This document shows, piece by piece, positions 1-64,000 of a DNA stretch of 64,000 nt (the stretch's first letter is position 1; each line of letters opens with the position of its first letter). Under the pieces are notes generated by a model. The model was not told where the DNA came from and ran no database searches. It saw nothing but the letters and a program-made list of their open reading frames with translations. The DNA comes from Leptolyngbya sp. FACHB-261 (GTDB taxonomy: Bacteria; Cyanobacteriota; Cyanobacteriia; FACHB-261): positions 248,001-312,000 of the forward strand of contig NZ_JACJPL010000018.1 in the NCBI RefSeq assembly GCF_014696065.1. Reading direction: 5' to 3'. Both the position numbers and the translations under genes were made by a program.

Positions 1-430
1 CAACAATAGCAATCCCGTCTAGGGCGACAGGCAGTTCAACAAACTCAATTCCTGCTTGTGTGCAGGTTTCAATTTCTTCCGCTTTGATCGGACGCGACGC
101 ATTCGCGACATCAATTTCACCAGCACAGAACTTCTTCATCCCACCACCAGTACCACTGGAGGCAACACTCACTTGAGCGTTGGGGTTAGCCCCTTGAAAT
201 TCCTCAGCAATAGCTTGAGAAATGGGGAAAACGGTGCTTGAACCATCAACTGCTACAGTACCGGTGACTTGTTCACCGCCTGCACTGGCACCAGCAGCCG
301 GAGAGGCAGAGGAACCTGCATCACTTCCTGGCTGAGAACTACCACCTTGGCAAGCGCTGACCCCTGCCAGCGAGAAAACCATCAAAGAGGCAAACAGGGT
401 TCGACGATTTGGCTTGAAGCGAGAGAGCAT
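1..430 (-). CDS. PstS/SphX-type phosphate-binding lipoprotein, 3' end cut by window
   Basis: This is the N-terminal part of a periplasmic substrate-binding protein of the phosphate ABC transporter family; no stop is reached before the window edge. The ATG at 430 opens an N-terminus with basic residues, a hydrophobic stretch and a lipobox-like Cys (SLAGVSAC), then a Gly/Ser/Ala-rich linker. The following segment has the PstS signature [11 protein letters not shown], the phosphate-binding motif [17 protein letters not shown], and DVANASRPI. In the family this protein captures phosphate outside the membrane and passes it to PstCAB. A divergent paralogue on the same strand lies about 215 bp upstream. 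TTAA-rich half-sites ahead of the start suggest PhoB-type control, which is inference. SphX and PstS cannot be told apart from this fragment. Confidence 0.92.
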
Positions 431-492
431 CACAATACGTTGGTTATAGTCTAGTCAAACGCCTTGAATGTTACAACTTCAGCGTAAAGACC

Positions 493-521
493 GGTTTAAC
501 AACAGATTAAGAGCGTTAATA
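493..521 (-). promoter_or_regulatory. Candidate Pho-box-like half-sites upstream of the PstS gene
   Basis: Read on the minus strand, three TTAA-centred half-sites (ATTAACG, CTTAATC, GTTAAAC) lie about 9 and 11 bases apart, 60-90 bases upstream of the start at 430. Cyanobacterial Pho boxes are repeats of CTTAACC-like octamers spaced about 11 bases. The match is loose and is reported mainly because of its position before a phosphate gene. Confidence 0.3.
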
Positions 522-644
522 CCAGTCTTTATAGGTAGATGGCAAGCAGTTCTGTTACCAAATTTTAGACTATTTCAGGCTATCTATAAAACAGCTTTTT
601 AATAAGGTCTATCGCCTGGTACAAGCGCTTCAATCTCAAATTGA

Positions 645-1565
645 TTAAAGCTTTCTTCTGCTTAAATAATAATCGACAAAGGCCTTAACCTGTGACTTCG
701 CGTACAACGACCTCTGATTCACGTAAATACGCAGTGTTCTGGCTAAAGGGTCCGTTGGCGCTTCTGGAGCTAGGGCTGGGCTAGCAGAGGTCTGGCAACC
801 GTCCTCACTGTATGTAGGCACTATGCGCAGTCCAGCTACTTCCACCTGACTGGCATCAACATAAGCCAATGCCTCTGGCGTTGCTGCCACAGCTCGGACC
901 AAGCTGTCGCCATTTTCCTGCGGCTGATAGTCTGAGCGGCTGCTTCCCTCTTTGCCATTGATGCTGCTTGTGAAGTGGCTAAAAGCTGTGGAGTCCGGCC
1001 CAGGCCCATAAAGCTTGAGCGGTAAGTTTGGGAATGACGGGTCGAGTTGCCGCCAGTTCTGCAGCTGGCCTTCGGCTGAAGGTCCCCAAACTCTCTGGAG
1101 TTGGCTGATCGTCAAACAGTTGAGCCAGGTGTTTTTGGCATTAACAACAACTACCAGCTTCTCAACCGCGATCGGCCAGGTGACTAGCTCAATGCCTGCT
1201 CGCCTACAGCTTTCGGTCTCCGGCACAGTCACAGGACGGGCTGCAGAAACTAAGTCGATGGCACCAGCACAGAGCTTTTTGAATCCGGATTCCGTACCAC
1301 TCAAACCAATGTTGATCTGGGCTTGGGGGTGCTCAAGCTTGAATCCTTCAACGGTGGCCTGAAGCAAAGAACTTGCGGCCCCTGTACCATCAACCTCAAT
1401 GGCTCCTTTAACAAGTTCAGGCGTTGCAGTCGAAGGTATTGGCGTCTGAGAATTACCTGTAGTGGGCGGTGTCGCTCGGACACAACTTGTAGAAAACAGG
1501 GCCAGCAGAGCTAGTCCAGATACCCACTTTTCACTTACATACCTGCTCAAACCATACCTGCTCAA
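645..1565 (-). CDS. PstS-like substrate-binding lipoprotein, divergent paralogue
   Basis: This is a full-length (306 aa) relative of the PstS gene next to it. A hydrophobic N-terminus ends in a lipobox-like TSC, followed by a Pro/Thr-rich linker. VDGTGAASSLLQ replaces the usual DGSSTV motif; SGTESGFKKLCAGAIDLVSAARPV matches the family in shorter pieces (SGTESGF, CAGAIDL, SAARP), and a late segment LYGPGPDSTAFSHF corresponds to the PstS GPDSGT-like motif. The phosphate-contact residues are therefore altered, and the ligand may be phosphate or another oxyanion. No ATG or GTG exists in frame, so the start must be a TTG, at 1565 or 1550; both sit in a 15-bp tandem duplication. No transporter subunits are visible in the window. 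Confidence 0.88.
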   Translation of the reverse strand: MSRYGLSRYVSEKWVSGLALLALFSTSCVRATPPTTGNSQTPIPSTATPELVKGAIEVDGTGAASSLLQATVEGFKLEHPQAQINIGLSGTESGFKKLCAGAIDLVSAARPVTVPETESCRRAGIELVTWPIAVEKLVVVVNAKNTWLNCLTISQLQRVWGPSAEGQLQNWRQLDPSFPNLPLKLYGPGPDSTAFSHFTSSINGKEGSSRSDYQPQENGDSLVRAVAATPEALAYVDASQVEVAGLRIVPTYSEDGCQTSASPALAPEAPTDPLARTLRIYVNQRSLYAKSQVKAFVDYYLSRRKL

Positions 1566-1568
1566 ACC
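1539..1568. repeat. 15-bp perfect tandem duplication spanning the start of the PstS-like gene
   Basis: The unit ATACCTGCTCAAACC occurs twice head to tail (1539-1553 and 1554-1568). On the minus strand each copy carries one in-frame TTG, so the duplication creates two alternative start codons and the repeated peptide LSRYG/LSRYV. Confidence 0.9.
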
Positions 1569-1632
1569 GTTACGCCAGCCTCTGCTAACAGACTGTAAAT
1601 TTTTTCGGGAGTTATTCTATCATAGAACAAAA

Positions 1633-1650
1633 CTGTATATTTCAATACAG
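1633..1650. other. AT-rich inverted repeat between two minus-strand genes
   Basis: CTGTAT and ATACAG flank a six-base loop. On the minus strand the repeat is followed by TTTTG, so it could terminate the gene ending at 1780. It also lies about 70 bases upstream of the TTG start at 1565 and could be an operator. The sequence does not decide between these. Confidence 0.4.
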
Positions 1651-1752
1651 ATTTTTAGCAGAATCTTATGAATAAAACTCTCCCACACCCCTATCCTAGA
1701 CATTTTCTAAACTCCGAACCAGACTTAGCACTGCCAACCTGGCTGGATTCCC

Positions 1753-1781
1753 AGGCTGGTTTCTGGCCGGCCAACCAGCCT
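1753..1781 (-). terminator. GC-rich hairpin at the stop codon of the secreted protein gene
   Basis: AGGCTGGTT (1753-1761) pairs perfectly with AACCAGCCT (1773-1781), enclosing an 11-base loop. The right arm overlaps the TAG stop of the gene ending at 1780. No T-run follows on the minus strand, so intrinsic termination is uncertain and the hairpin might instead protect the 3' end. Confidence 0.35.
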
Positions 1782-2427
1782 AAGCCCTTAGGACTTCGAC
1801 ACCAGCAGGTCCAAACGAACTGGCTACGGTGCAGCGGCCACTCTGATCACGCAACTCGATACCACTGGTTTGCTCAGGGGTCTGAATTCTAGAAGGGGCT
1901 TGTTTTTCCGGCAGCTGCGGTCGCTCCACACCGTTTTTGAGCACATCGAAGTAGAGCGCTCGATAGCCAGATAGCACATTACTATCGGCTCGGTCTGCGC
2001 TTAGGCGGCCTGTTGTGCTGCGATTGCTGTAGACACTCTCAATCTCGTAGCGGTCGCCTCGGAAGCTAAATGAAGAGACATCGGTGTACTCTTCTCCCCG
2101 CAGGAGCTGCCAGTGCCCATTGGCAAAGGCTAATTCGTAGTGACCAGTGTCGATCACCGTTGAGGGACGATCGATAACCGCGTCAATGCTGGCCCGATAG
2201 AGCCCAGTAGGGCTGGCTTGAACCTGATAGGCCAGATCGCGGTAGCGGCAGCTATTGCGACTGCAAAACCGTAACCGCTGCATCTGGTTCACGATGTCCT
2301 GCAAGCGGGCTGTGACTTCAACCTCTGACATCGGGGGGTTGGCTGAGGTTGCGGCTAAAGCGGGGTTGTTCCAGAGCAGGGTTAGCACCAGACACATCAA
2401 CCCTACCCACCGGCTCACAGTGCTCAT
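1780..2427 (-). CDS. Secreted protein of unknown function
   Basis: I do not recognise the family. The 215-residue protein starts with a clear signal peptide: a hydrophobic stretch to about residue 25, with cleavage likely after ALA-A. The mature part is polar and probably mostly beta. It has two cysteines in a tight CSRNSC pair (around residue 55) and one late Cys (GRCTV). A repeating pattern of aromatic and charged residues (YELAFANGHWQL, FRGDRYEIE) resembles small periplasmic lipocalin or SnoaL-like folds, but no motif is decisive. It lies between the PstS-like gene and the HD phosphodiesterase on the same strand, about 50 bases after the latter, so co-transcription with the phosphodiesterase is possible. 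Periplasmic location is inferred from the signal peptide only. Confidence 0.75.
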   Translation of the reverse strand: MSTVSRWVGLMCLVLTLLWNNPALAATSANPPMSEVEVTARLQDIVNQMQRLRFCSRNSCRYRDLAYQVQASPTGLYRASIDAVIDRPSTVIDTGHYELAFANGHWQLLRGEEYTDVSSFSFRGDRYEIESVYSNRSTTGRLSADRADSNVLSGYRALYFDVLKNGVERPQLPEKQAPSRIQTPEQTSGIELRDQSGRCTVASSFGPAGVEVLRA

Positions 2428-2476
2428 GATCGTTTCTGCTGCCTATTGACGCTCTCTTTATGCAACCACATCAGGC

Positions 2477-4939
2477 TTAGCTACGGGTGCCATGAGGCTT
2501 ATGGACCGAGAGGGCAGCACTGGGATAGCGAATCCGCTGGTGGTTGTGTTGTTTCCAGACCCGTACGAATACGTCGGCGATCCGGGGCATTTCTTCCCTT
2601 TTGAGGCCAGAATCGACCAATTGCTGATCTTGCCAGCGAGCTTTAAGAATCTTGTTGACCATGCTTAGAGCTTCTTCATCGCTGGCTTCCTTCAGCGAAC
2701 GCAGGGCAGCTTCACAGGAGTCAGCTAGCATGACAATTCCCGTCTCACGCGACTGAGGAATGGGTCCGTCATAGCGAAAGTCTGATTCTTGAACTGGGCC
2801 CAGCTGTGCTAGGTCTGGATCGGCGGCTAAGCGTTCGCGGGCTTGATGGTAGAAGTAAGCGATCAACATCGTGCCTTGATGCTCGGGAATAAAGGCACGA
2901 ATAGCTGTAGGTAAACTGCAACGACGAGCCATCACTAGCCCTTCAGAAACGTGCTTTTTGATGATGCGGGCACTCTCGTAGGGGTCGTTAATCTCGTCGT
3001 GTTTGTTGGGCCCTCCCATCTGGTTCTCGATGAAGCCTAGAGGGTCGTGGATCTTGCCAATGTCATGGTAGAGCGTACCTGTTCGCACCAGCTCTACATT
3101 GCAACTGAGTTCTTGGGCTGCCGCCTCTGCCAGGGTCGCTACATAGAGAGTGTGTTGGAAGGTACCAGGCGCCTCGGTTGCCAAGCGCTTAAGCATGGAC
3201 CGATTAGGATTAGCGAGCTCAGCAAGGCGGATTGGGGTTACCAGATCGAAAGCTTGTTCGAGGTAGGGGCTAACTCCCAGGGCCACAACACTCCAGAACA
3301 GACCCGAAAGCGCGTGGGCAGCAGGCGTTAACCAGCTGAAGCCACTCCCTTGGAGTAACAAACTCACAATTAGATAAGTGCTGCCCTGGGTTAGGCCAAT
3401 GCCAATACCCAATCGAGCCAGCTCCTCTCTTGACCGCAGACGACCCGCGATCAGAACTGCAACTAGGCTGCCTGCCAATACGGGCATGAGGCCAACAGCC
3501 GATACCTCAATGCCCATCGGTAGGAGTGAGGTCAACAGCACCACCACGGTTGTTCCTAAGGCTGAGCCGTAGAAGCTAGCTGCCAACAGGCCTACGGCTG
3601 GCAGACAGGTATAGGCTGGACCCACACTCCAGGCAATCGTTGGTACACTCAAGCTCAGCAGTAGCACCAATAGATTGTCTCGCAGCCGCATTGCTGGGCG
3701 AATACGAATTTGCAGAGTCCAGAATAGGGCTACAGCACCACCGACTAGCATGCTCAGGCCAGCGAGGCCAGCCCAGTTGATTTGGCGCTGGGTCAGACTA
3801 AAGTGATCCAGGATCAGGAAGTCTTGATCGCTGATCGGCTCTGCTGCCCTTACGATTAGCTCGCCTTTACTCACCTCAACGTAGATTGGCTCCACTTTGC
3901 TGGCGGCTTGCTCCGCCTGCACCTGGCTGCGCTCTGAGTCCACGACCAATGTGGGCTGTAGAGCGCTCAGCACTAAACTGGCAGCTTGATTTTGAACGGG
4001 TCCCGGTGGCAGGCTATCGAGCTGAGCCAGTACCGCGTTGCGTTGCAGAGGTTCTGGTAGACCTGGGGGGATACCTGCTGCAAGTAACCGACGGTTTGCC
4101 TGCCAGACACCCTGCTGCACCTGTTGCCACTGGTCATCGCTCAGGTCAAACAAAACAGGGGTATAAGCAGAGCCAGGCAGTTGATCGAGAGCAGCCAGAG
4201 CGCGCTGATAACGACTGCGAGCCTGCTGAATCTGCTCAATGACCTGGTTCAAATTGGGGTTGCCGTTGCCTGCTACCGCTCGAAGCTGCAGACGGCTAAG
4301 TTCGCCAGCCACATGCAGTTGCAGCACAGAGGAACTAGCGCTTAGCTGTTGATTTAGTTGACCAAGCTGACGGAGTAGAGGATTAGTCAGCCGAGCATCA
4401 ATAGAGGTATTGAGTTGTTGCTGCTGGCTCAAGCGGCGGCTCAATTCCAAAACAGCTAGCCATTCCCACTCAGGGGCCGAGCGCAAGTAACGCTGGCTGC
4501 TAGTCGACAGCAGGGTTGGCTCTAAATAGGGATAAGCGCCAAGCATTTCTCGCAGGCTATTCCCCTCTAGCAGCCGTTGACCTAAGTCAGTCGTAATAGC
4601 TCGGTTAGCCGTCTCATCCACCCGCAAAACCTTGACCGATTCAGTGCGTGCCGCTTCACGCCGGGCTTGGGTTGCACTTGAATCTAGAATCCGAGCACCT
4701 TGGGGTGCGTACCAAGTTTGAGGGGATGGGGTTCCACTCGTGAGTTTTGGCTCGTTGTAGAAGCGATGGCCAATGCCACCGGTCAGGCTGGTGACAGCCA
4801 AAATTGCTAGAGCAACCCGGCGAGAACGGCAAGGCCGTAGTTGAGCCAAGGCATTCTGGGGTCCACGCTCTTGTGAACGCGCCATAAAATGGCTAAACCA
4901 CTGACTAAAAGACCGGGTCAGCGGCAGTCGAGTCCACAT
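2477..4939 (-). CDS. pgpH: 7TM receptor-type HD-domain phosphodiesterase (PgpH family)
   Basis: This 820-residue membrane protein has the PgpH order. A short cytoplasmic Arg-rich start and one helix (about 45-62) lead to a long extracytoplasmic 7TMR-HDED domain (about 70-390), a bundle of about seven helices (395-590) and a cytoplasmic HD domain (about 610-780). The HD signature is visible as FQHTLYVATLAEAAA followed by LYHDIGKIHDP, giving H...HD, with later conserved PEHQGT and RYDGPIPQSRE. In Listeria and other bacteria this family degrades cyclic di-AMP; in cyanobacteria the same substrate is likely, since DisA-type cyclases are common there, but that is inference. It is transcribed away from the small membrane protein gene at 5042. 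The gene name is assigned by family resemblance. Confidence 0.92.
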   Translation of the reverse strand: MWTRLPLTRSFSQWFSHFMARSQERGPQNALAQLRPCRSRRVALAILAVTSLTGGIGHRFYNEPKLTSGTPSPQTWYAPQGARILDSSATQARREAARTESVKVLRVDETANRAITTDLGQRLLEGNSLREMLGAYPYLEPTLLSTSSQRYLRSAPEWEWLAVLELSRRLSQQQQLNTSIDARLTNPLLRQLGQLNQQLSASSSVLQLHVAGELSRLQLRAVAGNGNPNLNQVIEQIQQARSRYQRALAALDQLPGSAYTPVLFDLSDDQWQQVQQGVWQANRRLLAAGIPPGLPEPLQRNAVLAQLDSLPPGPVQNQAASLVLSALQPTLVVDSERSQVQAEQAASKVEPIYVEVSKGELIVRAAEPISDQDFLILDHFSLTQRQINWAGLAGLSMLVGGAVALFWTLQIRIRPAMRLRDNLLVLLLSLSVPTIAWSVGPAYTCLPAVGLLAASFYGSALGTTVVVLLTSLLPMGIEVSAVGLMPVLAGSLVAVLIAGRLRSREELARLGIGIGLTQGSTYLIVSLLLQGSGFSWLTPAAHALSGLFWSVVALGVSPYLEQAFDLVTPIRLAELANPNRSMLKRLATEAPGTFQHTLYVATLAEAAAQELSCNVELVRTGTLYHDIGKIHDPLGFIENQMGGPNKHDEINDPYESARIIKKHVSEGLVMARRCSLPTAIRAFIPEHQGTMLIAYFYHQARERLAADPDLAQLGPVQESDFRYDGPIPQSRETGIVMLADSCEAALRSLKEASDEEALSMVNKILKARWQDQQLVDSGLKREEMPRIADVFVRVWKQHNHQRIRYPSAALSVHKPHGTRS

Positions 4940-5041
4940 AGTTAGAGCAAGACCAGATCAGACTTCAGCATCATGTCCGATAGTGTGAGAGGCTTCTATC
5001 ACTTATGCCTGATCAGTCGGCCCACCACCCTACGCCACCCT

Positions 5042-5239
5042 ATGTTAGTGTTCCTGCTTAAGGTAATGGGGCTTTCCCTGGTCATCTCTGCCCTAATCAA
5101 ATTTGGCGGCCCTTGGCTGTTAACCGAGACAGAACTAGTCAGCTTACCTCGGGCAGAAATCTCCGTTGCTCTTATCTTACTGCCCTCGTTCCTATTGGCA
5201 ATTATGCTGGGATCACAACTTTGGCAAGCCAAGCAGTGA
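5042..5239 (+). CDS. Small two-helix membrane protein, unknown function
   Basis: This is a short hydrophobic protein of 65 residues from the ATG at 5042. An in-frame start at 4973 would add 23 residues of less typical sequence, and the MLVFLLKV start looks better because it opens directly into a membrane helix. Two membrane segments are visible: LKVMGLSLVISALI and VALILLPSFLLAIMLG, separated by a short loop with acidic residues. It resembles small conserved membrane proteins seen in many cyanobacteria, but I cannot name it. Its 3' end overlaps the end of the convergent HAD gene by 27 bases. It is divergent from the HD phosphodiesterase. Confidence 0.6.
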   Translation: MLVFLLKVMGLSLVISALIKFGGPWLLTETELVSLPRAEISVALILLPSFLLAIMLGSQLWQAKQ

Positions 5240-6016
5240 GGACACACTACGGACCTGTGTTAAAGCGGCTTGTTCTGGCAACGGCTGAGGTTCTTCTGGA
5301 CGGTTGAGCCAAAATGCCTGTAGACCGGCAGCCGCAGCACCAAGATAATCCTGACTGTAACTATCACCAACATGCCAAACATCAGAAGCCGGTAAGCCGT
5401 GCTTATCGAGGGCAACTTTGAAGATTAGAGGATCTGGCTTTGCAGCTCCAACTTGAGTAGAAATAGTTATTGAGTTAATAAACTGCGCTAAATCTAGCGC
5501 CTTCAGAACTGAAAATAGCCGGGTATCAAAGTTAGAGACAATCGCTAAAGTGATGCCAGAGTCTCGCCAGTGAGCCAAAGCTGCCCGCGTATCGTCATAA
5601 ACCTGCCAAGGCTCAGCAGTCTCAAAATGTTGGTAGAGAACTGGAAAAAACGCCTCGAAATCCGTGAACTGCGGCAAGTAGCCTGAGCGCTCAAATGCTT
5701 GTTGGGCTACGCGATACCACCACTGATACTCAGCCTGCTTCAGATGCTCAGAGTCTAGGTCAGGAAAGGCAGCAGCAGGGCTCTCCCGAAAACTCTGGTA
5801 AAACGCTTGATCCAAGGCAGCAGCGTTCACCTTAACACCAGCCACACGCTGGCACAGTTCGCCGTAGACCTCGCCAACGCTACCCTGCACGCCAAACAGG
5901 GTGCCTACTGCATCCAGGAAGATGGCTTGGGGTCGGGCCTGCTCTAGAGCCACTTGCTCTGAACCTGAAGGTGAAGATTTGGGGCACACATTAACAGGGG
6001 GTTGCGAACTGTGCAT
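5213..6016 (-). CDS. HAD-superfamily hydrolase (HAD-IA, HDHD3-like)
   Basis: This 267-residue HAD protein has a variable N-terminal tail of about 30 residues followed by the Rossmann-like core. Motif I reads FLDAVGTLFG, so the second Asp of the usual DxDGT is Val; motif II is VSNFD; motif III Lys lies in KPDPLIF; motif IV is HVGDSYSQDYLGA. The cap is the alpha-helical C1 type. The Asp-to-Val change is characteristic of the HDHD3-like branch rather than of phosphoglycolate phosphatase, and the substrate is unknown. It starts 48 bp from the divergent P-type ATPase-like gene, with which it might share a control region, and ends overlapping the small membrane gene at 5042. Confidence 0.9.
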   Translation of the reverse strand: MHSSQPPVNVCPKSSPSGSEQVALEQARPQAIFLDAVGTLFGVQGSVGEVYGELCQRVAGVKVNAAALDQAFYQSFRESPAAAFPDLDSEHLKQAEYQWWYRVAQQAFERSGYLPQFTDFEAFFPVLYQHFETAEPWQVYDDTRAALAHWRDSGITLAIVSNFDTRLFSVLKALDLAQFINSITISTQVGAAKPDPLIFKVALDKHGLPASDVWHVGDSYSQDYLGAAAAGLQAFWLNRPEEPQPLPEQAALTQVRSVSSLLGLPKL

Positions 6017-6064
6017 GGATAGTCATTCCTTGCTGTAGGATACAGGACTGTTCTGCCTCAGCCT

Positions 6065-8524
6065 ATGTCCACCCGCGCTGACCCTCCCTGGCACGACCTA
6101 GATGCTGCTCAAGTCCTAGCCCTGCTCGAAACCCGGCCCGAAGGATTGAGCAAACGGGAAGTGCGGCAACGGTCACGTCAGCAGCAGGGTTCCCCGTTGA
6201 GTCCTTCTATGCCTGGCCAAGGTAGGTTGCTTCGACGCGGCCTAACCACCCTTAGCCTTGAGCTTCGGCGTCCCTCTATCGGGCTTCTGATAGCAGTCGC
6301 CGCTTTTGAATGGAGCAGCCAGCGTGACTCTATAGCGGGTCTCCTGCTGGGCTTCGCAGGGGTGCAAGTCCTACGCCGAACTCTTCTGGAGCTGTGGGGC
6401 CAAAGCCTAGTGATTTCTAGCAGAGCGAACTTAACACCACAAGCTCGGGTGCGACGCGAACAGCAGGTTCAGCTGTTACCGGCTAGTGAGTTGGTTAAGG
6501 GAGACATTATTCTGCTAGAAGCAGGAGACTACGTTGCCTCTCAAATCCGTCTGCTGGCAAGTACAGACCTAAAGATTTACGGTTCTGAACAGACTTTGTC
6601 CTCACCTCAGCAAAGCCCTCCCCTGCTCGATCGCCCTGTTTCAGCAGACCAAACTAATTTGGTAGCACCTGGTAGTGTCATTGCCAGCGGTCAGGGACTG
6701 GGGGTTGTGATCACTCCCTCTGAAGCTGCCCTGGCACCTGTCGCTCAGCCTCCGGAGTTACTGAAGCCGGTCAGGCAGATCCAGCGCTGGGCCAGCTGGG
6801 GAGTTATGCTCGCCATTGCCCTTCTACTATTCCGAGCTGTAGCTGTACCGGTTGGCAACACTGAAGCCGCCCTTGTCTTTCTGGCAGCGCTGGCAGCAGT
6901 GAGCTTGCCAGAAGAGTTAGTTAGCGCTGCTAAGCTGAGTTTGAGCCTAACGCTACGACGGCTCGCACGACGAGGTTTACGGTTACGCTCTTTGAGTGAA
7001 TTGGCAGCCCTAAGCCAGGTCAATGTTTGTTGCAGCACTATCGCTCCTCTTGGTCAAGCCGAGTTGCGCCTGAGTGAGCTGTATGTGCCCGACCGAAGCC
7101 TAGGGCTAGACAGTATCCAGCCTGACGATCCTCAGGTGCATCAGTTGTTATTGGTTGGCACCTTAGTCAGCTCTGTGGACTCTAACCTGGAGTTAGGACA
7201 ATCGATGGCTGCTCCGCTCCTGGTTGCAGCGCAACGGGTAGGTATCGTTCCGGCCCAACTACCAGAACAATTTCCTCAGATTGCAGCCACGCCTTCTAGT
7301 CCTTATGGTCTGAATGTCACTCTGCACCAAAACACTGAACCTAAAGCAGAGTTGAATAGCGACACCAGTTTTGCTTGTCTTCAAGGACCGCTCCAGCAAG
7401 TATTGCCGCTCTGTCAAGCTTATTGGCGGGCGGGTGAGGGAGTATCTCTGGGAGCAGATTTCCAAGCATCTATCGAGAAGACCGCTCAACGGATGAGCCG
7501 CTGGGGGCTCCGGGTGCTTGCCATCGCTACAGCCCCAAGTGCCACCAGCCTCAGTTCAGCCCTCTGGCCCGAAGGAGCCATTTTTCTGGGCTTAGCTGGC
7601 TTTGAAACCTTTAACCGAACCAGTCAACAGGAGCTCACCCGGGTTTATGCCCGATCAGAACTGAGGTTGCTATTTGTAGAATCAGCCTCAGTTTCTCAAA
7701 CCGTGCTGGGCTTGCAAGCTGAGGGGGCACGCGTGGCCCTACTGGGCAGTCAGTTGGCTGACATTACAGCTATGCAGCAGGCCCATCTGAGCCTGGCTCT
7801 TAAATCAGGGGGTGCGGATGCCGTTCGCGTTCAGGCCGCAGCCGTCCTCTCGGATATTAGTGACTTAGTGAGGTTTCCCCGAGCCGTACAAATGGCTCAG
7901 TCCGCTCAGCGCCTTGTCGAGAGCATTGTCTTCAAGCTGCTTTCAGGCCAGTTGGGACTGTTGCTGTTAGTTGGTTTAACCAGCTTGACCCATCTGCCCT
8001 GGCCTTTCTCAACCAGCCAATTGTTCTTGCTAGCGCTGCTCAGCTTGGGGACAGTCGACCTAACGCTAGCCTTTGAGCTAGGCGAAATGCGACGGCAAAA
8101 GCAACTTGGCTCCCTCAAGCGATTCAGTTCTGACTTCATCCTGGGAGTTACAGTCATTGCTCTGAGCTTAGGCCTCGTGAGCTATGCCATCTTTCGCTTG
8201 AGCTATCAAGGCAAAATCATCCAACTCGACCATGCCCGCACCCTTACCGTCTGCACAATCCTGTGGTTTCAGTGGCTGGGGGCCGTGGCTAGTCGAGATG
8301 TTCGACGCTCTCTTTTGCAGGTTCGCACTTATCGAAATCCAGCTCTGGTTCTGAGCTTATTGCTAGCAGCTCTGATTAGTCCCCTTCTGGTCTACTTGCC
8401 CACCTGCCAAGTTGCCTTCGCATTTGAGCCTTTAAGGGTCAGTGACTGGCTAATCACTCTGCTGCTCGGCAGCACAGCTATCTGGATTCGGGAGATTTTT
8501 AAAGCGTTTGCATACAACGACTGA
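6065..8524 (+). CDS. Degenerate P2-type ATPase, probable pseudoenzyme
   Basis: The 819-residue reading frame has the full plan of a P2-type cation ATPase: an N-terminal cation-ATPase domain (WHDLDAAQVLALLE), helices M1-M2 (about 70-115), an actuator region with LVKGDIILLEAGDYV, M3-M4 (about 235-300), the large cytoplasmic loop, and six C-terminal helices. The catalytic signatures are gone. The phosphorylation loop ICSDKTGT reads VCCSTIAPL, with Thr325 in place of the Asp. TGES is replaced near residues 177-181, KGA reads QGP (440-442), the TGD motif reads VES, and GDGxND reads GSQLAD (561-566). The M6 NLVTD ion site reads ALLSL. The M4 Pro-Glu (282-283) is kept. The uninterrupted frame and neighbour-like composition argue against a decaying pseudogene. 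Function is unknown; a scaffold, sensor or regulator of a true pump is possible. Confidence 0.88.
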   Translation: MSTRADPPWHDLDAAQVLALLETRPEGLSKREVRQRSRQQQGSPLSPSMPGQGRLLRRGLTTLSLELRRPSIGLLIAVAAFEWSSQRDSIAGLLLGFAGVQVLRRTLLELWGQSLVISSRANLTPQARVRREQQVQLLPASELVKGDIILLEAGDYVASQIRLLASTDLKIYGSEQTLSSPQQSPPLLDRPVSADQTNLVAPGSVIASGQGLGVVITPSEAALAPVAQPPELLKPVRQIQRWASWGVMLAIALLLFRAVAVPVGNTEAALVFLAALAAVSLPEELVSAAKLSLSLTLRRLARRGLRLRSLSELAALSQVNVCCSTIAPLGQAELRLSELYVPDRSLGLDSIQPDDPQVHQLLLVGTLVSSVDSNLELGQSMAAPLLVAAQRVGIVPAQLPEQFPQIAATPSSPYGLNVTLHQNTEPKAELNSDTSFACLQGPLQQVLPLCQAYWRAGEGVSLGADFQASIEKTAQRMSRWGLRVLAIATAPSATSLSSALWPEGAIFLGLAGFETFNRTSQQELTRVYARSELRLLFVESASVSQTVLGLQAEGARVALLGSQLADITAMQQAHLSLALKSGGADAVRVQAAAVLSDISDLVRFPRAVQMAQSAQRLVESIVFKLLSGQLGLLLLVGLTSLTHLPWPFSTSQLFLLALLSLGTVDLTLAFELGEMRRQKQLGSLKRFSSDFILGVTVIALSLGLVSYAIFRLSYQGKIIQLDHARTLTVCTILWFQWLGAVASRDVRRSLLQVRTYRNPALVLSLLLAALISPLLVYLPTCQVAFAFEPLRVSDWLITLLLGSTAIWIREIFKAFAYND

Positions 8525-8543
8525 GGCTAACCGACTGTGCAAA

Positions 8544-9206
8544 CTAGTTGACGCTCTCCCGCATCGATTTCATCCGAGCCTTAGCTTTGGCCGCGCTAAG
8601 CCGTAGTGATTGCAAGCGAGCTTCGTAGCGACGCTTCTGCCGGTCTTTGGTGCTCAGATCAAGCAGAGTTTTGAGCGCGCTACCCAAACTCTTATAGGCC
8701 GTGGGTACGGTGTAACCAAAGCGAACAGCCAGAGCAATGGCTTTTTCGTCTGCTTCGATTGCTTCATTCAAACGTTTATCACTGTTGTTGCGCTGGTAGA
8801 GACGATAGCCTGCAAATCCGGACAGCGCTAAGGCCAGCAGTAGTAGCAACCCGTCTTGTACCCAGAGTTCTCCGACGACACCACCTAAACCAATTGCCAG
8901 AGCCGCCATCTCCCAACCATCCTTGGGAATGGCGTCATTCTGAATACGGGCCACTTCGTGCCAGAACAGCAGATTGCGTTGATCGGTCGCTAGCCGCTCC
9001 CAGCGGCCGAAATCAATCATGATTGCGGCCTCATCCTTACCGATCTCTTCACAAGTGATCAGAGGCGGATTGACGGCGCTGGCAACTTCGATGCTGACCC
9101 AGCTTCGTAATTCCGGGGGCAGAAGGGTTTGCAGCCGTCGCAGCTCGGCAGCATTCCGGGAGGAGGTTGCGGAGGTTGCCATAGATGAAGTCTGGGAGAA
9201 GGTCAT
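8544..9206 (-). CDS. DUF3318 cyanobacterial membrane protein
   Basis: This matches the DUF3318 family, found almost only in cyanobacteria. Recognisable blocks are ELRRLQTLLPPELRSWV, NPPLITCEEIGKDEA, DQRNLLFWHEVARIQ, DGWEMAALAIGLGGVVGELWVQ, and the C-terminal AYKSLGSALKTLL followed by a basic helix rich in Arg, Lys and Ala. A hydrophobic segment at about 120-140 (GLLLLLALALSGFAGYRLY) should be a membrane anchor. The HEVAR string recalls the zincin HExxH but lacks the second His, so protease activity is not supported. A second Met at residue 9 is an alternative start. No function is known for the family. It converges on the P-type ATPase-like gene 20 bp away. Confidence 0.88.
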   Translation of the reverse strand: MTFSQTSSMATSATSSRNAAELRRLQTLLPPELRSWVSIEVASAVNPPLITCEEIGKDEAAIMIDFGRWERLATDQRNLLFWHEVARIQNDAIPKDGWEMAALAIGLGGVVGELWVQDGLLLLLALALSGFAGYRLYQRNNSDKRLNEAIEADEKAIALAVRFGYTVPTAYKSLGSALKTLLDLSTKDRQKRRYEARLQSLRLSAAKAKARMKSMRESVN

Positions 9207-9541
9207 TGGGCCTGAGAAATTACAAGGTTAAGGGAACGACAGTCCTTACCTTTCTATTGTGGAGTATATCCCTGACTGGCTGAATTTCTCAGGCGAGCTT
9301 GCGTTCCGCCAAGTTCTGCTCACAATCTCGCCAGCCCTCGAAACTGAGGTCGCGCCCTGTTTCAAAGCAGTATAAATTCTTAAGATTTACCGAGCTTTTA
9401 CGCGATAGGGGGCTACTTTCTCAGAATTTTCACTGAATCATACAGTCGAATGCAGGCTAAGGCGAGTACCTTAATTCTTGACGGAATGTTAACTCCAGTC
9501 AGTTAGCGACCGCAAACCTCTTGATCCGTTAAGGAGCATCT
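9207..9541. other. Intergenic region, divergent promoters expected
   Basis: This stretch separates two divergent genes (DUF3318 and the START-like protein). It contains AT-rich patches near 9370-9385 and 9430-9445. An AAGGAG ribosome binding site sits just before the ATG at 9542. I see no gene, strong hairpin or repeat in it. A clear -35/-10 pair could not be picked with confidence. Confidence 0.6.
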
Positions 9542-10108
9542 ATGGCTTCAACAGCCCTCTCTCAGCCAACAGCGCCGGTTCTAGCTACTGCGGTAGCTCA
9601 CCTCAGCTCCCAGGAGTGGCGCTCACTGCGCTCTGGTGAGGTGTTAGTGAGGACTGCTCCGCATGATGGTGGTGGCGGCCGGGTTTGTGCCCAGATGTGG
9701 CTACCGCTTGAACGGTCCCAGATTTGGACCCAAGTTACTGACTATCCCCGTTGGGTTGAATTCTTCCCAGATATTATTCGTAGCGAGGTTCGAAACCACG
9801 GCCTGCTAACCAAGCAGGTTTATCAGGTAGCCCGTAAAGCTTTCTTATTTCTGAGTGCTCAGGTTGAGATTCTGCTGCGGGTCAAAGAAACTCCAGCACA
9901 ACGCATTGATTTCAGTTTGGAGCGAGGCGACTTTTCCGATTTCTCAGCCAGCCTGACCTTAGCTGATTGTGAAGAAGGAACACTGCTCAGCTACACCGTT
10001 GCTGCGACACCCACGATTCCTGTGCCTTCTATTCTCATTCAGCAGGGCATGACTGCCGAGCTGCCACTCAACATGCGCACTATGCGTCAAGCTCTCTGTC
10101 GTCACTAG
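9542..10108 (+). CDS. SRPBCC/START-like (polyketide cyclase/COQ10 type) protein
   Basis: This 188-residue soluble protein has the START-like helix-grip pattern: a beta strand before VCAQMWLPLERSQIWTQVTDY, the typical P-R-W-V-E-F-F-P segment after the first helix, then strands (QVYQVARKAFLF, AQVEILLRV, IDFSLERGDF) and a long C-terminal helix (ILIQQGMTAELPLNMRTMRQAL). Family members bind lipids, quinones or other hydrophobic ligands in the central cavity, and many cyanobacterial copies are of unknown role. The ATG at 9542 is preceded by AAGGAG. The gene stands alone and is followed by a strong bidirectional hairpin before clpX. Confidence 0.85.
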   Translation: MASTALSQPTAPVLATAVAHLSSQEWRSLRSGEVLVRTAPHDGGGGRVCAQMWLPLERSQIWTQVTDYPRWVEFFPDIIRSEVRNHGLLTKQVYQVARKAFLFLSAQVEILLRVKETPAQRIDFSLERGDFSDFSASLTLADCEEGTLLSYTVAATPTIPVPSILIQQGMTAELPLNMRTMRQALCRH

Positions 10109-10154
10109 TGTCTTCGCCCACAACACGCTGGACGTTAAAGCCTTCTAAAGCAGA

Positions 10155-10190
10155 AAAGGTCAGGAGTAGTTTAGGGAACTCCTGACCTTT
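10155..10190. terminator. Bidirectional terminator hairpin, 13-bp perfect stem
   Basis: AAAGGTCAGGAGT (10155-10167) pairs with ACTCCTGACCTTT (10178-10190) around a ten-base loop. It sits between the converging START-like gene and clpX. Because of the A/T ends of the stem, it can present a short U tract in both directions. Confidence 0.85.
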
Positions 10191-10223
10191 AAAGTTTTGC
10201 TCTGAGTGAGCCTGGATGGCCGT

Positions 10224-11570
<1,347 letters not shown>

Positions 11571-11580
11571 AGTAGGCGTC

Positions 11581-12342
11581 TCACTTCAGTGCGCTCGGCG
11601 TTGCACCACCCGGACCCGAAAGCGGCTGTCGGGAGATGACCTCATCAATGAGACCATAGTCCTTCGCCTCCGCTGGAGACATGAAAAAGTCTCGCTCAGT
11701 ATCTCGCTCAATGCGCTCTAGGGGCTGCTTCGTATGGCGAGCTAGAAGCTCATTCAGCTTTTGCTTGTGGTAAAGAATTTCTTTCGCCTGGATTTCAATG
11801 TCCACTGCTTGACCTTGCGCACCGCCTAGAGGCTGGTGAATCATGATCCGAGCATTGGGCAGCGAGCGACGTTTGCCTGGCGCCCCACCAGTCAGTAGAA
11901 AAGCTCCCATGCTGGCAGCTAATCCCATGCAAACGGTGACCACATCGGGTCGAACGTGTTGCATCGTGTCATAAATCCCCATGCCTGCGGTGACCGAACC
12001 ACCAGGCGAGTTGATGTAGAGGTAGATGTCAGCATCCGGATCCTCTGCTTCCAGGTAAAGCATCTGAGCCACGATGACATTAGCAACTGCATCATCCACG
12101 GGCGTTCCCAATAGAATGATGCGCTCTCGCAACAAGCGCGAGAAAATATCAAAGGCTCGGTCGCCGCCACTGGAAGGCTCAACAACCAGGGGAATGGCAC
12201 TTTGGGGAGAAGGCTGAGCGGTCTCAGCAGTCACCGCTCCGGTAGCACCGTACTCAGAAGCCAGTTGCCAGGATGTCCACATCGAAGATCGCATCAAGTC
12301 AAGGAAACTCCCTCTAGACAGCCCAGACATAGTATTCCTCAC
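11581..12342 (-). CDS. clpP: ClpP, ATP-dependent Clp protease proteolytic subunit
   Basis: This is the serine protease partner of ClpX. The family core starts at about residue 50 ([22 protein letters not shown]). The catalytic triad is visible: Ser in [12 protein letters not shown], His in [11 protein letters not shown], and Asp in the [11 protein letters not shown] segment. It is thus an active ClpP and not a ClpR. The frame gives 253 residues, some 50 longer than usual; internal Met codons at residues 5, 17 and 21 are alternative starts, so the N-terminal extension may be partly artificial. It lies about 115 bp after tig and 10 bp before clpX. In cyanobacteria the copy next to clpX is usually ClpP2, which fits here. 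Confidence 0.96.
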
Positions 12343-12457
12343 TACTCGCCATTATGCCCCATCTCAAAAAGGACTGCTGGAACTTCACAGTCCCTAAATT
12401 ACGTACCGGTGATGAGTTAGCCCTTGCATGGCATAAGGCACGCTCTTCACAAGTCAC

Positions 12458-13888
12458 CTATGCTTCTGCAGCCTCTTCAGCTACTTCCTCAGCAGAAGTC
12501 TCAATAGGTTCGGAACCTTCTGCTTCTTCAGCTGTATCGCCAATTTCTGCAGCTGCGTCAACAACTGCGTCTGATGCTTCTTCTGGAGGCTTCGGTTCAA
12601 CTAATTCCACAGTGGAGTTGGACTTTAACCAGTCAAGAATCTGCTCAGTCAGAAGCTCATCTTCCACTAGCTCTTTTAACTTATTGCGATCGATGTCACG
12701 GTCGCCGTACTGTTCAATCAACGTGCCGAGCCGTTCTTCAAGAGCTGCGGGTTCTACCTTCAGACCCTCCCGCTTCGAGATTTCTGCTAGAACCAGAGTT
12801 CGCTGAAGCCGCTCAATTGCTTCAGGCCGAGAGCGCTCCCGCAGCATGGGCAAGTTCTGCTGGGTGAAGAGTTGATTGATATCAACCCCCCGTTGCTGCA
12901 AATTCATCGCGCTCTGGTTGAGCAAGTAGTCAATCTCGCGACGTACCAAGGTTTCCGGTAGCTCAACCTCGACTTCCTTCAGTAGAGCCTCAAGGATCGC
13001 TCGTTCTTTATTGGCTTCGGTCTGCTGCTCAGCTTCGTCGCGATATTCCTGTTCTAAAGAAGCGCGTAGTTCCGCAAGAGTCTCGTGCTCACTGGCATCC
13101 TGGGCGAACTCATCATTGAGTTCCGGTAATTCACGCGTTTTGATGTCCTTAAGGGTAATTGTAAAAACTGCCGGTTTACCGGCAAGCTTTGCCTCTGGAT
13201 AACCCTCCGGAAATTTCACGGGAACTTCGCGCGTCTCATTGATGGCCATACCGACCACCCCCTCAATGAAGCCCTCTACAAAGCGGCCTTCACTGAGTTC
13301 AATCTGGAAATCCTCAGCTTTGCCCCCTTCAATAGGTTCACCGTCTTCGGTTCGCCCCTCGAAGTCCACTAAGGCTACATCGCCCATAGCAGCTGGGCGG
13401 TCTTCGACAGGTACCAGTGTAGAGCGTTGCGTGCGGTATTCATCAAGCGTCTTGTCAACTCGGCTTGGGTCGTAATCGACGCGCTCAGCAGTGACAGACA
13501 AATTCTTGTAGGTGCCTAGCTTGACCTCAGGACGGACATCGACTGCTGCCGTGAAGGTCAGAGGGGCACCAGGTTTAAAGTTCTGGAGCAAATCCTCCAT
13601 CTCGGACTTGAGCTGGAAGTTGCCGATCGCTTGGATCTCCTGCTCTTCGATAGCCTGACTAAGGCTGTCTTGAATCAGTTCCTCCAGGACAGCAGCGCTA
13701 ATGCGACCACTGCCAACTCGCTGAATGATTACATGGCGGGGAGCCTTCCCTTTGCGAAAGCCAGGGATATTCATGGAGCGCATAAACTCCTGAACAACCC
13801 GTTCATAGACCTTCTGTGACCGCTCGCCTTCGACCTCAATTTCCAGTGCGACCTGGCTGGCTGGCAGCTTTTCCTGGGTAACTTTCAT
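12458..13888 (-). CDS. tig: Trigger factor, ribosome-bound chaperone and prolyl isomerase
   Basis: Trigger factor meets nascent chains at the ribosome exit tunnel. The 476-residue protein has the N-terminal ribosome-binding domain with the signature GFRKGKAPRHVI (about residues 43-54; the classic GFRxGKxP loop). The FKBP-like isomerase domain follows (about 160-245, with VALVDFEGRTEDGEPIEGG), then the helical C-terminal chaperone domain. The last 45 residues are a strongly acidic Glu/Ala-rich tail, common in cyanobacterial homologues. An AGGGAG ribosome binding site precedes the ATG. It heads the tig-clpP-clpX operon, which couples folding of new proteins to degradation. Confidence 0.98.
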   Translation of the reverse strand: MKVTQEKLPASQVALEIEVEGERSQKVYERVVQEFMRSMNIPGFRKGKAPRHVIIQRVGSGRISAAVLEELIQDSLSQAIEEQEIQAIGNFQLKSEMEDLLQNFKPGAPLTFTAAVDVRPEVKLGTYKNLSVTAERVDYDPSRVDKTLDEYRTQRSTLVPVEDRPAAMGDVALVDFEGRTEDGEPIEGGKAEDFQIELSEGRFVEGFIEGVVGMAINETREVPVKFPEGYPEAKLAGKPAVFTITLKDIKTRELPELNDEFAQDASEHETLAELRASLEQEYRDEAEQQTEANKERAILEALLKEVEVELPETLVRREIDYLLNQSAMNLQQRGVDINQLFTQQNLPMLRERSRPEAIERLQRTLVLAEISKREGLKVEPAALEERLGTLIEQYGDRDIDRNKLKELVEDELLTEQILDWLKSNSTVELVEPKPPEEASDAVVDAAAEIGDTAEEAEGSEPIETSAEEVAEEAAEA

Positions 13889-14120
13889 GGACTCCCTACT
13901 ACTGTTGTCAATTCCCTACAGTTCTTGACGGTGCCAACTTCCATCAGCAAGTGCTCGCCAACCGCCCGTCTATCGCACAGCTAACTGCTCAATCTGTTCA
14001 ACATCAATGCATTGACAGTGAACGCATTCAAACGCACAGGAAACAGACGGGTTCAGACCGTAGATAGCTATGGTAGCTGAAAGTCAGTGGGGCTGCGGCA
14101 TGTTTGGCAGGAAACAGTAA

Positions 14121-14303
14121 CTGGGAAACCAGGCAGGAGCAGAGGTTGCCAGAGGTGCTAGGATCGAGTTAGCCTAGCCAGCGATGCGGTTGCTGCAACT
14201 TCCTCCACTGCGCCACACTTCGTGGAGAGAAATCCTTACCGCACAAGTCTTGAGGGTATCTGACCAGTTTGTGTTGATTGTTGTACTCGTGTGAGGAGGT
14301 TCA
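14121..14303 (+). promoter_or_regulatory. Possible structured leader of asd in the 415-bp gap after tig
   Basis: The gap 13889-14303 separates divergent tig and asd. Its asd-proximal half has three successive small hairpins on the plus strand. CTGG-GAAA-CCAG at 14121-14132 has a GNRA-type loop. GCTAGG/CCTAGC lies at 14157-14178, and CTCCAC/GTGGAG at 14203-14227. GAGGAGGT lies just before the TTG start. No known riboswitch consensus was recognised, including the lysine class. The remaining half (13889-14120) holds a TTGACA-like hexamer near 14012 but nothing else I can support. Confidence 0.3.
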
Positions 14304-15341
14304 TTGAGTCAGGCTTATCGGGTAGCAATTCTGGGAGCGACGGGGGCAGTAGGCTCGGAGCTGCTAGAGCTACTGGCTGCTAGAGCATTTCCGCTTTCCG
14401 AGTTACGACTGTTGGCTTCGGCTCGGTCAGCTGGCAAGACAATTGATTTTCAGGGTGAGTCGCTGAAGGTTGAGGCGGTTACACCGGAAGCATTTAAGGG
14501 AATTGACCTAGTCCTAGCCTCAGCTGGGGGAGATACCTCAACCCAGTGGGCACCCGTTGCGATGGAAGCGGGGGCTGTTGTTGTCGATAACTCCAGCGCT
14601 TTCCGCATGGATCCTGAGGTGCCGTTAGTTGTGCCAGAGGTTAATCCAGACGCGGCTAGTCAACACAGTGGTATCATCGCTAATCCAAACTGCACTACCA
14701 TCTTGATGGCTGTAGCCATATGGCCTTTACATCAAGTTAGGCGAATCCGCCGCATCGTAGCTGCAACCTATCAATCTGCAAGCGGCGCTGGTGCCCAGGC
14801 AATGGAGGAAGTGAAGCGTCAGGCTCAGGCCATTCTTGACGGAACGACCCCCGAGACTAAGTGTTTTCCCTATCCTCTGGCGTTCAATTTGTTTCCTCAC
14901 AATACCCCGCTCAATGAGCAAGGCTATTGCACTGAGGAAATGAAGATGGTCAATGAGACTCGCAAGATCTTTGGCGATGCTGATCTTCGGATCACCGCAA
15001 CTTGTGTACGGGTACCGGTATTGCGAGCGCATTCAGAGGCAATTAATCTAGAGTTTGAAGAGTATTTTCCAGCCGCTCAGGCTCGCTCAGTGTTGAGCCA
15101 GGCTCCGGGTGTAAAGCTAGTTGAAGATTGGCAGAAGAATCACTTTCCGATGCCTATTGAGGCCAGTGGTCAGGACGATGTTTTGGTTGGCCGGATCCGG
15201 CAGGACATCTCTAATCCACTGGGGTTAGAACTATGGCTCTGTGGCGACCAGATTCGCAAGGGAGCTGCATTGAACGCGGTACAAATCGCTGAACTCTTGG
15301 CGACTCGAGACCTGCTGCGGGTTCCTCTAGCCACACGATAG
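14304..15341 (+). CDS. asd: Aspartate-semialdehyde dehydrogenase
   Basis: This enzyme reduces aspartyl phosphate to aspartate semialdehyde with NADPH, feeding lysine, diaminopimelate, threonine and methionine synthesis. The 345-residue protein has the N-terminal NADP fold (VAILGATGAVGSELLELL), the catalytic Cys in NPNCTTILM (about residue 130), the conserved SASGAGAQAMEE segment, and a late RVPVLRAHSEA with the acid-base His. The only in-frame start is a TTG at 14304, four bases after a strong GAGGAGG, with an in-frame stop just upstream. It is followed 64 bp later by dapA, the next step towards diaminopimelate, and then by rnj, a typical cyanobacterial cluster. Confidence 0.97.
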   Translation: MSQAYRVAILGATGAVGSELLELLAARAFPLSELRLLASARSAGKTIDFQGESLKVEAVTPEAFKGIDLVLASAGGDTSTQWAPVAMEAGAVVVDNSSAFRMDPEVPLVVPEVNPDAASQHSGIIANPNCTTILMAVAIWPLHQVRRIRRIVAATYQSASGAGAQAMEEVKRQAQAILDGTTPETKCFPYPLAFNLFPHNTPLNEQGYCTEEMKMVNETRKIFGDADLRITATCVRVPVLRAHSEAINLEFEEYFPAAQARSVLSQAPGVKLVEDWQKNHFPMPIEASGQDDVLVGRIRQDISNPLGLELWLCGDQIRKGAALNAVQIAELLATRDLLRVPLATR

Positions 15342-15405
15342 ACTTAGTGCGATTTCGTGATTCAAAGCTAAAAATTTCAAATTCTTTTAGAAGCTAGCAG
15401 GTAAG

Positions 15406-16290
15406 GTGCGAGTGGCGGACTTTGGGCGGGTTCTAACGGCAATGGTCACCCCTTTTACCGAGGATGGTGAAGTCAATTACACTGTCGTACGTGAACTAGC
15501 AATCCATCTTGTGAACCACGGCACTGACACATTGGTGGTGTGTGGTACTACTGGAGAATCGCCAACTCTAACTTGGGACGAAGAATACAAACTCTTCCAA
15601 GTCATTCGGGAGGCGGTTTCTGGGAATGCTAAGGTGATGGCTGGAACGGGCTCTAACTCTACCCGCGAAGCAATCATCGCTACTGAAAAAGCAGCTAAAC
15701 TAGAGTTAGATGGAACTTTACAAGTTGTTCCCTACTACAACAAGCCGCCCCAGGAAGGTCTCTACCAGCACTTCAAAGCTATCGCCCAAGCATCTGATTT
15801 GCCGATGATGCTCTACAACATTCCAGGGCGGACTGGCTGCAATCTTGAGCCTGAGACGGTGGCCCGCTTAGCTGAAGTGCCGGGCATTGTTGCAATCAAA
15901 GAAGCAAGTGGCAATTTGGATCAGGTCAGCCAAATTCGCAGACTGACACCTGCTACTTTCGATATTTACTCTGGGGATGACTCGCTCACCTTACCGATGA
16001 TGGCAGTCGGAGCGAAAGGGGTGGTCAGTGTTGCTAGTCATCTAGTAGGTGACAAAATCCAGCAAATGGTTCAGGCCTTCAATCACCAACCCAAACAAGC
16101 AACGCAGCTTCACTTAGAATTACTACCTTTGTTTAAAGTCTTATTCATCACGACTAACCCCATTATGGTTAAGGCAGCTCTACACCTGCAGGGCTGGTCA
16201 GTGGGCAATGTTCGTCCGCCACTTTCGACAATATCTGGCCAGCACTCCGAGATTCTGCACTCAGTGCTGAGCGAACTGAGCCTTATTTAA
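15406..16290 (+). CDS. dapA: 4-hydroxy-tetrahydrodipicolinate synthase
   Basis: DapA condenses pyruvate and aspartate semialdehyde, the first committed step to diaminopimelate and lysine. The 294-residue TIM-barrel protein shows the family signatures: [14 protein letters not shown] near the N-terminus, GTTGESPTL (about 45-53), the catalytic Tyr in [16 protein letters not shown] (about 135), and the Schiff-base Lys in [12 protein letters not shown] (about 165). The start is a GTG, at 15406 or the in-frame GTG at 15412; AGGTAAGG lies just before and fits the second slightly better. It sits between asd and rnj and is probably co-transcribed with asd. Confidence 0.97.
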
Positions 16291-16438
16291 GTCTCTAAAT
16301 TGCGTAGCTTACCCAAGTCTTACTGCTCTTTATTCAAGCTTTTGCCGATAGATTTTCGGATCACGATGACCTAAGTACAAAAGTTTGTTTGTCAAGCTTG
16401 CTCACTCACCCAAATTGGTTCTTCAAATCACGAAATAT

Positions 16439-18283
16439 ATGTCAAATCAAAACTCTCAAATGCCTCTACGTATCATCCCTCTGGGTGGCCTTCACGAGAT
16501 TGGTAAGAACACTTGCGTGTTCGAGATGAACGACGAGATCATGCTGGTGGATGCTGGTTTAGCCTTTCCATCAACGGAGATGCACGGCGTTAACATCGTG
16601 CTGCCTGATGTCACTTACTTGCGCCAAAATCGCCATCGCATCAAGGGCATGATCGTTACCCACGGTCACGAAGACCATATTGGTGGCATTCCCTTTCACC
16701 TGAAGCAGCTTGATATCCCTGTGATCTATGGCCCTCGCTTGGCTATGGCACTCCTGCAGGGCAAGTTAGACGAAGCGGGTGTCGCTGATCGTACCGAGCT
16801 ACGAACGGTTGGGCCTCGAGATATTGTGCGCATTGGCAACAATTTCTTTGTTGAATTTATTCGCAACACTCACTCGATTGCTGACAGCTTTAGTTTGGCG
16901 ATTAATACGCCTGCTGGTCTGGTAATTTTTACAGGCGACTTCAAGTTTGACCACACACCGGTTGATGGGGAAGCCTTTGATCTACACCGCCTGGCGGAGC
17001 ACGGTGAGAAAGGTGTCCTCTGCTTGGTTAGCGACTCGACCAACTCTGAAATACCAGGGTTCACCCCCTCAGAGCGCTCGGTCTTCCCTAACTTAGATCG
17101 GGTCTTCTCGCAGGCTAGTGGTCGCTTAATCGTGACTACCTTTGCATCCTCTGTGCATCGGGTCAACATGATCCTGCAACTGGCCAAAAAGCATGGCCGT
17201 GTGGTTTCAGTCTTGGGGCGCTCGATGCTTAACGTCATCGCTCATGCCCGCAATCTCGGCTACATCAAGTGTGACGACGACTTATTCGTGCCGATGCACA
17301 TGGTTCGTCAGATGCCAGATGAGAACATTCTGATCCTGACTACAGGCTCTCAGGGTGAGCCGATGGCAGCCTTGACCCGAATTGCTAACGGCGAGCATAG
17401 ACAATTAGAAATTCGTGAAGGTGACACGGTTGTCTTCTCTGCTAACCCAATCCCTGGCAACACCATTGCTGTAGTCCAGACTATCGACAAGTTGATGGCC
17501 ATGGGTGCCAAGGTCGTCTACGGACGAGATAAGGGCATCCACGTCTCCGGTCATGGCTGCCAGGAAGACCAGAAGTTGATGCTGGCCCTCACCCGACCCA
17601 AGTTCTTTGTGCCGGTTCACGGTGAGCACCGCATGCTGGTGAAGCACTCTGAGACAGCGCAGAGCATGGGAGTCCCCAAAGAGAACATTGTCATCATTCA
17701 GAACGGCGATGTGATCGAGCTGACCCCTGATGCTATCGGGGTTGGCGATAAGGTTCCTTCAGGTATTGAGCTTGTGGATGCCTCCCGCGGTGGCGTCGTC
17801 GGTGGTGAAGTCCTCAAGGAGCGTCAGCAGATTGCTGGCGATGGGGTGATCACCGTTGCAGTAGCAATCGGCCTCGATGGCAAATTCTTGGCCAAGCCCG
17901 AAATTCATCTCAGTGGTGTGGTTCTGCCCATCGAGCGTTCGCTGTTTCAAAAGCGGGTTCGCGAAACCTTGGACAAGGGTCTAGAGGCAAGGTGGCCAGA
18001 GTACGCTCGTTCGCTTGAGAAGGGTGAGGTAGACATTGACTGGGCCGGGCTAAAGCACCATCTAGAGCGGGATGTGCAGAGAATGGTGCGCGGCGAGATG
18101 CAGGGCCGACCCATGTTGGTCTTTATGCTACAAGCGCCTGAAACCGCTTCTGTCAAACGCTCTAGCAGCCCCGTTCCAGCTGCAAGCAACACTTCCTCAG
18201 CACCAGCAGCTCCCAAAACTGTGGCCGAAGAAGCATCGACCCCAGCTAAACGGCGGCGTAGCACCGCTAAAGTTGCTTCCTAG
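16439..18283 (+). CDS. rnj: Ribonuclease J
   Basis: RNase J is a metallo-beta-lactamase-fold nuclease with 5'-3' exonuclease and endonuclease activity, central to RNA decay and maturation. The ATG at 16439 gives 614 residues and an N-terminus MSNQNSQMPLRIIPLGG close to the family start; a TTG 54 bases upstream would add 18 unlikely residues. The metal site HGHEDHIGG lies at about residue 75. The beta-CASP portion includes VSDSTNSE and SGHGCQEDQKLM, with the later FVPVHGEHR. A tail of about 50 residues, rich in Ala, Ser, Pro and Lys/Arg, extends past the core, as in other cyanobacterial copies. It ends the asd-dapA-rnj cluster and is followed by a strong hairpin. Confidence 0.96.
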   Translation: MSNQNSQMPLRIIPLGGLHEIGKNTCVFEMNDEIMLVDAGLAFPSTEMHGVNIVLPDVTYLRQNRHRIKGMIVTHGHEDHIGGIPFHLKQLDIPVIYGPRLAMALLQGKLDEAGVADRTELRTVGPRDIVRIGNNFFVEFIRNTHSIADSFSLAINTPAGLVIFTGDFKFDHTPVDGEAFDLHRLAEHGEKGVLCLVSDSTNSEIPGFTPSERSVFPNLDRVFSQASGRLIVTTFASSVHRVNMILQLAKKHGRVVSVLGRSMLNVIAHARNLGYIKCDDDLFVPMHMVRQMPDENILILTTGSQGEPMAALTRIANGEHRQLEIREGDTVVFSANPIPGNTIAVVQTIDKLMAMGAKVVYGRDKGIHVSGHGCQEDQKLMLALTRPKFFVPVHGEHRMLVKHSETAQSMGVPKENIVIIQNGDVIELTPDAIGVGDKVPSGIELVDASRGGVVGGEVLKERQQIAGDGVITVAVAIGLDGKFLAKPEIHLSGVVLPIERSLFQKRVRETLDKGLEARWPEYARSLEKGEVDIDWAGLKHHLERDVQRMVRGEMQGRPMLVFMLQAPETASVKRSSSPVPAASNTSSAPAAPKTVAEEASTPAKRRRSTAKVAS

Positions 18284-18291
18284 GCTTAGTG

Positions 18292-18327
18292 CTGACCACC
18301 GGCAGCTTATGAGCTGCTGGTGGTCAG
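18292..18327. terminator. Strong hairpin between rnj and the Crp-family gene
   Basis: CTGACCACCGGCAGCT pairs with AGCTGCTGGTGGTCAG with a single mismatch and a tiny loop. It lies between two converging genes and should stop transcription from both sides. No long T-run is present on either strand. Confidence 0.75.
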
Positions 18328-18355
18328 GCTAGATACTTCGGTTTTAGCCCTAAAC

Positions 18356-19093
18356 TTAGCTGTGACTGGCGAGCTGAGCTAACTGGCGAGGCTGCAACAA
18401 CTTAAGAGTTTTGAGGGCTGGGTCAATTTGGATCCAGCCCTTACTTTGTAGCTTCTCCATCAACCGAGCGGCCTCGTCCACACTGATATCACTCACATCT
18501 GCTAAATCTCGTAGGGGAAGGTTAAACAGCTCCACTTCTTTCTGCTGGGCTGTACCGTAGCTCTCTGCCAAGGTGACTAGGAGGCTAGCCAGTTTGACAG
18601 CAGGCGACTCATAGCGCAGTTGGGCACGGTGATTAGCTTGCCGTAAGCGTTTTACCATCAACTGCAACATGCGGTAATGCAGATTGGGATCCTTGTGTAG
18701 CGCCTCAGTGAAGAATTGAGCAGGAACGCTGAGCAGATGAACAGGGGAGAAAGCCACAACATCTGTTGAACGGGGCAGCTCGTCCAGGACCGCCATTTCA
18801 CCAAAAAAATCTCCTTTACCCAGAATGGCTAGGGTCAAAGGTTCCTTGCCCGCTAGGCGACGCACCTTTATCCAACCAGCAGCAATCAGGTAAACGGCAT
18901 TGCCCCAAGCATCTTCCATTAGCACTGTGCGCTCTGCCGGATAGTCGCGCTCTACCGAGACTGACAGTAGCCAATCTATCGTTTCTGGACTGGCTGACTT
19001 AAAGAGCGGAAACAGCTCACTAAAACAGGTGGTCTGCATGGAGTCATCAAGGGTGGGGAGACACAGCAGGGGTGTTAGCCTCTGCTCATCCAT
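18356..19093 (-). CDS. Crp/Fnr-family transcriptional regulator
   Basis: This 245-residue regulator has an N-terminal cyclic-nucleotide-binding-type beta roll (about residues 30-140) and a C-terminal winged helix (about 165-235, with LPLRDLADVSDISVDEAARLMEKL). The phosphate-cassette-like stretch reads GEMAVLDELPRSTDVVA. This keeps the GE and RS positions seen in cAMP-binding family members, so nucleotide binding is possible but unproven. There is no Cys cluster of the Fnr iron-sulfur type. It starts 34 bp from the divergent HAD hydrolase gene, which may be a target. It is not close enough to NtcA to use that name. Confidence 0.9.
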   Translation of the reverse strand: MDEQRLTPLLCLPTLDDSMQTTCFSELFPLFKSASPETIDWLLSVSVERDYPAERTVLMEDAWGNAVYLIAAGWIKVRRLAGKEPLTLAILGKGDFFGEMAVLDELPRSTDVVAFSPVHLLSVPAQFFTEALHKDPNLHYRMLQLMVKRLRQANHRAQLRYESPAVKLASLLVTLAESYGTAQQKEVELFNLPLRDLADVSDISVDEAARLMEKLQSKGWIQIDPALKTLKLLQPRQLAQLASHS

Positions 19094-19126
19094 ATTGCCC
19101 TTTTTATACTGTCCTCAAAACCGTTT

Positions 19127-19912
19127 ATGGTGGAAGCTCGGTTGCAAGGAAGTGCAAGGGGAGCCACTATCTTGGTCAAGGTGCGCTGTGGAGATGTGGA
19201 ATTTAGTGGGGTGCAGGCAATTATCTTCGATAAAGATGGCACCCTCTGCGATGCAGCTGAGTATCTACGCAGCTTGGCCCAACGCCGCGCTAGACTTCTA
19301 GATGCTCAAATTCCTGGCGTGCAAGAGCCAGTGTTGATGGCTTTCGGGGTCGATGAGAGCAGCAACCTAAATCCCAATGGTTTGATGGCTATCGGTAGCC
19401 GCCGCGAAAACGAGGTGGCTGCTGCTGCCTATGTGGCTGAAACCGGTCGCGATTGGACAGAGGCCTTAAGGACCGCGCAACGAGCTTTTGCCGAAGCGGA
19501 TCAATTCTTGCCCCGGCTCAAGCACGCTCCTCTATTTCCAGAAGTTCCACGCGTGCTACAGGCTCTAGCAGCGGCAGGTTTGAAGTTAGGCATTCTCTCA
19601 TCAGACACGGGGGCAAATGTGCGGGCTTTTGTCGAGCATTTTGGCCTAACTCAGCTAGTCAGCTGTGCAATGGGCGTAGATGAAGGACATAGCAAGCCGG
19701 ATCCGGACTTACTCCGTCAAGCTTGTGCTGAGCTGAAAGTTGAGCCCAGCGCAACTCTAATGGTGGGTGATAGCCCTGCCGATATGCAGATGGCGCAGCA
19801 GGCAGGGGCTCTTGGTTGCGTAGCTGTAACCTGTGGACTATCGCCTGCCCATCAGCTCAGACAGGCTAACGCCATCGTTCCTAACTTAAGTGCTCTAACA
19901 GTTATTCCTTAA
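19127..19912 (+). CDS. HAD-superfamily hydrolase, phosphoglycolate-phosphatase-like
   Basis: This 261-residue HAD protein has full catalytic motifs: motif I IIFDKDGTLCD (about residue 33), motif II LSSDTG, motif III Lys in HSKPDPDLL, and motif IV MVGDSPADMQMA. The alpha-helical cap is inserted after motif I. It resembles the Gph/PGP branch of phosphatases, but the substrate cannot be assigned. The ATG at 19127 has no clear ribosome binding site, and an internal GTG at 19175 is possible. The last bases overlap the end of the converging acetolactate synthase gene by four bases. Confidence 0.9.
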   Translation: MVEARLQGSARGATILVKVRCGDVEFSGVQAIIFDKDGTLCDAAEYLRSLAQRRARLLDAQIPGVQEPVLMAFGVDESSNLNPNGLMAIGSRRENEVAAAAYVAETGRDWTEALRTAQRAFAEADQFLPRLKHAPLFPEVPRVLQALAAAGLKLGILSSDTGANVRAFVEHFGLTQLVSCAMGVDEGHSKPDPDLLRQACAELKVEPSATLMVGDSPADMQMAQQAGALGCVAVTCGLSPAHQLRQANAIVPNLSALTVIP

Positions 19913-21570
19913 ACGTTGCCGCCCAAAGTGGCAACGCTCAGCTCTCCCAGCTTTTTAGTCAGCTTGGCGTTTTCGCGGTAGTCTACGGGACAATCAATAA
20001 CCACCGGGACCTCTTGAGCCAGGGCCCGTTTGAGGGTGGGCACCAATTCAGCCGCTGAATTAATGCGGTAACCTTTGACCCCCATCGCCTCAGCCAGAGC
20101 AACAAAGTCTGGGTTGCCAAACTTGACAAAGGCCGAACGTCCGTATTGCACTTCCTGCTTCCACTCAATCAGGCCGTAACCACCATCGTTAAAAATCAGC
20201 ACGACAAAAGCCGTGCCCACTCGTACAGCAGTTTCTAGCTCCTGCATATTCATCATGAAGCCGCCATCACCCGTAACTGCCACTACTTTGCGTTCTGGAT
20301 AGACCAGTTTGGCGGCAATGGCACCGGGTAAGGCAATCCCCATAGCGGCGAAGCCATTTGAGATGAGGCAAGTATTTGGCTCAATGGCGTGGTAGTGGCG
20401 GGCAATCCACATTTTGTGCGCTCCAACATCAGAGATCAAAATGTCTTGAGAGCGCAAAACTTGGCGCAGGTCGTAAATAACTTTCTGCGGCTTCAGGGGG
20501 AAACTCGTGTCATTCGCTTCAGCAGTGTAGTCCTCCCATAGAAGAGGTCGCAAATTTAGAGCGGCAGGAGCAGCGTGCTCACTACGGTTTGCATAACTAA
20601 TAATGCGCTCCAGAGAGGTTGCAATTGCTCCTACAACTTCAACCTCAGGCATGTAGTCGCGGTCAACTTCTGAGGGCGTCATCGAAACATGAATCACCTG
20701 AGAATTGTGCTCAGGGTTCCATTTTGTAGGGCCATACTCGATTAGGTCATAGCCCACTGCAATAATCAAATCGCTTTGATCGAATCCGAAGGCAATATAG
20801 TCCCGTGCCTGTAGCCCAACTGTCCATAGAGACAAAGGATGAGTATAAGGAATTGCGCCTTTACCCATAAAGGTATTGGTTACTGGAATATTTAGGGTTT
20901 CGGCAAAATGAATAAGCGCAGCAGTAGCCTTGGCTCGAATCACACCGTTGCCGGCCAAAATCATTGGGTTGCGGGCTTGAGAAATCAGTTTAGCCGCATG
21001 ACGAATACAGACATCAGCAGCTTCTGCATCACAAAACGATTGGGGATTGAGGGGGATTTCATGACCTTCCCGCACAGGCAGATCAGCGATATCTTCTGGC
21101 AAGTCAATGTGAGTAGCCCCAGGTTTCTCTGACTCCGCCAGCTTGAATGCCTTGCGCACCACTTCGCCAACCGTGTCGCGTTGAGCGATCTGAGTATTCC
21201 ATTTAGTAACCGGGCGAAACATCGACACCAGATCTAGATACTGGTGAGACTCTTTGTGCATCGTTTTCGTGCTGACTTGGCCGGTGATTGCGACCAGCGG
21301 AGCACTGTCTAAATTGGCGTCGGCAACACCAGTCATCAGGTTCGTAGCGCCAGGGCCCAGGGTAGACATGCAAACCCCGGCCTTGCCGGTGAGTCGACCA
21401 TAGACATCTGCCATAAAAGCACCACCCTGCTCATGCCGTACAGGAATGAACTGAATAGTGGAACCGATCAAAGCATCAAGCACCGCCATATTTTCCTCGC
21501 CGGGCAGCCCAAAGATGTATTGGACTCCCTCTTTTTCCAGAGACCGGACTAGGAGTTCAGCCGCTTTCAT
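19909..21570 (-). CDS. Acetolactate synthase-like thiamine-diphosphate enzyme
   Basis: The 553-residue protein has the three ThDP-enzyme domains. The N-terminal PYR domain has GLPGEENMAVLDAL, the catalytic Glu in VRHEQGGAFMADVYGR and TLGPGATNLMTGVADA. The central domain follows, then the PP domain with the metal/ThDP motif VTGDGGFMMNMQELET (about 430-445) and IFNDGGYGLIEWKQ. Overall it looks like the large-subunit acetolactate synthase branch (IlvB/AlsS-like), which joins two pyruvates. No small regulatory subunit gene is adjacent, so it may be a stand-alone AlsS-type enzyme or a paralogue with another substrate. It converges on the HAD gene with a four-base overlap. Confidence 0.88.
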   Translation of the reverse strand: MKAAELLVRSLEKEGVQYIFGLPGEENMAVLDALIGSTIQFIPVRHEQGGAFMADVYGRLTGKAGVCMSTLGPGATNLMTGVADANLDSAPLVAITGQVSTKTMHKESHQYLDLVSMFRPVTKWNTQIAQRDTVGEVVRKAFKLAESEKPGATHIDLPEDIADLPVREGHEIPLNPQSFCDAEAADVCIRHAAKLISQARNPMILAGNGVIRAKATAALIHFAETLNIPVTNTFMGKGAIPYTHPLSLWTVGLQARDYIAFGFDQSDLIIAVGYDLIEYGPTKWNPEHNSQVIHVSMTPSEVDRDYMPEVEVVGAIATSLERIISYANRSEHAAPAALNLRPLLWEDYTAEANDTSFPLKPQKVIYDLRQVLRSQDILISDVGAHKMWIARHYHAIEPNTCLISNGFAAMGIALPGAIAAKLVYPERKVVAVTGDGGFMMNMQELETAVRVGTAFVVLIFNDGGYGLIEWKQEVQYGRSAFVKFGNPDFVALAEAMGVKGYRINSAAELVPTLKRALAQEVPVVIDCPVDYRENAKLTKKLGELSVATLGGNV

Positions 21571-21779
21571 ACGGTTACAAACCTACGAATACACAGGTGC
21601 TCCTCAATATTGCCCTCCTCAGTCTTGTCCTATCGCACTTGTTTGAGCGCTGTGTCTTAGCTTGCTAACGCATCTACCCGAAGGGCCTTGGCAATTTGCT
21701 GAGATTGAGTTGAAAAATTCGGTAGTCTAAACTACGCTGATGATGCTCCAGGTTCCCCCAACTGCAACTTTTTCCCGCC

Positions 21780-22013
21780 ATGACGTTCGCAGTTCTCCTC
21801 TGCTTTTTGGCCGCTGCTCTGGTTCTTATTGGTGCTGCGGCAACTTTTGTTCGAGCCTTACAGGGCTTTCATCAGACGGATCTCACTTCCAAGCCAGCTA
21901 GCCAAGAGCCTGCAGCAGGCCAAGTGCAATGGCAGACGCGAGAAGACATTATTCAGCAGCTAGAGCGGCAGTTTAATAACAGCCCTTCCTCTACGGATTT
22001 GCAAGGCCCCTAA
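21780..22013 (+). CDS. Small membrane-anchored protein, unknown
   Basis: This 77-residue protein opens with a single strong membrane helix (FAVLLCFLAAALVLIGAAATFV, which could be a signal anchor), followed by a polar tail ending in a short amphipathic helix (EDIIQQLERQF). I do not recognise the family. Its TAA stop abuts the ATG of the next gene directly, so the two are translationally coupled. Together they form a short transcription unit ended by a strong terminator near 22400. Confidence 0.65.
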   Translation: MTFAVLLCFLAAALVLIGAAATFVRALQGFHQTDLTSKPASQEPAAGQVQWQTREDIIQQLERQFNNSPSSTDLQGP

Positions 22014-22292
22014 ATGCCGCGTCCTATTTTGAGAGAAGACGGCTGGCCAGGCCAAGCCTTTCAGGGTGATCAATTGAACTTGATCTTCCAGGGCTATAAC
22101 CTAGCTCAAGCAACTGCCATTAGTGTTCGTCCGGCCAAGGGTATTGTTGCTGAGTTAGGAGAAGCGACCAGCGACAGTGAACGAACTGCAACCTTGAAAA
22201 TTAGCTTTGATGCCTACCCAGGCGATAAACGGGTTTGGCTAGAGTCTCCAGAGGGTGAGAGCAATCAACTGCTACTCATTGTTCTCATGTAA
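22014..22292 (+). CDS. Small protein with Ig-like (IPT/TIG-like) pattern, unknown function
   Basis: The 92-residue product has the repeating strand pattern of a single Ig-like domain. GDQLNLIFQGYNLAQATAI, TATLKISFDAYPGDKRVWL and SPEGESNQLLLIVL match the usual rhythm of IPT/TIG or bacterial Ig-like domains (G..L.L.f.G.nl ... dA..G.R.v.l.sp.G.S). No signal peptide is visible, which is odd for such a domain. It starts on the base after the upstream stop codon. The product of the upstream gene, a single-helix membrane protein, may hold it at a membrane; this is inference. Confidence 0.65.
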   Translation: MPRPILREDGWPGQAFQGDQLNLIFQGYNLAQATAISVRPAKGIVAELGEATSDSERTATLKISFDAYPGDKRVWLESPEGESNQLLLIVLM

Positions 22293-22397
22293 GGTTCTCA
22301 TGTAGGAGCAAGGGCCAGCGATCCCTGGTAGGTTTGGCTAGTCACAGCGAGTTTTTGCAGGCAAATTCTTGCAGAAGTCTGCATCAGCATTCGACCT

Positions 22398-22442
22398 CCC
22401 CTACTAGCTAGCTAGTAATCGTTACTAGTTGAGCTAGTGGGG
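22398..22442 (+). terminator. Long composite terminator hairpin before ftsQ
   Basis: CCCC and ACTAGCT (22398-22409, one-base bulge) pair with AGCTAGT and GGGG (22432-22442). Inside, CTAGTAA (22412-22418) pairs with TTACTAG (22422-22428) around a three-base loop. GTTGTTTGTCTTGTT follows. It lies about 105 bp after the two-gene unit and isolates it from ftsQ. The rest of the 310-bp gap (22293-22602) holds an AGGGGG ribosome binding site before ftsQ and nothing else I can support. Confidence 0.85.
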
Positions 22443-22602
22443 GTTGTTTGTCTTGTTACATGGGGTAGGGACTGCGTGTATGCTTCTGAGCAAGTGGAAT
22501 AGTTAACAGTGAGAGGGGGCCGAGCGTGGGGAGATTTTATTGGCGATGGTTACGAGGCTCTAATCTTAGCTCCATGTATCGAGCTCGGTACTAGGGGGAG
22601 TG

Positions 22603-23490
22603 ATGGTCGTATACCTTTCAACCCCATCCCAGGAAGAGTTGCTGAGCCGTCGGCGGGAGCTACGTCGTCGTCGTCGTCGCCGTTTATTAGAGACGAGCTG
22701 GCGTACCTTGATGCTAGGTAGCCTGACCGGGGGACTAATTTGGGTGACGACCCTGCCCATCTGGATGCTCGATAGTCCTGAGCAGGTCGTGGTTGAAGGC
22801 AACGAGGTTCTTTCTGATCAAGCCATTCAATCGCTGCTGCCTTTGTCTTACCCCCAATCTCTAATCCGCCTTCAACCCCAGGACTTAGCGCAACACCTAG
22901 AGAGCGTGGCACCGATTCAGTCAGCAACTGTGGCTCGACGGCTGTTTCCACCGGGCTTAGCAGTTACTGTCGAGGAACGGCGTCCAGTGGCTGTCGCAAC
23001 TCAGGGCAGCGAAACAGGCTTTCTTGATGACAGTGGGGCTTGGATGTCGATGATTACCTATCCTGCCCTTAAGGCGGTCGCTGCTCCACCCCTGCGAGTT
23101 ATAGGACTTGACGATAGCTTACGGTCTAGCTGGCCTGAGTTATATCAACAGGTGCAGCAAAGCCCAGTGCCCATTACGGAGATCAATTGGCAGGACGAGA
23201 ATAATCTGATTCTCAAAACCAGTCTGGCAACTATTCATTGCGGTCCTTACAATCCCGACCAGTTTCAAGCCCAGCTGACAGCTTTAGATCGCATGCGGGC
23301 TCTGCCGACTTATCTCAATGCCGCTGATATTACCTACATTGACCTGCGTAACCCGCGCGCCCCTGCGATTACTATGAACCGCTCTGTTGCGAATAAATCC
23401 ACTGCAACCACCGGTGATCAAGCTGAGGTTGACCCGAGTGCAGAGGAAGCAGAAGCACCAGAACCAGCAACTAGTGCAACGGAGCGTTAG
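22603..23490 (+). CDS. ftsQ: FtsQ-type cell division protein
   Basis: FtsQ is a bitopic division protein that links early and late divisome parts. The N-terminal cytoplasmic segment is extremely basic, with a run of seven Arg encoded by a CGT-rich repeat near 22665-22680. One membrane helix follows (about residues 37-58, LMLGSLTGGLIWVTTLPIW). The POTRA domain begins with VVVEGNEVLSDQAI and continues to ARRLFPPGLAVTVEERRPVA; the FtsQ beta domain reaches about residue 270. A Glu/Ala-rich tail ends the protein. The ATG at 22603 follows AGGGGG; a GTG at 22600 is in frame but overlaps that site. It is followed 114 bp later by ftsZ, the conserved order. Confidence 0.93.
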   Translation: MVVYLSTPSQEELLSRRRELRRRRRRRLLETSWRTLMLGSLTGGLIWVTTLPIWMLDSPEQVVVEGNEVLSDQAIQSLLPLSYPQSLIRLQPQDLAQHLESVAPIQSATVARRLFPPGLAVTVEERRPVAVATQGSETGFLDDSGAWMSMITYPALKAVAAPPLRVIGLDDSLRSSWPELYQQVQQSPVPITEINWQDENNLILKTSLATIHCGPYNPDQFQAQLTALDRMRALPTYLNAADITYIDLRNPRAPAITMNRSVANKSTATTGDQAEVDPSAEEAEAPEPATSATER

Positions 23491-23604
23491 CGGCAACTGA
23501 TAGGTCATCTTCTAATGCTGGCCGGTGGCGCCGGAAACGCTTAGAATTGGTTTTTCAAACTGATCAGCCTACAGTGATCAAAAATCGCGTCCAAGACCAA
23601 AATA

Positions 23605-24993
23605 ATGGTCAGGGAAAGCGGCTCCGGCATTCAAAGACTTGTATACAATCTAACCGCGATGATAGGTAACGGGTCCAAACAAAGTTCAGAGCTAGCACCC
23701 AGGGATCCCGCCTCCCTGGCTGCGGAGGAGATGGTTGGTTATCCATCCTCAGACAGCTCACAAACATCCCTGGCTATGGAAAGTGACGCTTTTTCCCAAG
23801 CAGGTAATGTAGCTAGCAGCTCTGGCACCTATCTCAGCAATTCCCAGGAGCCTAAGTTGCAGCAGGGGGGAGCATCCAAGTTGGATAACATTATGCCCAG
23901 TAGCGTAGCCCGCATCAAAGTCATTGGGGTTGGTGGTGGCGGGGGCAACGCTGTAAATCGAATGATCGCCAGCGCAGTCATGGGGATTGACTTCTGGGCT
24001 ATCAATACTGATGCCCAGGCCCTAGCGGGGTCAGAGGCGCCTCGCCGTTTGCAGTTAGGTCAGAAGCTAACCCGAGGCTTGGGAGCTGGTGGTAATCCGG
24101 CCATTGGTCAGAAAGCAGCTGAAGAGTCTAGGGATGAGATCGCTGCGGCTCTAGAAGGAGCTGATCTCGTATTTATCACGGCTGGCATGGGTGGCGGTAC
24201 AGGAACCGGTGCAGCCCCCATTGTGGCCGAGGTCGCTAAAGAGATGGGAGCTCTGACCGTTGGTGTGGTCACCCGTCCCTTCACCTTCGAGGGGCGTCGC
24301 CGGACCAGCCAAGCAGAGGGTGGCATTGAAGCCTTACAAGGATCTGTCGATACCCTGATTATCATTCCCAACGACAAGTTGTTGTCGGTAATTTCAGAAC
24401 AAACTCCCGTTCAAGAAGCCTTCCGAGTTGCAGATGACATCCTGCGGCAGGGTGTGCAAGGTATTTCTGACATCATCACGATCCCAGGCTTAGTTAACGT
24501 CGATTTTGCCGATGTGCGGGCGGTGATGGCTGATGCTGGGTCGGCTCTGATGGGAATTGGGATGGGTTCCGGTAAGTCACGGGCCCGCGAAGCGGCAATG
24601 ACTGCGATTTCTTCTCCCCTCTTAGAGTCTTCAATTGAGGGAGCCAGCGGCGTTGTCTTTAACATCACGGGTGGTAGCGACTTGACCTTGCACGAGGTTA
24701 ATGCCGCAGCAGAAACTATCTACGAGGTTGTAGACCCTAACGCCAACATTATTTTTGGTGCTGTGATTGACGAGAAACTGCAGGGGGAAGTGCGGATTAC
24801 GGTCATTGCAACTGGCTTCGCGACTCAGATTGCAACCTCGACTCCTAGAGCAGTTGTCAGCTCCCCACCCACGACCAGTCGGCGACCGATTACGCCCCCT
24901 GTGACTAATCCTGATCCCCATAAACCAGCGCCTAGCAATAGTGGCGGCTTAGATATTCCTGAGTTTCTACAGAAGCGCCGTCCACCCCGCTAG
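23605..24993 (+). CDS. ftsZ: FtsZ, tubulin-like cell division GTPase
   Basis: FtsZ polymerises with GTP to form the division ring. The 462-residue protein carries an N-terminal extension of about 100 residues, Ser/Gln-rich and without known domain, before the core [20 protein letters not shown]. The GTP-binding loop [12 protein letters not shown] is intact, and the T7 loop region reads [11 protein letters not shown]. The C-terminal core peptide [11 protein letters not shown], used to bind SepF and other partners, is present. The ATG at 23605 is used; a second Met 18 residues on is possible. Cyanobacterial FtsZ proteins often have such extensions, though this one is long. Confidence 0.97.
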
Positions 24994-25033
24994 AGACTTG
25001 AAGCAATGGCGAAGTCTTTAGCACTCCTGTAAG

Positions 25034-25066
25034 CGATCTGTTAGTGTAGATCGTAGGATTTTCCTA
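25034..25066 (+). terminator. Two adjacent small hairpins after ftsZ
   Basis: CGATCT/AGATCG (25034-25053, eight-base loop) is followed directly by TAGGA/TCCTA (25054-25066), then TTGCTTT. They lie 40-75 bp after ftsZ and could end its transcript, though each stem is short. Confidence 0.4.
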
Positions 25067-25110
25067 TTGCTTTAAGTTAGCTGACAGGAATTTTAGAGAG
25101 TTTTAAAGTT

Positions 25111-25122
25111 ACCGGATCCGGT
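25111..25122. promoter_or_regulatory. 12-bp perfect palindrome upstream of prs
   Basis: ACCGGATCCGGT is a perfect palindrome about 90 bp before the prs ATG. Its position fits an operator near the prs promoter, but it matches no regulator site that I know, and chance palindromes of this size do occur. Confidence 0.3.
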
Positions 25123-25212
25123 TTGTCAAAGTCACATTTGTTGTTTGCAGGGTCGCCCTAGAAATTTGTCTATCTTCTGGGAAGACTCAAAAGCGAGAGT
25201 GTTACGATCACC

Positions 25213-26229
25213 ATGAACATACCCCGGGAGACTACTGTGACCCGTTCCGCGACGCTGCCTCTTCAGCAGACACTAACGCCTTTTGCGGAAGATAATCGTC
25301 TCCGGCTTTTTGCTGGTTCAGCAAATATTCCTCTTGCGCAAGAGGTTGCCCGTTACCTAGGCATTGACTTAGGACCAATGGTGCGTAAACGCTTTGCGGA
25401 CGGCGAACTCTATGTCCAAATTCAAGAATCAATTCGGGGCTGCGATGTTTACCTAATTCAGCCAACTTGCCGTCCAGTGAATGATCACTTGATGGAACTG
25501 TTGATTATGGTCGACGCTTGCCGTCGCGCTTCAGCTCGTCAGATCACCGCAGTCATTCCCTACTATGGCTATGCTCGCGCCGACCGTAAAACAGCTGGGC
25601 GTGAGTCGATTTCAGCGAAGCTGATGGCGAACCTCATTGTAGAGGCAGGGGCAAGTCGAGTTCTGGCCATGGATCTACACTCAGCGCAGATTCAGGGCTA
25701 TTTTGACATTCCTCTCGATCATGTTTACGCGTCACCAGTGCTGCTGGATTACCTGATGCGGAAGCCGCTTGAGGACCTCGTTGTCGTCTCCCCTGATGTG
25801 GGCGGTGTCGCCAGGGCTAGGGCTTTCGCCAAGAAGTTGAACGATGCGCCTCTAGCGATTGTGGACAAACGCCGCCAAGCGCATAACGTGGCTGAAGTCA
25901 TGAACGTGATCGGGGAAGTCGCAGGCAAGACTGCCGTTTTGGTCGATGACATGATCGACACGGCTGGCACCATCTGTGAAGCCGCGAAGATCCTACGGCA
26001 AGAGGGCGCACGCCAAGTTTATGCCTGTGCAACTCACGCTGTCTTCTCGCCGCCAGCAATCGACCGCCTCAAGAGTGGCTTGTTCGAAGAAGTGATCGTT
26101 ACCAACACCATGCCCATTGCAGAGGGGTGCCTCTTCCCACAGTTGAGGGTACTCTCCACCGCCAACATTTTGGGTGAGACGATCTGGCGGATTCACGAGG
26201 ATTGCTCAGTCAGCAGCATGTTCCGCTAA
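25213..26229 (+). CDS. prs: Ribose-phosphate pyrophosphokinase (PRPP synthetase)
   Basis: Prs makes PRPP from ribose 5-phosphate and ATP, supplying nucleotide, histidine and tryptophan synthesis. The 338-residue protein shows the class I landmarks: RLFAGSANIPLAQEVARYL, KRFADGELYVQI, the flexible-loop and metal region IPYYGYARADRK, the DLHSAQIQGYF metal site, and the PRPP-binding loop VLVDDMIDTAGTI (about residue 240). About 25 extra residues precede the usual start, as in other cyanobacteria. The phosphoribosyltransferase at 36039 is one of the possible consumers of its product. Confidence 0.97.
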   Translation: MNIPRETTVTRSATLPLQQTLTPFAEDNRLRLFAGSANIPLAQEVARYLGIDLGPMVRKRFADGELYVQIQESIRGCDVYLIQPTCRPVNDHLMELLIMVDACRRASARQITAVIPYYGYARADRKTAGRESISAKLMANLIVEAGASRVLAMDLHSAQIQGYFDIPLDHVYASPVLLDYLMRKPLEDLVVVSPDVGGVARARAFAKKLNDAPLAIVDKRRQAHNVAEVMNVIGEVAGKTAVLVDDMIDTAGTICEAAKILRQEGARQVYACATHAVFSPPAIDRLKSGLFEEVIVTNTMPIAEGCLFPQLRVLSTANILGETIWRIHEDCSVSSMFR

Positions 26230-26298
26230 AGTCTTGCCTTACAACCCAGTCTTCAAACTGATTGATTGCCAGTAGGAAAAAGGGGAGCAACTTTTCCG

Positions 26299-26727
26299 CT
26301 ACAGATAGGCAAGAATCCCGTCAGGGTACAGAATCAATTCCCCATTTTTGAAACGGTCCTTCTCAATCCAAAGGGCTGTTTTTTTATGCTCTCCTTCCGT
26401 AAACTCAAACCGCTCCTGTTGATAGAAGTGGCCATCGATAAATTCGCACTCGTAGAGCTGAATCAGTTCGTGGCCTGTTTGACCGTCGTAAGTGAAGATA
26501 TTCTCTAAACAGCCCAGGTAGCGAATGTTCGTCAGTTCTGCATTCAACTCTTCTTGAAACTCGCGCCGCAGTGCTAAGTCGCTGGACTCACCAAATTCAA
26601 TGCCGCCTCCTAATGAGCGGTAGAAGGTCTCTTGCTTGGTGGGATCGTAGCCTTCAGAGACGAATAAGCGGCTACCGTCACGGATAAAGCCCAGGGCCAA
26701 CGCGCGGATTTGACCGGAGTGGTACAT
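26299..26727 (-). CDS. Nudix hydrolase
   Basis: This 142-residue protein has a full Nudix box, GGGIEFGESSDLALRREFQEEL (given here as the pattern Gx5Ex7REx2EE), starting near residue 40. It provides the metal-binding Glu residues used to cleave nucleoside diphosphates linked to another group. The N-terminus RALALGFIRDGSRLFVSEG is the usual first strand pair. Substrate cannot be told; the family covers oxidised nucleotides, sugar nucleotides and ADP-ribose. It starts three bases after the DUF3531 gene ends, so they are co-transcribed. Confidence 0.9.
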   Translation of the reverse strand: MYHSGQIRALALGFIRDGSRLFVSEGYDPTKQETFYRSLGGGIEFGESSDLALRREFQEELNAELTNIRYLGCLENIFTYDGQTGHELIQLYECEFIDGHFYQQERFEFTEGEHKKTALWIEKDRFKNGELILYPDGILAYL

Positions 26728-26730
26728 TGA

Positions 26731-27192
26731 TCAACCTCGTTCATAGATGGAGTCAGGGCGGTTGCCATTGACTGGCAGCGGCCAGTCTTCCCGCTGACCG
26801 CCGATCTGCACCTCTTCGATCTCAACGTATTCACGGCTGAACTGTGCCAGAGCGTTGACCAGCACATCGAAGGCAAGGGAATCACTCGTGCCCAGGTCGA
26901 ACCAGCAGCGGGCCAGGACGCCTTCATATTCGATATCGCCCATGTTGTGCATCAGCGCCATGAGCGGTCCTTCTAGGCTATCGCTGTCGTAGAGCAGGTT
27001 GCTGACATCTGGGTCCGCCTCGTGGCTTTGCAGGTTGCTGGCATTGAAGCCACCCAATTGCCCTAGCGAAAACCAGGCGTTCAAAACCTGTTCAACGTAG
27101 AGCTTTTCCCGCTCTGAGGGAACTGCTGCAAATTGCAACCAGATCCAGACATCGAACTGATCAATTTCACGAAATTCAACACGCATGGGCAT
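26731..27192 (-). CDS. DUF3531 protein (cyanobacteria and plastids)
   Basis: The 153-residue product matches DUF3531, a family of cyanobacteria and plants with no firm function. Visible family blocks are VEFREIDQFDVWIWLQF, LGQLGGFNASNLQ, LMALMHNMGDIEYEG, ARCWFDLGTSDSLAFDVLVNAL and the late EEVQIGGQREDWP. It is soluble. Its ATG at 27192 overlaps the TAA stop of the TPR gene by one base (TAATG type), indicating translational coupling; the third residue is also Met and could be the start. The downstream Nudix gene follows almost without a gap. Confidence 0.88.
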   Translation of the reverse strand: MPMRVEFREIDQFDVWIWLQFAAVPSEREKLYVEQVLNAWFSLGQLGGFNASNLQSHEADPDVSNLLYDSDSLEGPLMALMHNMGDIEYEGVLARCWFDLGTSDSLAFDVLVNALAQFSREYVEIEEVQIGGQREDWPLPVNGNRPDSIYERG

Positions 27193-28154
27193 TAACGAGG
27201 CAGGGTGGGAGACACTGGCGTTGCCCTAGCCGGAGTTGGAGCTACAGCCGGAGTCGGGGCTACAGCCGGGGTCTGCTGGTCTAGCTTCTCTTGCGCCCGA
27301 CGAGCTTCTCGCTCAATACTCCGCGTCAGGCGGGCAGGCAGCTGACTGCGCAGGGCCAAGGCTCTTCGGAAAGAGACTAGACTATCTCTGTAGCGGTCAC
27401 TTTCGACCAGGATCTGAGCCTTCAAGTAGTGTAACTCGGGATTCTCCGGAGCAACTTGAAGGGCGCGGTTCACAGCATCTAGCGCTTCGTTGAGGCGTTT
27501 CTCGTCCCGGTAGCCCACCGCCACACCACGCCACGATAAGTAAGCAGGCGCTGAACGCTGGAGTCGCCCTACAGCATCATTGATGTTGGCGAAGGGTAGG
27601 TTAGTGGCAATCATCAGGTCCATGAAGCCCTTGATCAGGTTCAGTTCTGGATCATTGCCGTTCACTTTTTCAGCTTTCTCGATCTCACTAAACATCTGCT
27701 GGAGCTTGGGCAGAGCTTGCGGTGTACCAACGACTAGACCTTGGCTGGTGATAATGTAGCCCGCCTCCATGAAGTAACCGACCCCCGTGTAGAGATGGCC
27801 GCGCAGAGGGTCGCGGGCCACCAGCCGTTGAGCAACTTCGCGAGTTTGAGTTGCAAAGCGAGAGAACTGGGGCAGTTCCCCGTTGATGTAAGCTAGGGCA
27901 GCTTTCATGCCGTAGATCATCGGCTCGTTGGGCTCGATCGCTAATGCTTGATCGAGGCGCCGACTGGCGATCTGATAATTACCCTGACGGAAAACTGTTT
28001 CAAATGCAGCTTGCGTATTGGGACCGATGGAACGGGCATCAGCTCCAGTTCGGAACGGATCGGCCGCCCAAGCAGCATTGCTCCAAAGCACAGTTGCAGC
28101 GGTCAAAGCGGTAGCCCAAGTGTAAGCTCGTCGAGATTGGCTAGCTCGTTTCAT
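27192..28154 (-). CDS. Exported TPR-repeat protein (Sll0314/Alr1548-like)
   Basis: This 320-residue protein has an N-terminal signal peptide ending near AAWA-AD, then tetratricopeptide units. The clearest units are FRQGNYQIASRRLDQALAIEPNEPM (pattern Wx-G-Y-A-P) and DEKRLNEALDAVNRALQVAPENPELHYLKAQI, here cited in part. The C-terminus is a Pro/Ala/Thr-rich tail with an imperfect repeat (TPAVAPTPAVAPTP). It resembles the cyanobacterial Sll0314/Alr1548 TPR family, which has no assigned role. It is the first gene of the TPR-DUF3531-Nudix unit. Its periplasmic or lumenal location is inferred from the signal peptide. Confidence 0.85.
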   Translation of the reverse strand: MKRASQSRRAYTWATALTAATVLWSNAAWAADPFRTGADARSIGPNTQAAFETVFRQGNYQIASRRLDQALAIEPNEPMIYGMKAALAYINGELPQFSRFATQTREVAQRLVARDPLRGHLYTGVGYFMEAGYIITSQGLVVGTPQALPKLQQMFSEIEKAEKVNGNDPELNLIKGFMDLMIATNLPFANINDAVGRLQRSAPAYLSWRGVAVGYRDEKRLNEALDAVNRALQVAPENPELHYLKAQILVESDRYRDSLVSFRRALALRSQLPARLTRSIEREARRAQEKLDQQTPAVAPTPAVAPTPARATPVSPTLPR

Positions 28155-28181
28155 AGCGTCTGCTCCTCACAGCATGACTTG

Positions 28182-28328
28182 ATGTATCAGGTATATCGGG
28201 TGGGGGTCTATCAAAGTCTGAGATTGCTCAAACATCGCCCTGTGTATCTAGAGGGCCTAAGCGCCGGTCTGCAAGAGATCAAAGTGCTTCGGGACTCAGC
28301 CTCTGAGCTGAGCCTGACTGAACTGTAG
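28182..28328 (+). CDS. Possible 48-residue protein in a divergent gap
   Basis: A short ATG frame (MYQVYRVGVYQSLRLL ... RDSASELSLTEL) fills most of the gap between the TPR gene and the ABC ATPase without overlapping either. The composition is protein-like and includes an amphipathic segment. There is no clear ribosome binding site and no family that I recognise. It may be chance. Confidence 0.22.
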   Translation: MYQVYRVGVYQSLRLLKHRPVYLEGLSAGLQEIKVLRDSASELSLTEL

Positions 28329-28398
28329 CCTATCGGAAATTAGACTAGATGAGAGGTTGCCCGTATCTGAAAGACGAGGCTTGAAATTTGAGAGTTCC

Positions 28399-29055
28399 AT
28401 GCTCTACATCCAAAATTTGGTTTATCACCCGCCTGCTACACATACGGCAATTCTTAAAGGTATCAACCTAGAGTTGGCTCCTCAAGAACTGGGCTTGGTC
28501 ATTGGCCCTTCTGGTTCCGGCAAAAGTACGCTTTTAGAGATTCTGTCAGGTTTAGCAGAGGCAACAAGCGGCGAATTGCGCTGGCGGCAGCAGGTTTTAA
28601 CCCCGGACCATTTGCAACAGCTAGGCGGACTGGTCTTTCAATTTCCAGAACGTCATTTCTGCACGGGCACTTTACTGGAGGAGTTAAAGCTCGGGCACCC
28701 GGAACTGAGCAATGAGCGGGTCCAGGAGGCTCTCAACGAAGTGGGACTCGGCCATCTGGACTTGAAAACGGCCCCTCAAGCCCTCAGTGGCGGCCAGCAG
28801 CGCCGTCTGGCCTTGGCTGTCCAGTTGATTCGGCAACCCCATCTATTGCTGCTGGATGAACCCACAGCCGGTCTAGACTGGTCCGTCCGCCGTCAGGTCA
28901 TCGCCCTGCTACAGCGACTCAAAGCACATTGGACGTTGCTCGTGGTAACGCACGATGCCTCCGATCTATTGGCTATCGCCGATCGCTGTTGGACGCTGCA
29001 TCAAGGCGAGTTACGCACGGTTGATCCGCAAACCTTAGCAGCCAAAGCCCATTAA
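28399..29055 (+). CDS. ABC transporter ATP-binding protein (single domain)
   Basis: This ATPase subunit has all nucleotide-binding motifs: Walker A GPSGSGKSTLLE (about residue 36), Q-loop FQFPERHF, the ABC signature ALSGGQQRRLALA, Walker B LLLLDEPTAGLDW, and the switch His in VVTHDAS. The FQFPE string is typical of the energy-coupling-factor (EcfA/CbiO-like) and related cyanobacterial/plastid single-domain ATPases. The ATG at 28399 gives MLYIQNLVYH, a normal start; a TTG 42 bases upstream adds unlikely residues. No permease gene is adjacent, so its partner is unknown. Its stop overlaps the start of the tRNA methyltransferase gene by one base (TAATG). Confidence 0.9.
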   Translation: MLYIQNLVYHPPATHTAILKGINLELAPQELGLVIGPSGSGKSTLLEILSGLAEATSGELRWRQQVLTPDHLQQLGGLVFQFPERHFCTGTLLEELKLGHPELSNERVQEALNEVGLGHLDLKTAPQALSGGQQRRLALAVQLIRQPHLLLLDEPTAGLDWSVRRQVIALLQRLKAHWTLLVVTHDASDLLAIADRCWTLHQGELRTVDPQTLAAKAH

Positions 29056-30176
29056 TGCAGATTACGGAGGGCAAAGCGCAATTTGAAGTTGGCAACGCCT
29101 TCTACAATCCCCAGAGCCAAACTGCTCGGGACCTCGGTCTCCTATGCGCCACCTTACATCGCCAAGATACTGGCGCTCTGAGAGTGCTCGATGCAATGAC
29201 TGGCTGTGGCGTCAGGGCCTTGCGCTATTGCCTAGAGGCTGGCGCGGGCTGGGTCTGGGCCAATGACGCAGATCCAGACATAGAGCCTTTGTTGCAGGCT
29301 AACCTGCAAGCTCTGCCCAGCAATCAAGTTCACGTCACTCACCAGGATGCCGTTCGCCTCTTTTTTGAGTGCCACGTAGCAGAGGATTATTACGACCTCG
29401 TCGATGTTGATGGCTTTGGCAATCCTGCTTCGTATTTAGGCGCTAGCCTATGGGCCGTTAAGCCAGGGGGCTTGCTTTATCTCACCAGCACTGATGGACG
29501 TACTCTGTCTGGTCGGCAAACCGACTACAGTCTGCAAAGCATGGGGGCCATTGCCCGCGTCCACCCCGCGGCGCGTGAGCAAGGGCTACGTCTGCTAATT
29601 GGTAACCTGCTGGTGGAGGCCGGACGGAGAGGCTTGAGTGTGCAGCCTGTCTTCTCATTCTTCGCGGGCGAAATTTATCGCGTAATGGTGCGCCTGGTAG
29701 CAGGAGCCCCTTTTCCCAGCAATCACTATGCCTTCATCGGCTACTGTCACCACTGCGGCCATTACGAAAAGGTGAGCTGGCGTGCCCTCAGTCGCGCTAA
29801 ATGCCCTGAAGACCAACCTCTTACTTTGAGTGGTCCCTTGTGGTTAGGCCCCCTCCATGACTCTGTATTGGTGCAACGAATGGCTGAACTTGCTCGTCTC
29901 TGGCGATGGCCGCAGCGGGTCCAGCTTCTAGAAACTATGCAGGCTGAGGCAACTTTGCCGCCCTACTACTACACCCTGCGGGAACTAGGACATCGCAGCA
30001 AACGAGATGTCCCACCACGCACTGCATTGATCGCTGCCCTGCAACAGGCGGGCTACGCTGCCTGTGCGACCCACCTGGAACCGCAGGCCGTCAAAACAGA
30101 GGCCTCCTTTCGCATCTGCCAGCAGCTAGCCCAAGAGCTAAGCCCCCGTTCAAGCAATCAGGAGGACATTGCCTGA
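29055..30176 (+). CDS. Trm1-type tRNA (guanine26-N2)-dimethyltransferase
   Basis: The 373-residue protein matches the Trm1 family, which methylates guanine at tRNA position 26 using S-adenosylmethionine. Features are the entry motif EGKAQFEVGNAFYNPQSQTARDLG, the SAM site LDAMTGCGVRALRY (about residue 48), the catalytic-loop region DLVDVDGFGNPASYL (DxDPFG-like) with LTSTDGRTLSG, and a C-terminal domain with a C4-like cluster CHHCGHY ... AKC. Trm1 is common in archaea and eukaryotes but rare in bacteria; cyanobacteria and Aquificae are known exceptions. It is translationally coupled to the ABC ATPase and its 3' end overlaps the converging GH15-like gene by 19 bp. Confidence 0.88.
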   Translation: MQITEGKAQFEVGNAFYNPQSQTARDLGLLCATLHRQDTGALRVLDAMTGCGVRALRYCLEAGAGWVWANDADPDIEPLLQANLQALPSNQVHVTHQDAVRLFFECHVAEDYYDLVDVDGFGNPASYLGASLWAVKPGGLLYLTSTDGRTLSGRQTDYSLQSMGAIARVHPAAREQGLRLLIGNLLVEAGRRGLSVQPVFSFFAGEIYRVMVRLVAGAPFPSNHYAFIGYCHHCGHYEKVSWRALSRAKCPEDQPLTLSGPLWLGPLHDSVLVQRMAELARLWRWPQRVQLLETMQAEATLPPYYYTLRELGHRSKRDVPPRTALIAALQQAGYAACATHLEPQAVKTEASFRICQQLAQELSPRSSNQEDIA

Positions 30177-33100
30177 TCGACCAGTTGCCCCTGGCCCAAC
30201 CGACTGAGAAAGCGCAGAGCTTGCACGACGTAGCTAGCACAGTGGTAGGGGGAGCTGTCATAGAAGGAGCGCCAGGCCTCACCCTTGAACTCGTCATAGC
30301 GTTCGGCACGCTCTGGAAAGCGATCTAAGAAGGCCAAACGCACAGCATGACCGATCAGCACATCAAGAACAATGTATTCCTCAATTTGCAGATTACGATT
30401 GGCCTCCACCATGGTTGCCAATTGCATAAGCGTTTCTATATTGAGCTGGCGATATTCAGGCGCTTGAATTTTGTTGAGCAGATGCTCGACTCGCAGCGCG
30501 AAATTCTGCTCATCAGGGGTCATCTCAGCCAGAATTGGCTCACTATCCAGTCGGTTGCGTCGCTCTAGTTTGTCGCCAATAATCAAACCTTTACAGTGCT
30601 TGAAAAGCTGCCAAACTCGGGGATAGAAATTTTGGGGCACTCGATTGACAGTTCCCTGTAGTTGGCGCTTGCGCAACCAACTCCCGGACTGTTGCTCAAC
30701 ATCCTGGTTATCCGTTTCGATAATCCACTCGATAGTCTGTTCACCTTTGACTAGATGTAAGGATTCCTGTTGGAATAGCCCTCGATTGAGTTCTTCGTAG
30801 CCAGCCAAGGCTTGACGCAGATGCAACTTGACCTCGAAGGGACTGAGCTGCATTAGGCGCTCGTAGGCCTCATCTTGAGTAACATTGAGTTCACGAGCCA
30901 GCTCACTGACAATCAGCAGAATAAAGTAGCCCACGCGTAGAGTCAGTAGGCCATCGAATAACTGGGGTTCTGCTTTGATTAGTAAGCCTAAATAGATCAG
31001 AATTTCTTGACTCAGCACACGGTCTCGGATGTCCTCACCGCAGAATTCACGGATTCTCTCCATGACCTCAGCCTGTGGCATCGGCTGGGTGATCAGCGAT
31101 GCCTTACTGTAAGATTTGCCCACAGTAATCTGCTTTTGGCGAACCAAAATATCAGTAACCGCATCCGAGAGACCAATATCAACTTTATTGAGTAATCCAG
31201 CTGCACGCCGCACAATTGCCCAAAGTTTCAGTTTCGCAGCTTTACTGTAGATTTCGTTCAACAGGTCGGCGACTGTAACAACCTGAGTAGGCTGACCAAA
31301 TCCTGTATCGAATTGCATACCCTGCAAGCGGCACAGAGTATTCAGAAGTTCGATTTGCTCATAGAGATTTTCAGAGCGACGCAAACTGCTCAGGAGCAAA
31401 TCAATATTAGTTTCGCATTCTAGGGAGAACTCTTGCGTGTAACTCAGCGGCCAGTTTTTCTCAGCATGGAAAATCAGGTAATTGCAAACCGTCGCTGCAT
31501 CTTTAACTGGCGCTGCCTGAAACTCAAAATTGTGTAGAAAATCTATGCGCTCTGTGCCTGCAGTTAGCATCAATTGATGCATGGGGCCTAGTCTGACTCG
31601 CACGCCATTGCACAAGCCATCTTTCAATTCCTGCATCAAATTCAACAATGCCTCGCTACCGGCTTCTAGCATTGCTGTCGTAATCAAGATTGTGAGCGTG
31701 GGCCGTCCTAATTGATCCCAATGGCGCTCGATGTAGGCTAATTCACTTTTGAGTTGATCAACCAAAAAATGATGATCGAGGGTTAAATAAAACTCCTGCT
31801 GGTCTAGAAACGAGGGCAGAAACACCATGGTCTCGCCACGAATCCGGAAAACTCTAGAGGTCGCCAAACTACGGGAGCGGCGTAGAGAACGGCCCGTCAA
31901 TCTGAGCCGGTCGTTACGCCCGATTTGGGTATAAACTATCCCTAAATCTCGAGCAGTCCGCACCTGCATGGGTTCGAGTTGTTTGGGTGTCTGCGTTGCA
32001 ATACCGTGGGCCTCTAGACGGTCTTGAAGCGCTTCATCCTCCGCCAGCAAGGCGATCTGTACAGAAAGATCACGGTACTTACCAATGCGCAGGTGACGAT
32101 TTAGAGGATCAATATCCCCAACTTCTAGTAAGCCTTCAGCCAGCAATTCACCCAATAAATACAGGCTTTGTGCCCAAACCAGAGGCACATTTTCGTTGGG
32201 CAAGCGAACTTGGCTGTTGGGGACGGCCCGCTCCGCCTCAACTCGATCAGCAGGCACATAGTAGAGCTCAGGCAATAGTGACCAGCCATCGCGCTGGACC
32301 AACAGCGGTTGCAGCCGATCCCGATAATCTTGCACCTGTTCGGGGTTGTGACGGAATAGACCATCCAGCACTAGATAGGTGAAAAAGAGCGGCCATTCAC
32401 ACTCGATATGCTCGAATTCGCGCAACTCAAACGGTTCATAATGCAGGCGTCGGGTGTCTTCTAAGACTGTCTGATGCCCATCTCGCAAAAAGCGCTTGCA
32501 CCCGTAGCGCCCTTGCAGTTTTTCAACGATTTTGGTCCGGGTGCGTTCGACCAGTTGCACATCTTCAATTGCAAAGGCTGGATAGCTGATGATGCTCAAC
32601 AAAGCCGCATCAACTTCTTTGGAATTAGACTCCCGAGGCAGTAGAGATTCTAGAGTGATGCGAGCTCGAGCAATCTCATCCGGCTGCACATGGATGACTG
32701 AAGACTGACTGCCTCGTGCCCCAAATAGATTCAAGCCATTAATTGCTTCTAAAGCTGCTTTAGCCATGCCCACTGAGCTGGCATTCAGCTCGGCGTGACC
32801 GTGGTTGATCTTATTGCCCCGCTCCCAAATTCCGTAGTCGGGAGTTCGATAGGCCCGACCGATGTAATAAACCAGGTTCTGAACAAAGTTCACTTCATCA
32901 ATCGTGAAGACAATGGCCAGACCTGAAGCGGTCATCTGAGCCAGCATCAACAAAAAGAGCGAGGTCGCATCTAACTGCAAATGGCCCCACTCGTCATCGC
33001 CCACGACCGTATCGCCGGTTTGCGTGTCGTATTTCGCATGCATGGCGTCGAGCAGCGATTGCGTTTCTTTGAAACGCTCTACTTTGTGAGCCTGCTTCAT

Positions 33101-33388
33101 CATGGCTACCAGCAGGCCGCGCATCAGCTTAACGACGCTGTGCTCTAGCTCAAAGGTTCGCCCCTGATCCTCATCCAGCTTGCGATAGGCCAGCCCTAGG
33201 CCCCAAGCAGCCAGAATGCTGTAGACATTATCTCGAACCCAAGCATCGGTGTAGTCACCATGGGCAGTAACCGCGGTGCTAGCAGGCAGCAGGCCGGTAA
33301 TTGGATTCTGACGTGCAAGAATAATCGCCCTAACCTGACGGTAATACTCATCCAGGCGCACTCGCAGTTCAGACGATTTTCTGACCAT
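30158..33388 (-). CDS. GH15-like protein related to phosphorylase kinase alpha/beta subunits
   Basis: The 1076-residue protein starts with an alpha/alpha-toroid glucoamylase-like (GH15) domain: ARQNPITGLLPAS, GDYTDAWVRDNVYS, DEWGHLQLDATSLFL, then GIWERGNKINHGHAELNASS. This is the arrangement of the regulatory alpha and beta subunits of eukaryotic phosphorylase kinase, and cyanobacteria are known to carry such homologues. The rest (about 430-1076) is a long helical region with a calmodulin-binding-subunit-like C-terminal part ending SFYDSSPYHCASYVVQALRFL. It might bind glucan or a glycogen-metabolism enzyme; catalytic activity is uncertain. No signal peptide is present, so it is probably cytoplasmic. 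It stands alone on its strand. Confidence 0.85.
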   Translation of the reverse strand: MVRKSSELRVRLDEYYRQVRAIILARQNPITGLLPASTAVTAHGDYTDAWVRDNVYSILAAWGLGLAYRKLDEDQGRTFELEHSVVKLMRGLLVAMMKQAHKVERFKETQSLLDAMHAKYDTQTGDTVVGDDEWGHLQLDATSLFLLMLAQMTASGLAIVFTIDEVNFVQNLVYYIGRAYRTPDYGIWERGNKINHGHAELNASSVGMAKAALEAINGLNLFGARGSQSSVIHVQPDEIARARITLESLLPRESNSKEVDAALLSIISYPAFAIEDVQLVERTRTKIVEKLQGRYGCKRFLRDGHQTVLEDTRRLHYEPFELREFEHIECEWPLFFTYLVLDGLFRHNPEQVQDYRDRLQPLLVQRDGWSLLPELYYVPADRVEAERAVPNSQVRLPNENVPLVWAQSLYLLGELLAEGLLEVGDIDPLNRHLRIGKYRDLSVQIALLAEDEALQDRLEAHGIATQTPKQLEPMQVRTARDLGIVYTQIGRNDRLRLTGRSLRRSRSLATSRVFRIRGETMVFLPSFLDQQEFYLTLDHHFLVDQLKSELAYIERHWDQLGRPTLTILITTAMLEAGSEALLNLMQELKDGLCNGVRVRLGPMHQLMLTAGTERIDFLHNFEFQAAPVKDAATVCNYLIFHAEKNWPLSYTQEFSLECETNIDLLLSSLRRSENLYEQIELLNTLCRLQGMQFDTGFGQPTQVVTVADLLNEIYSKAAKLKLWAIVRRAAGLLNKVDIGLSDAVTDILVRQKQITVGKSYSKASLITQPMPQAEVMERIREFCGEDIRDRVLSQEILIYLGLLIKAEPQLFDGLLTLRVGYFILLIVSELARELNVTQDEAYERLMQLSPFEVKLHLRQALAGYEELNRGLFQQESLHLVKGEQTIEWIIETDNQDVEQQSGSWLRKRQLQGTVNRVPQNFYPRVWQLFKHCKGLIIGDKLERRNRLDSEPILAEMTPDEQNFALRVEHLLNKIQAPEYRQLNIETLMQLATMVEANRNLQIEEYIVLDVLIGHAVRLAFLDRFPERAERYDEFKGEAWRSFYDSSPYHCASYVVQALRFLSRLGQGQLVDQAMSS

Positions 33389-33463
33389 GGATTATTCAGA
33401 CTAGCCGTAGCTGACTAGTCTACCCTATGGACTCACCGGAATGGTCTCTAGGTTAAGGCAAGC

Positions 33464-35014
33464 TCAAGAGAGCCTTGCAATCAGCTTCAAGAAGCGCTGG
33501 GTACGTGGGGTCAGTAACGTTCGGCGGTAAGCATCCGCAGCCTTTTTAATCGCCTCGGCCTGCGTGGGGTAGGGGTGGATGACGCCAGCAATCGTATTTA
33601 AGCCCCGCTTACTAACCATCGCCAAGGTAATCTCGCTGATCAGCTCACCCGCATGGCGAGCCACGATGGTAGCCCCCACAATTTGGTCAGAGCCTTGCTT
33701 GTGTAGAACTTTTACAAACCCTGCTTCTTCGCTATCCGTAATCGCCCGATCAACGGTGTTAAAAGGAATTTTGATTGTGCTTACAGCAATACCTTGCTGC
33801 TGAGCTTCATGCTCATAAAGGCCAACATGAGCAATTTCTGGATCGGTGTAGGTGGCCCAGGGCATTACAAGACTACTGAGCTTAGATCGCCCTAATCCCA
33901 GCGGTGAAAACAGCGTGTTCTTGATGACAATGCGCGCTGCCGCATCGGCGGCATGAGTAAACTTCCAGTCCATGCAAATATCACCCGCTGCATAGATCCG
34001 AGGATTGGTAGTTTGCAAATAGTCATTGACCTGCACGCCTCGCTTTTGGTCGTACTTGACATTGACTGCTTCTAAATTGAGACTCTCTACATTAGGAGCA
34101 CGGCCTGCCCCCACTAAAATTTCATCTACGACAATAGTTTGTTCTTGATCCTTGACCTTATATTTGATGAGCTTTTCACCATTGTTTTTGCTCACTTGAA
34201 CAACTTGGCTGGAGAGCACTAACTGAATTCCTTCTCGAAAGAAAGCTTCTTGTACAATTCCAGCAGCCTCGGCATCTTCGCGATCTAGAATGTGTGAGCC
34301 CTGGTGAAATAGCACCACCTGGCAGCCCAAACGTCGAAAAGCTTGAGCCAACTCACAACCAATCGGCCCACCACCAATGACGGCTAAGCGCTGGGGACGT
34401 TCTGTGAGCGAAAATACAGTTTCATTATTGAGGTATCCCGCCTTAGATAGCCCTTCGATGGCAGGGTGAGCGGCCCGTGCTCCTGTTGCAATGACTGCTT
34501 TTTTAAAGCGGAGCGTTTCACCCGCCACTTCAACGGTATTAGCACCGGAGAAATGACCTTTACCCAGAAAAACATCAACCCCTAGCTTCTGAAACCGCTG
34601 AACTGAATCATGGGGGCTAATACTAGCCCGTAGCCGTCTCATTCGAGCCATTACCGTAGGGAAATCAACCTCAACTTCCGCTAGGGGGACACGAATACCA
34701 AACTGCTGCGCATCCCGGATCTCAGCGTAAACCCGAGAGGCGCGAATCACGGATTTGGAGGGTACACAGCCAACATTTAAACAGTCACCGCCCAAGAGGT
34801 GCTTTTCAATCAGAGCAACTTTAGCCCCGAGCCCAGCCGCACCTGCCGCAGTGACTAAACCCGCTGTGCCCGCACCAATCACCACCAAGTCATAGCGTTC
34901 TGCAGGCTTGGGATTGACCCAACCCGGTGGATGTAGATTAGCAACTAGCGTCTGATTGTGCACGTCCATAGGCGAGACGGTCACAGGTTGGACAGCAGAG
35001 CGAGACATGGGCAT
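33464..35014 (-). CDS. MerA-like FAD/NAD(P) disulfide oxidoreductase
   Basis: The 516-residue flavoprotein has an FAD fold (VVIGAGTAGLVTAAGAAGLG), the redox-active pair in LLGGDCLNVGCVPSKSVI, an NAD(P) site (LAVIGGGPIGCELAQAFRRLG), the second FAD motif YAAGDI, and a dimerisation domain with GVIHPYPTQAEA. The Tyr in that last motif stands where lipoamide dehydrogenases have the catalytic His, as in mercuric reductase. But it lacks the N-terminal metal-binding domain and the C-terminal Cys pair of true MerA, so reduction of mercury is unlikely; a related electron acceptor is more probable. It lies seven bases after the VTT-domain membrane gene, forming an operon seen in other cyanobacteria. Confidence 0.9.
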   Translation of the reverse strand: MPMSRSAVQPVTVSPMDVHNQTLVANLHPPGWVNPKPAERYDLVVIGAGTAGLVTAAGAAGLGAKVALIEKHLLGGDCLNVGCVPSKSVIRASRVYAEIRDAQQFGIRVPLAEVEVDFPTVMARMRRLRASISPHDSVQRFQKLGVDVFLGKGHFSGANTVEVAGETLRFKKAVIATGARAAHPAIEGLSKAGYLNNETVFSLTERPQRLAVIGGGPIGCELAQAFRRLGCQVVLFHQGSHILDREDAEAAGIVQEAFFREGIQLVLSSQVVQVSKNNGEKLIKYKVKDQEQTIVVDEILVGAGRAPNVESLNLEAVNVKYDQKRGVQVNDYLQTTNPRIYAAGDICMDWKFTHAADAAARIVIKNTLFSPLGLGRSKLSSLVMPWATYTDPEIAHVGLYEHEAQQQGIAVSTIKIPFNTVDRAITDSEEAGFVKVLHKQGSDQIVGATIVARHAGELISEITLAMVSKRGLNTIAGVIHPYPTQAEAIKKAADAYRRTLLTPRTQRFLKLIARLS

Positions 35015-35021
35015 TTTTACC

Positions 35022-35762
35022 TCAAATGACAGTTTCCTCTAAAGCTTTGCGTGCGATGCGCGTGACATAGAGGGTTATTGCGACTGTAGCAACAAAGCCA
35101 ATAATTCGTAGGACCCATTGAGCTGTCGTGGTTGTTTGCTGCACAGAGCCAACCATCGCCAGATTGCCTGCTAATGAGCCCAGGTAAACGTACATAATCG
35201 TCGCGGGAATCATGCCAACTGAACCTAGAAAATAGTCTCGTAACGAGACACCTGTGACCCCAAAAGCATAATTTAAAAGATTGAACGGAAACAGGGGTGA
35301 GAGACGAGTTAGCAATACGATTTTGAAGCCCTCTTTGCTGACTGCTGCATCAATCGCCTGGAATTTACTGTTGCCTTCGATCTTATGAAAAACCCAGCTA
35401 CGAGCCAGATAGCGTCCCACTAAAAAGGCTACAGTAGCGCCCAATGTGGCTCCTAATAACGCATAGGCTGAACCGGCTACAACTCCAAATAAAACTCCAG
35501 ATCCCAATGTGAGAATTGACCCAGGCAAGAACGCAACTGCAGCCACAATGTAGATTGCAATAAAGGCAATAATACCCAAAGGGCCCAAACTGTCTATCCA
35601 TTGCAAGGCGTTGCGCAGCAGCTCTGAAGGATTGAATGATTGAACCTCACCAGCTCCAGCAGCCAGGGCCGGAGTACCGACCGAGACTAGGATGACTATC
35701 ACTAAGACCCAAACTAGTCCTCGTTTTACGCTTGCCTTGACCTGATCCATAAGGGCGCCCAT
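35022..35762 (-). CDS. TVP38/TMEM64-family (VTT domain) membrane protein
   Basis: This 246-residue membrane protein begins with a hydrophobic helix (signal anchor, about residues 14-34). A re-entrant and helical VTT domain follows: AIYIVAAVAFLPGSILTLGSGVLFG, cited in part, then GATLGATVAFLVGRYLARSW and the conserved RLSPLFPFNLLNYAFGVTGV. It ends in two further helices. Family members (DedA-related) are thought to scramble or transport lipids or carrier-linked molecules. It is co-transcribed with the MerA-like flavoprotein, suggesting a membrane redox or transport step shared by both, which is inference. Residue 5 is an alternative Met start. Confidence 0.9.
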   Translation of the reverse strand: MGALMDQVKASVKRGLVWVLVIVILVSVGTPALAAGAGEVQSFNPSELLRNALQWIDSLGPLGIIAFIAIYIVAAVAFLPGSILTLGSGVLFGVVAGSAYALLGATLGATVAFLVGRYLARSWVFHKIEGNSKFQAIDAAVSKEGFKIVLLTRLSPLFPFNLLNYAFGVTGVSLRDYFLGSVGMIPATIMYVYLGSLAGNLAMVGSVQQTTTTAQWVLRIIGFVATVAITLYVTRIARKALEETVI

Positions 35763-36038
35763 TGCTCCAGATACACGTTTTTCTATGCGTATTGCAGAAC
35801 GTATTGCAGAACCTTAACCCTTCCAATCAGTTCTTGCAGAAATCTGGTTAGTTAGACGGATTTGGGTTCGAGGTCGGTAGCTTGTTCGAGATTTGAACAC
35901 TTTGCCTCAACTTCTAACTCTAGGAAGCGTTATCCCGGATACTTCAAACCAACGGTAAATTTGTGATGGTGCATACCAACCTGCTGCTCCAAGATATCCA
36001 GAGCATCTGCTATCCAGAACATCTAAGGACCCATCCCT

Positions 36039-36572
36039 GTGAGTGAGACTGCTGTCAAACCCGAAATCTTCGTTACCTGGCCTGACTATTACCAGAAGAT
36101 TGAGCAACTTGCGGTGCAAATCCATCTATCTGGCTGGCAGTTTAACCAAATTGTCTGTATTGCCAAGGGAGGGCTACGCATCGGTGACACTTTGGCACGG
36201 CTTTACGATCTTCCCTTGGCAATTTTGGCTGCAGCTTCTTATAGTGGTCCTGCCAACCAAGTTCGTGGCAATCTCACCTTCTCCCGTGACCTTGCCATGA
36301 CCACAACCAATTTGGGCAGTGAAGTTCTCTTGATCGACGATCTCGTAGATTCTGGTATCACCCTGGCTCGCGCGGTAGATTGGCTGAAGCACTACTACGG
36401 GTTTTATGTCAAGGAGGTTCGCACAGCTGTCCTCTGGTACAAACAATGCTCAGTAATCCAACCAGATTTCTATGTAGACTATCTGGCTGACAATCCCTGG
36501 ATCCACCAGCCCTTCGAGCTTTACGAGCAACTCACGCCTGCTCAACTGGCCGAGCGACAAAATCAAGGTTAG
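36039..36572 (+). CDS. Phosphoribosyltransferase
   Basis: The 177-residue protein has the type I PRTase core, with the PRPP-binding loop VLLIDDLVDSGITLARAV (about residue 98), the upstream VCIAKGGLRIGDTLARLY, and a hood-like tail. It resembles purine-type PRTases (hypoxanthine or xanthine class), and the cyanobacterial members are usually annotated only as phosphoribosyltransferase. The start is a GTG at 36039. The product of prs in this window is the likely donor. It is followed closely by a small soluble protein gene, perhaps a joint transcript. Confidence 0.9.
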   Translation: MSETAVKPEIFVTWPDYYQKIEQLAVQIHLSGWQFNQIVCIAKGGLRIGDTLARLYDLPLAILAAASYSGPANQVRGNLTFSRDLAMTTTNLGSEVLLIDDLVDSGITLARAVDWLKHYYGFYVKEVRTAVLWYKQCSVIQPDFYVDYLADNPWIHQPFELYEQLTPAQLAERQNQG

Positions 36573-36663
36573 CAATCATACTTCTTAAGTTTGCTTCATA
36601 CCGGTGAAGTTTGCGTGAAGGGTAGGCTATGCTGGGTCAAATTTGATCGCCCCCTCAGAAGCC

Positions 36664-37047
36664 ATGCGTGACAAGTCCGATCGCTACCGGGTAGAAGTGC
36701 TGCCGCTCAGCCGGGGCATTAAGCGTATCGGTAGCTACCTTTTGGATGCAGGTCTCCTCACCCAAGCCCAAATTGAAGTTGTCCTCAATGATCAAAAGAT
36801 CACAGGCATGCGATTTGGGGAAATCGTTGCCCAACGTGGCTGGGTTAAGGAACAGACCATTGAGTACCTGATGAAGAAGGTGGTCCTGCCCGAACGTCAG
36901 GCTCTCAAAACTAGCCAGCCTAGCGAACCGACCGAGCCCCTGCCCCGGCCTAGCTCCCGTCGTACCACAGAGACCCCCTCGATTAGCAAACCCCTAACCT
37001 CTAACCCTCTGACCGACAAAAACAATGACGTCAGCTGGGTGGGCTAA
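36664..37047 (+). CDS. Small protein with MshEN-like N-terminal pattern, unknown
   Basis: From the ATG at 36664 the product has 127 residues; a TTG 21 bases earlier is in frame but less likely. The folded part (about 10-80) has RIGSYLLDAGLLTQAQIEVVL ... GMRFGEIVAQRGWVKEQTI, given in pieces. This is the spacing of GspE/MshEN-type N-terminal domains (two helical repeats with LG..L...G.L), which in other proteins bind cyclic di-GMP. The cyclic-di-GMP idea is inference from pattern only. The rest is a Pro/Ser/Thr-rich disordered tail. It may be a cyanobacterial conserved hypothetical protein. Confidence 0.7.
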   Translation: MRDKSDRYRVEVLPLSRGIKRIGSYLLDAGLLTQAQIEVVLNDQKITGMRFGEIVAQRGWVKEQTIEYLMKKVVLPERQALKTSQPSEPTEPLPRPSSRRTTETPSISKPLTSNPLTDKNNDVSWVG

Positions 37048-37155
37048 GCTTGGGCCTTCAAAGCCAATCCCTCAAGCTAACCTCCTCAAGCCAACCCTTA
37101 AAGATTGAATACGCCACAATAGAGAGGTGAGCCAGGTAAACGCGCACCAACAGCT

Positions 37156-37479
37156 ATGAGTAATAACAATCTTTTGACACAGCTTTTAATGCTGGGGGTT
37201 GGCACAACCTCTTTGATGGCAGAGAAGTTGCGTGAGGTCACCGACCAGTGGGTTAAAGATGGGCGTTTGGATGCCGATCAAGCCCAGAGCTTCGTCAACG
37301 ACCTCATGCAACAGGTCAAGTCCGAGCAGGGCAATTTTGAAACCCAGATGCAACGCCAGATGCGTAATATGATGCAGGATCTGGGTGTGCCCCGTCAGGC
37401 GGAGATGGACGAGCTGCGTGGACGCCTCGACCGCCTGGAGCGGCAGGTGCGACAGATAGAAGATCGCCTCTGGCGCTAA
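37156..37479 (+). CDS. Phasin-family protein
   Basis: The 107-residue protein is mostly helical, with LLMLGVGTTSLMAEKLREVTDQWV at the start, a central DADQAQSFVNDLMQQV and a C-terminal coiled coil (ELRGRLDRLERQVRQIEDRLW). This is the pattern of short PhaF/PhaI-type phasins and related polyhydroxyalkanoate-granule proteins. In cyanobacteria such proteins are common even where granules are absent, so a granule role is not proven. No pha genes are nearby. Confidence 0.8.
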   Translation: MSNNNLLTQLLMLGVGTTSLMAEKLREVTDQWVKDGRLDADQAQSFVNDLMQQVKSEQGNFETQMQRQMRNMMQDLGVPRQAEMDELRGRLDRLERQVRQIEDRLWR

Positions 37480-37529
37480 CAGCTAGGGTACGATAGACAG
37501 GTTTTACTTCAGCTCGCGAGGAGCTAATC

Positions 37530-38090
37530 ATGAAAGGAATACTGGCCAGCTTGGCTGTTGTTGCCCTAGCTGTTACTGTCCTTGTGACTGCTCAATTCTT
37601 AGAGAGTCGTAACCCTGTTCGTGCAGATGCACCCTTCAGCTCTGCGACAGCAGCTCCAACCGTCATAGCCCAAAGTGCCCCAAGCACACCCAGCCCATCA
37701 CCCAGCGAGGCCCCAATGAGCCAACCCGCCCAGAACCAGCCCAACGCAGAGGTCGTGACTACTCCCTCTGGGCTTAAGTACATTGACGAAGTTGTAGGCA
37801 CTGGTACTGTGCCTCGCACAGGCCAAACCATTGTTGTTCATTACACGGGCACCTTGGAAGATGGCACCAAGTTTGATAGCTCCGTGGACCGAGGTCAGCC
37901 TTTCCAGTTCCGGGTTGGCACCGGCATGGTGATCAAAGGTTGGGATGAAGGGCTTTCCACAATGCACGTAGGTGGCAAACGCAAGCTGATCATTCCTCCC
38001 GATTTGGGCTACGGCGCTCGGGGTGCCGGTGGCGTTATTCCGCCTAACGCGACCCTGATTTTTGACGTAGAACTGCTCGGCGTCCGCTAA
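37530..38090 (+). CDS. FKBP-type peptidyl-prolyl cis-trans isomerase, exported
   Basis: The 186-residue protein has an N-terminal hydrophobic helix (about residues 5-24), a Pro/Ser/Ala-rich linker, and a single FKBP domain. The domain has the usual marks: [63 protein letters not shown] (in parts). All the ligand-pocket aromatic positions (Tyr, Phe, Trp) are present. In cyanobacteria such proteins act in the periplasm or thylakoid lumen. Its TAA stop lies inside a perfect palindrome CCGCTAATTAGCGG (38084-38097). It precedes dnaE with a structured gap between. Confidence 0.93.
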
Positions 38091-38121
38091 TTAGCGGTGT
38101 TGGTAGGAGTCTTTAAAGACT

Positions 38122-38215
38122 AGAAGCATCACAAACGGCACCAGTCGCGGGACTGCGTCCAGTGCCCGGTGCGGTGCCAAACGCAGTGCTAGCGAATACG
38201 GTGCCAAATGCTTCT
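38122..38215. other. Nested imperfect hairpin between the FKBP gene and dnaE
   Basis: Paired arms occur in mirror order: AGAAGCAT with ATGCTTCT, GGCACC with GGTGCC, CGC with GCG, and ACTGCGT with ACGCAGT, around a 22-base loop (38159-38180). That is 24 pairs over 94 bases with short internal loops. A 14-bp palindrome AGTCTTTAAAGACT lies just before (38108-38121). It could be a terminator, a small RNA or a palindromic repeat. Confidence 0.55.
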
Positions 38216-38282
38216 TCCCTACTTGCACGACTCGCTGGAATAGCGCTTAATGGGGTGAACGATCCCTATATCTAGCGTCTTT

Positions 38283-41200
38283 ATGTCCTTTGTCGGCCTA
38301 CACATCCACAGTGACTACAGCCTGCTAGACGGAGCAAGCCAGCTACCGGACCTAGTGAGTCGAGCTGTAGAGCTAAAGATGCCCGCCGTGTCGCTGACAG
38401 ACCACGGCGTGATGTATGGTGCGATCGAGCTGCTCAAAACCTGTCGCAATGCCAGCGCTCCCATTAAGCCGATCATCGGTAACGAGATGTACGTCATCAA
38501 TGGCGACATTGAGAAACAGGAGCGCCGTCCTCGTTACCACCAAGTTGTCCTTGCCAAGAACACCCAGGGTTATAAAAACCTGGTAAAACTGACTACTGTT
38601 TCCCACCTCAAAGGAATGCAGGGCAAGGGTATTTTCTCCCGTCCTTGCATCAGCAAAGATTTGCTCGAGCAGTACCGGGAAGGGCTGATTGTCACCTCTG
38701 CTTGTTTGGGAGGCGAAGTCCCACAGGCAATTTTGCAGGGCAGACCTGAAATCGCACGTAAAGTGGCGCTGTGGTACAAGGAAGTTTTTAAGGATGATTA
38801 TTATCTAGAAATTCAAGATCACGGTTCTCGCGAAGATCGCATTGTCAATGTCGAAGTTGTCAAAATCGCGCGAGAACTGGATATTAAAATCATTGCGACG
38901 AATGACTCACACTTTGTTTCTTGCAAGGACGTTGAGGCTCATGACGCGCTTCTATGTATTCAAACTGGCAAGTTGATTGCCGAAGATAAACGTCTACGCT
39001 ACAGCGGCACTGAATATCTCAAAAGCGCCGAGGAAATGGCGCAACTGTTTCGCGATCACCTAACCGACGAGGTCATTCAAGAAGCCCTTGCCACCACCCT
39101 AGAAGTAGCGGAGAAAGTTGAGGAGTACAAGATTCTGGGCGAGCCTCGCCTCGCTGATTATCCAGTACCCAAAGGTCATACCGCTGAAACTTATCTAGAG
39201 GAAGTGACCTGGCAGGGGATGCTGGAGCGCTTGAATCTCACTGCCGCTACAGACGTGCCCCTTGAGTATCGAGAACGCCTCGATTACGAACTGGCAATGA
39301 TGCAGCAGATGGGGTTCTCCACCTACTTTCTGGTGGTTTGGGACTACATCAAATATGCACGCGATAATGCGATTCCAGTCGGTCCGGGCCGGGGCAGTGC
39401 AGCCGGATCCTTAGTCGCTTACGCACTCAAAATCACCAACATCGACCCGGTTCACCACGGCTTGCTCTTTGAGCGGTTTCTCAATCCAGAACGCAAGTCA
39501 ATGCCAGATATTGACACCGATTTCTGCATTGAGCGGCGGGATGACATGATCGAATATGTCACTCACAAATACGGTGAAGATCGCGTTGCGCAGATCATTA
39601 CCTTCAACCGCCTCACCTCTAAGGCGGTGCTTAAGGATGTAGCGCGAGTGCTGGACATCCCCTATGGCGAATCAGATCGGATGGCCAAGCTAATTCCGGT
39701 TGCACGGGGCAAACCGGCCAAGCTGAAGGTGATGATCTCGGACGAGACGCCAGCCCCAGAATTCAAGAAAAAATATGATGAAGACCCTCAGGCGCGCCAT
39801 TGGATTGATATGGCCATGCGCATTGAGGGCACCAACAAAACCTTTGGGGTTCATGCTGCGGGCGTGGTGATTGCCTCGGAGCCTTTGGACCAAATTGTGC
39901 CATTGCAGCGCAATAACGAAGGTGCGGTGATTACGCAGTATTTCATGGAAGATATCGAGGCCATTGGTCTACTCAAAATGGACTTTTTGGGCCTGCGCAA
40001 CCTCACCATGATTCAGCGCACTGTCGACCTCATTCGCAAGGAGAAAGATCCAAAATTCGACCCAGATCATATTCCTCTTGATGATCTGGCATCCTTCAAA
40101 TTATTAGGTACGGGCAAGCTAGAAGGGATCTTCCAGTTGGAATCCTCGGGGATGAAACAGGTGGTTCGAGACCTGAAACCCTCCAACTTGGAAGACATTT
40201 CTTCAATCTTGGCCCTCTATCGACCGGGTCCATTGGATGCGGGGCTGATCCCAGAATTTATTGACCGTAAACACGGTCGCAAGCCAATTGAGTATGTCCA
40301 TGAGAGTCTCAAGCCAATTCTGAATGAGACTTACGGCATCCTGGTCTATCAGGAGCAAATCATGAAAGTTGCTCAGGATTTGGCAGGCTATTCACTGGGG
40401 CAAGCGGATTTACTGCGACGGGCAATGGGTAAAAAGAAAGTTTCAGAGATGCAAAAACATCGCGAAACTTTTATCGATGGGGCTGCTAAAAACGGCGTGA
40501 AATCGAAAGTAGCCGAGGCGCTATTTGACCAAATGGTTTTATTCGCCGAATACTGTTTTAATAAATCCCATTCGACTGCTTACGGCTACGTCACGTATCA
40601 AACGGCCTATCTCAAAGCTAATTACCCAGTTGAGTATATGGCTGCCCTTTTGTCTTCGATCAGTGGTGATCAAGACAAGGTGCAGAAATATATTGGGACT
40701 TGCCTGAGCATGGGCATTGAGGTGCTTCTGCCGGATGTCAACCGTTCAGGCGTTGATTTCACACCTCAAGAAACCAGCATTTTGTTTGGGCTCTCCGCAG
40801 TGCGCAATGTGGGAGGCGGTGCCATTCAAGCCGTTTTGGAGGCGCGGGAGACCGGTGGTTCCTTCACTTCTCTATCAGATCTTTGCGAACGGGTTGACAC
40901 GCGCACCGTCAACAAGCGGACCTTAGAAGCACTGATTCAATCGGGCGCACTAGATACCCTGCACCCCAATCGCCGACAACTGATGAGCGATCTGGAGCCT
41001 CTGCTGAAATGGGCAGCCAAACGCTCAGAAGAAAAAGCCAGTGGTCAAGGAAACTTGTTCGACTTTGGCAATCTTCTCAGCGCCACGACTACCTCGTTTG
41101 CCCCCCTACCAGATCTGCCAACCGTCGAGGATTTTGACCCCACTGAAAAGCTTCGACTCGAAAAAGAACTATTAGGTTTCTACATTTCTGATCACCCACT

Positions 41201-41834
41201 CAAGCCTGTTTGTAAAGCAGCTCAGATCCTGGCACCGGTGAACTTGAGTGATTTAGAAGAACAGAGTGAAGGCAGCACTGTCAGCGCGATTGCTCTAATC
41301 ACTGAGATCAAGCCCATCGTCACCAAAAAGGGCAGCCGCATGGCGATTGTGCAACTCGAAGACCTCAGCGGTCACTGCGAGGCTGTAGTATTTCCAGAAG
41401 CCTTCGAGCGTGTGGGGGCAGTTTTGCAGAAAGACCAGCGCTTGATGATCTGGGCCAAGCTCGACCGTCGCGACGACCGTATGCAGATGATCATCAACGA
41501 CGCTGAGCCAGTCGAGGAAGTTTGTCTGGTAACGGTCGAGCTAGAGCCGCAGCAGGCCAACAGCATTCAGGAGCTACACCGCCTGCGCACAATTCTCAAC
41601 CAGCACACCGGACAAACAGGCGACGGTGAGGAGCAAGACAGCCGCAAGTTACCAGCAGGGCGGATCCCGGTGATCGCTCAAGTGGGCCAAAAAAATCGCT
41701 GCTTCGTTCGCTTAGGCCCTCAGTTCCGAGTGATGGACGAAGCTGCAGCCATTGCCGCCCTCAAGCAGGCAAACTTCCGGGCTCAGAAACAGTACCTTCT
41801 GCCTCGGTCTCAACCAGCTCAAGCGCTACGGTAA
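38283..41834 (+). CDS. dnaE: DNA polymerase III alpha subunit, intact and intein-free
   Basis: DnaE is the catalytic polymerase of the chromosomal replicase. The 1183-residue protein has the N-terminal PHP domain ([16 protein letters not shown]), the palm catalytic Asp residues in [11 protein letters not shown] (about 408), the [14 protein letters not shown] loop, the fingers, tandem helix-hairpin-helix region, and a C-terminal OB fold ([16 protein letters not shown]). In many cyanobacteria dnaE is split by the DnaE intein between the Y and C of [10 protein letters not shown]. Here that string is continuous (Y757-C758, 40551-40556), so the insertion site is empty. The 3' end overlaps the converging CCB gene by 74 bp. 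Confidence 0.98.
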
Positions 41835-42450
41835 GCTTCTCTGCGATTGCCGCTACCCAGGCTTCGTCTTGGCGAGTATAGCTGCGCGGGGCGTTGGCAC
41901 CGAGGATCAGGGCACCGCGCGGTCCCAGCGGTTGCACGATCACCCCTTGGGTATTGGGCGGCAGATAATTGAATTCAATTCGGCCTGGATAGACCTTGAG
42001 TGCAACTAGATAAATCGGCTTTTGAGTCTCTAGGGCTCGTTTGAGGATGGGGCCGGGCTTCACGCTGGCAGTTGGTCCGAGTACACCTCGCCGCAACAGC
42101 GTTTGTTCGTCGTACCACACGACTACGGAGCGGGTCACTGTGTTGGTGAGTAAAGTGCGGGAGGTCCAGGCTAGCTCCAGCCGAACAGACTCCGGCAGCG
42201 TTTCGGTTAGTTCGAACCCCTCTGTTCCCTCTAGTACCACCGACTCCGGCAAACGCGGCTGCACCTGCTGCCACAACAGACCTGTAAGAATTAGCAGGGC
42301 ACTGAGTAAGATGCCCAGAGCATCAGAGCGAGCCTGAGAGTCTGTCAACAGGGGTGCATTCAAGCGGTTGAGTAGCAGTAAACTGCCTCCCAAAGCCCCG
42401 ACGACTAACGGCAAACGGCGCAGGACAGCATTGGGGTCAGATCTAGCCAT
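41761..42450 (-). CDS. CCB2/CCB4-like cofactor assembly of complex C protein
   Basis: Members of this family (CCB2/CCB4) help attach the unusual haem c(i) covalently to cytochrome b6 of the b6f complex. The ATG at 42450 gives 229 residues; the longer frame (to 42522) lies inside bioD and is unlikely. Two hydrophobic segments near the N-terminus ([18 protein letters not shown] and [17 protein letters not shown]) anchor a soluble part. Conserved pieces include [20 protein letters not shown] and [22 protein letters not shown]. It overlaps the bioD stop by eight bases (ATGGCTAG), so the two are coupled. Family assignment is from general resemblance. Confidence 0.82.
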
Positions 42451-43126
42451 GCCAACCCAATTGCTCCAGGTCGAGGCCAGAAGCAGCCTGCACCAGTTTG
42501 GTGCGATCGGTGGGATCGGCAAGGGCAGGCAGGATTCCTAGAATCGGCACGCCTGTAATGCCACTCACGAGATCCGGCGGCGCCCACTCTGCCAAAGCTG
42601 GTTCTGGGCTATCGGGGGGCAAGTTGAGCACGATACCGCGCAGATCCACGCCGTAGTGGCGGGCAAGCGCGACGTTAGCCACAGCCTGCCCAATCGCCCC
42701 CAGCTTGACAGGAACCACCAACAGGGTCGGCAGCCGCCAGTCGCGGGCCAAGTCCGCAACCACTAGCTCACGCGTAATCGGCGACCCCAGACCACCCACT
42801 CCTTCTACCAAAACCTTTTGCTTGCGAGTTTGTAGAGCTGTAAAGGCTCGCCAAACAGCAGCTAGATCAACTGAACGGCCTTCTTGTTCCGCAGCCAGCG
42901 GGGGGGCTAGGGGTGCTGCAAAATATTGAGGGGTAATCGTGTCGCGGTCCTCACTCAGACCTAACACTTGCTGATAGTGCTCGCAATCGCCTGGCCCTGA
43001 CTGAAAGGGCTTGAATACACCTAGTTTCTCTGGCGCAGCGTAGGTTTGCCAGTAAGCAGCTAGAGCAGTGGTCAGGACCGTTTTACCTGCACCAGTATCT
43101 GTGGCCGTAATTAGCAGAGATTTCAA
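42443..43126 (-). CDS. bioD: Dethiobiotin synthetase
   Basis: BioD closes the ureido ring of dethiobiotin from diaminopelargonate, CO2 and ATP, the penultimate step to biotin. The 227-residue protein has the P-loop TATDTGAGKTVLTTALAAYW at its start, the conserved KPFQSG substrate loop, and VLVEGVGGLGSPIT (Walker B region, usually EGAGG). The other parts of the Rossmann-like fold follow. No other bio genes are in the window. It is the first gene of a coupled pair with the CCB protein. Confidence 0.93.
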   Translation of the reverse strand: MKSLLITATDTGAGKTVLTTALAAYWQTYAAPEKLGVFKPFQSGPGDCEHYQQVLGLSEDRDTITPQYFAAPLAPPLAAEQEGRSVDLAAVWRAFTALQTRKQKVLVEGVGGLGSPITRELVVADLARDWRLPTLLVVPVKLGAIGQAVANVALARHYGVDLRGIVLNLPPDSPEPALAEWAPPDLVSGITGVPILGILPALADPTDRTKLVQAASGLDLEQLGWHG

Positions 43127-43361
43127 GCGGGTGTCAGCGAAAACAGAGTAAAGATCAGCTTAGCATTTAGCAATGGCTGAGCTGAGATTAGAACTTGGGA
43201 CTGAGCAATAAGGGTAGGAATTTCCCTCTCAATACTGGAGGCACTAAGCTACCAAGTCACTGCGGCGAACGCACCAAAGACAACTAAGCTAGAGCCTACA
43301 AGTTTGACCTGTCGGACTCTTTAGCAACCAAAAGTTTGAATACCGAAAGTGAAACTTACAA

Positions 43362-44675
43362 ATGGTTACTATCTGCAGGCGGTTGATGAATAGAGAACTA
43401 TTTAGCGCGGCTCTACTCATGCTGAGTCTTGTGGCATTTTTGCCGGGCTGCCAGTCTAGACAGACTGTACCTAGGGCAGTAGCAGAAATACCTGCAGAAG
43501 AAAAACCGGTCACGCTCAAGCTCAGTGGCTGGGGGGCCAGCCCTAGTGAACAGGAGCTATTGAGACAAGTTTTACAAGATTTTGAAGCTAAACATCCAGG
43601 AATCAAAGTCAAGTTTGAGGTTATCTCTGACCAGTACATGGATGTGATCAAAACTCGTTTGATTGGCGATGCAGCTCCTGATGTCTTCTACTTAGATGTG
43701 CTGGAAGCTCCTTTCCTAATGAGCAAGAACGTTTTGGAACCTCTGGATCGCTACATTACACCCGATTTTAATCTAGCTGATTTTGAGCAACCCCTACTGA
43801 ACGCTTTCAAGTACCAAGGCAAGATCTATGGCTTGCCCAAAGATTTTTCGACCCTTGTTCTGTTCTATAACAAAAAGGCATTTGCCGCCGCCGGAATCAC
43901 CCGTCCACCTCGCACTTGGCGTGAGTTTTCAGAAGCATCAAAAAAGTTAACCCTTGACCAAAACAAGGATGGCAGGACTGATCAATATGGCTTTGGCGTT
44001 GCTCCAGAATTAGCGCGTCAGGCTTTTATGATTAAGGCATTTGGTGGTGAATTGGTAGACTCCCAAAACTACGCTGCTTTCGCTAGTCCCGAGGCCCTCA
44101 AAGGACTGCAACTGGTAGTCGACCAGTATCAAAAAGATCGTACCTCTGCCCAAAAATCTGATGTAGGTGCCAACTCAGGCAGTGAAATGTTCGGGCAGGG
44201 CAAGGTAGCGATGGTCCTTGAGGGCAATTGGGCTATTCCTTACTTGCAGGAGAATTTTCCAGAATTAGAGTTCGGGACAGCCGAGGTGCCAACGGTCAAT
44301 AACAAACCAGGCACGATGCTATTCACAGTTGCTTATGTAATGAACCAGCAGAGCCAACACAAGGCTGCGGCCTGGACCCTAATCTCCTATCTCACTGGCA
44401 AGAAAGGTATGAAAACCTGGACCAGTAAAGGCTTTGCCTTGCCAGCACGTCAGTCAGTTGCGACTGAGCTAGGGTACAACCGAGACCCTCTACGAGCTGC
44501 TTTTGTCTCAGGCGTGAGCTACGCGACCCCTTGGCAGGCAGGCGAAACTCTACCCACCATCATGAATAGCTTTGACAATCAGTTTGTAAGCGCGATGCTC
44601 GGCCAACAACCTCTACAGCAGGCCATGGTCGAAGCCCAAACCACTGCTAACCAGGAGATTCAAGCATCACAATAG
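43362..44675 (+). CDS. Sugar-type ABC transporter substrate-binding lipoprotein
   Basis: The 437-residue protein is a family 1 solute-binding protein (MalE/ThuE/GgtB-like). A signal peptide ends at the lipobox FLPGC. Typical features are VTLKLSGWGASPSEQELL, FEAKHPGIKVKFEV, DVFYLDVLEAPFL, and the conserved IYGLPKDFSTLVLFYNKKAFAAAGI (in parts) with a late GKVAMVLEGNWAIPYL. The ATG at 43362 or the Met nine codons later could be the start; both give a plausible lipoprotein signal. It is followed by two permease genes in an operon. The substrate is a sugar or compatible solute such as glucosylglycerol or trehalose, but not decidable here. No ATPase gene is adjacent. Confidence 0.92.
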   Translation: MVTICRRLMNRELFSAALLMLSLVAFLPGCQSRQTVPRAVAEIPAEEKPVTLKLSGWGASPSEQELLRQVLQDFEAKHPGIKVKFEVISDQYMDVIKTRLIGDAAPDVFYLDVLEAPFLMSKNVLEPLDRYITPDFNLADFEQPLLNAFKYQGKIYGLPKDFSTLVLFYNKKAFAAAGITRPPRTWREFSEASKKLTLDQNKDGRTDQYGFGVAPELARQAFMIKAFGGELVDSQNYAAFASPEALKGLQLVVDQYQKDRTSAQKSDVGANSGSEMFGQGKVAMVLEGNWAIPYLQENFPELEFGTAEVPTVNNKPGTMLFTVAYVMNQQSQHKAAAWTLISYLTGKKGMKTWTSKGFALPARQSVATELGYNRDPLRAAFVSGVSYATPWQAGETLPTIMNSFDNQFVSAMLGQQPLQQAMVEAQTTANQEIQASQ

Positions 44676-44689
44676 CTGAGGGATTGATC

Positions 44690-45589
44690 ATGCCCAGACC
44701 ACAAAAGCAGCAACAAAATTTCAGAGAAATAGGCACTGGTTATCTCTTCATGGCGCCTGCCATTTTGGTTCTGAGCACTTTTGTTGTGTTGCCAATTCTA
44801 TACGCTGTATTTCTCTCTGTTCAAAAGGTTCAACTTCTAGGCGAGATCGACTATCAATTTGTCGGCCTGCGCAATTTCGCACGCATGTTTGGCGACCCGC
44901 GCATTTGGATTGCCTTAAAGAATACAGTTCAATACGTGGCGATTGTGGTTCCAGCGCAGACTGTTCTCGCTCTATTACTCGCAGTTACTCTCAACTCAGG
45001 TATTAGAGGACAAACCTGGTTTCGTATTATCTATTTTCTGCCCACCATTACCTCGTCGGCAGTTCTAACTTTGATTTTCATGTGGATCTATAACACCAAT
45101 GGCCTGTTGAATGATGTTCTCGCCTTGGTTGGTCTACCTACATACAATTGGATTGGCGATCCGGACATTGCCCTCAAGGCGATTATGTTGATGAATATCT
45201 GGTCAACCGCGCCTTTCTACATGGTGATCTATCTGGCGGCACTTCAAGATATCCCAGAGTCAGTTTATGAGGCTGCTACTCTAGATGGCGCTAACGACTG
45301 GCAAAAGTTAGTTCACATCACACTTCCCTTACTTAAACCTGTCACTTTTTTTGTTGCCACCGTTGGCATTATCGGCACCTTCCAACTCTTCGATCAGTCT
45401 TATATCTTTTCAGGTGGCTCCGGTGGTCCTAACAACTCAACTCTGACGATTGTGCTTCTGATTTATCAATATGTTTTTAGAAGCCTGAACTTAGGTTACG
45501 CTGCTGCCATTGCTTTTATGTTGGCTGCTCTAATCATTGCCTTGACTATTGTTCAACGGGGCCTATTTAAGGGAGAAAAACTTGTCTAA
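44690..45589 (+). CDS. Sugar ABC transporter permease, MalF-like
   Basis: This permease has about six membrane helices. The N-terminus GTGYLFMAPAILVLSTFVVLPILYAVFL is the usual first helix of the family, cited in parts. The ATPase-contact EAA loop reads EAATLDGANDWQKLVHITLPLLKP (pattern EAA...G......I.LP). The ATG at 44690 is used; a TTG six bases earlier is in frame. It starts 14 bases after the binding-protein gene and its stop overlaps the TTG start of the next permease by eight bases. It forms the membrane pore with the next gene's product. Confidence 0.93.
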   Translation: MPRPQKQQQNFREIGTGYLFMAPAILVLSTFVVLPILYAVFLSVQKVQLLGEIDYQFVGLRNFARMFGDPRIWIALKNTVQYVAIVVPAQTVLALLLAVTLNSGIRGQTWFRIIYFLPTITSSAVLTLIFMWIYNTNGLLNDVLALVGLPTYNWIGDPDIALKAIMLMNIWSTAPFYMVIYLAALQDIPESVYEAATLDGANDWQKLVHITLPLLKPVTFFVATVGIIGTFQLFDQSYIFSGGSGGPNNSTLTIVLLIYQYVFRSLNLGYAAAIAFMLAALIIALTIVQRGLFKGEKLV

Positions 45590-46433
45590 ACGGCAAAGCG
45601 AACAATCCCATTCTTTCTCTGGGCAACAGGGAATTTTATACGGTTTCTTGGTCTTGTACGCAGTCATTACGGCGGTCCCATTCCTATGGTCTTTATCTGC
45701 TTCTTTCAAGCCATTGACTGAGATTCTAGCGGGGGGAATCAATTTCATTCCCAAGCAATTCACGCTGGATAACTACAAACGCGTTTTTATTCAAGAGCCT
45801 CTATTTTTGCGTTGGCTGTTCAACAGTCTGTTTATTGCTGTTGGTGTCACAGTTTTTAATCTGCTCTTTAATTCTATGGCAGGCTATGCTTTGGCCCGCC
45901 TTCGCTTTCCGGGTAATCGCTTCTGGTTCTTTCTAATTCTATCTGTCTTAACAGTTCCACCCCAAATTACTCTGATCCCAACTTTCTTGATTCTCAAAGC
46001 CTTGGGATGGTTGAATTCCTATCAAGGCATGATTGTGCCAGGGATGGTCAATGCCACCTTCATTTTTATGATGCGGCAGTTCTTTGTAAATTTCCCAAAG
46101 GAACTAGAGGAAGCAGCAAAGCTAGATGGCCTTACCGGGTTTGGCATTTTCTTTCGCATTGTTTTGCCATTAGCCAAGCCAGCTCTGGCAGCTCAAGCCA
46201 TTTTTGTTTTCATGGGAAGCTGGAATAATTTCTTGCTGCCTTTGGTGATTCTATTTGAGCCAGAGATGTTCACTCTGCCTCTGGGGCTCAATACCTTCAA
46301 AGGTCAATACATCAGTTACTGGAACTATATTATGGCCGCGTCGATGGTTTTTACCTTACCGGCATTGGCACTCTATGCGTTTTTTAATCGATATTTCATC
46401 CAAGGAGTTACCTTCACAGGGGGCAAGCGTTAG
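45582..46433 (+). CDS. Sugar ABC transporter permease, MalG-like
   Basis: The second permease has about six helices and the EAA loop EEAAKLDGLTGFGIFFRIVLPLAKP, given as the pattern EAA-x2-DG...I-LP. The start is taken as the TTG at 45582, seven bases after AAGGGAG. It gives a short hydrophilic tail before the first helix (GILYGFLVLYAVITAVPFLWSL). A TTG 33 bases earlier is in frame but less likely. The last motif is ENxxxP-like PALALYAFFNRYFIQGVTFTGGKR. It pairs with the MalF-like permease; the missing ATPase must be encoded elsewhere, such as a shared MsiK/GgtA-type subunit. Confidence 0.92.
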   Translation: MSKRQSEQSHSFSGQQGILYGFLVLYAVITAVPFLWSLSASFKPLTEILAGGINFIPKQFTLDNYKRVFIQEPLFLRWLFNSLFIAVGVTVFNLLFNSMAGYALARLRFPGNRFWFFLILSVLTVPPQITLIPTFLILKALGWLNSYQGMIVPGMVNATFIFMMRQFFVNFPKELEEAAKLDGLTGFGIFFRIVLPLAKPALAAQAIFVFMGSWNNFLLPLVILFEPEMFTLPLGLNTFKGQYISYWNYIMAASMVFTLPALALYAFFNRYFIQGVTFTGGKR

Positions 46434-46447
46434 AAACCTGTCTGCCC

Positions 46448-46497
46448 TTGCAAACTAGAAAGCTGCCCTTACTCTGGTTGTTGATACCAGTTTGCAA
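46448..46497. terminator. Inverted repeat between the permease operon and htpX
   Basis: TTGCAAACT (46448-46456) pairs with AGTTTGCAA (46489-46497). A smaller competing hairpin CTGGT/ACCAG (46474-46490) lies inside. It sits between converging genes. A second weak repeat, GCCT/AGGC, lies near 46526-46550. Intrinsic termination is plausible but no T-run is obvious. Confidence 0.45.
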
Positions 46498-46544
46498 AGG
46501 CAACCTTCAAACTATTAGCCGTTTAGGCCTAAAAATTAGAGCCT

Positions 46545-47426
46545 CTAGGCAGCAACGGGAGTTGCTTGACGTTGCTGAGCCAGTTCCCGCAGACGACGAA
46601 TCCGATCCTCAGTCGCTGGGTGGGTACGGAATAGGGTCTGCAAGCCTTTGGTCGAGAGTGGATTCACAATCAATAAGGGTGACATGGCTGGGTTGCCATT
46701 CATGGGAATCTGATGGCCCATCTCTTCTAGTTTTTGCAAAGCGCTAACCAGGGCCAAGGGATTACCCGTGAGTTGAGCTGAACCGAGATCAGCCGCGTAC
46801 TCACGGGTGCGGGAAACTGCAAATTGGAGCAAACCAGCGGCCAGGGGAGCCAAAATGACCAGAAACAGCAGACCTAGAGGGTTACCGCCTCGACGATCAT
46901 CACGAGTGACTGGGCCGTACAGGGCACCAAAGGTGAGGATTCGGCCCAGAAAAGTGACAGCCCCAGCCAGGGTGCCTGCAACTGCTTGCGTCAACGTATC
47001 TCGGTTGCGAATATGCGTGAGTTCATGGGCCAGTACCCCTTCGAGTTCCTCTGGGGAGAGCGCCTCGAGAATGCCCTGAGTCACTGCTACAGCAGCATGT
47101 TCAGGGTCACGACCGGTCGCGAAAGCATTAGGCGACTGAGTCGGCACAATGAACACCTTAGGCATGGGAATCTCCGCCCGTTCGCTGAGCGAAGCGATCA
47201 TGTCAAACAGTTCCGGTGCCTCATGCCGCTGTAAAGGTTGGGCGCGGTAGGCGGCAAGAGCAGCTTGGTCGGAGTAGAACCAAGAGCCGAAGCTGGTGAT
47301 TGCAGCAAGCGCTAAGCCGATGTACAGACCCTGCTCATCGCCAACTAACAAGTATCCACCCAGAACCAACAAGCCGCTGAGAAGCCCCAGCAGCGCCGCT
47401 GTCTTAATTTGATTCATGCCCAACAT
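46545..47426 (-). CDS. htpX: HtpX-like M48 zinc metalloprotease
   Basis: HtpX degrades misfolded membrane proteins. The 293-residue protein has two N-terminal helices (LLGLLSGLLVLGGYLLV and GLYIGLALAAITSFGSWFY), the cytoplasmic catalytic domain with VLAHELTHIRNRDTL (zinc His residues and Glu of HExxH), another pair of helices (about 160-205), and the third zinc-ligand segment SRTREYAADLGSA. A typical late TKGLQTLFRTHPATEDRI segment follows. Everything needed for activity is present. It stands alone, convergent with the sugar transporter operon. Confidence 0.95.
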   Translation of the reverse strand: MLGMNQIKTAALLGLLSGLLVLGGYLLVGDEQGLYIGLALAAITSFGSWFYSDQAALAAYRAQPLQRHEAPELFDMIASLSERAEIPMPKVFIVPTQSPNAFATGRDPEHAAVAVTQGILEALSPEELEGVLAHELTHIRNRDTLTQAVAGTLAGAVTFLGRILTFGALYGPVTRDDRRGGNPLGLLFLVILAPLAAGLLQFAVSRTREYAADLGSAQLTGNPLALVSALQKLEEMGHQIPMNGNPAMSPLLIVNPLSTKGLQTLFRTHPATEDRIRRLRELAQQRQATPVAA

Positions 47427-47621
47427 AGTTTATATCAGTAGTAATATCAGAGATTTTCTTCAGGTTGCTCTTAAATTCTCAGATCTATAGAGGGCCTGTG
47501 CTCTACCTCATGAGAGAACTTAATGCGAGAACTGGAGCGCGTGGGAGAACTGGAGTGAAACCGCTAGAGTGGAGCAGGAAAACTCTAAGACTGGCTCGTT
47601 TCGCTCTCTCACAAAAGCTTT

Positions 47622-50462
47622 ATGTCTCTTTTAGGTAACCTACGTCGCTATGGCCTTCCAGGTCTATTTTTCGGCCTCTGTTTGAGTGCTGTATTTTACT
47701 TTGGTGGCCCTAATCATTCTGCTCAGTTAGCTGCGTCTGCAGCGCCCTCACCAATCGCTGTAGCAGCGACTCCAGGTGCACCCCCGAATGCACAATCACT
47801 GTCAACTACAGAGAACGTACGTAAGACAGTTTTGGCTAATGGCCTAACTGTTCTGACCAAGGAAATTCATACCTCACCTGTAGTTAGCGTGCAGGTTTGG
47901 TATCGCGTTGGTTCTCGTAACGAAACCGCTGGACTGAGCGGCATTTCTCACCAACTTGAGCATTTGCTATTCAAAGGAACAACCCAACGTCCTATCCAAT
48001 TTGGACGTCTATTTAGTGCTCTAGGCAGCGCCTCTAATGCTTTCACCAGCTATGACGAGACAGCTTATTTTGGCACCGTCGAACGAGACAAACTCGATGC
48101 GTTGCTCACGCTAGAAGCTGACCGGATGGAAAACTCGCTGATCAATCCTGAGTCATTGACCAGCGAGAAGCGAGTGGTAATTTCAGAGCTACAGGGTTAC
48201 GAGAATAGCCCTAACTACCGACTTAACCGTGCGGTGATGCGAGCTGCTTTTCCCCAACGAGCTTATGGCCTCCCGGTCGGTGGCACTAAAGCGGATGTTG
48301 AGAAATTTACAGTAGAGCAAGTTCGCCAGTATTACCGCACCTACTACAGTCCCAGTAATGCCACCTTGGTGATTACGGGTGATTTTCAAACCGAGCCAGT
48401 TCTAGCCGCAGTGCAGAAGGCTTTTGGTAAAGTCCCTAAGCTTGGCACTACAGCACAAGCGCCAGCAGCCCAGGCTGCTTCTCCATCCAGCCAAGCAGCT
48501 AAGGCCCCATTGGTCCTGCGGGAACCGGGCAGTGCTGCCCTGTTGAAGGCAGTCTACCCGCTGCCCAACGTCAACCACCCCGACGTGGCAGCTCTAAACG
48601 TACTGGATTACGTCCTCACCGGTGGGCGCAGTTCCCGTCTCTATCAAGCTTTGGTTGAATCAGGCTTAGCCAGTGATGTCAGTGGTTATGCCGCAACCTT
48701 AATTGAATCCGGTTGGTACGAGCTGAATGCCACTGCTGCCCCTGGTCAAAATCTCAGCAAAATCGACCAGGTGCTCCAGCAAACCCTGACGGCGCTACGC
48801 GATCGGACAGTGACTGAGGAGGAGTTGAAGCGCGCTAAGACTCAACTGCAAGCAGCCATCACCCTGCAAAGCCGTGACATCACCAGTCAGGCGTTTCAGC
48901 TGGGCGATGACCAGACCAGTGCAGGCGACTACCGCTATCGAGACCACTTTCTAGCCGCAGTCGAGCAAGTCCGTGCTGCCGATGTCCAGCGAGTCGCCCG
49001 CACCTACTTCAGCCCTCAGAGCCGCACTATTGGCTTCTTCGAACCCACGCAAGTGGACGGGCGTGTTGGGACGGCAGCAACAGGCTCAACCCAAACAGCC
49101 GAACAATTCAACTTGGGGCCCCCTGTTGATCCCAGCGAAGTCGCCAAATATCTGCCACCCAGCGACTCAACGGATACGCGCACGCCCCAAGCTCTGCCTG
49201 AAACTGTTAGCCTGCCCAATGGTCTGCGCGTACTGCTGCTACCCGACCGCAGTACACCGACGGTCACTTTGAGTGGCTATGTTCAGGCTGGGAGTGAGTT
49301 CGACACGACTGCCAAAGCTGGGCTCGCCAGCCTAACTGCTGAGAACCTGATGAATGGTGCCCAAGGCAAAGATGCGCTGACTCTCGCGAAGACCCTAGAG
49401 GACCGGGGGGCCAGCTTAGGTTTCAGTGCAAATCGGGAGGGAGTCATAATCAGCAGTAATGCTTTAGCTGCCGATCTGACCACTGTGACCCAAACCTTAG
49501 CGTCTGTATTACAACAAGCTACTTTTCCGGCTCAAGAATTGGAACTGAGCCGCCAACGGGCATTAACGGCGCTGAAAGTTGAATTAGATAACCCTGCTCG
49601 TTTGGGCCGTCGTGCTTTCCAACAGGCCGTCTATCCAAACAACCACCCGTTCTATGCCTTCCCTAGTGAGGCGAGCCTTAAAGGGATTGACCGGTCAGAC
49701 TTAGTAAATTTCTACCGGGCACACTACCGCCCTGATACCACGGTGCTTACTCTGCTGGGGGACTTTGAGCCTAGCCAAGCCCGTGCCCTGCTTGAGCGCG
49801 AGTTCGGCTCCTGGCAGGCGAGTGGTAAGCCTCCGGCACTGGAGTTTCCCCCTGTACCATTGCCCAAAGCGGTGGTTCGGCTCAATCCAGTCCTGCCGGG
49901 TAAGGCGCAGTCGATCACCTATCTCGGCTACAGCGCCATCGACCGCAAAGACCCTCGCTTCTATGCAGCCCTAGTGCTCAACGAGATTCTGGGGGGCAAT
50001 ACCTTGGCGAGCCGCTTAGGAACCGAAATTCGCGACCGTCAGGGCCTGACCTACGGCATCTACAGCTATTTTCAGGCTGGAATTAATGCTGGTCCCTTCC
50101 TGATTCAGATGCAGACTGCCCCTGAAGACGCACAACGGGCTGTTGACAGCACCCTCAGGCTACTGAAGCAACTGCGTGACCAGGGTGTCACCTCCAATGA
50201 ACTGGCAGCGGCTAAACGGTCAATCACCAACAGCTATCCGGTTGGCTTAGCAGACCCTGATAGCGTGGCAAATACGATTTTGATGAACGCAGTCTACGGC
50301 TTAGGGCGGGAAGAAATTCGCCAATTCCCTAGCCAAATCGAAGCCGTAACTCTACAGCAGGTGAACCAGACTGCCAAAGAGTTGCTGAGCCCCGACAACC
50401 TAGTGGTTGTCACTGCAGGTCCAGCTGTTAGCGGCACGGGTGCCTCAGCGCCTCGTTCCTAG
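47622..50462 (+). CDS. Double-domain M16 zinc peptidase (pitrilysin family)
   Basis: The 946-residue protein begins with a hydrophobic signal/anchor helix (GLFFGLCLSAVFYFGG) and an Ala/Pro-rich linker. Two M16 units follow (about 60-480 and 520-930). The first carries the inverted zinc motif HQLEH (about residue 110-115, in SGISHQLEHLLFKGT) and the distal Glu in VVISELQGYEN. The second, as usual, lacks the catalytic residues but keeps the R/Y-type motif near YLGYSAIDRKDPRF and DRQGLTYGIYSYF. Such proteins are periplasmic or lumenal peptidases. It is followed by a perfect 20-bp hairpin. Confidence 0.93.
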   Translation: MSLLGNLRRYGLPGLFFGLCLSAVFYFGGPNHSAQLAASAAPSPIAVAATPGAPPNAQSLSTTENVRKTVLANGLTVLTKEIHTSPVVSVQVWYRVGSRNETAGLSGISHQLEHLLFKGTTQRPIQFGRLFSALGSASNAFTSYDETAYFGTVERDKLDALLTLEADRMENSLINPESLTSEKRVVISELQGYENSPNYRLNRAVMRAAFPQRAYGLPVGGTKADVEKFTVEQVRQYYRTYYSPSNATLVITGDFQTEPVLAAVQKAFGKVPKLGTTAQAPAAQAASPSSQAAKAPLVLREPGSAALLKAVYPLPNVNHPDVAALNVLDYVLTGGRSSRLYQALVESGLASDVSGYAATLIESGWYELNATAAPGQNLSKIDQVLQQTLTALRDRTVTEEELKRAKTQLQAAITLQSRDITSQAFQLGDDQTSAGDYRYRDHFLAAVEQVRAADVQRVARTYFSPQSRTIGFFEPTQVDGRVGTAATGSTQTAEQFNLGPPVDPSEVAKYLPPSDSTDTRTPQALPETVSLPNGLRVLLLPDRSTPTVTLSGYVQAGSEFDTTAKAGLASLTAENLMNGAQGKDALTLAKTLEDRGASLGFSANREGVIISSNALAADLTTVTQTLASVLQQATFPAQELELSRQRALTALKVELDNPARLGRRAFQQAVYPNNHPFYAFPSEASLKGIDRSDLVNFYRAHYRPDTTVLTLLGDFEPSQARALLEREFGSWQASGKPPALEFPPVPLPKAVVRLNPVLPGKAQSITYLGYSAIDRKDPRFYAALVLNEILGGNTLASRLGTEIRDRQGLTYGIYSYFQAGINAGPFLIQMQTAPEDAQRAVDSTLRLLKQLRDQGVTSNELAAAKRSITNSYPVGLADPDSVANTILMNAVYGLGREEIRQFPSQIEAVTLQQVNQTAKELLSPDNLVVVTAGPAVSGTGASAPRS

Positions 50463-50489
50463 GCCCAAAATTTCGTAAAAGCGCGTAAA

Positions 50490-50533
50490 CCAATAAGTAA
50501 GGGCAGGGATTGATCCCTGCCCTTACTTATTGG
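50490..50533. terminator. Perfect 20-bp stem hairpin, bidirectional terminator or dispersed palindrome
   Basis: CCAATAAGTAAGGGCAGGGA (50490-50509) is exactly complementary to the right arm at 50514-50533, with a four-base loop TTGA. It lies between the converging M16 and ABC ATPase genes. Just after it, a TTGGYTCTTATYCAAT-like unit occurs about three times (50530-50565). The stem is longer than most intrinsic terminators. Confidence 0.8.
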
Positions 50534-50571
50534 CTCTTATTCAATGGTTCTTATCCAATTGGTTCTTCAAC

Positions 50572-52404
50572 CTACTCAACTAGCAGACCCCGTTTAGTTT
50601 GGCGAGAGCGAATGTCTTCCAAGTTGCCCAAAGGAATTGAATTGATCAGCGCTCGGGTGTAGTCCTGTTGCGGCGATTGATAAATCTCTTCAGCAGGACC
50701 GATCTCTTCGATTTTGCCCTTGTTCATCACGATGATGCGGTCGCTCATGAACTTGACCACACTGAGGTCATGGGAAATGAAGATGTAAGTCAAACCGAAC
50801 TCTTCTTGTAGTTCCTTGAGCAGGTTGAGAACTTGAGCCTGTACAGAGACATCTAAGGCTGATACAGACTCATCACAGATGATGAACTTAGGGTTGAGAG
50901 CCAAAGCCCGAGCAATGCAAATCCGCTGCCGCTGACCACCCGAGAACTCGTGGGGAAAGCGATTCATGGATTCTGGGCTGAGGCCAACTCGTTCTAGCAG
51001 ATAACCAGCCCGCTCCCGACAGGCTCGGCCACCCATCTTCACGCCCTCGTCGTTTTTGTGCAGGCGCAAAGGCTCCATGATTGCATCGCCAACGCTCATG
51101 CGCGGATCGAGTGAACCAAAGGGATCCTGGAAGATAATCTGCATATCTCGACGCAGCTGACGCAACGCCGATTTACCCAAACTGAGCACATCCGTGCCTT
51201 CAAACAAGACTCGCCCGCCCGTTGGTTTCACTAGACGTAGCAAAGCTCGTCCCAGCGTCGTCTTGCCACAGCCCGACTCACCTACCAGGCCCAAGGTTTC
51301 GCCTCGATAAACCTCAAACGAGACGTCGTTCACTGCCATAACGTAGCGCTGGGTTTGGCCAAAAACGCCGCGCACGGGAAAGAATACCTTGAGATCTTCG
51401 ACCTTGAGTAGAGGCTCTTGAGATTGAAGTTGGTTGTTGCGCTCACGCAGCTCAGCGGTGCTGACTTCAGTGTTGAGACGTTCAGATCTAGCATCATCCA
51501 GAGCCCGTTCGCTGAGCAGAACTGCGCCCGTGGCATCGACACTTTCCTGCATGAAATCCGATACCGTTGGCAAATACCTCAAGCGTTTATCCAGCCGCGG
51601 ACGGCAGGTGAGCAAGCCCCGCGTGTAGGGATGTTGGGGCTTAGAGAAGATGTCCAACACGCTGCCATACTCAACCACCTTGCCCTGATACATCACCGCT
51701 ACAGAGTCAGCGATTTCGGCAATCACACCCAAGTCGTGAGTAATGAACAGAATCGACATCCCCCGACGATCGCGCAGTTCCCGCAGCAGGTCCAAGATCG
51801 TCGCTTGAACAGTCACATCTAGTGCTGTGGTTGGCTCATCGGCAATTAGGATATCTGGGTTGCAGGAGATTGCCATCGCGATCATGACCCGCTGCAGTTG
51901 CCCACCGGACAGTTCATGCGGGTAGCGGTCGAGAATAGCTTCTGGCGTCGGCAATTTCACTTCGTCGAACAGCTCCACCGCTAGCCGTCGTGCCTCTGTC
52001 GCTGAGACGTTCTGGTGCAGCCGGATTGCCTCCGTAACCTGAAATCCGCAGGTAAATACCGGATTGAGGGAGGACATGGGCTCCTGAAAAATCATGCCCA
52101 AGCGATTGCCTCGGTAATCGCGCATCTGGCTTTCTGGCAGCTTCAGTAGATTCACTGAACGACTGGTCCGCTCGTCGGGGGGATGGAACAATACCTCACC
52201 GCTAGCGATCCGGCCTGGCGGACAGGGGACCAGGCGCATCAAAGTTAGTGAGGTTACCGACTTGCCAGAACCAGACTCCCCCACAATCCCCAGGGTCTCC
52301 CCTCGGTTGAGTGAGAAGGAGACATCACTAACCGCCTCCACCAACTTGCTATCGGTCTGGAACTGCACGCGCAGGTTACGGACTTGGAGAATTGGTTCAC
52401 TCAT
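50572..52404 (-). CDS. Fused OppD-OppF type ABC ATPase (peptide/nickel import family)
   Basis: The 610-residue protein from the ATG at 52404 (the [10 protein letters not shown] start; a longer frame adds 15 unlikely residues) is two complete ABC ATPases in one chain. The first has [14 protein letters not shown], the signature [13 protein letters not shown] and the DEPTTALD Walker B segment. The second has [30 protein letters not shown] and [13 protein letters not shown]. Both have the OligoHPY extension type (RPRLDKR...LP). Fused pairs like GsiA energise dipeptide, oligopeptide or glutathione importers. No permease or binding-protein gene is adjacent, so the substrate is unknown. Confidence 0.93.
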
Positions 52405-52636
52405 AGGACAGTTGGCGTAGGCAGCGTGAAGGGAGAGAAGAGAAGCCACAATATGGTCCCTTCATTGTGCACAACTGGAATGGCAAGATTGTCCACCAGA
52501 AACCTGCAACACCCCACAATACTTGAAACATTAACCACCCTCAGCCAAGCGTTAACAAAATCTAGTGAGCTAGCCACCAGGCTAAGCATTCCGATAGGCT
52601 GTGTTTAGGCTGTGGTGAATTTAGTTTCTTTGCGGA

Positions 52637-53188
52637 GTGTCCAAAAGCCTCATGCTGCAACGTTCCCTGACTGCTCTGCTGGCTTCAAGTTGTTTGTTAA
52701 CCGGTTTACCTGCTGCAAGTTTGGCGCAGGCGAACCCTGGGTTTGTTCTCTTTGGCCCTCAAGGCGTCCGTGAACACGCCCTGAACTATCGCCTAGATTT
52801 TGACGGACAGCCTGGAGGCATTGATCGCTATCGTCTCCGCATCCGTCGCTCAGATCTAGCCAATGCTCAACTGCAAGACCTGGCAGTTGCTCAAATTCAA
52901 ATCAGCTATCCCAATACTTACTCTGGCGACTTCGATCCGCGACGGATTGAGCTGCGGGTCGGTGGTAAGAGCGTTCCTCTAGAATCTGCCTCCTGGCAAC
53001 CCGATAACAACTTGATCGAGGTCATCCCTCAAGATCCGATTCCCTCTGGCAGGGACATGGAAGTGGTGCTATCGAATGTTCGGAACCCACGCTCCGGCGG
53101 CATCTTCTACTTCAACTGCCGAGTGATTACCCCTGGAGGCTCTCCACTGTTCCGTCATGTGGGCACTTGGGTGATCAGCACACAGTGA
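52637..53188 (+). CDS. DUF2808 secreted protein
   Basis: The 183-residue protein has a signal peptide (LTALLASSCLLTGLPAASLAQA, cleavage after about residue 31) and matches DUF2808, a cyanobacterial family of secreted proteins. Conserved pieces are YRLRIRRSDLANAQLQDL, ISYPNTYSGDFDP, PIPSGRDMEVVLSNVRNPRSGG (in parts) and FNCRVITPGGSPLFRHVGTW. The role is not known; it is probably periplasmic or in the cell envelope. The start could be the GTG at 52637 or the ATG at 52652; both keep the signal peptide. Confidence 0.85.
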   Translation: MSKSLMLQRSLTALLASSCLLTGLPAASLAQANPGFVLFGPQGVREHALNYRLDFDGQPGGIDRYRLRIRRSDLANAQLQDLAVAQIQISYPNTYSGDFDPRRIELRVGGKSVPLESASWQPDNNLIEVIPQDPIPSGRDMEVVLSNVRNPRSGGIFYFNCRVITPGGSPLFRHVGTWVISTQ

Positions 53189-53275
53189 CTTGTCTAATTC
53201 ACTTGTTAGTCACTTGAATAGAGGCAGCCTAAGACCTCTACTGTCAAGTCTTCTGGCTGACGCTCCGACTAGCTC

Positions 53276-53298
53276 TTTGACTAAGTTTTTTGACTAAG
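53276..53298 (+). promoter_or_regulatory. Direct repeat upstream of psaM
   Basis: TTTGACTAAG occurs twice (53276-53285 and 53289-53298) with 13 bases between repeat starts, about 75-100 bases before the psaM ATG. Each contains a -35-like TTGACT. It might be a promoter element or regulator site; no clear -10 was found at a standard distance. Confidence 0.3.
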
Positions 53299-53374
53299 GG
53301 AAGCAGAGCGGTACATTTGGTGAGACGGTGTATCGTGGTAGCACGATTAATGCTTGCTGAAGGAGAAACCCGCA

Positions 53375-53482
53375 ATGATACTGGCTACAGCCTTATCTGA
53401 TACTCAGGTCTACACTGCTCTGGTGGTAGCTCTGTTCCCAGGTATTCTGGCATACATGCTGTCTACCAATTTGTATAAGTAG
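53375..53482 (+). CDS. psaM: Photosystem I reaction centre subunit XII (PsaM)
   Basis: This 35-residue membrane subunit of photosystem I helps the trimer contacts in cyanobacteria. The frame reads a short start, then ALSDTQVYTALVVALFPGILAY and STNLYK, given in parts, matching known PsaM (S-D-T-Q, V-A-L, the L-Y-K end). One helix fills most of the protein. AAGGAGA lies about nine bases before the ATG at 53375. It is too short to be found easily by automatic gene calling, and it supports a thylakoid-type, oxygenic organism. Confidence 0.93.
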   Translation: MILATALSDTQVYTALVVALFPGILAYMLSTNLYK

Positions 53483-53535
53483 GTAGTTTCTTCAGGCAGG
53501 TCGTCACTCTCCAAATACACCCTCAGTGTTCGGCC

Positions 53536-53553
53536 AGAGGGCACCTGCCTCTT
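53536..53553 (+). terminator. Small hairpin after psaM
   Basis: AGAGGGCA and TGCCTCT pair with one bulged G around a two-base loop, followed by TTAGTATTTGTTTTTC. The position about 55 bp after psaM and the T-rich tail fit an intrinsic terminator. Confidence 0.5.
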
Positions 53554-53614
53554 TAGTATTTGTTTTTCAGATTTGCCTTAATTTTCCCAGCCCTGCTTGA
53601 GCCTGTGAGCTTGT

Positions 53615-54181
53615 ATGGTTGCCCGACGACGCCCCTTTCAGCTCTCCTGGCGTGAGCCCCATGCAGCTCAACCAGCCCCCAGACCTTTGCGGAACTCAGC
53701 CTTGGGTCGCCGTCTCCCTGCTACTGGCCTTAAGCGACCTCAAGCAGTGAGGCCTTCTGGCCAAGCACAAGCTTCTCAGGCTTCAGCGAAATTTCAACCG
53801 GGTCTTCTGCTGGTGCCACCCCAACCTTCAACTGATGCATCAAGGGCGGCTCGCCTACTCCAAGCGCAGCGCAATCGTCGTTATCGTGCTCGGGGCTTGG
53901 AGGCAGTAGCAGCGATTGCAGTCAACCTGGTTCTAGCGGCCTCTGCTTGCTATGCGCTGGTGCAGCTATTTCCTTACCAGTTGGCTCAGCAAAAGCAGCT
54001 CCACGAAATCAGTAATGAAGTCAAAACGGCCCAGCAACGGGTCAAAGTCCTGCGCGAACGTCTCACTCGCAACTTTGACCCTACCCAGACAGAAGCTATC
54101 CTGCGCGAGCAAGGCTTAGTCAACCCCAATCAAGTTCAAGTTGAGTTGATTAGTCCCAAATGGGATGACGGCTCACCCTAG
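53615..54181 (+). CDS. Single-pass membrane protein with FtsB/DivIC-like C-terminal part
   Basis: The 188-residue protein has a long Arg/Ala/Pro/Gln-rich cytoplasmic part (about 1-95), one membrane helix (about 97-118, AVAAIAVNLVLAASACYALVQL), a coiled coil (QQKQLHEISNEVKTAQQRVKVL, in parts), and the tail DPTQTEAILREQGLVNPNQVQVELI. The order cytoplasm, helix, coiled coil, then DPxxxEx2LREx-GLVxPxx recalls FtsB and DivIC. Those proteins act with FtsL and FtsQ in division, and clear homologues have not been generally recognised in cyanobacteria. The resemblance is by eye only. Neighbours (psaM, a response regulator) give no support for a division role. Confidence 0.7.
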   Translation: MVARRRPFQLSWREPHAAQPAPRPLRNSALGRRLPATGLKRPQAVRPSGQAQASQASAKFQPGLLLVPPQPSTDASRAARLLQAQRNRRYRARGLEAVAAIAVNLVLAASACYALVQLFPYQLAQQKQLHEISNEVKTAQQRVKVLRERLTRNFDPTQTEAILREQGLVNPNQVQVELISPKWDDGSP

Positions 54182-54287
54182 ATGGCTCCCCATAGATAAT
54201 TAGCCAGACGTCCAGAAAGATGTCCGTCAGCAATTTTGATGGTTCCAAATCAAGCTCAATAGCCCACTCCATCATCCATACCAAGGG

Positions 54288-54971
54288 CTAAACCGGGGAG
54301 CTTTCGGAAAGGTTATCGCCAACCGCAGGCTGATAACCATGCTCAAAAGCAAATCGGACTAGCTGGGAGCGATTCTCCAGGTTGAGCTTGCTCAAGATGC
54401 TGCTGAGATGGGTCTGAACCGTGCGAGGGCTGATGTATAAACGCTCACCAATCTGCTTGTTGGTGAAGCCTTGGATCACTTCCCAAAACACTTTGACCTC
54501 GGCATTGGTCAGCGGTAGCTGTTCAGGAACTGGAGCTGAGGCGTTGCCTGTTTCTTGAGGCATGCCCTGCTGCATCAGGCGCAAAATCTCGGCGTGGGTA
54601 CGACGGGCCCGCTCGAGCTGAGCCTCAATCTTAGCAACGAGTTCTCGAGGCTCAAAGGGCTTGATTAGATAGTCATCAGCGCCTGTGGCATGACCTTGCA
54701 CTCGGTCTTCAACTTCTCCCCGAGCCGATAAGAAAATAAAAGGCACGAGTTGGCCAGAGCGTAGGGTGCGCAGTCGATGGCAGAACTCGAAGCCATCCAT
54801 CTCAGGCATCATCACGTCAGAAACTACCAGGTCAGGAGGTTCCTGCTCAAAAGCAGCTAAGGCCTGCGATCCAGAGCCGACCGACGTGACCAAGTAGCCG
54901 CGCTTCTCTAGATAACGGGTTAAAGCCGTTAGCAGAGTAGTGTCATCATCAACGACAAGGATCCTTTTCAT
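54288..54971 (-). CDS. Response regulator, receiver plus LuxR-type DNA-binding domain
   Basis: The 227-residue protein from the ATG at 54971 has an N-terminal receiver (RILVVDDDTTLL, phosphoacceptor Asp in LVVSDVMMPEMDGF, Thr/Ser and Lys in FLSARG and YLIKPF). A linker follows, then a LuxR/NarL helix-turn-helix (LTNAEVKVFWEVIQGFTNKQIGERLYISPRTVQTHLSSIL, in parts). A GTG 54 bases upstream would add 18 residues and is less likely. It resembles the Ycf29/Rre1 group in layout, but is not clearly Rre1. No sensor kinase gene is next to it. Confidence 0.92.
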   Translation of the reverse strand: MKRILVVDDDTTLLTALTRYLEKRGYLVTSVGSGSQALAAFEQEPPDLVVSDVMMPEMDGFEFCHRLRTLRSGQLVPFIFLSARGEVEDRVQGHATGADDYLIKPFEPRELVAKIEAQLERARRTHAEILRLMQQGMPQETGNASAPVPEQLPLTNAEVKVFWEVIQGFTNKQIGERLYISPRTVQTHLSSILSKLNLENRSQLVRFAFEHGYQPAVGDNLSESSPV

Positions 54972-55279
54972 AAAGCCAGGGACAGAGGATGTGGAATCGG
55001 CAGCAGGGACAACGTGAGTAGTCACGACTGGATGTATTTACCCTGTAGCATTCCCTAGTTTGAGCGACTTAAACCGATCTTAGGGTTGAGCCGGAGGTTT
55101 CAGCGCATTCCACAAAAAGTTTGCTGAGGGGCATCAATAGTTTCAGGTGCTCAGCTCTAGAGCAGGCTAATTTATTCTGGTAGTTTACTGTGAGACCGCT
55201 GTCACCAAATTGGGGTGCGCCAAGCACAGTCTGATAGCGGTTTGAGTGCATACCCAGCTTGGAAAGTGAATTAACCAGG

Positions 55280-56707
<1,428 letters not shown>

Positions 56708-56715
56708 AGCGGCAA

Positions 56716-56744
56716 TTAGGAGCACTTAGAGGCAAGTCTCCTAA
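56716..56744 (+). terminator. Hairpin after icd
   Basis: TTAGGAG pairs with CTCCTAA and ACTT with AAGT, with a one-base bulge and a six-base loop. It lies nine bases after the icd stop. There is no T-run just after it, so its strength is uncertain. Confidence 0.5.
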
Positions 56745-56851
56745 CAGCAGGTTAAGAAAATTAAAAGTATGGTGCCCTGATACAAATTGTGTCAGGACAT
56801 AGGGAATACTAAACGGATAAGTTCCTACCCTGCGATAGAGGACAAATCACC

Positions 56852-57109
56852 GTGATTGAGCAAATGCTCCATCAAGCCCTGACTGATGGCTATCGAGTCA
56901 ATATTCAGGACGTTACTGACGGCTGTAGCTGGCAGAACTGCGAGATTCTCGACGTAGCCGAGGGCTGCGTTCGGTTTCGGCGCTGTTCTGTACGCAACGG
57001 TGCAGTTGAGATCTGGCAGTATGTCCTACCTCTGAACCGGATCGCATGTGTCTGGTGGCGCACCACTTCTATCGACAGTTCCCTACTGGCTCGCTCTGCA
57101 GCTGACTGA
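56852..57109 (+). CDS. Small protein, possible Sm-like beta fold, unknown
   Basis: The 85-residue product starts with a GTG at 56852. The middle (YRVNIQDVTDG, NCEILDVAEGCVRFRRC, VEIWQYVLPLNRIACVWW) has the strand rhythm of small SH3/Sm-like proteins such as Hfq. This is pattern only and the family is not recognised. It has four Cys residues, three of them in the first half, not in a zinc-ribbon spacing. It lies between icd and a small zinc-ribbon gene. Being short, it may be spurious, but the composition is protein-like. Confidence 0.5.
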   Translation: MIEQMLHQALTDGYRVNIQDVTDGCSWQNCEILDVAEGCVRFRRCSVRNGAVEIWQYVLPLNRIACVWWRTTSIDSSLLARSAAD

Positions 57110-57137
57110 GCTTATAGCCTTGTGCTCGTCGCGTCCC

Positions 57138-57332
57138 TTAGAAGCTATGTCTAGAAGCAACCAAGGGGCGCGAGCCAGCTAAACCTGAGCCTCGAGGTCC
57201 TAAAACCTGGCTGGTTAGTAGGGGTGACATCTCTAGGCGGCAACGCCGACAGTAAAGGTAGCGTTCGCTAGCGCGAACGTGTCGCAACATAGTGTCTGAA
57301 CAACAGGGGCATTCAAAAGTTTCAAAAATCAC
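57138..57332 (-). CDS. Small zinc-ribbon protein, cyanobacterial
   Basis: The 64-residue protein has two knuckles, CPCC and CRRC, separated by about 17 residues (FECPCCSDTMLRHVRASE then YLYCRRCRLEM). This gives a four-Cys zinc ribbon. Short proteins with the pattern CPCC-x-LRHVR...YxxCxxC are common in cyanobacteria; function is unknown. The last half is Ser/Gly/Leu-rich. A 7-bp palindrome, CGTTCGC and GCGAACG, falls in the codons between the knuckles. It is on the opposite strand to the gene at 56852. Confidence 0.7.
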   Translation of the reverse strand: MIFETFECPCCSDTMLRHVRASERYLYCRRCRLEMSPLLTSQVLGPRGSGLAGSRPLVASRHSF

Positions 57333-57461
57333 GGTTTTTAACCAAACTCTAGTTATGAAATCCTCACTTAAATCTCGATCCCGAGCCTAAACTCTACTTT
57401 CGGTCTTGATCCCCGCCCCTGTGCACTATCCAAAGACAGAGGCTATTTTTTCGAAATATTT

Positions 57462-58337
57462 CTAAGCCTGCCAGCGCCGTTTCCAGTGAGAGGTCGGTTC
57501 CAGGTTGCTATCCTGTTGCTCCTGCTGTCGGCGCTGGTGGATGGCTTCAGCGGGATCATTTAGGGCTGGATCTCTGTAGGGAACCGCAGCTCGGGTTTGA
57601 AGATGCTCTTGTTCCTGCGGCGAGAGTGGCAACCCCAATGCAGACCAAGCTGCAATTGTTCCTGGTGTGCGACGCCCAACTGGCACCGTACTACCGAATT
57701 GCAGGCCCACTAAGCTCAAGGCCGTACGAACGGCAGCAGCGCAAGAGTAGGTCACCAAACAAGCTGTTGGCTTTAAGGTTGAGGCGACTAAGCTTAAAAA
57801 CTCTACCGTCCAGAGCTGAGGGCAGTGAGGCGGCGAGAAGGGATCCAGAAAAACGACATCTGCCGTGAAGTTTTTCTGTGCCTGCAAGCCCTGCAAGGTT
57901 CGTCTAGCATCTCCTAGCAGCAATTCAGCGCGCAGGCAAGGGGTCGCCAGGTATCCCTGTTGAGCTAGCTGCTCCAAAGGGGCTGCAACTCCTGGTGACC
58001 ACAGGCGCAGTAAGCGTTGTGCCGCAGCCTGAATTGGCACCTGGGAATTGAACTCTAATCCCCATAGCTCGACCTGGCAGGTTGGATTAGCCTGCCAAAT
58101 GGTTTCTAAAGCAGCTGCACTGTTGTAGCCCAGACCGTAACAAATATCTAAAAGGCGCAGGCAGGAGGCTTCTCTTGCCCGTTCAGCCAGTTTCGCAGGA
58201 CCAACAAACTTAGCCTCTGCCTCCTGTTTGGCTCCTTTCAGGCTATGAAATGCCTCTTGGAATTGTTGGGAATAGAACGTGAAGGAGCCGTCGCCGGTTG
58301 GCTGTAGCGTTAGCTGATCCGCAGGATTAGCCACCAC
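57462..58337 (-). CDS. MnmD-type tRNA methyltransferase (MnmC methyltransferase domain family)
   Basis: The 291-residue protein matches the stand-alone MnmC1-like methyltransferase (DUF752), which completes 5-methylaminomethyl-2-thiouridine at tRNA position 34. Signs are QLTLQPTGDGSFTFYS near the start, QFQEAFHSLKGAKQEAEAKFV in parts, the SAM-binding LLDICYGLGYNSAAAL, and LLGDARRTL ... ADVVFLDPFSPPHCPQLW. The late segment GRRTPGTIAAW fits too. The oxidase half of E. coli MnmC is absent, as in other stand-alone forms. The start is a GTG at 58337, 11 bases after the Fur-type gene stops, so they share a transcript. Confidence 0.88.
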   Translation of the reverse strand: MVANPADQLTLQPTGDGSFTFYSQQFQEAFHSLKGAKQEAEAKFVGPAKLAERAREASCLRLLDICYGLGYNSAAALETIWQANPTCQVELWGLEFNSQVPIQAAAQRLLRLWSPGVAAPLEQLAQQGYLATPCLRAELLLGDARRTLQGLQAQKNFTADVVFLDPFSPPHCPQLWTVEFLSLVASTLKPTACLVTYSCAAAVRTALSLVGLQFGSTVPVGRRTPGTIAAWSALGLPLSPQEQEHLQTRAAVPYRDPALNDPAEAIHQRRQQEQQDSNLEPTSHWKRRWQA

Positions 58338-58348
58338 TTGCTACACGA

Positions 58349-58810
58349 CTAACGGAAATCATCAGCATCTGCTGAACCAGTTTGAGCAGCGGCAGGTTGG
58401 CGGCGTGCGAAAAATTCAATTCGGTAGTCCGTGATGACTGTACCGGTCCGCCGTTCCACCTCGCGTAGCAGGTCCTCAGGCAGTTGTACAACCACATCTA
58501 AAATCTGGTTGGTGTCAACGCAATTGACATGGCTGTGAGGATCGCTGACGTTTCCGTAAAGTCGCCCCTCAGCTCGCTCAATGCACTCGATGATGCCCTG
58601 GCTGGAAAGGGCCTCTAGATTTTGGTAGACCGAGGTGTGACCGATACCTTTCCCGGTCTGATTCAAGCGGTCGTAGATCTCCCGTGCAGAGAGATGTTCC
58701 TGGGCCTGCCAAAGCAACTCTAAGATGTAACGACGTTGACGGCTCAGGCGCATCCCTAAGTGCTGACACCGGGCTAGGGCATCATCAAGGGATTCAATTG
58801 GTTTCACCAT
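58349..58810 (-). CDS. Fur-family metal/peroxide-responsive regulator
   Basis: The ATG at 58810 gives 153 residues; a longer frame to 58909 adds 33 residues with no family match. The N-terminal winged helix is MRLSRQRRYILELLW ... GIGHTSVYQNLEALSSQGII. The dimerisation domain has the metal segment DPHSHVNCVDTNQILDV. The first Cys of the usual CxxC structural zinc motif is kept but the second is Thr, and no second CxxC pair is present near the C-terminus. Fur, PerR and Zur types mostly retain these. A PerR-like or FurC-like role is possible. It is divergent from the gene at 58963. Confidence 0.9.
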   Translation of the reverse strand: MVKPIESLDDALARCQHLGMRLSRQRRYILELLWQAQEHLSAREIYDRLNQTGKGIGHTSVYQNLEALSSQGIIECIERAEGRLYGNVSDPHSHVNCVDTNQILDVVVQLPEDLLREVERRTGTVITDYRIEFFARRQPAAAQTGSADADDFR

Positions 58811-58962
58811 AGCGTTCTGGTCCTGCAAGCCTCGTGTTTTTAAGGCTATTACTTCTATGCTACGACACTCGAAGTCGTTATGAGTTCCTGCAATAGTCCA
58901 ACTGACCAACAGACTACTATTCTGAGAACAGTTGTAGATTTTTTCTTTCCTGATTCACCTCC

Positions 58963-59232
58963 ATGAATCTTGAACGCATCAAAACTTTAGTTGAAACCTT
59001 TACTGCTGCTGAGCTGGAAGCCAAAATTCAGTTAATGGAAAGCTGTTTTGTCCCAGACGAGCCGGGACCTCCCGAAGTCTGTGCTGACCTAGATGCTGTT
59101 GAAGCAGATATCTACGACTATGCCAAGGCACTAGCCATTCGTCAGCAGATTGAGCAGCAAGGGGTACCAATGCGAGAGGCATTGCGAGACTTAGCTAGCC
59201 GTATGCGCCGTTTCTCGGAGCGCACATCCTAG
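58963..59232 (+). CDS. Small helical protein, unknown
   Basis: The 89-residue protein is mostly helical, with MNLERIKTLVETFTAAELEAKI, a Pro/Glu-rich turn (CFVPDEPGPPEVCADLDAVE) and a C-terminal amphipathic part (REALRDLASRMRRFSE). I recognise no family. The ATG has no clear ribosome binding site. It shares a control region with the divergent fur-type gene. Composition fits a real gene. Confidence 0.6.
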   Translation: MNLERIKTLVETFTAAELEAKIQLMESCFVPDEPGPPEVCADLDAVEADIYDYAKALAIRQQIEQQGVPMREALRDLASRMRRFSERTS

Positions 59233-59407
59233 CCACACTAGCTCTAAAGTCCTGCACCTAGACCTGCATACCACTACACGATATTGATTTTTATATGTAT
59301 CGGCTCACGTCCTCAGTGGGCTCTTGGACGGTTTGGAAGAGCGAAGTGGCCTACACTAGACTGCAAACTGGTCATATAAAGTTTTGTTCAGCCTGGTTTC
59401 TGGCCCC

Positions 59408-59890
59408 ATGACTACCACCATTTATCTCAATCCAACCTGCCTAGAAAATCTAGATCTCTCACCGGCTCAAATTGTGATTGAGAAACTAGTGCAGGAGCCC
59501 CTAGCGAACGAACAGCAATTGCACTTCGATATCAGCTATCCACGGGAGAGCAATGACCCACGCGAGCTCTCGGAAATTCCCGAGGTTCGTCTGTGGTTTA
59601 TTCGCCTGGATGCATACTACCCCTGGCTACCCTATTTCTTGGATTGGAAATCTGGGGAGCTGGCTCGTTACGTTGCGATGTTAGTCCCGCACCAATTCAG
59701 TAGCAGAGAGGGTATTCAATTCAACCCTGAAGCTCTAGAGATCTTCGTGATGAGCAAGATTTTTGTTCTCATGACTTGGCTAAGCGATCGCAGCATTGAG
59801 CCAGAAAATAAATTACGGTCTATGGCTCAAGTTTTGGGCTACGACATCGATCTTGCCTTTTTCCAGCTTCTTAGCGCAGAGGGAAATTGA
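59408..59890 (+). CDS. CRR6-family NdhI maturation factor
   Basis: This 160-residue protein matches CRR6, which is needed to mature the NdhI subunit of the photosynthetic NDH-1 complex in plants and cyanobacteria. The ATG at 59408 gives MTTTIYLNPTCLENLDLSP. Conserved parts are LHFDISYPRE, DPRELSEIPEVRLWFIRLDA, YYPWLPYFLDWKSGELARY (in parts) and FNPEALEIFVMSKIFVL. An earlier in-frame TTG (59384) adds eight residues and is unlikely. Its stop overlaps the TTG start of the acylphosphatase gene by four bases. Confidence 0.88.
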   Translation: MTTTIYLNPTCLENLDLSPAQIVIEKLVQEPLANEQQLHFDISYPRESNDPRELSEIPEVRLWFIRLDAYYPWLPYFLDWKSGELARYVAMLVPHQFSSREGIQFNPEALEIFVMSKIFVLMTWLSDRSIEPENKLRSMAQVLGYDIDLAFFQLLSAEGN

Positions 59891-60204
59891 GCTCTGTGGG
59901 AGATTCGAGCTGGCAAACTTCGATTGCCCGTCGGATCTGGGTGTCCGGGCAGGTACAGGGGGTTGGCTTCCGAGCTTACACTCAGCAGCGGGCTAGAGAG
60001 CTAGGCCTAGTCGGTTGGGTGCGCAATCGAGCTGACGGACGAGTAGAGATTCAGTGTTGCGGCCCTGCTGATCAAGTGGAAGCATTGATCGAGTGGTGCC
60101 AGCAAGGAGTACCAACTGCTGTTGTGGCCGGGGTGGAAACCAGTGAGGACATTGCTGGCAATGACTTTCCAGACCCCTTTGAGATTCGGCCTACTGCATC
60201 CTGA
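59887..60204 (+). CDS. Acylphosphatase
   Basis: The 105-residue protein carries the acylphosphatase signature: IWVSGQVQGVGFRAYTQQRA (catalytic Arg in the GxVQGVxFR loop) and GLVGWVRNRADGRVEI (catalytic Asn in GWVxN), then a late helix. It hydrolyses carboxyl phosphates such as acetyl or carbamoyl phosphate. The start is a TTG at 59887, overlapping the CRR6 stop, or a GTG at 59896; AGAGGGA lies just before. The N-terminal ten residues are not conserved. Confidence 0.92.
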   Translation: MSSVGDSSWQTSIARRIWVSGQVQGVGFRAYTQQRARELGLVGWVRNRADGRVEIQCCGPADQVEALIEWCQQGVPTAVVAGVETSEDIAGNDFPDPFEIRPTAS

Positions 60205-60286
60205 TTAAGGCTTCACGGCTGGTGTTGCCTCAGCCTTAATGTGATGATGAGGTGACTCTAAATGCAGAACGAGGCAACAGGACATC

Positions 60287-61330
60287 TTGGTTCGAGCGGT
60301 TCTATGCGGCTACTACGGGCTGGGTAACGCAGGCGACGAAGCTCTGCTCGCTACGCTGTTGCAGATGTTGCCCTCGTCTGTAGAACCCCTGGTTCTCTCA
60401 GCAAACCCCACCCAAACCCAAAACCTGCACCGTGTAGCAGCCTGCGATCGATGGAATCCGGCTACTGTATTGCAAGCTCTGCAGGCTTCTCAAGTGTTCA
60501 TCTGGGGCGGTGGCAGCCTCATGCAGGATGTTTCCAGTGCCGCTAGCCCTGTTTACTATGGCGGTTTGATGGGACTCGCCCGTGCTTTAGGGCTCAAGAC
60601 CATTGCCTGGGCTCAGGGTGTTGGCCCGCTTCAACGCTCTTGGACCCGATGGCTCACTCATCAAGCGCTCAAAACCTGTTCTGAAATTAGTGTCCGTGAT
60701 GGTCGCTCAGCCCATTTGCTTCAGTCCTGGAACCTGAAATGCACCCTAGCTCCTGATCCAGTTTGGGCTCTAGATTCGCTGCCTGTCGGTGACCTTTGGC
60801 AGTTGCCTGCTCCACGCGTAGCGGTTGCCCTGCGTCCGCATCCACAACTTACAGCCAAGCGGTTGGAGAGTCTTAGTAAGGCCTTAGTCGATTTTCAAAA
60901 GGCGACCGAAACCTGTCTGCTGTTATTACCCTTTCAGCCCGAAGCTGATGAGCCTATTGCTCAAACGATTCAAAGCCAGCTACCGGGTCCTAGCGTCATT
61001 CTCAAACCCAATAGTCCAGCTCAACTAAAGGGTGTGTTTCGAGGCGTTGAAATGACGCTAGCGATGCGTTTTCACGGTCTGATTATGGCAGCAGCCGAGG
61101 GATGCCGTTGCTTTGCCCTCAGCTATGACCCCAAAGTAAGTGCTTTGATGACCGAACTCGGCCTGCCAGGCTGGGAGTTAGCCGATTTGCCCTCTGATTC
61201 GAGCGAAATCACTCGGGTTTGGCTTGAGCACTATGCGAATGGTGACCCACTCAGCAGCGACCAAATTCAGTCGCAGCGGGACCGAGCTCTAATGCATCAG
61301 GATGTTCTGATTCGGGCCCTGGCAACCTAG
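60287..61330 (+). CDS. csaB: CsaB-type polysaccharide pyruvyl transferase
   Basis: CsaB adds pyruvate ketals to cell-wall polysaccharide, which serves to anchor S-layer-type (SLH) proteins; related proteins are found in cyanobacteria with SLH porins. The 347-residue protein has the family signs CGYYGLGNAGDEALLATLL at the start, IWGGGSLMQDVSS, VYYGGLMGLARALGLKTI, AWAQGVGPLQR, ISVRDGRSAHLL and the later MRFHGLIMAAA. The only nearby start is the TTG at 60287 with a weak upstream site. It sits alone; no SLH gene is in the window. Confidence 0.9.
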   Translation: MVRAVLCGYYGLGNAGDEALLATLLQMLPSSVEPLVLSANPTQTQNLHRVAACDRWNPATVLQALQASQVFIWGGGSLMQDVSSAASPVYYGGLMGLARALGLKTIAWAQGVGPLQRSWTRWLTHQALKTCSEISVRDGRSAHLLQSWNLKCTLAPDPVWALDSLPVGDLWQLPAPRVAVALRPHPQLTAKRLESLSKALVDFQKATETCLLLLPFQPEADEPIAQTIQSQLPGPSVILKPNSPAQLKGVFRGVEMTLAMRFHGLIMAAAEGCRCFALSYDPKVSALMTELGLPGWELADLPSDSSEITRVWLEHYANGDPLSSDQIQSQRDRALMHQDVLIRALAT

Positions 61331-61351
61331 CCAGTCGTGGCAGTTAATGCC

Positions 61352-61396
61352 CCAGGCTAAAACGTATCCAGCTAAAACGTACCGAGCTAAAACGTA
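61352..61396. repeat. Three-copy 15-bp tandem repeat
   Basis: The unit CCAGSCTAAAACGTA-like occurs three times (61352-61366, 61367-61381, 61382-61396), with the core GCTAAAACGTA perfectly kept. It lies between csaB and the metallophosphoesterase gene, 75-120 bases before the latter. Confidence 0.85.
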
Positions 61397-61470
61397 ATAG
61401 TTCAGGCAGCAACAATAGCTGCAATCTTCTAGAATCTGGTGAGCTTGACTAGAGCTTTACAGGGCCCACT

Positions 61471-62535
61471 ATGAGCTTGAACTTCCGGTTTGCAGTGGTC
61501 AGTGACCTGCACCTTGCCTTGCCACAGACGATTCGCGATACAGTGAGTCGCTTTCATCTGGTGGAGGTTAGTGTTGCTGCGCTAGAGCAAGTTCTAGCTC
61601 ATTTAGTCACTCTGGAATTGGATTTTCTGTTATTACCAGGTGACCTTACTCAAGATGGCGAGCCGGAAAATCACCATTGGTTAGCCCAACGCCTCCAACA
61701 GTTGCCCTTTCCCACCTATGTGATTCCAGGCAACCATGATCTTGTCGCTCCGGTCGAGCTTTCTCGCTTCGCTGGCTACTACCGCCGCCAGGGTTACCAA
61801 GATTCAAATCAACCCTACTATGCTTGCTTACCCCTGCCTGGTCTTAGACTCATTGGCCTGAATTCCAATGCGTTCTGTGCTGAGACTGGGAGACAACTTG
61901 GTAGGTTAGATGACGAGCAACTGCGTTGGCTAGAAGCAGTCTTAAACAGTTCCCAGAGCCTGACCACTCTGGTCATGGTACATCACAATGTTTTGGAGCA
62001 TTTGCCTGGTCAAGCTAGCAATCCCCTCGGACGTCGCTACCTACTAGAGAACGCTGACACCCTGACCAGCATCCTTAGACGGTCGGGGGTGAAGCTAGTG
62101 TTCACCGGCCACCTGCACGCCCAAGACATTGCGCACAGCTATGACCTCTACGACATCACTACAGGCTCCCTAGTCAGCTACCCTCACCCTTACCGAGTCC
62201 TGACCTATCGCGCAACTACAAGTGGAGCTGAGCTAGACGTGGACTCCCATCGGGTTGAAGCATTGCCTGACTGGCCTACTCTGCAGCAGACTTCACGGGA
62301 GTGGATGGGACAACATAGCGCCTCTTTTATGCTCAAGCTGCTGACACAACCGCCTCTGAATCTCTCGATACAAGAGTCAGAACCTTTGTTGGCCCAGCTG
62401 CGTTACTTTTGGGCAACCGTTGCTGCTGGAGATGCTCGATTTAGCTTTCCTGACTTCCCCGCGCCAGTTCGGCAGTACTTCGAGCGTTTCAATGATTTAC
62501 CGCCTGCAGACAACCAGGCTACGTTGCAGCTCTAG
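61471..62535 (+). CDS. Calcineurin-type metallophosphoesterase
   Basis: The 354-residue protein has the metal-site motifs of the family in order: VVSDLHLALP (DxH), LLLPGDLTQDG (GD), YVIPGNHDLV (GNHD), LVMVHHNVLEH, and VFTGHLHAQDIAHS (GHxH). The pattern is like CpdA/IcC-type phosphodiesterases, and the target could be a cyclic nucleotide or other phosphoester. The C-terminal 100 residues are a separate unknown part. The ATG at 61471 has a weak upstream site. It stands alone. Confidence 0.9.
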   Translation: MSLNFRFAVVSDLHLALPQTIRDTVSRFHLVEVSVAALEQVLAHLVTLELDFLLLPGDLTQDGEPENHHWLAQRLQQLPFPTYVIPGNHDLVAPVELSRFAGYYRRQGYQDSNQPYYACLPLPGLRLIGLNSNAFCAETGRQLGRLDDEQLRWLEAVLNSSQSLTTLVMVHHNVLEHLPGQASNPLGRRYLLENADTLTSILRRSGVKLVFTGHLHAQDIAHSYDLYDITTGSLVSYPHPYRVLTYRATTSGAELDVDSHRVEALPDWPTLQQTSREWMGQHSASFMLKLLTQPPLNLSIQESEPLLAQLRYFWATVAAGDARFSFPDFPAPVRQYFERFNDLPPADNQATLQL

Positions 62536-62579
62536 CAAAGACTTTTTGAGGTTCAAGTTGTGCAACCAATTGCGCCAGC

Positions 62580-63032
62580 CTAAGGCTTAGTCACCATCAG
62601 TGGTTCAAACCAAGGCTGAAATTCATCGCGACGAAATACGCGCAGTCGGTTGGATTGACCGAAACGAATGAGGCTAGGCAAGCCATGCTCCTGCAAAAAC
62701 TGTCGAATCCAGCTTCCCACCCCCAGGCTGCCTTGAATCGGCATCTCCGCCTGGAAGCGGTCATACATCATGATCAGCTGGCTACGAGATTGAAGGGGCG
62801 CGTCCTGTTCGATCAACTGAGGCAGGCCATTGTGTTGCGGGGAGCCTTTCTCAAAGTTTTTCTCAGGACTGGCTTGGTCAACAAAACTAGGGCGTGCAGA
62901 GGGCTTAGTAATTAGGTGGTCAAAACTAGCAGTAGTGTGAAGTGGCTGAGAAGAGTCGCTACTGACAGGATCTATAGTGCGCTGAGCTGTGGCAAAATTA
63001 GGTCTGAAGCGGCGCCGCTTGCTTTGAGTCAT
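62580..63032 (-). CDS. Hypothetical protein with a disordered N-terminal half
   Basis: The 150-residue product starts with a basic KRRRFRPN stretch, then about 60 Ser/Pro/Gln-rich residues. The C-terminal half seems folded: SQLIMMYDRFQAEMPIQGSLGVGSWIRQFLQEHGLPSLI, cited in parts, then RFGQSNRLRVFRRDEFQPWF. I do not recognise it. The folded part is reminiscent of a small winged helix or a protein partner. It lies between the metallophosphoesterase and the coiled-coil gene. The frame is likely real given the composition. Confidence 0.6.
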   Translation of the reverse strand: MTQSKRRRFRPNFATAQRTIDPVSSDSSQPLHTTASFDHLITKPSARPSFVDQASPEKNFEKGSPQHNGLPQLIEQDAPLQSRSQLIMMYDRFQAEMPIQGSLGVGSWIRQFLQEHGLPSLIRFGQSNRLRVFRRDEFQPWFEPLMVTKP

Positions 63033-63223
63033 AAATTCTCCTAAAGGACAGTACCGCCAACCCTGCCCACTCTCCGGCTTTTCTCGGCCCGGAGATCCTT
63101 GGCGATGGCTGACGAACGAGATGTAAGCTCAATCGAAGTGGAAAAACTTACACTTATTTAGATACTACGCAACCTTATGAAAGAGTGCAAATACCCAAGA
63201 CGCTTTATTTGTGAAGATATGTA

Positions 63224-64000
<777 letters not shown>

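Follow-up and report, generated by a model that had tools for sequence, protein, structure and literature searches.

An intact P2-type ATPase-like gene in Leptolyngbya sp. FACHB-261 encodes a putative pseudo-pump without the catalytic motifs

Among 9,634 P-type ATPases surveyed in UniProt, 99.77% carry the DKTGT phosphorylation motif, and the 22 sequences without an intact DKTGT differ from it by single point changes (PMC3896382). The human protein TMEM94/ERMA departs further: its phosphorylation motif reads DKQGI, TGES is missing and GDGVND has become GSSANL. It has been claimed to be an Asp-dependent Mg2+ ATPase (PMC13322241). A cryo-EM study of TMEM94, in turn, could detect no ATPase activity and described a buried lipid (PMC12134183). 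Our literature search turned up no bacterial pseudo-P-type ATPase. Here we describe a cyanobacterial gene whose product aligns with P2-type cation pumps along its entire length and in which the catalytic motifs of those pumps are gone together.

The gene lies in a window of 64,000 nucleotides, the whole stretch of DNA analysed here, and we refer to its product as P0001 (Table 1). The frame runs from an ATG to a stop codon with 819 codons open and no internal stop, and in alignment the protein is homologous end to end with P2-type cation pumps in the same frame throughout. Pfam matched the E1-E2_ATPase family (PF00122) at residues 124-303 (8.4e-11, 42 bits against a cut-off of 28.1) and Cation_ATPase_C (PF00689) at residues 646-815 (4e-19, 69.5 bits against a cut-off of 27.3), and no Pfam model matched the P and N (hydrolase) domains. 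The top NCBIfam model was the PMR1-type Ca-ATPase TIGR01522 (E 6e-38), with 130 bits against a cut-off of 798 bits, and the nearest PDB sequence was the Listeria Ca2+-ATPase LMCA1 (6zhh, 3.7e-29). Judged by the homology of its A domain and C-terminal membrane domain, P0001 is a member of the P-type ATPase superfamily, P2 type.

Table 1. Features of the P0001 gene and its immediate neighbours, in window coordinates. Motif rows name the P0001 residues and the pump columns in which they fall.
Feature	Position	Strand	Residues	Evidence
P2-type ATPase-like pseudo-pump P0001, 819 aa	6065..8524	+		ORF, Pfam, NCBIfam, PDB match, pump alignment, predicted fold
A-domain GD kept (ELVPGD to ELVKGD)	6500..6505	+	146-147	alignment
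TLSS in TGES columns; dephosphorylation motif lost	6593..6604	+	177-180	alignment
M4 PEELV in PEGLP columns	6908..6922	+	282-286	alignment
CS-TIAPLG in CSDKTGTLT columns; phospho-Asp lost	7031..7054	+	323-330	alignment
QGP in KGA/KGS columns; N-domain nucleotide-site Lys lost	7382..7390	+	440-442	alignment
FVES in MITGD columns	7673..7684	+	537-540	alignment
GSQLAD in GDGVND columns; first Gly and last Asp alone kept	7745..7762	+	561-566	alignment
M5 SGQLG in SNIGE columns; ion-ligand Asn/Glu lost	7943..7957	+	627-631	alignment
M6 FLLALLSLG in LWLNLVTDG columns; ion-ligand Asn/Asp lost	8024..8050	+	654-662	alignment
HAD hydrolase, REG-2-like (TIGR02252), divergent neighbour of P0001	5213..6016	-		Pfam, NCBIfam
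DUF3318, convergent neighbour of P0001	8544..9206	-		Pfam

We aligned P0001 to 29 canonical pumps; its own genome supplied two of these, other genomes of the class 20, and the remaining seven come from elsewhere. As the initial annotation had it, the actuator GD is retained, TGES, KGA, TGD and GDGxND are all replaced, and the M6 NLVTD site reads ALLSL. That annotation missed a deletion in the P domain: directly after FVES, and before the GDGxND position, about 53 pump columns are absent, which amounts to an in-frame loss of ~50 residues. It had also described the phosphorylated Asp as replaced by Thr325. The Asp is indeed lost, but its column is a one-residue gap and T325 sits in the Lys column. 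Further along, the TGDGVND of the pumps becomes LGSQLAD. The M4 segment keeps the P, E and L of its motif and has lost the helix-breaking second Pro and the Gly; the glutamate retained in PEEL is a cation ligand that stays, while the Asn, Glu and Asp ligands of M5 and M6 are gone. The P domain is weakly aligned and the register within it is uncertain; no register can restore DKTGT, TGD, TGES or GDGxND, since the P0001 sequence does not contain a single one of these strings.

Of the 104 aligned columns that are near-invariant among pumps (at least 95%), P0001 keeps 36; control pumps, each scored on its own near-invariant columns, keep between 62% and 97%, the lowest value being that of L100, the most diverged of the real pumps. 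The loss is uneven: of the columns that are at least 90% invariant, the A domain keeps 53%, the largest share, and M5-M10 keep just 21%.

In P-type ATPases the motifs missing here are needed for the Post-Albers phosphorylation cycle. Having lost the phospho-Asp, GDGxND, the dephosphorylation loop and the N-domain Lys, P0001 would, on these biochemical grounds, be unable to run that cycle. It is very improbable that the protein is instead an atypical active ATPase whose catalytic residues have migrated, as some authors argue for TMEM94/ERMA. ERMA, with DKQGI, no TGES and GSSANL, is claimed to be an Asp-dependent Mg2+ transporter (PMC13322241), and P0001 does retain R483, in the N-domain RVLA, together with the final Asp of GDGxND. 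Unlike ERMA, however, it has no Asp anywhere in the phosphorylation loop, and both TGD and ~50 P-domain residues are missing.

An assembly or sequencing artefact, in which a normal pump had been frameshifted or joined into a chimera, is scarcely credible. Nothing beyond the missing homologues described below speaks for it. Against it, the 819-codon frame is pump-homologous throughout, and the changes are scattered substitutions with no shifted block; the 6.95 Mb genome, in 36 contigs, is 97.7% complete with 0.98% contamination, and the composition of the gene is like that of its neighbours. The open frame of normal composition reported initially is borne out, with GC at codon positions 1/2/3 of 0.65/0.47/0.53 (means of 0.62/0.43/0.53 for the other ORFs of the window) and a codon usage score of +0.052 in frame and -0.02 to -0.03 in the wrong frames. 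When the genome's own pumps were allowed to decay neutrally in simulation to 25% identity, they acquired 16-43 stops, 28 on average; P0001 has 0. Eight hydrophobic segments are called in the protein, seven of them in membrane regions and one in the A domain, and the neutral-decay controls keep an average of 3-4 hydrophobic membrane segments against the seven of P0001. These indirect tests all point to a protein that was held to its coding function while most of its divergence took place.

We searched for relatives of P0001 in several sets of sequences. No orthologue was found in ~390 genomes of the same class queried with full-length P0001 and again with its last 510 residues, in 386 genomes drawn from the phylum (every one listed is again from that class), in three other orders or on plasmids, or in two peptide scans of 84,980 species genomes. 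The large searches scored the best 2-3 candidates per genome and the peptide scans detect close relatives only, which means that they might overlook an orthologue that has diverged. The source genome is the sole member of its family and order among the genomes searched, and the absence therefore partly reflects sampling. Elsewhere, the best matches to P0001 share ~25-32% identity with it, and DKTGT is present in every complete match and in every one that can be read over the motif. The sole exception among the retrieved pump loci is L021, a contig-truncated frame in which DKTGT was not found and GDGVND is still there. Thus the orthologues sharing the motif loss that the initial annotation had looked to did not appear in the class, phylum, plasmid or 84,980-genome searches. 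The initial annotation had named a lack of orthologues as grounds for refutation, and by that yardstick a conserved pseudoenzyme is not established from the sets searched.

In a maximum-likelihood tree, the end branch leading to P0001 measures 9.46 and the median branch 0.46, which makes it ~20 times as long as those of other pumps. The branch is too long for the parent clade to be resolved: placement with the C28 type (p-AU 0.31), with L102/103/105 (0.14) and with the L109 group (0.075) was in no case rejected. A branch of this length is explained by relaxed constraint as readily as by repurposing. It is conceivable, though unlikely, that P0001 is a relic, a former pump copy that is decaying and has been too recent or too lucky to acquire stops or frameshifts. 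The lack of orthologues, the extreme branch, the large P-domain deletion and the erosion of the conserved M5-M10 columns would all suit such a history, and in the decay simulation some replicates still lacked stops at identities as low as 95%, so selection may have ended recently. Yet at ~78% amino-acid divergence the frame is still open, no indel has shifted it and codons are used normally, which argues that most of the divergence accumulated under coding constraint.

We modelled P0001 with AlphaFold2, using an input alignment of 16 true pumps. In the model (pLDDT 75.3, pTM 0.63) the strands of the A domain and the helix bundle are present and the P-domain sheet is reduced, and Foldseek and VIA-align matched it to SERCA/SPCA at a Z of ~40 over ~790 residues; for SERCA 4h1w, Z is 40.6 over 790 residues with an rmsd of 7.0. 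A single-sequence model reached a pLDDT of 38 and is uninformative. The P-type fold anticipated from the sequence is thus what structure prediction gives. Because the input alignment consists of true pumps, the prediction shows that P0001 is compatible with a P-type fold (the three domains A, P and N, and ten transmembrane helices) and is not independent proof of one, and the ten-helix P2 architecture proposed initially holds to that extent.

A membrane core of this kind might let a substrate through independently of ATP, the cytoplasmic domains acting as its gate. The retained M4 PE(E)L, helix layout and membrane segments would suit a passive or gated transporter, but the cation ligands of M5, M6 and elsewhere are now hydrophobic or small residues, and we know of no passive P-type carrier family that would lend this idea support; we consider it improbable.

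The source genome carries two complete canonical P2 pumps, C28 (905 aa) and C31 (951 aa), with DKTGT and GDGVND intact, so pumping is covered elsewhere than by P0001. P0001 shares 22-23% identity with them over ~790 residues, against 40% between the two pumps. The C28 pump (L080, at ~93117-95342 of contig C28) has NMVSS in M6 where Ca2+ pumps have NLVTD, resembling the NMVNS of its relatives L101 and L117, and its sequence hints that the pump may be specific for a cation other than Ca2+. In residue composition, lysine makes up only 1.6% of P0001 (3-4% in the genome's own pumps), and leucine (18%) and serine (9.9%) are high.

Around the gene, a divergent intergenic stretch of 48 bp separates its upstream end from that of the REG-2-like HAD hydrolase, whose nucleophile motif is DAVGTLF. 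We saw no sign of a functional link between the two, and the idea that this neighbour supplies a split P domain was rejected as unsupported, the protein being a normal REG-2-like HAD that is divergently transcribed. On the other side, DUF3318 loci in six other genomes had no P-type ATPase and no other window neighbour genes nearby, and thus no operon partner is indicated for P0001. Scans for promoters and terminators stayed at chance level, and Rfam reported no family at gathering score over the whole window (1-64000). Farther upstream, on the minus strand, 2477-4939 encodes an 820-aa 7TMR-HD protein (7TMR-HDED, 7TM and HDIG HD domains), which by domain order we take to be a PgpH-like cyclic-di-AMP phosphodiesterase, and a 215-aa ORF at 1780-2427 matched no Pfam or NCBIfam model.

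We favour, with a probability of roughly 0.55, the reading that P0001 is a protein-coding, lineage-specific pseudo-P2-ATPase that most likely acts non-catalytically. It would derive from a P2 cation pump of which the A and N domains, a P domain of reduced size and the membrane part with its ten helices survive; gone are the phospho-Asp, the GDGxND that coordinates Mg, the TGES dephosphorylation loop, the lysine of the N domain and most cation ligands. Such a protein could serve as a membrane binding protein, perhaps as the partner or regulator of another membrane protein; alternatively, a ligand or lipid may be held in the retained membrane core. The initial annotation had proposed a maintained non-pumping role. 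An intact, motif-less gene whose frame and composition look maintained agrees with that proposal, and the conserved clade that it implied was not shown, with no orthologue found; a sensor, scaffold or partner role is thus something that we infer. A pseudoenzyme is the best reading of what is a single sequence. More tentative, and in our estimate somewhat short of an even chance, is the fuller claim that a bacterial P-type ATPase has become a functional non-pumping regulator or ligand/lipid scaffold with all of its catalytic motifs erased, a counterpart of TMEM94. If this is true, the P-type scaffold would be usable without catalysis in bacteria, a point that bears on the current dispute over TMEM94/ERMA; the value of the finding hinges on relatives or a phenotype.

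Among known systems, P0001 resembles the P2A (type IIA/PMR1-SPCA/LMCA1) Ca2+-ATPases in its length, its A-P-N domains and its ten helices, and differs from them in lacking the catalytic motifs and the M5/M6 ligands, in the ~50-residue P-domain deletion and in an identity of only 22-27%. The C28 and C31 pumps belong to the same superfamily but keep DKTGT and GDGVND. With the point-mutated ATPases P0001 shares a DKTGT that is not intact, although in P0001 all the motifs are gone together. TMEM94 was absent from the 60 PDB sequence matches and the 50 fold matches listed for P0001. It keeps its Asp in DKQGI and is an established animal protein, whereas P0001 has no Asp, a shortened P domain and no orthologue found. 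TMEM94/ERMA is nevertheless the nearest known parallel: both have P-type architecture, both have lost TGES and in both GDGVND is altered, to GSSANL and GSQLAD, a likeness in the pattern of loss.
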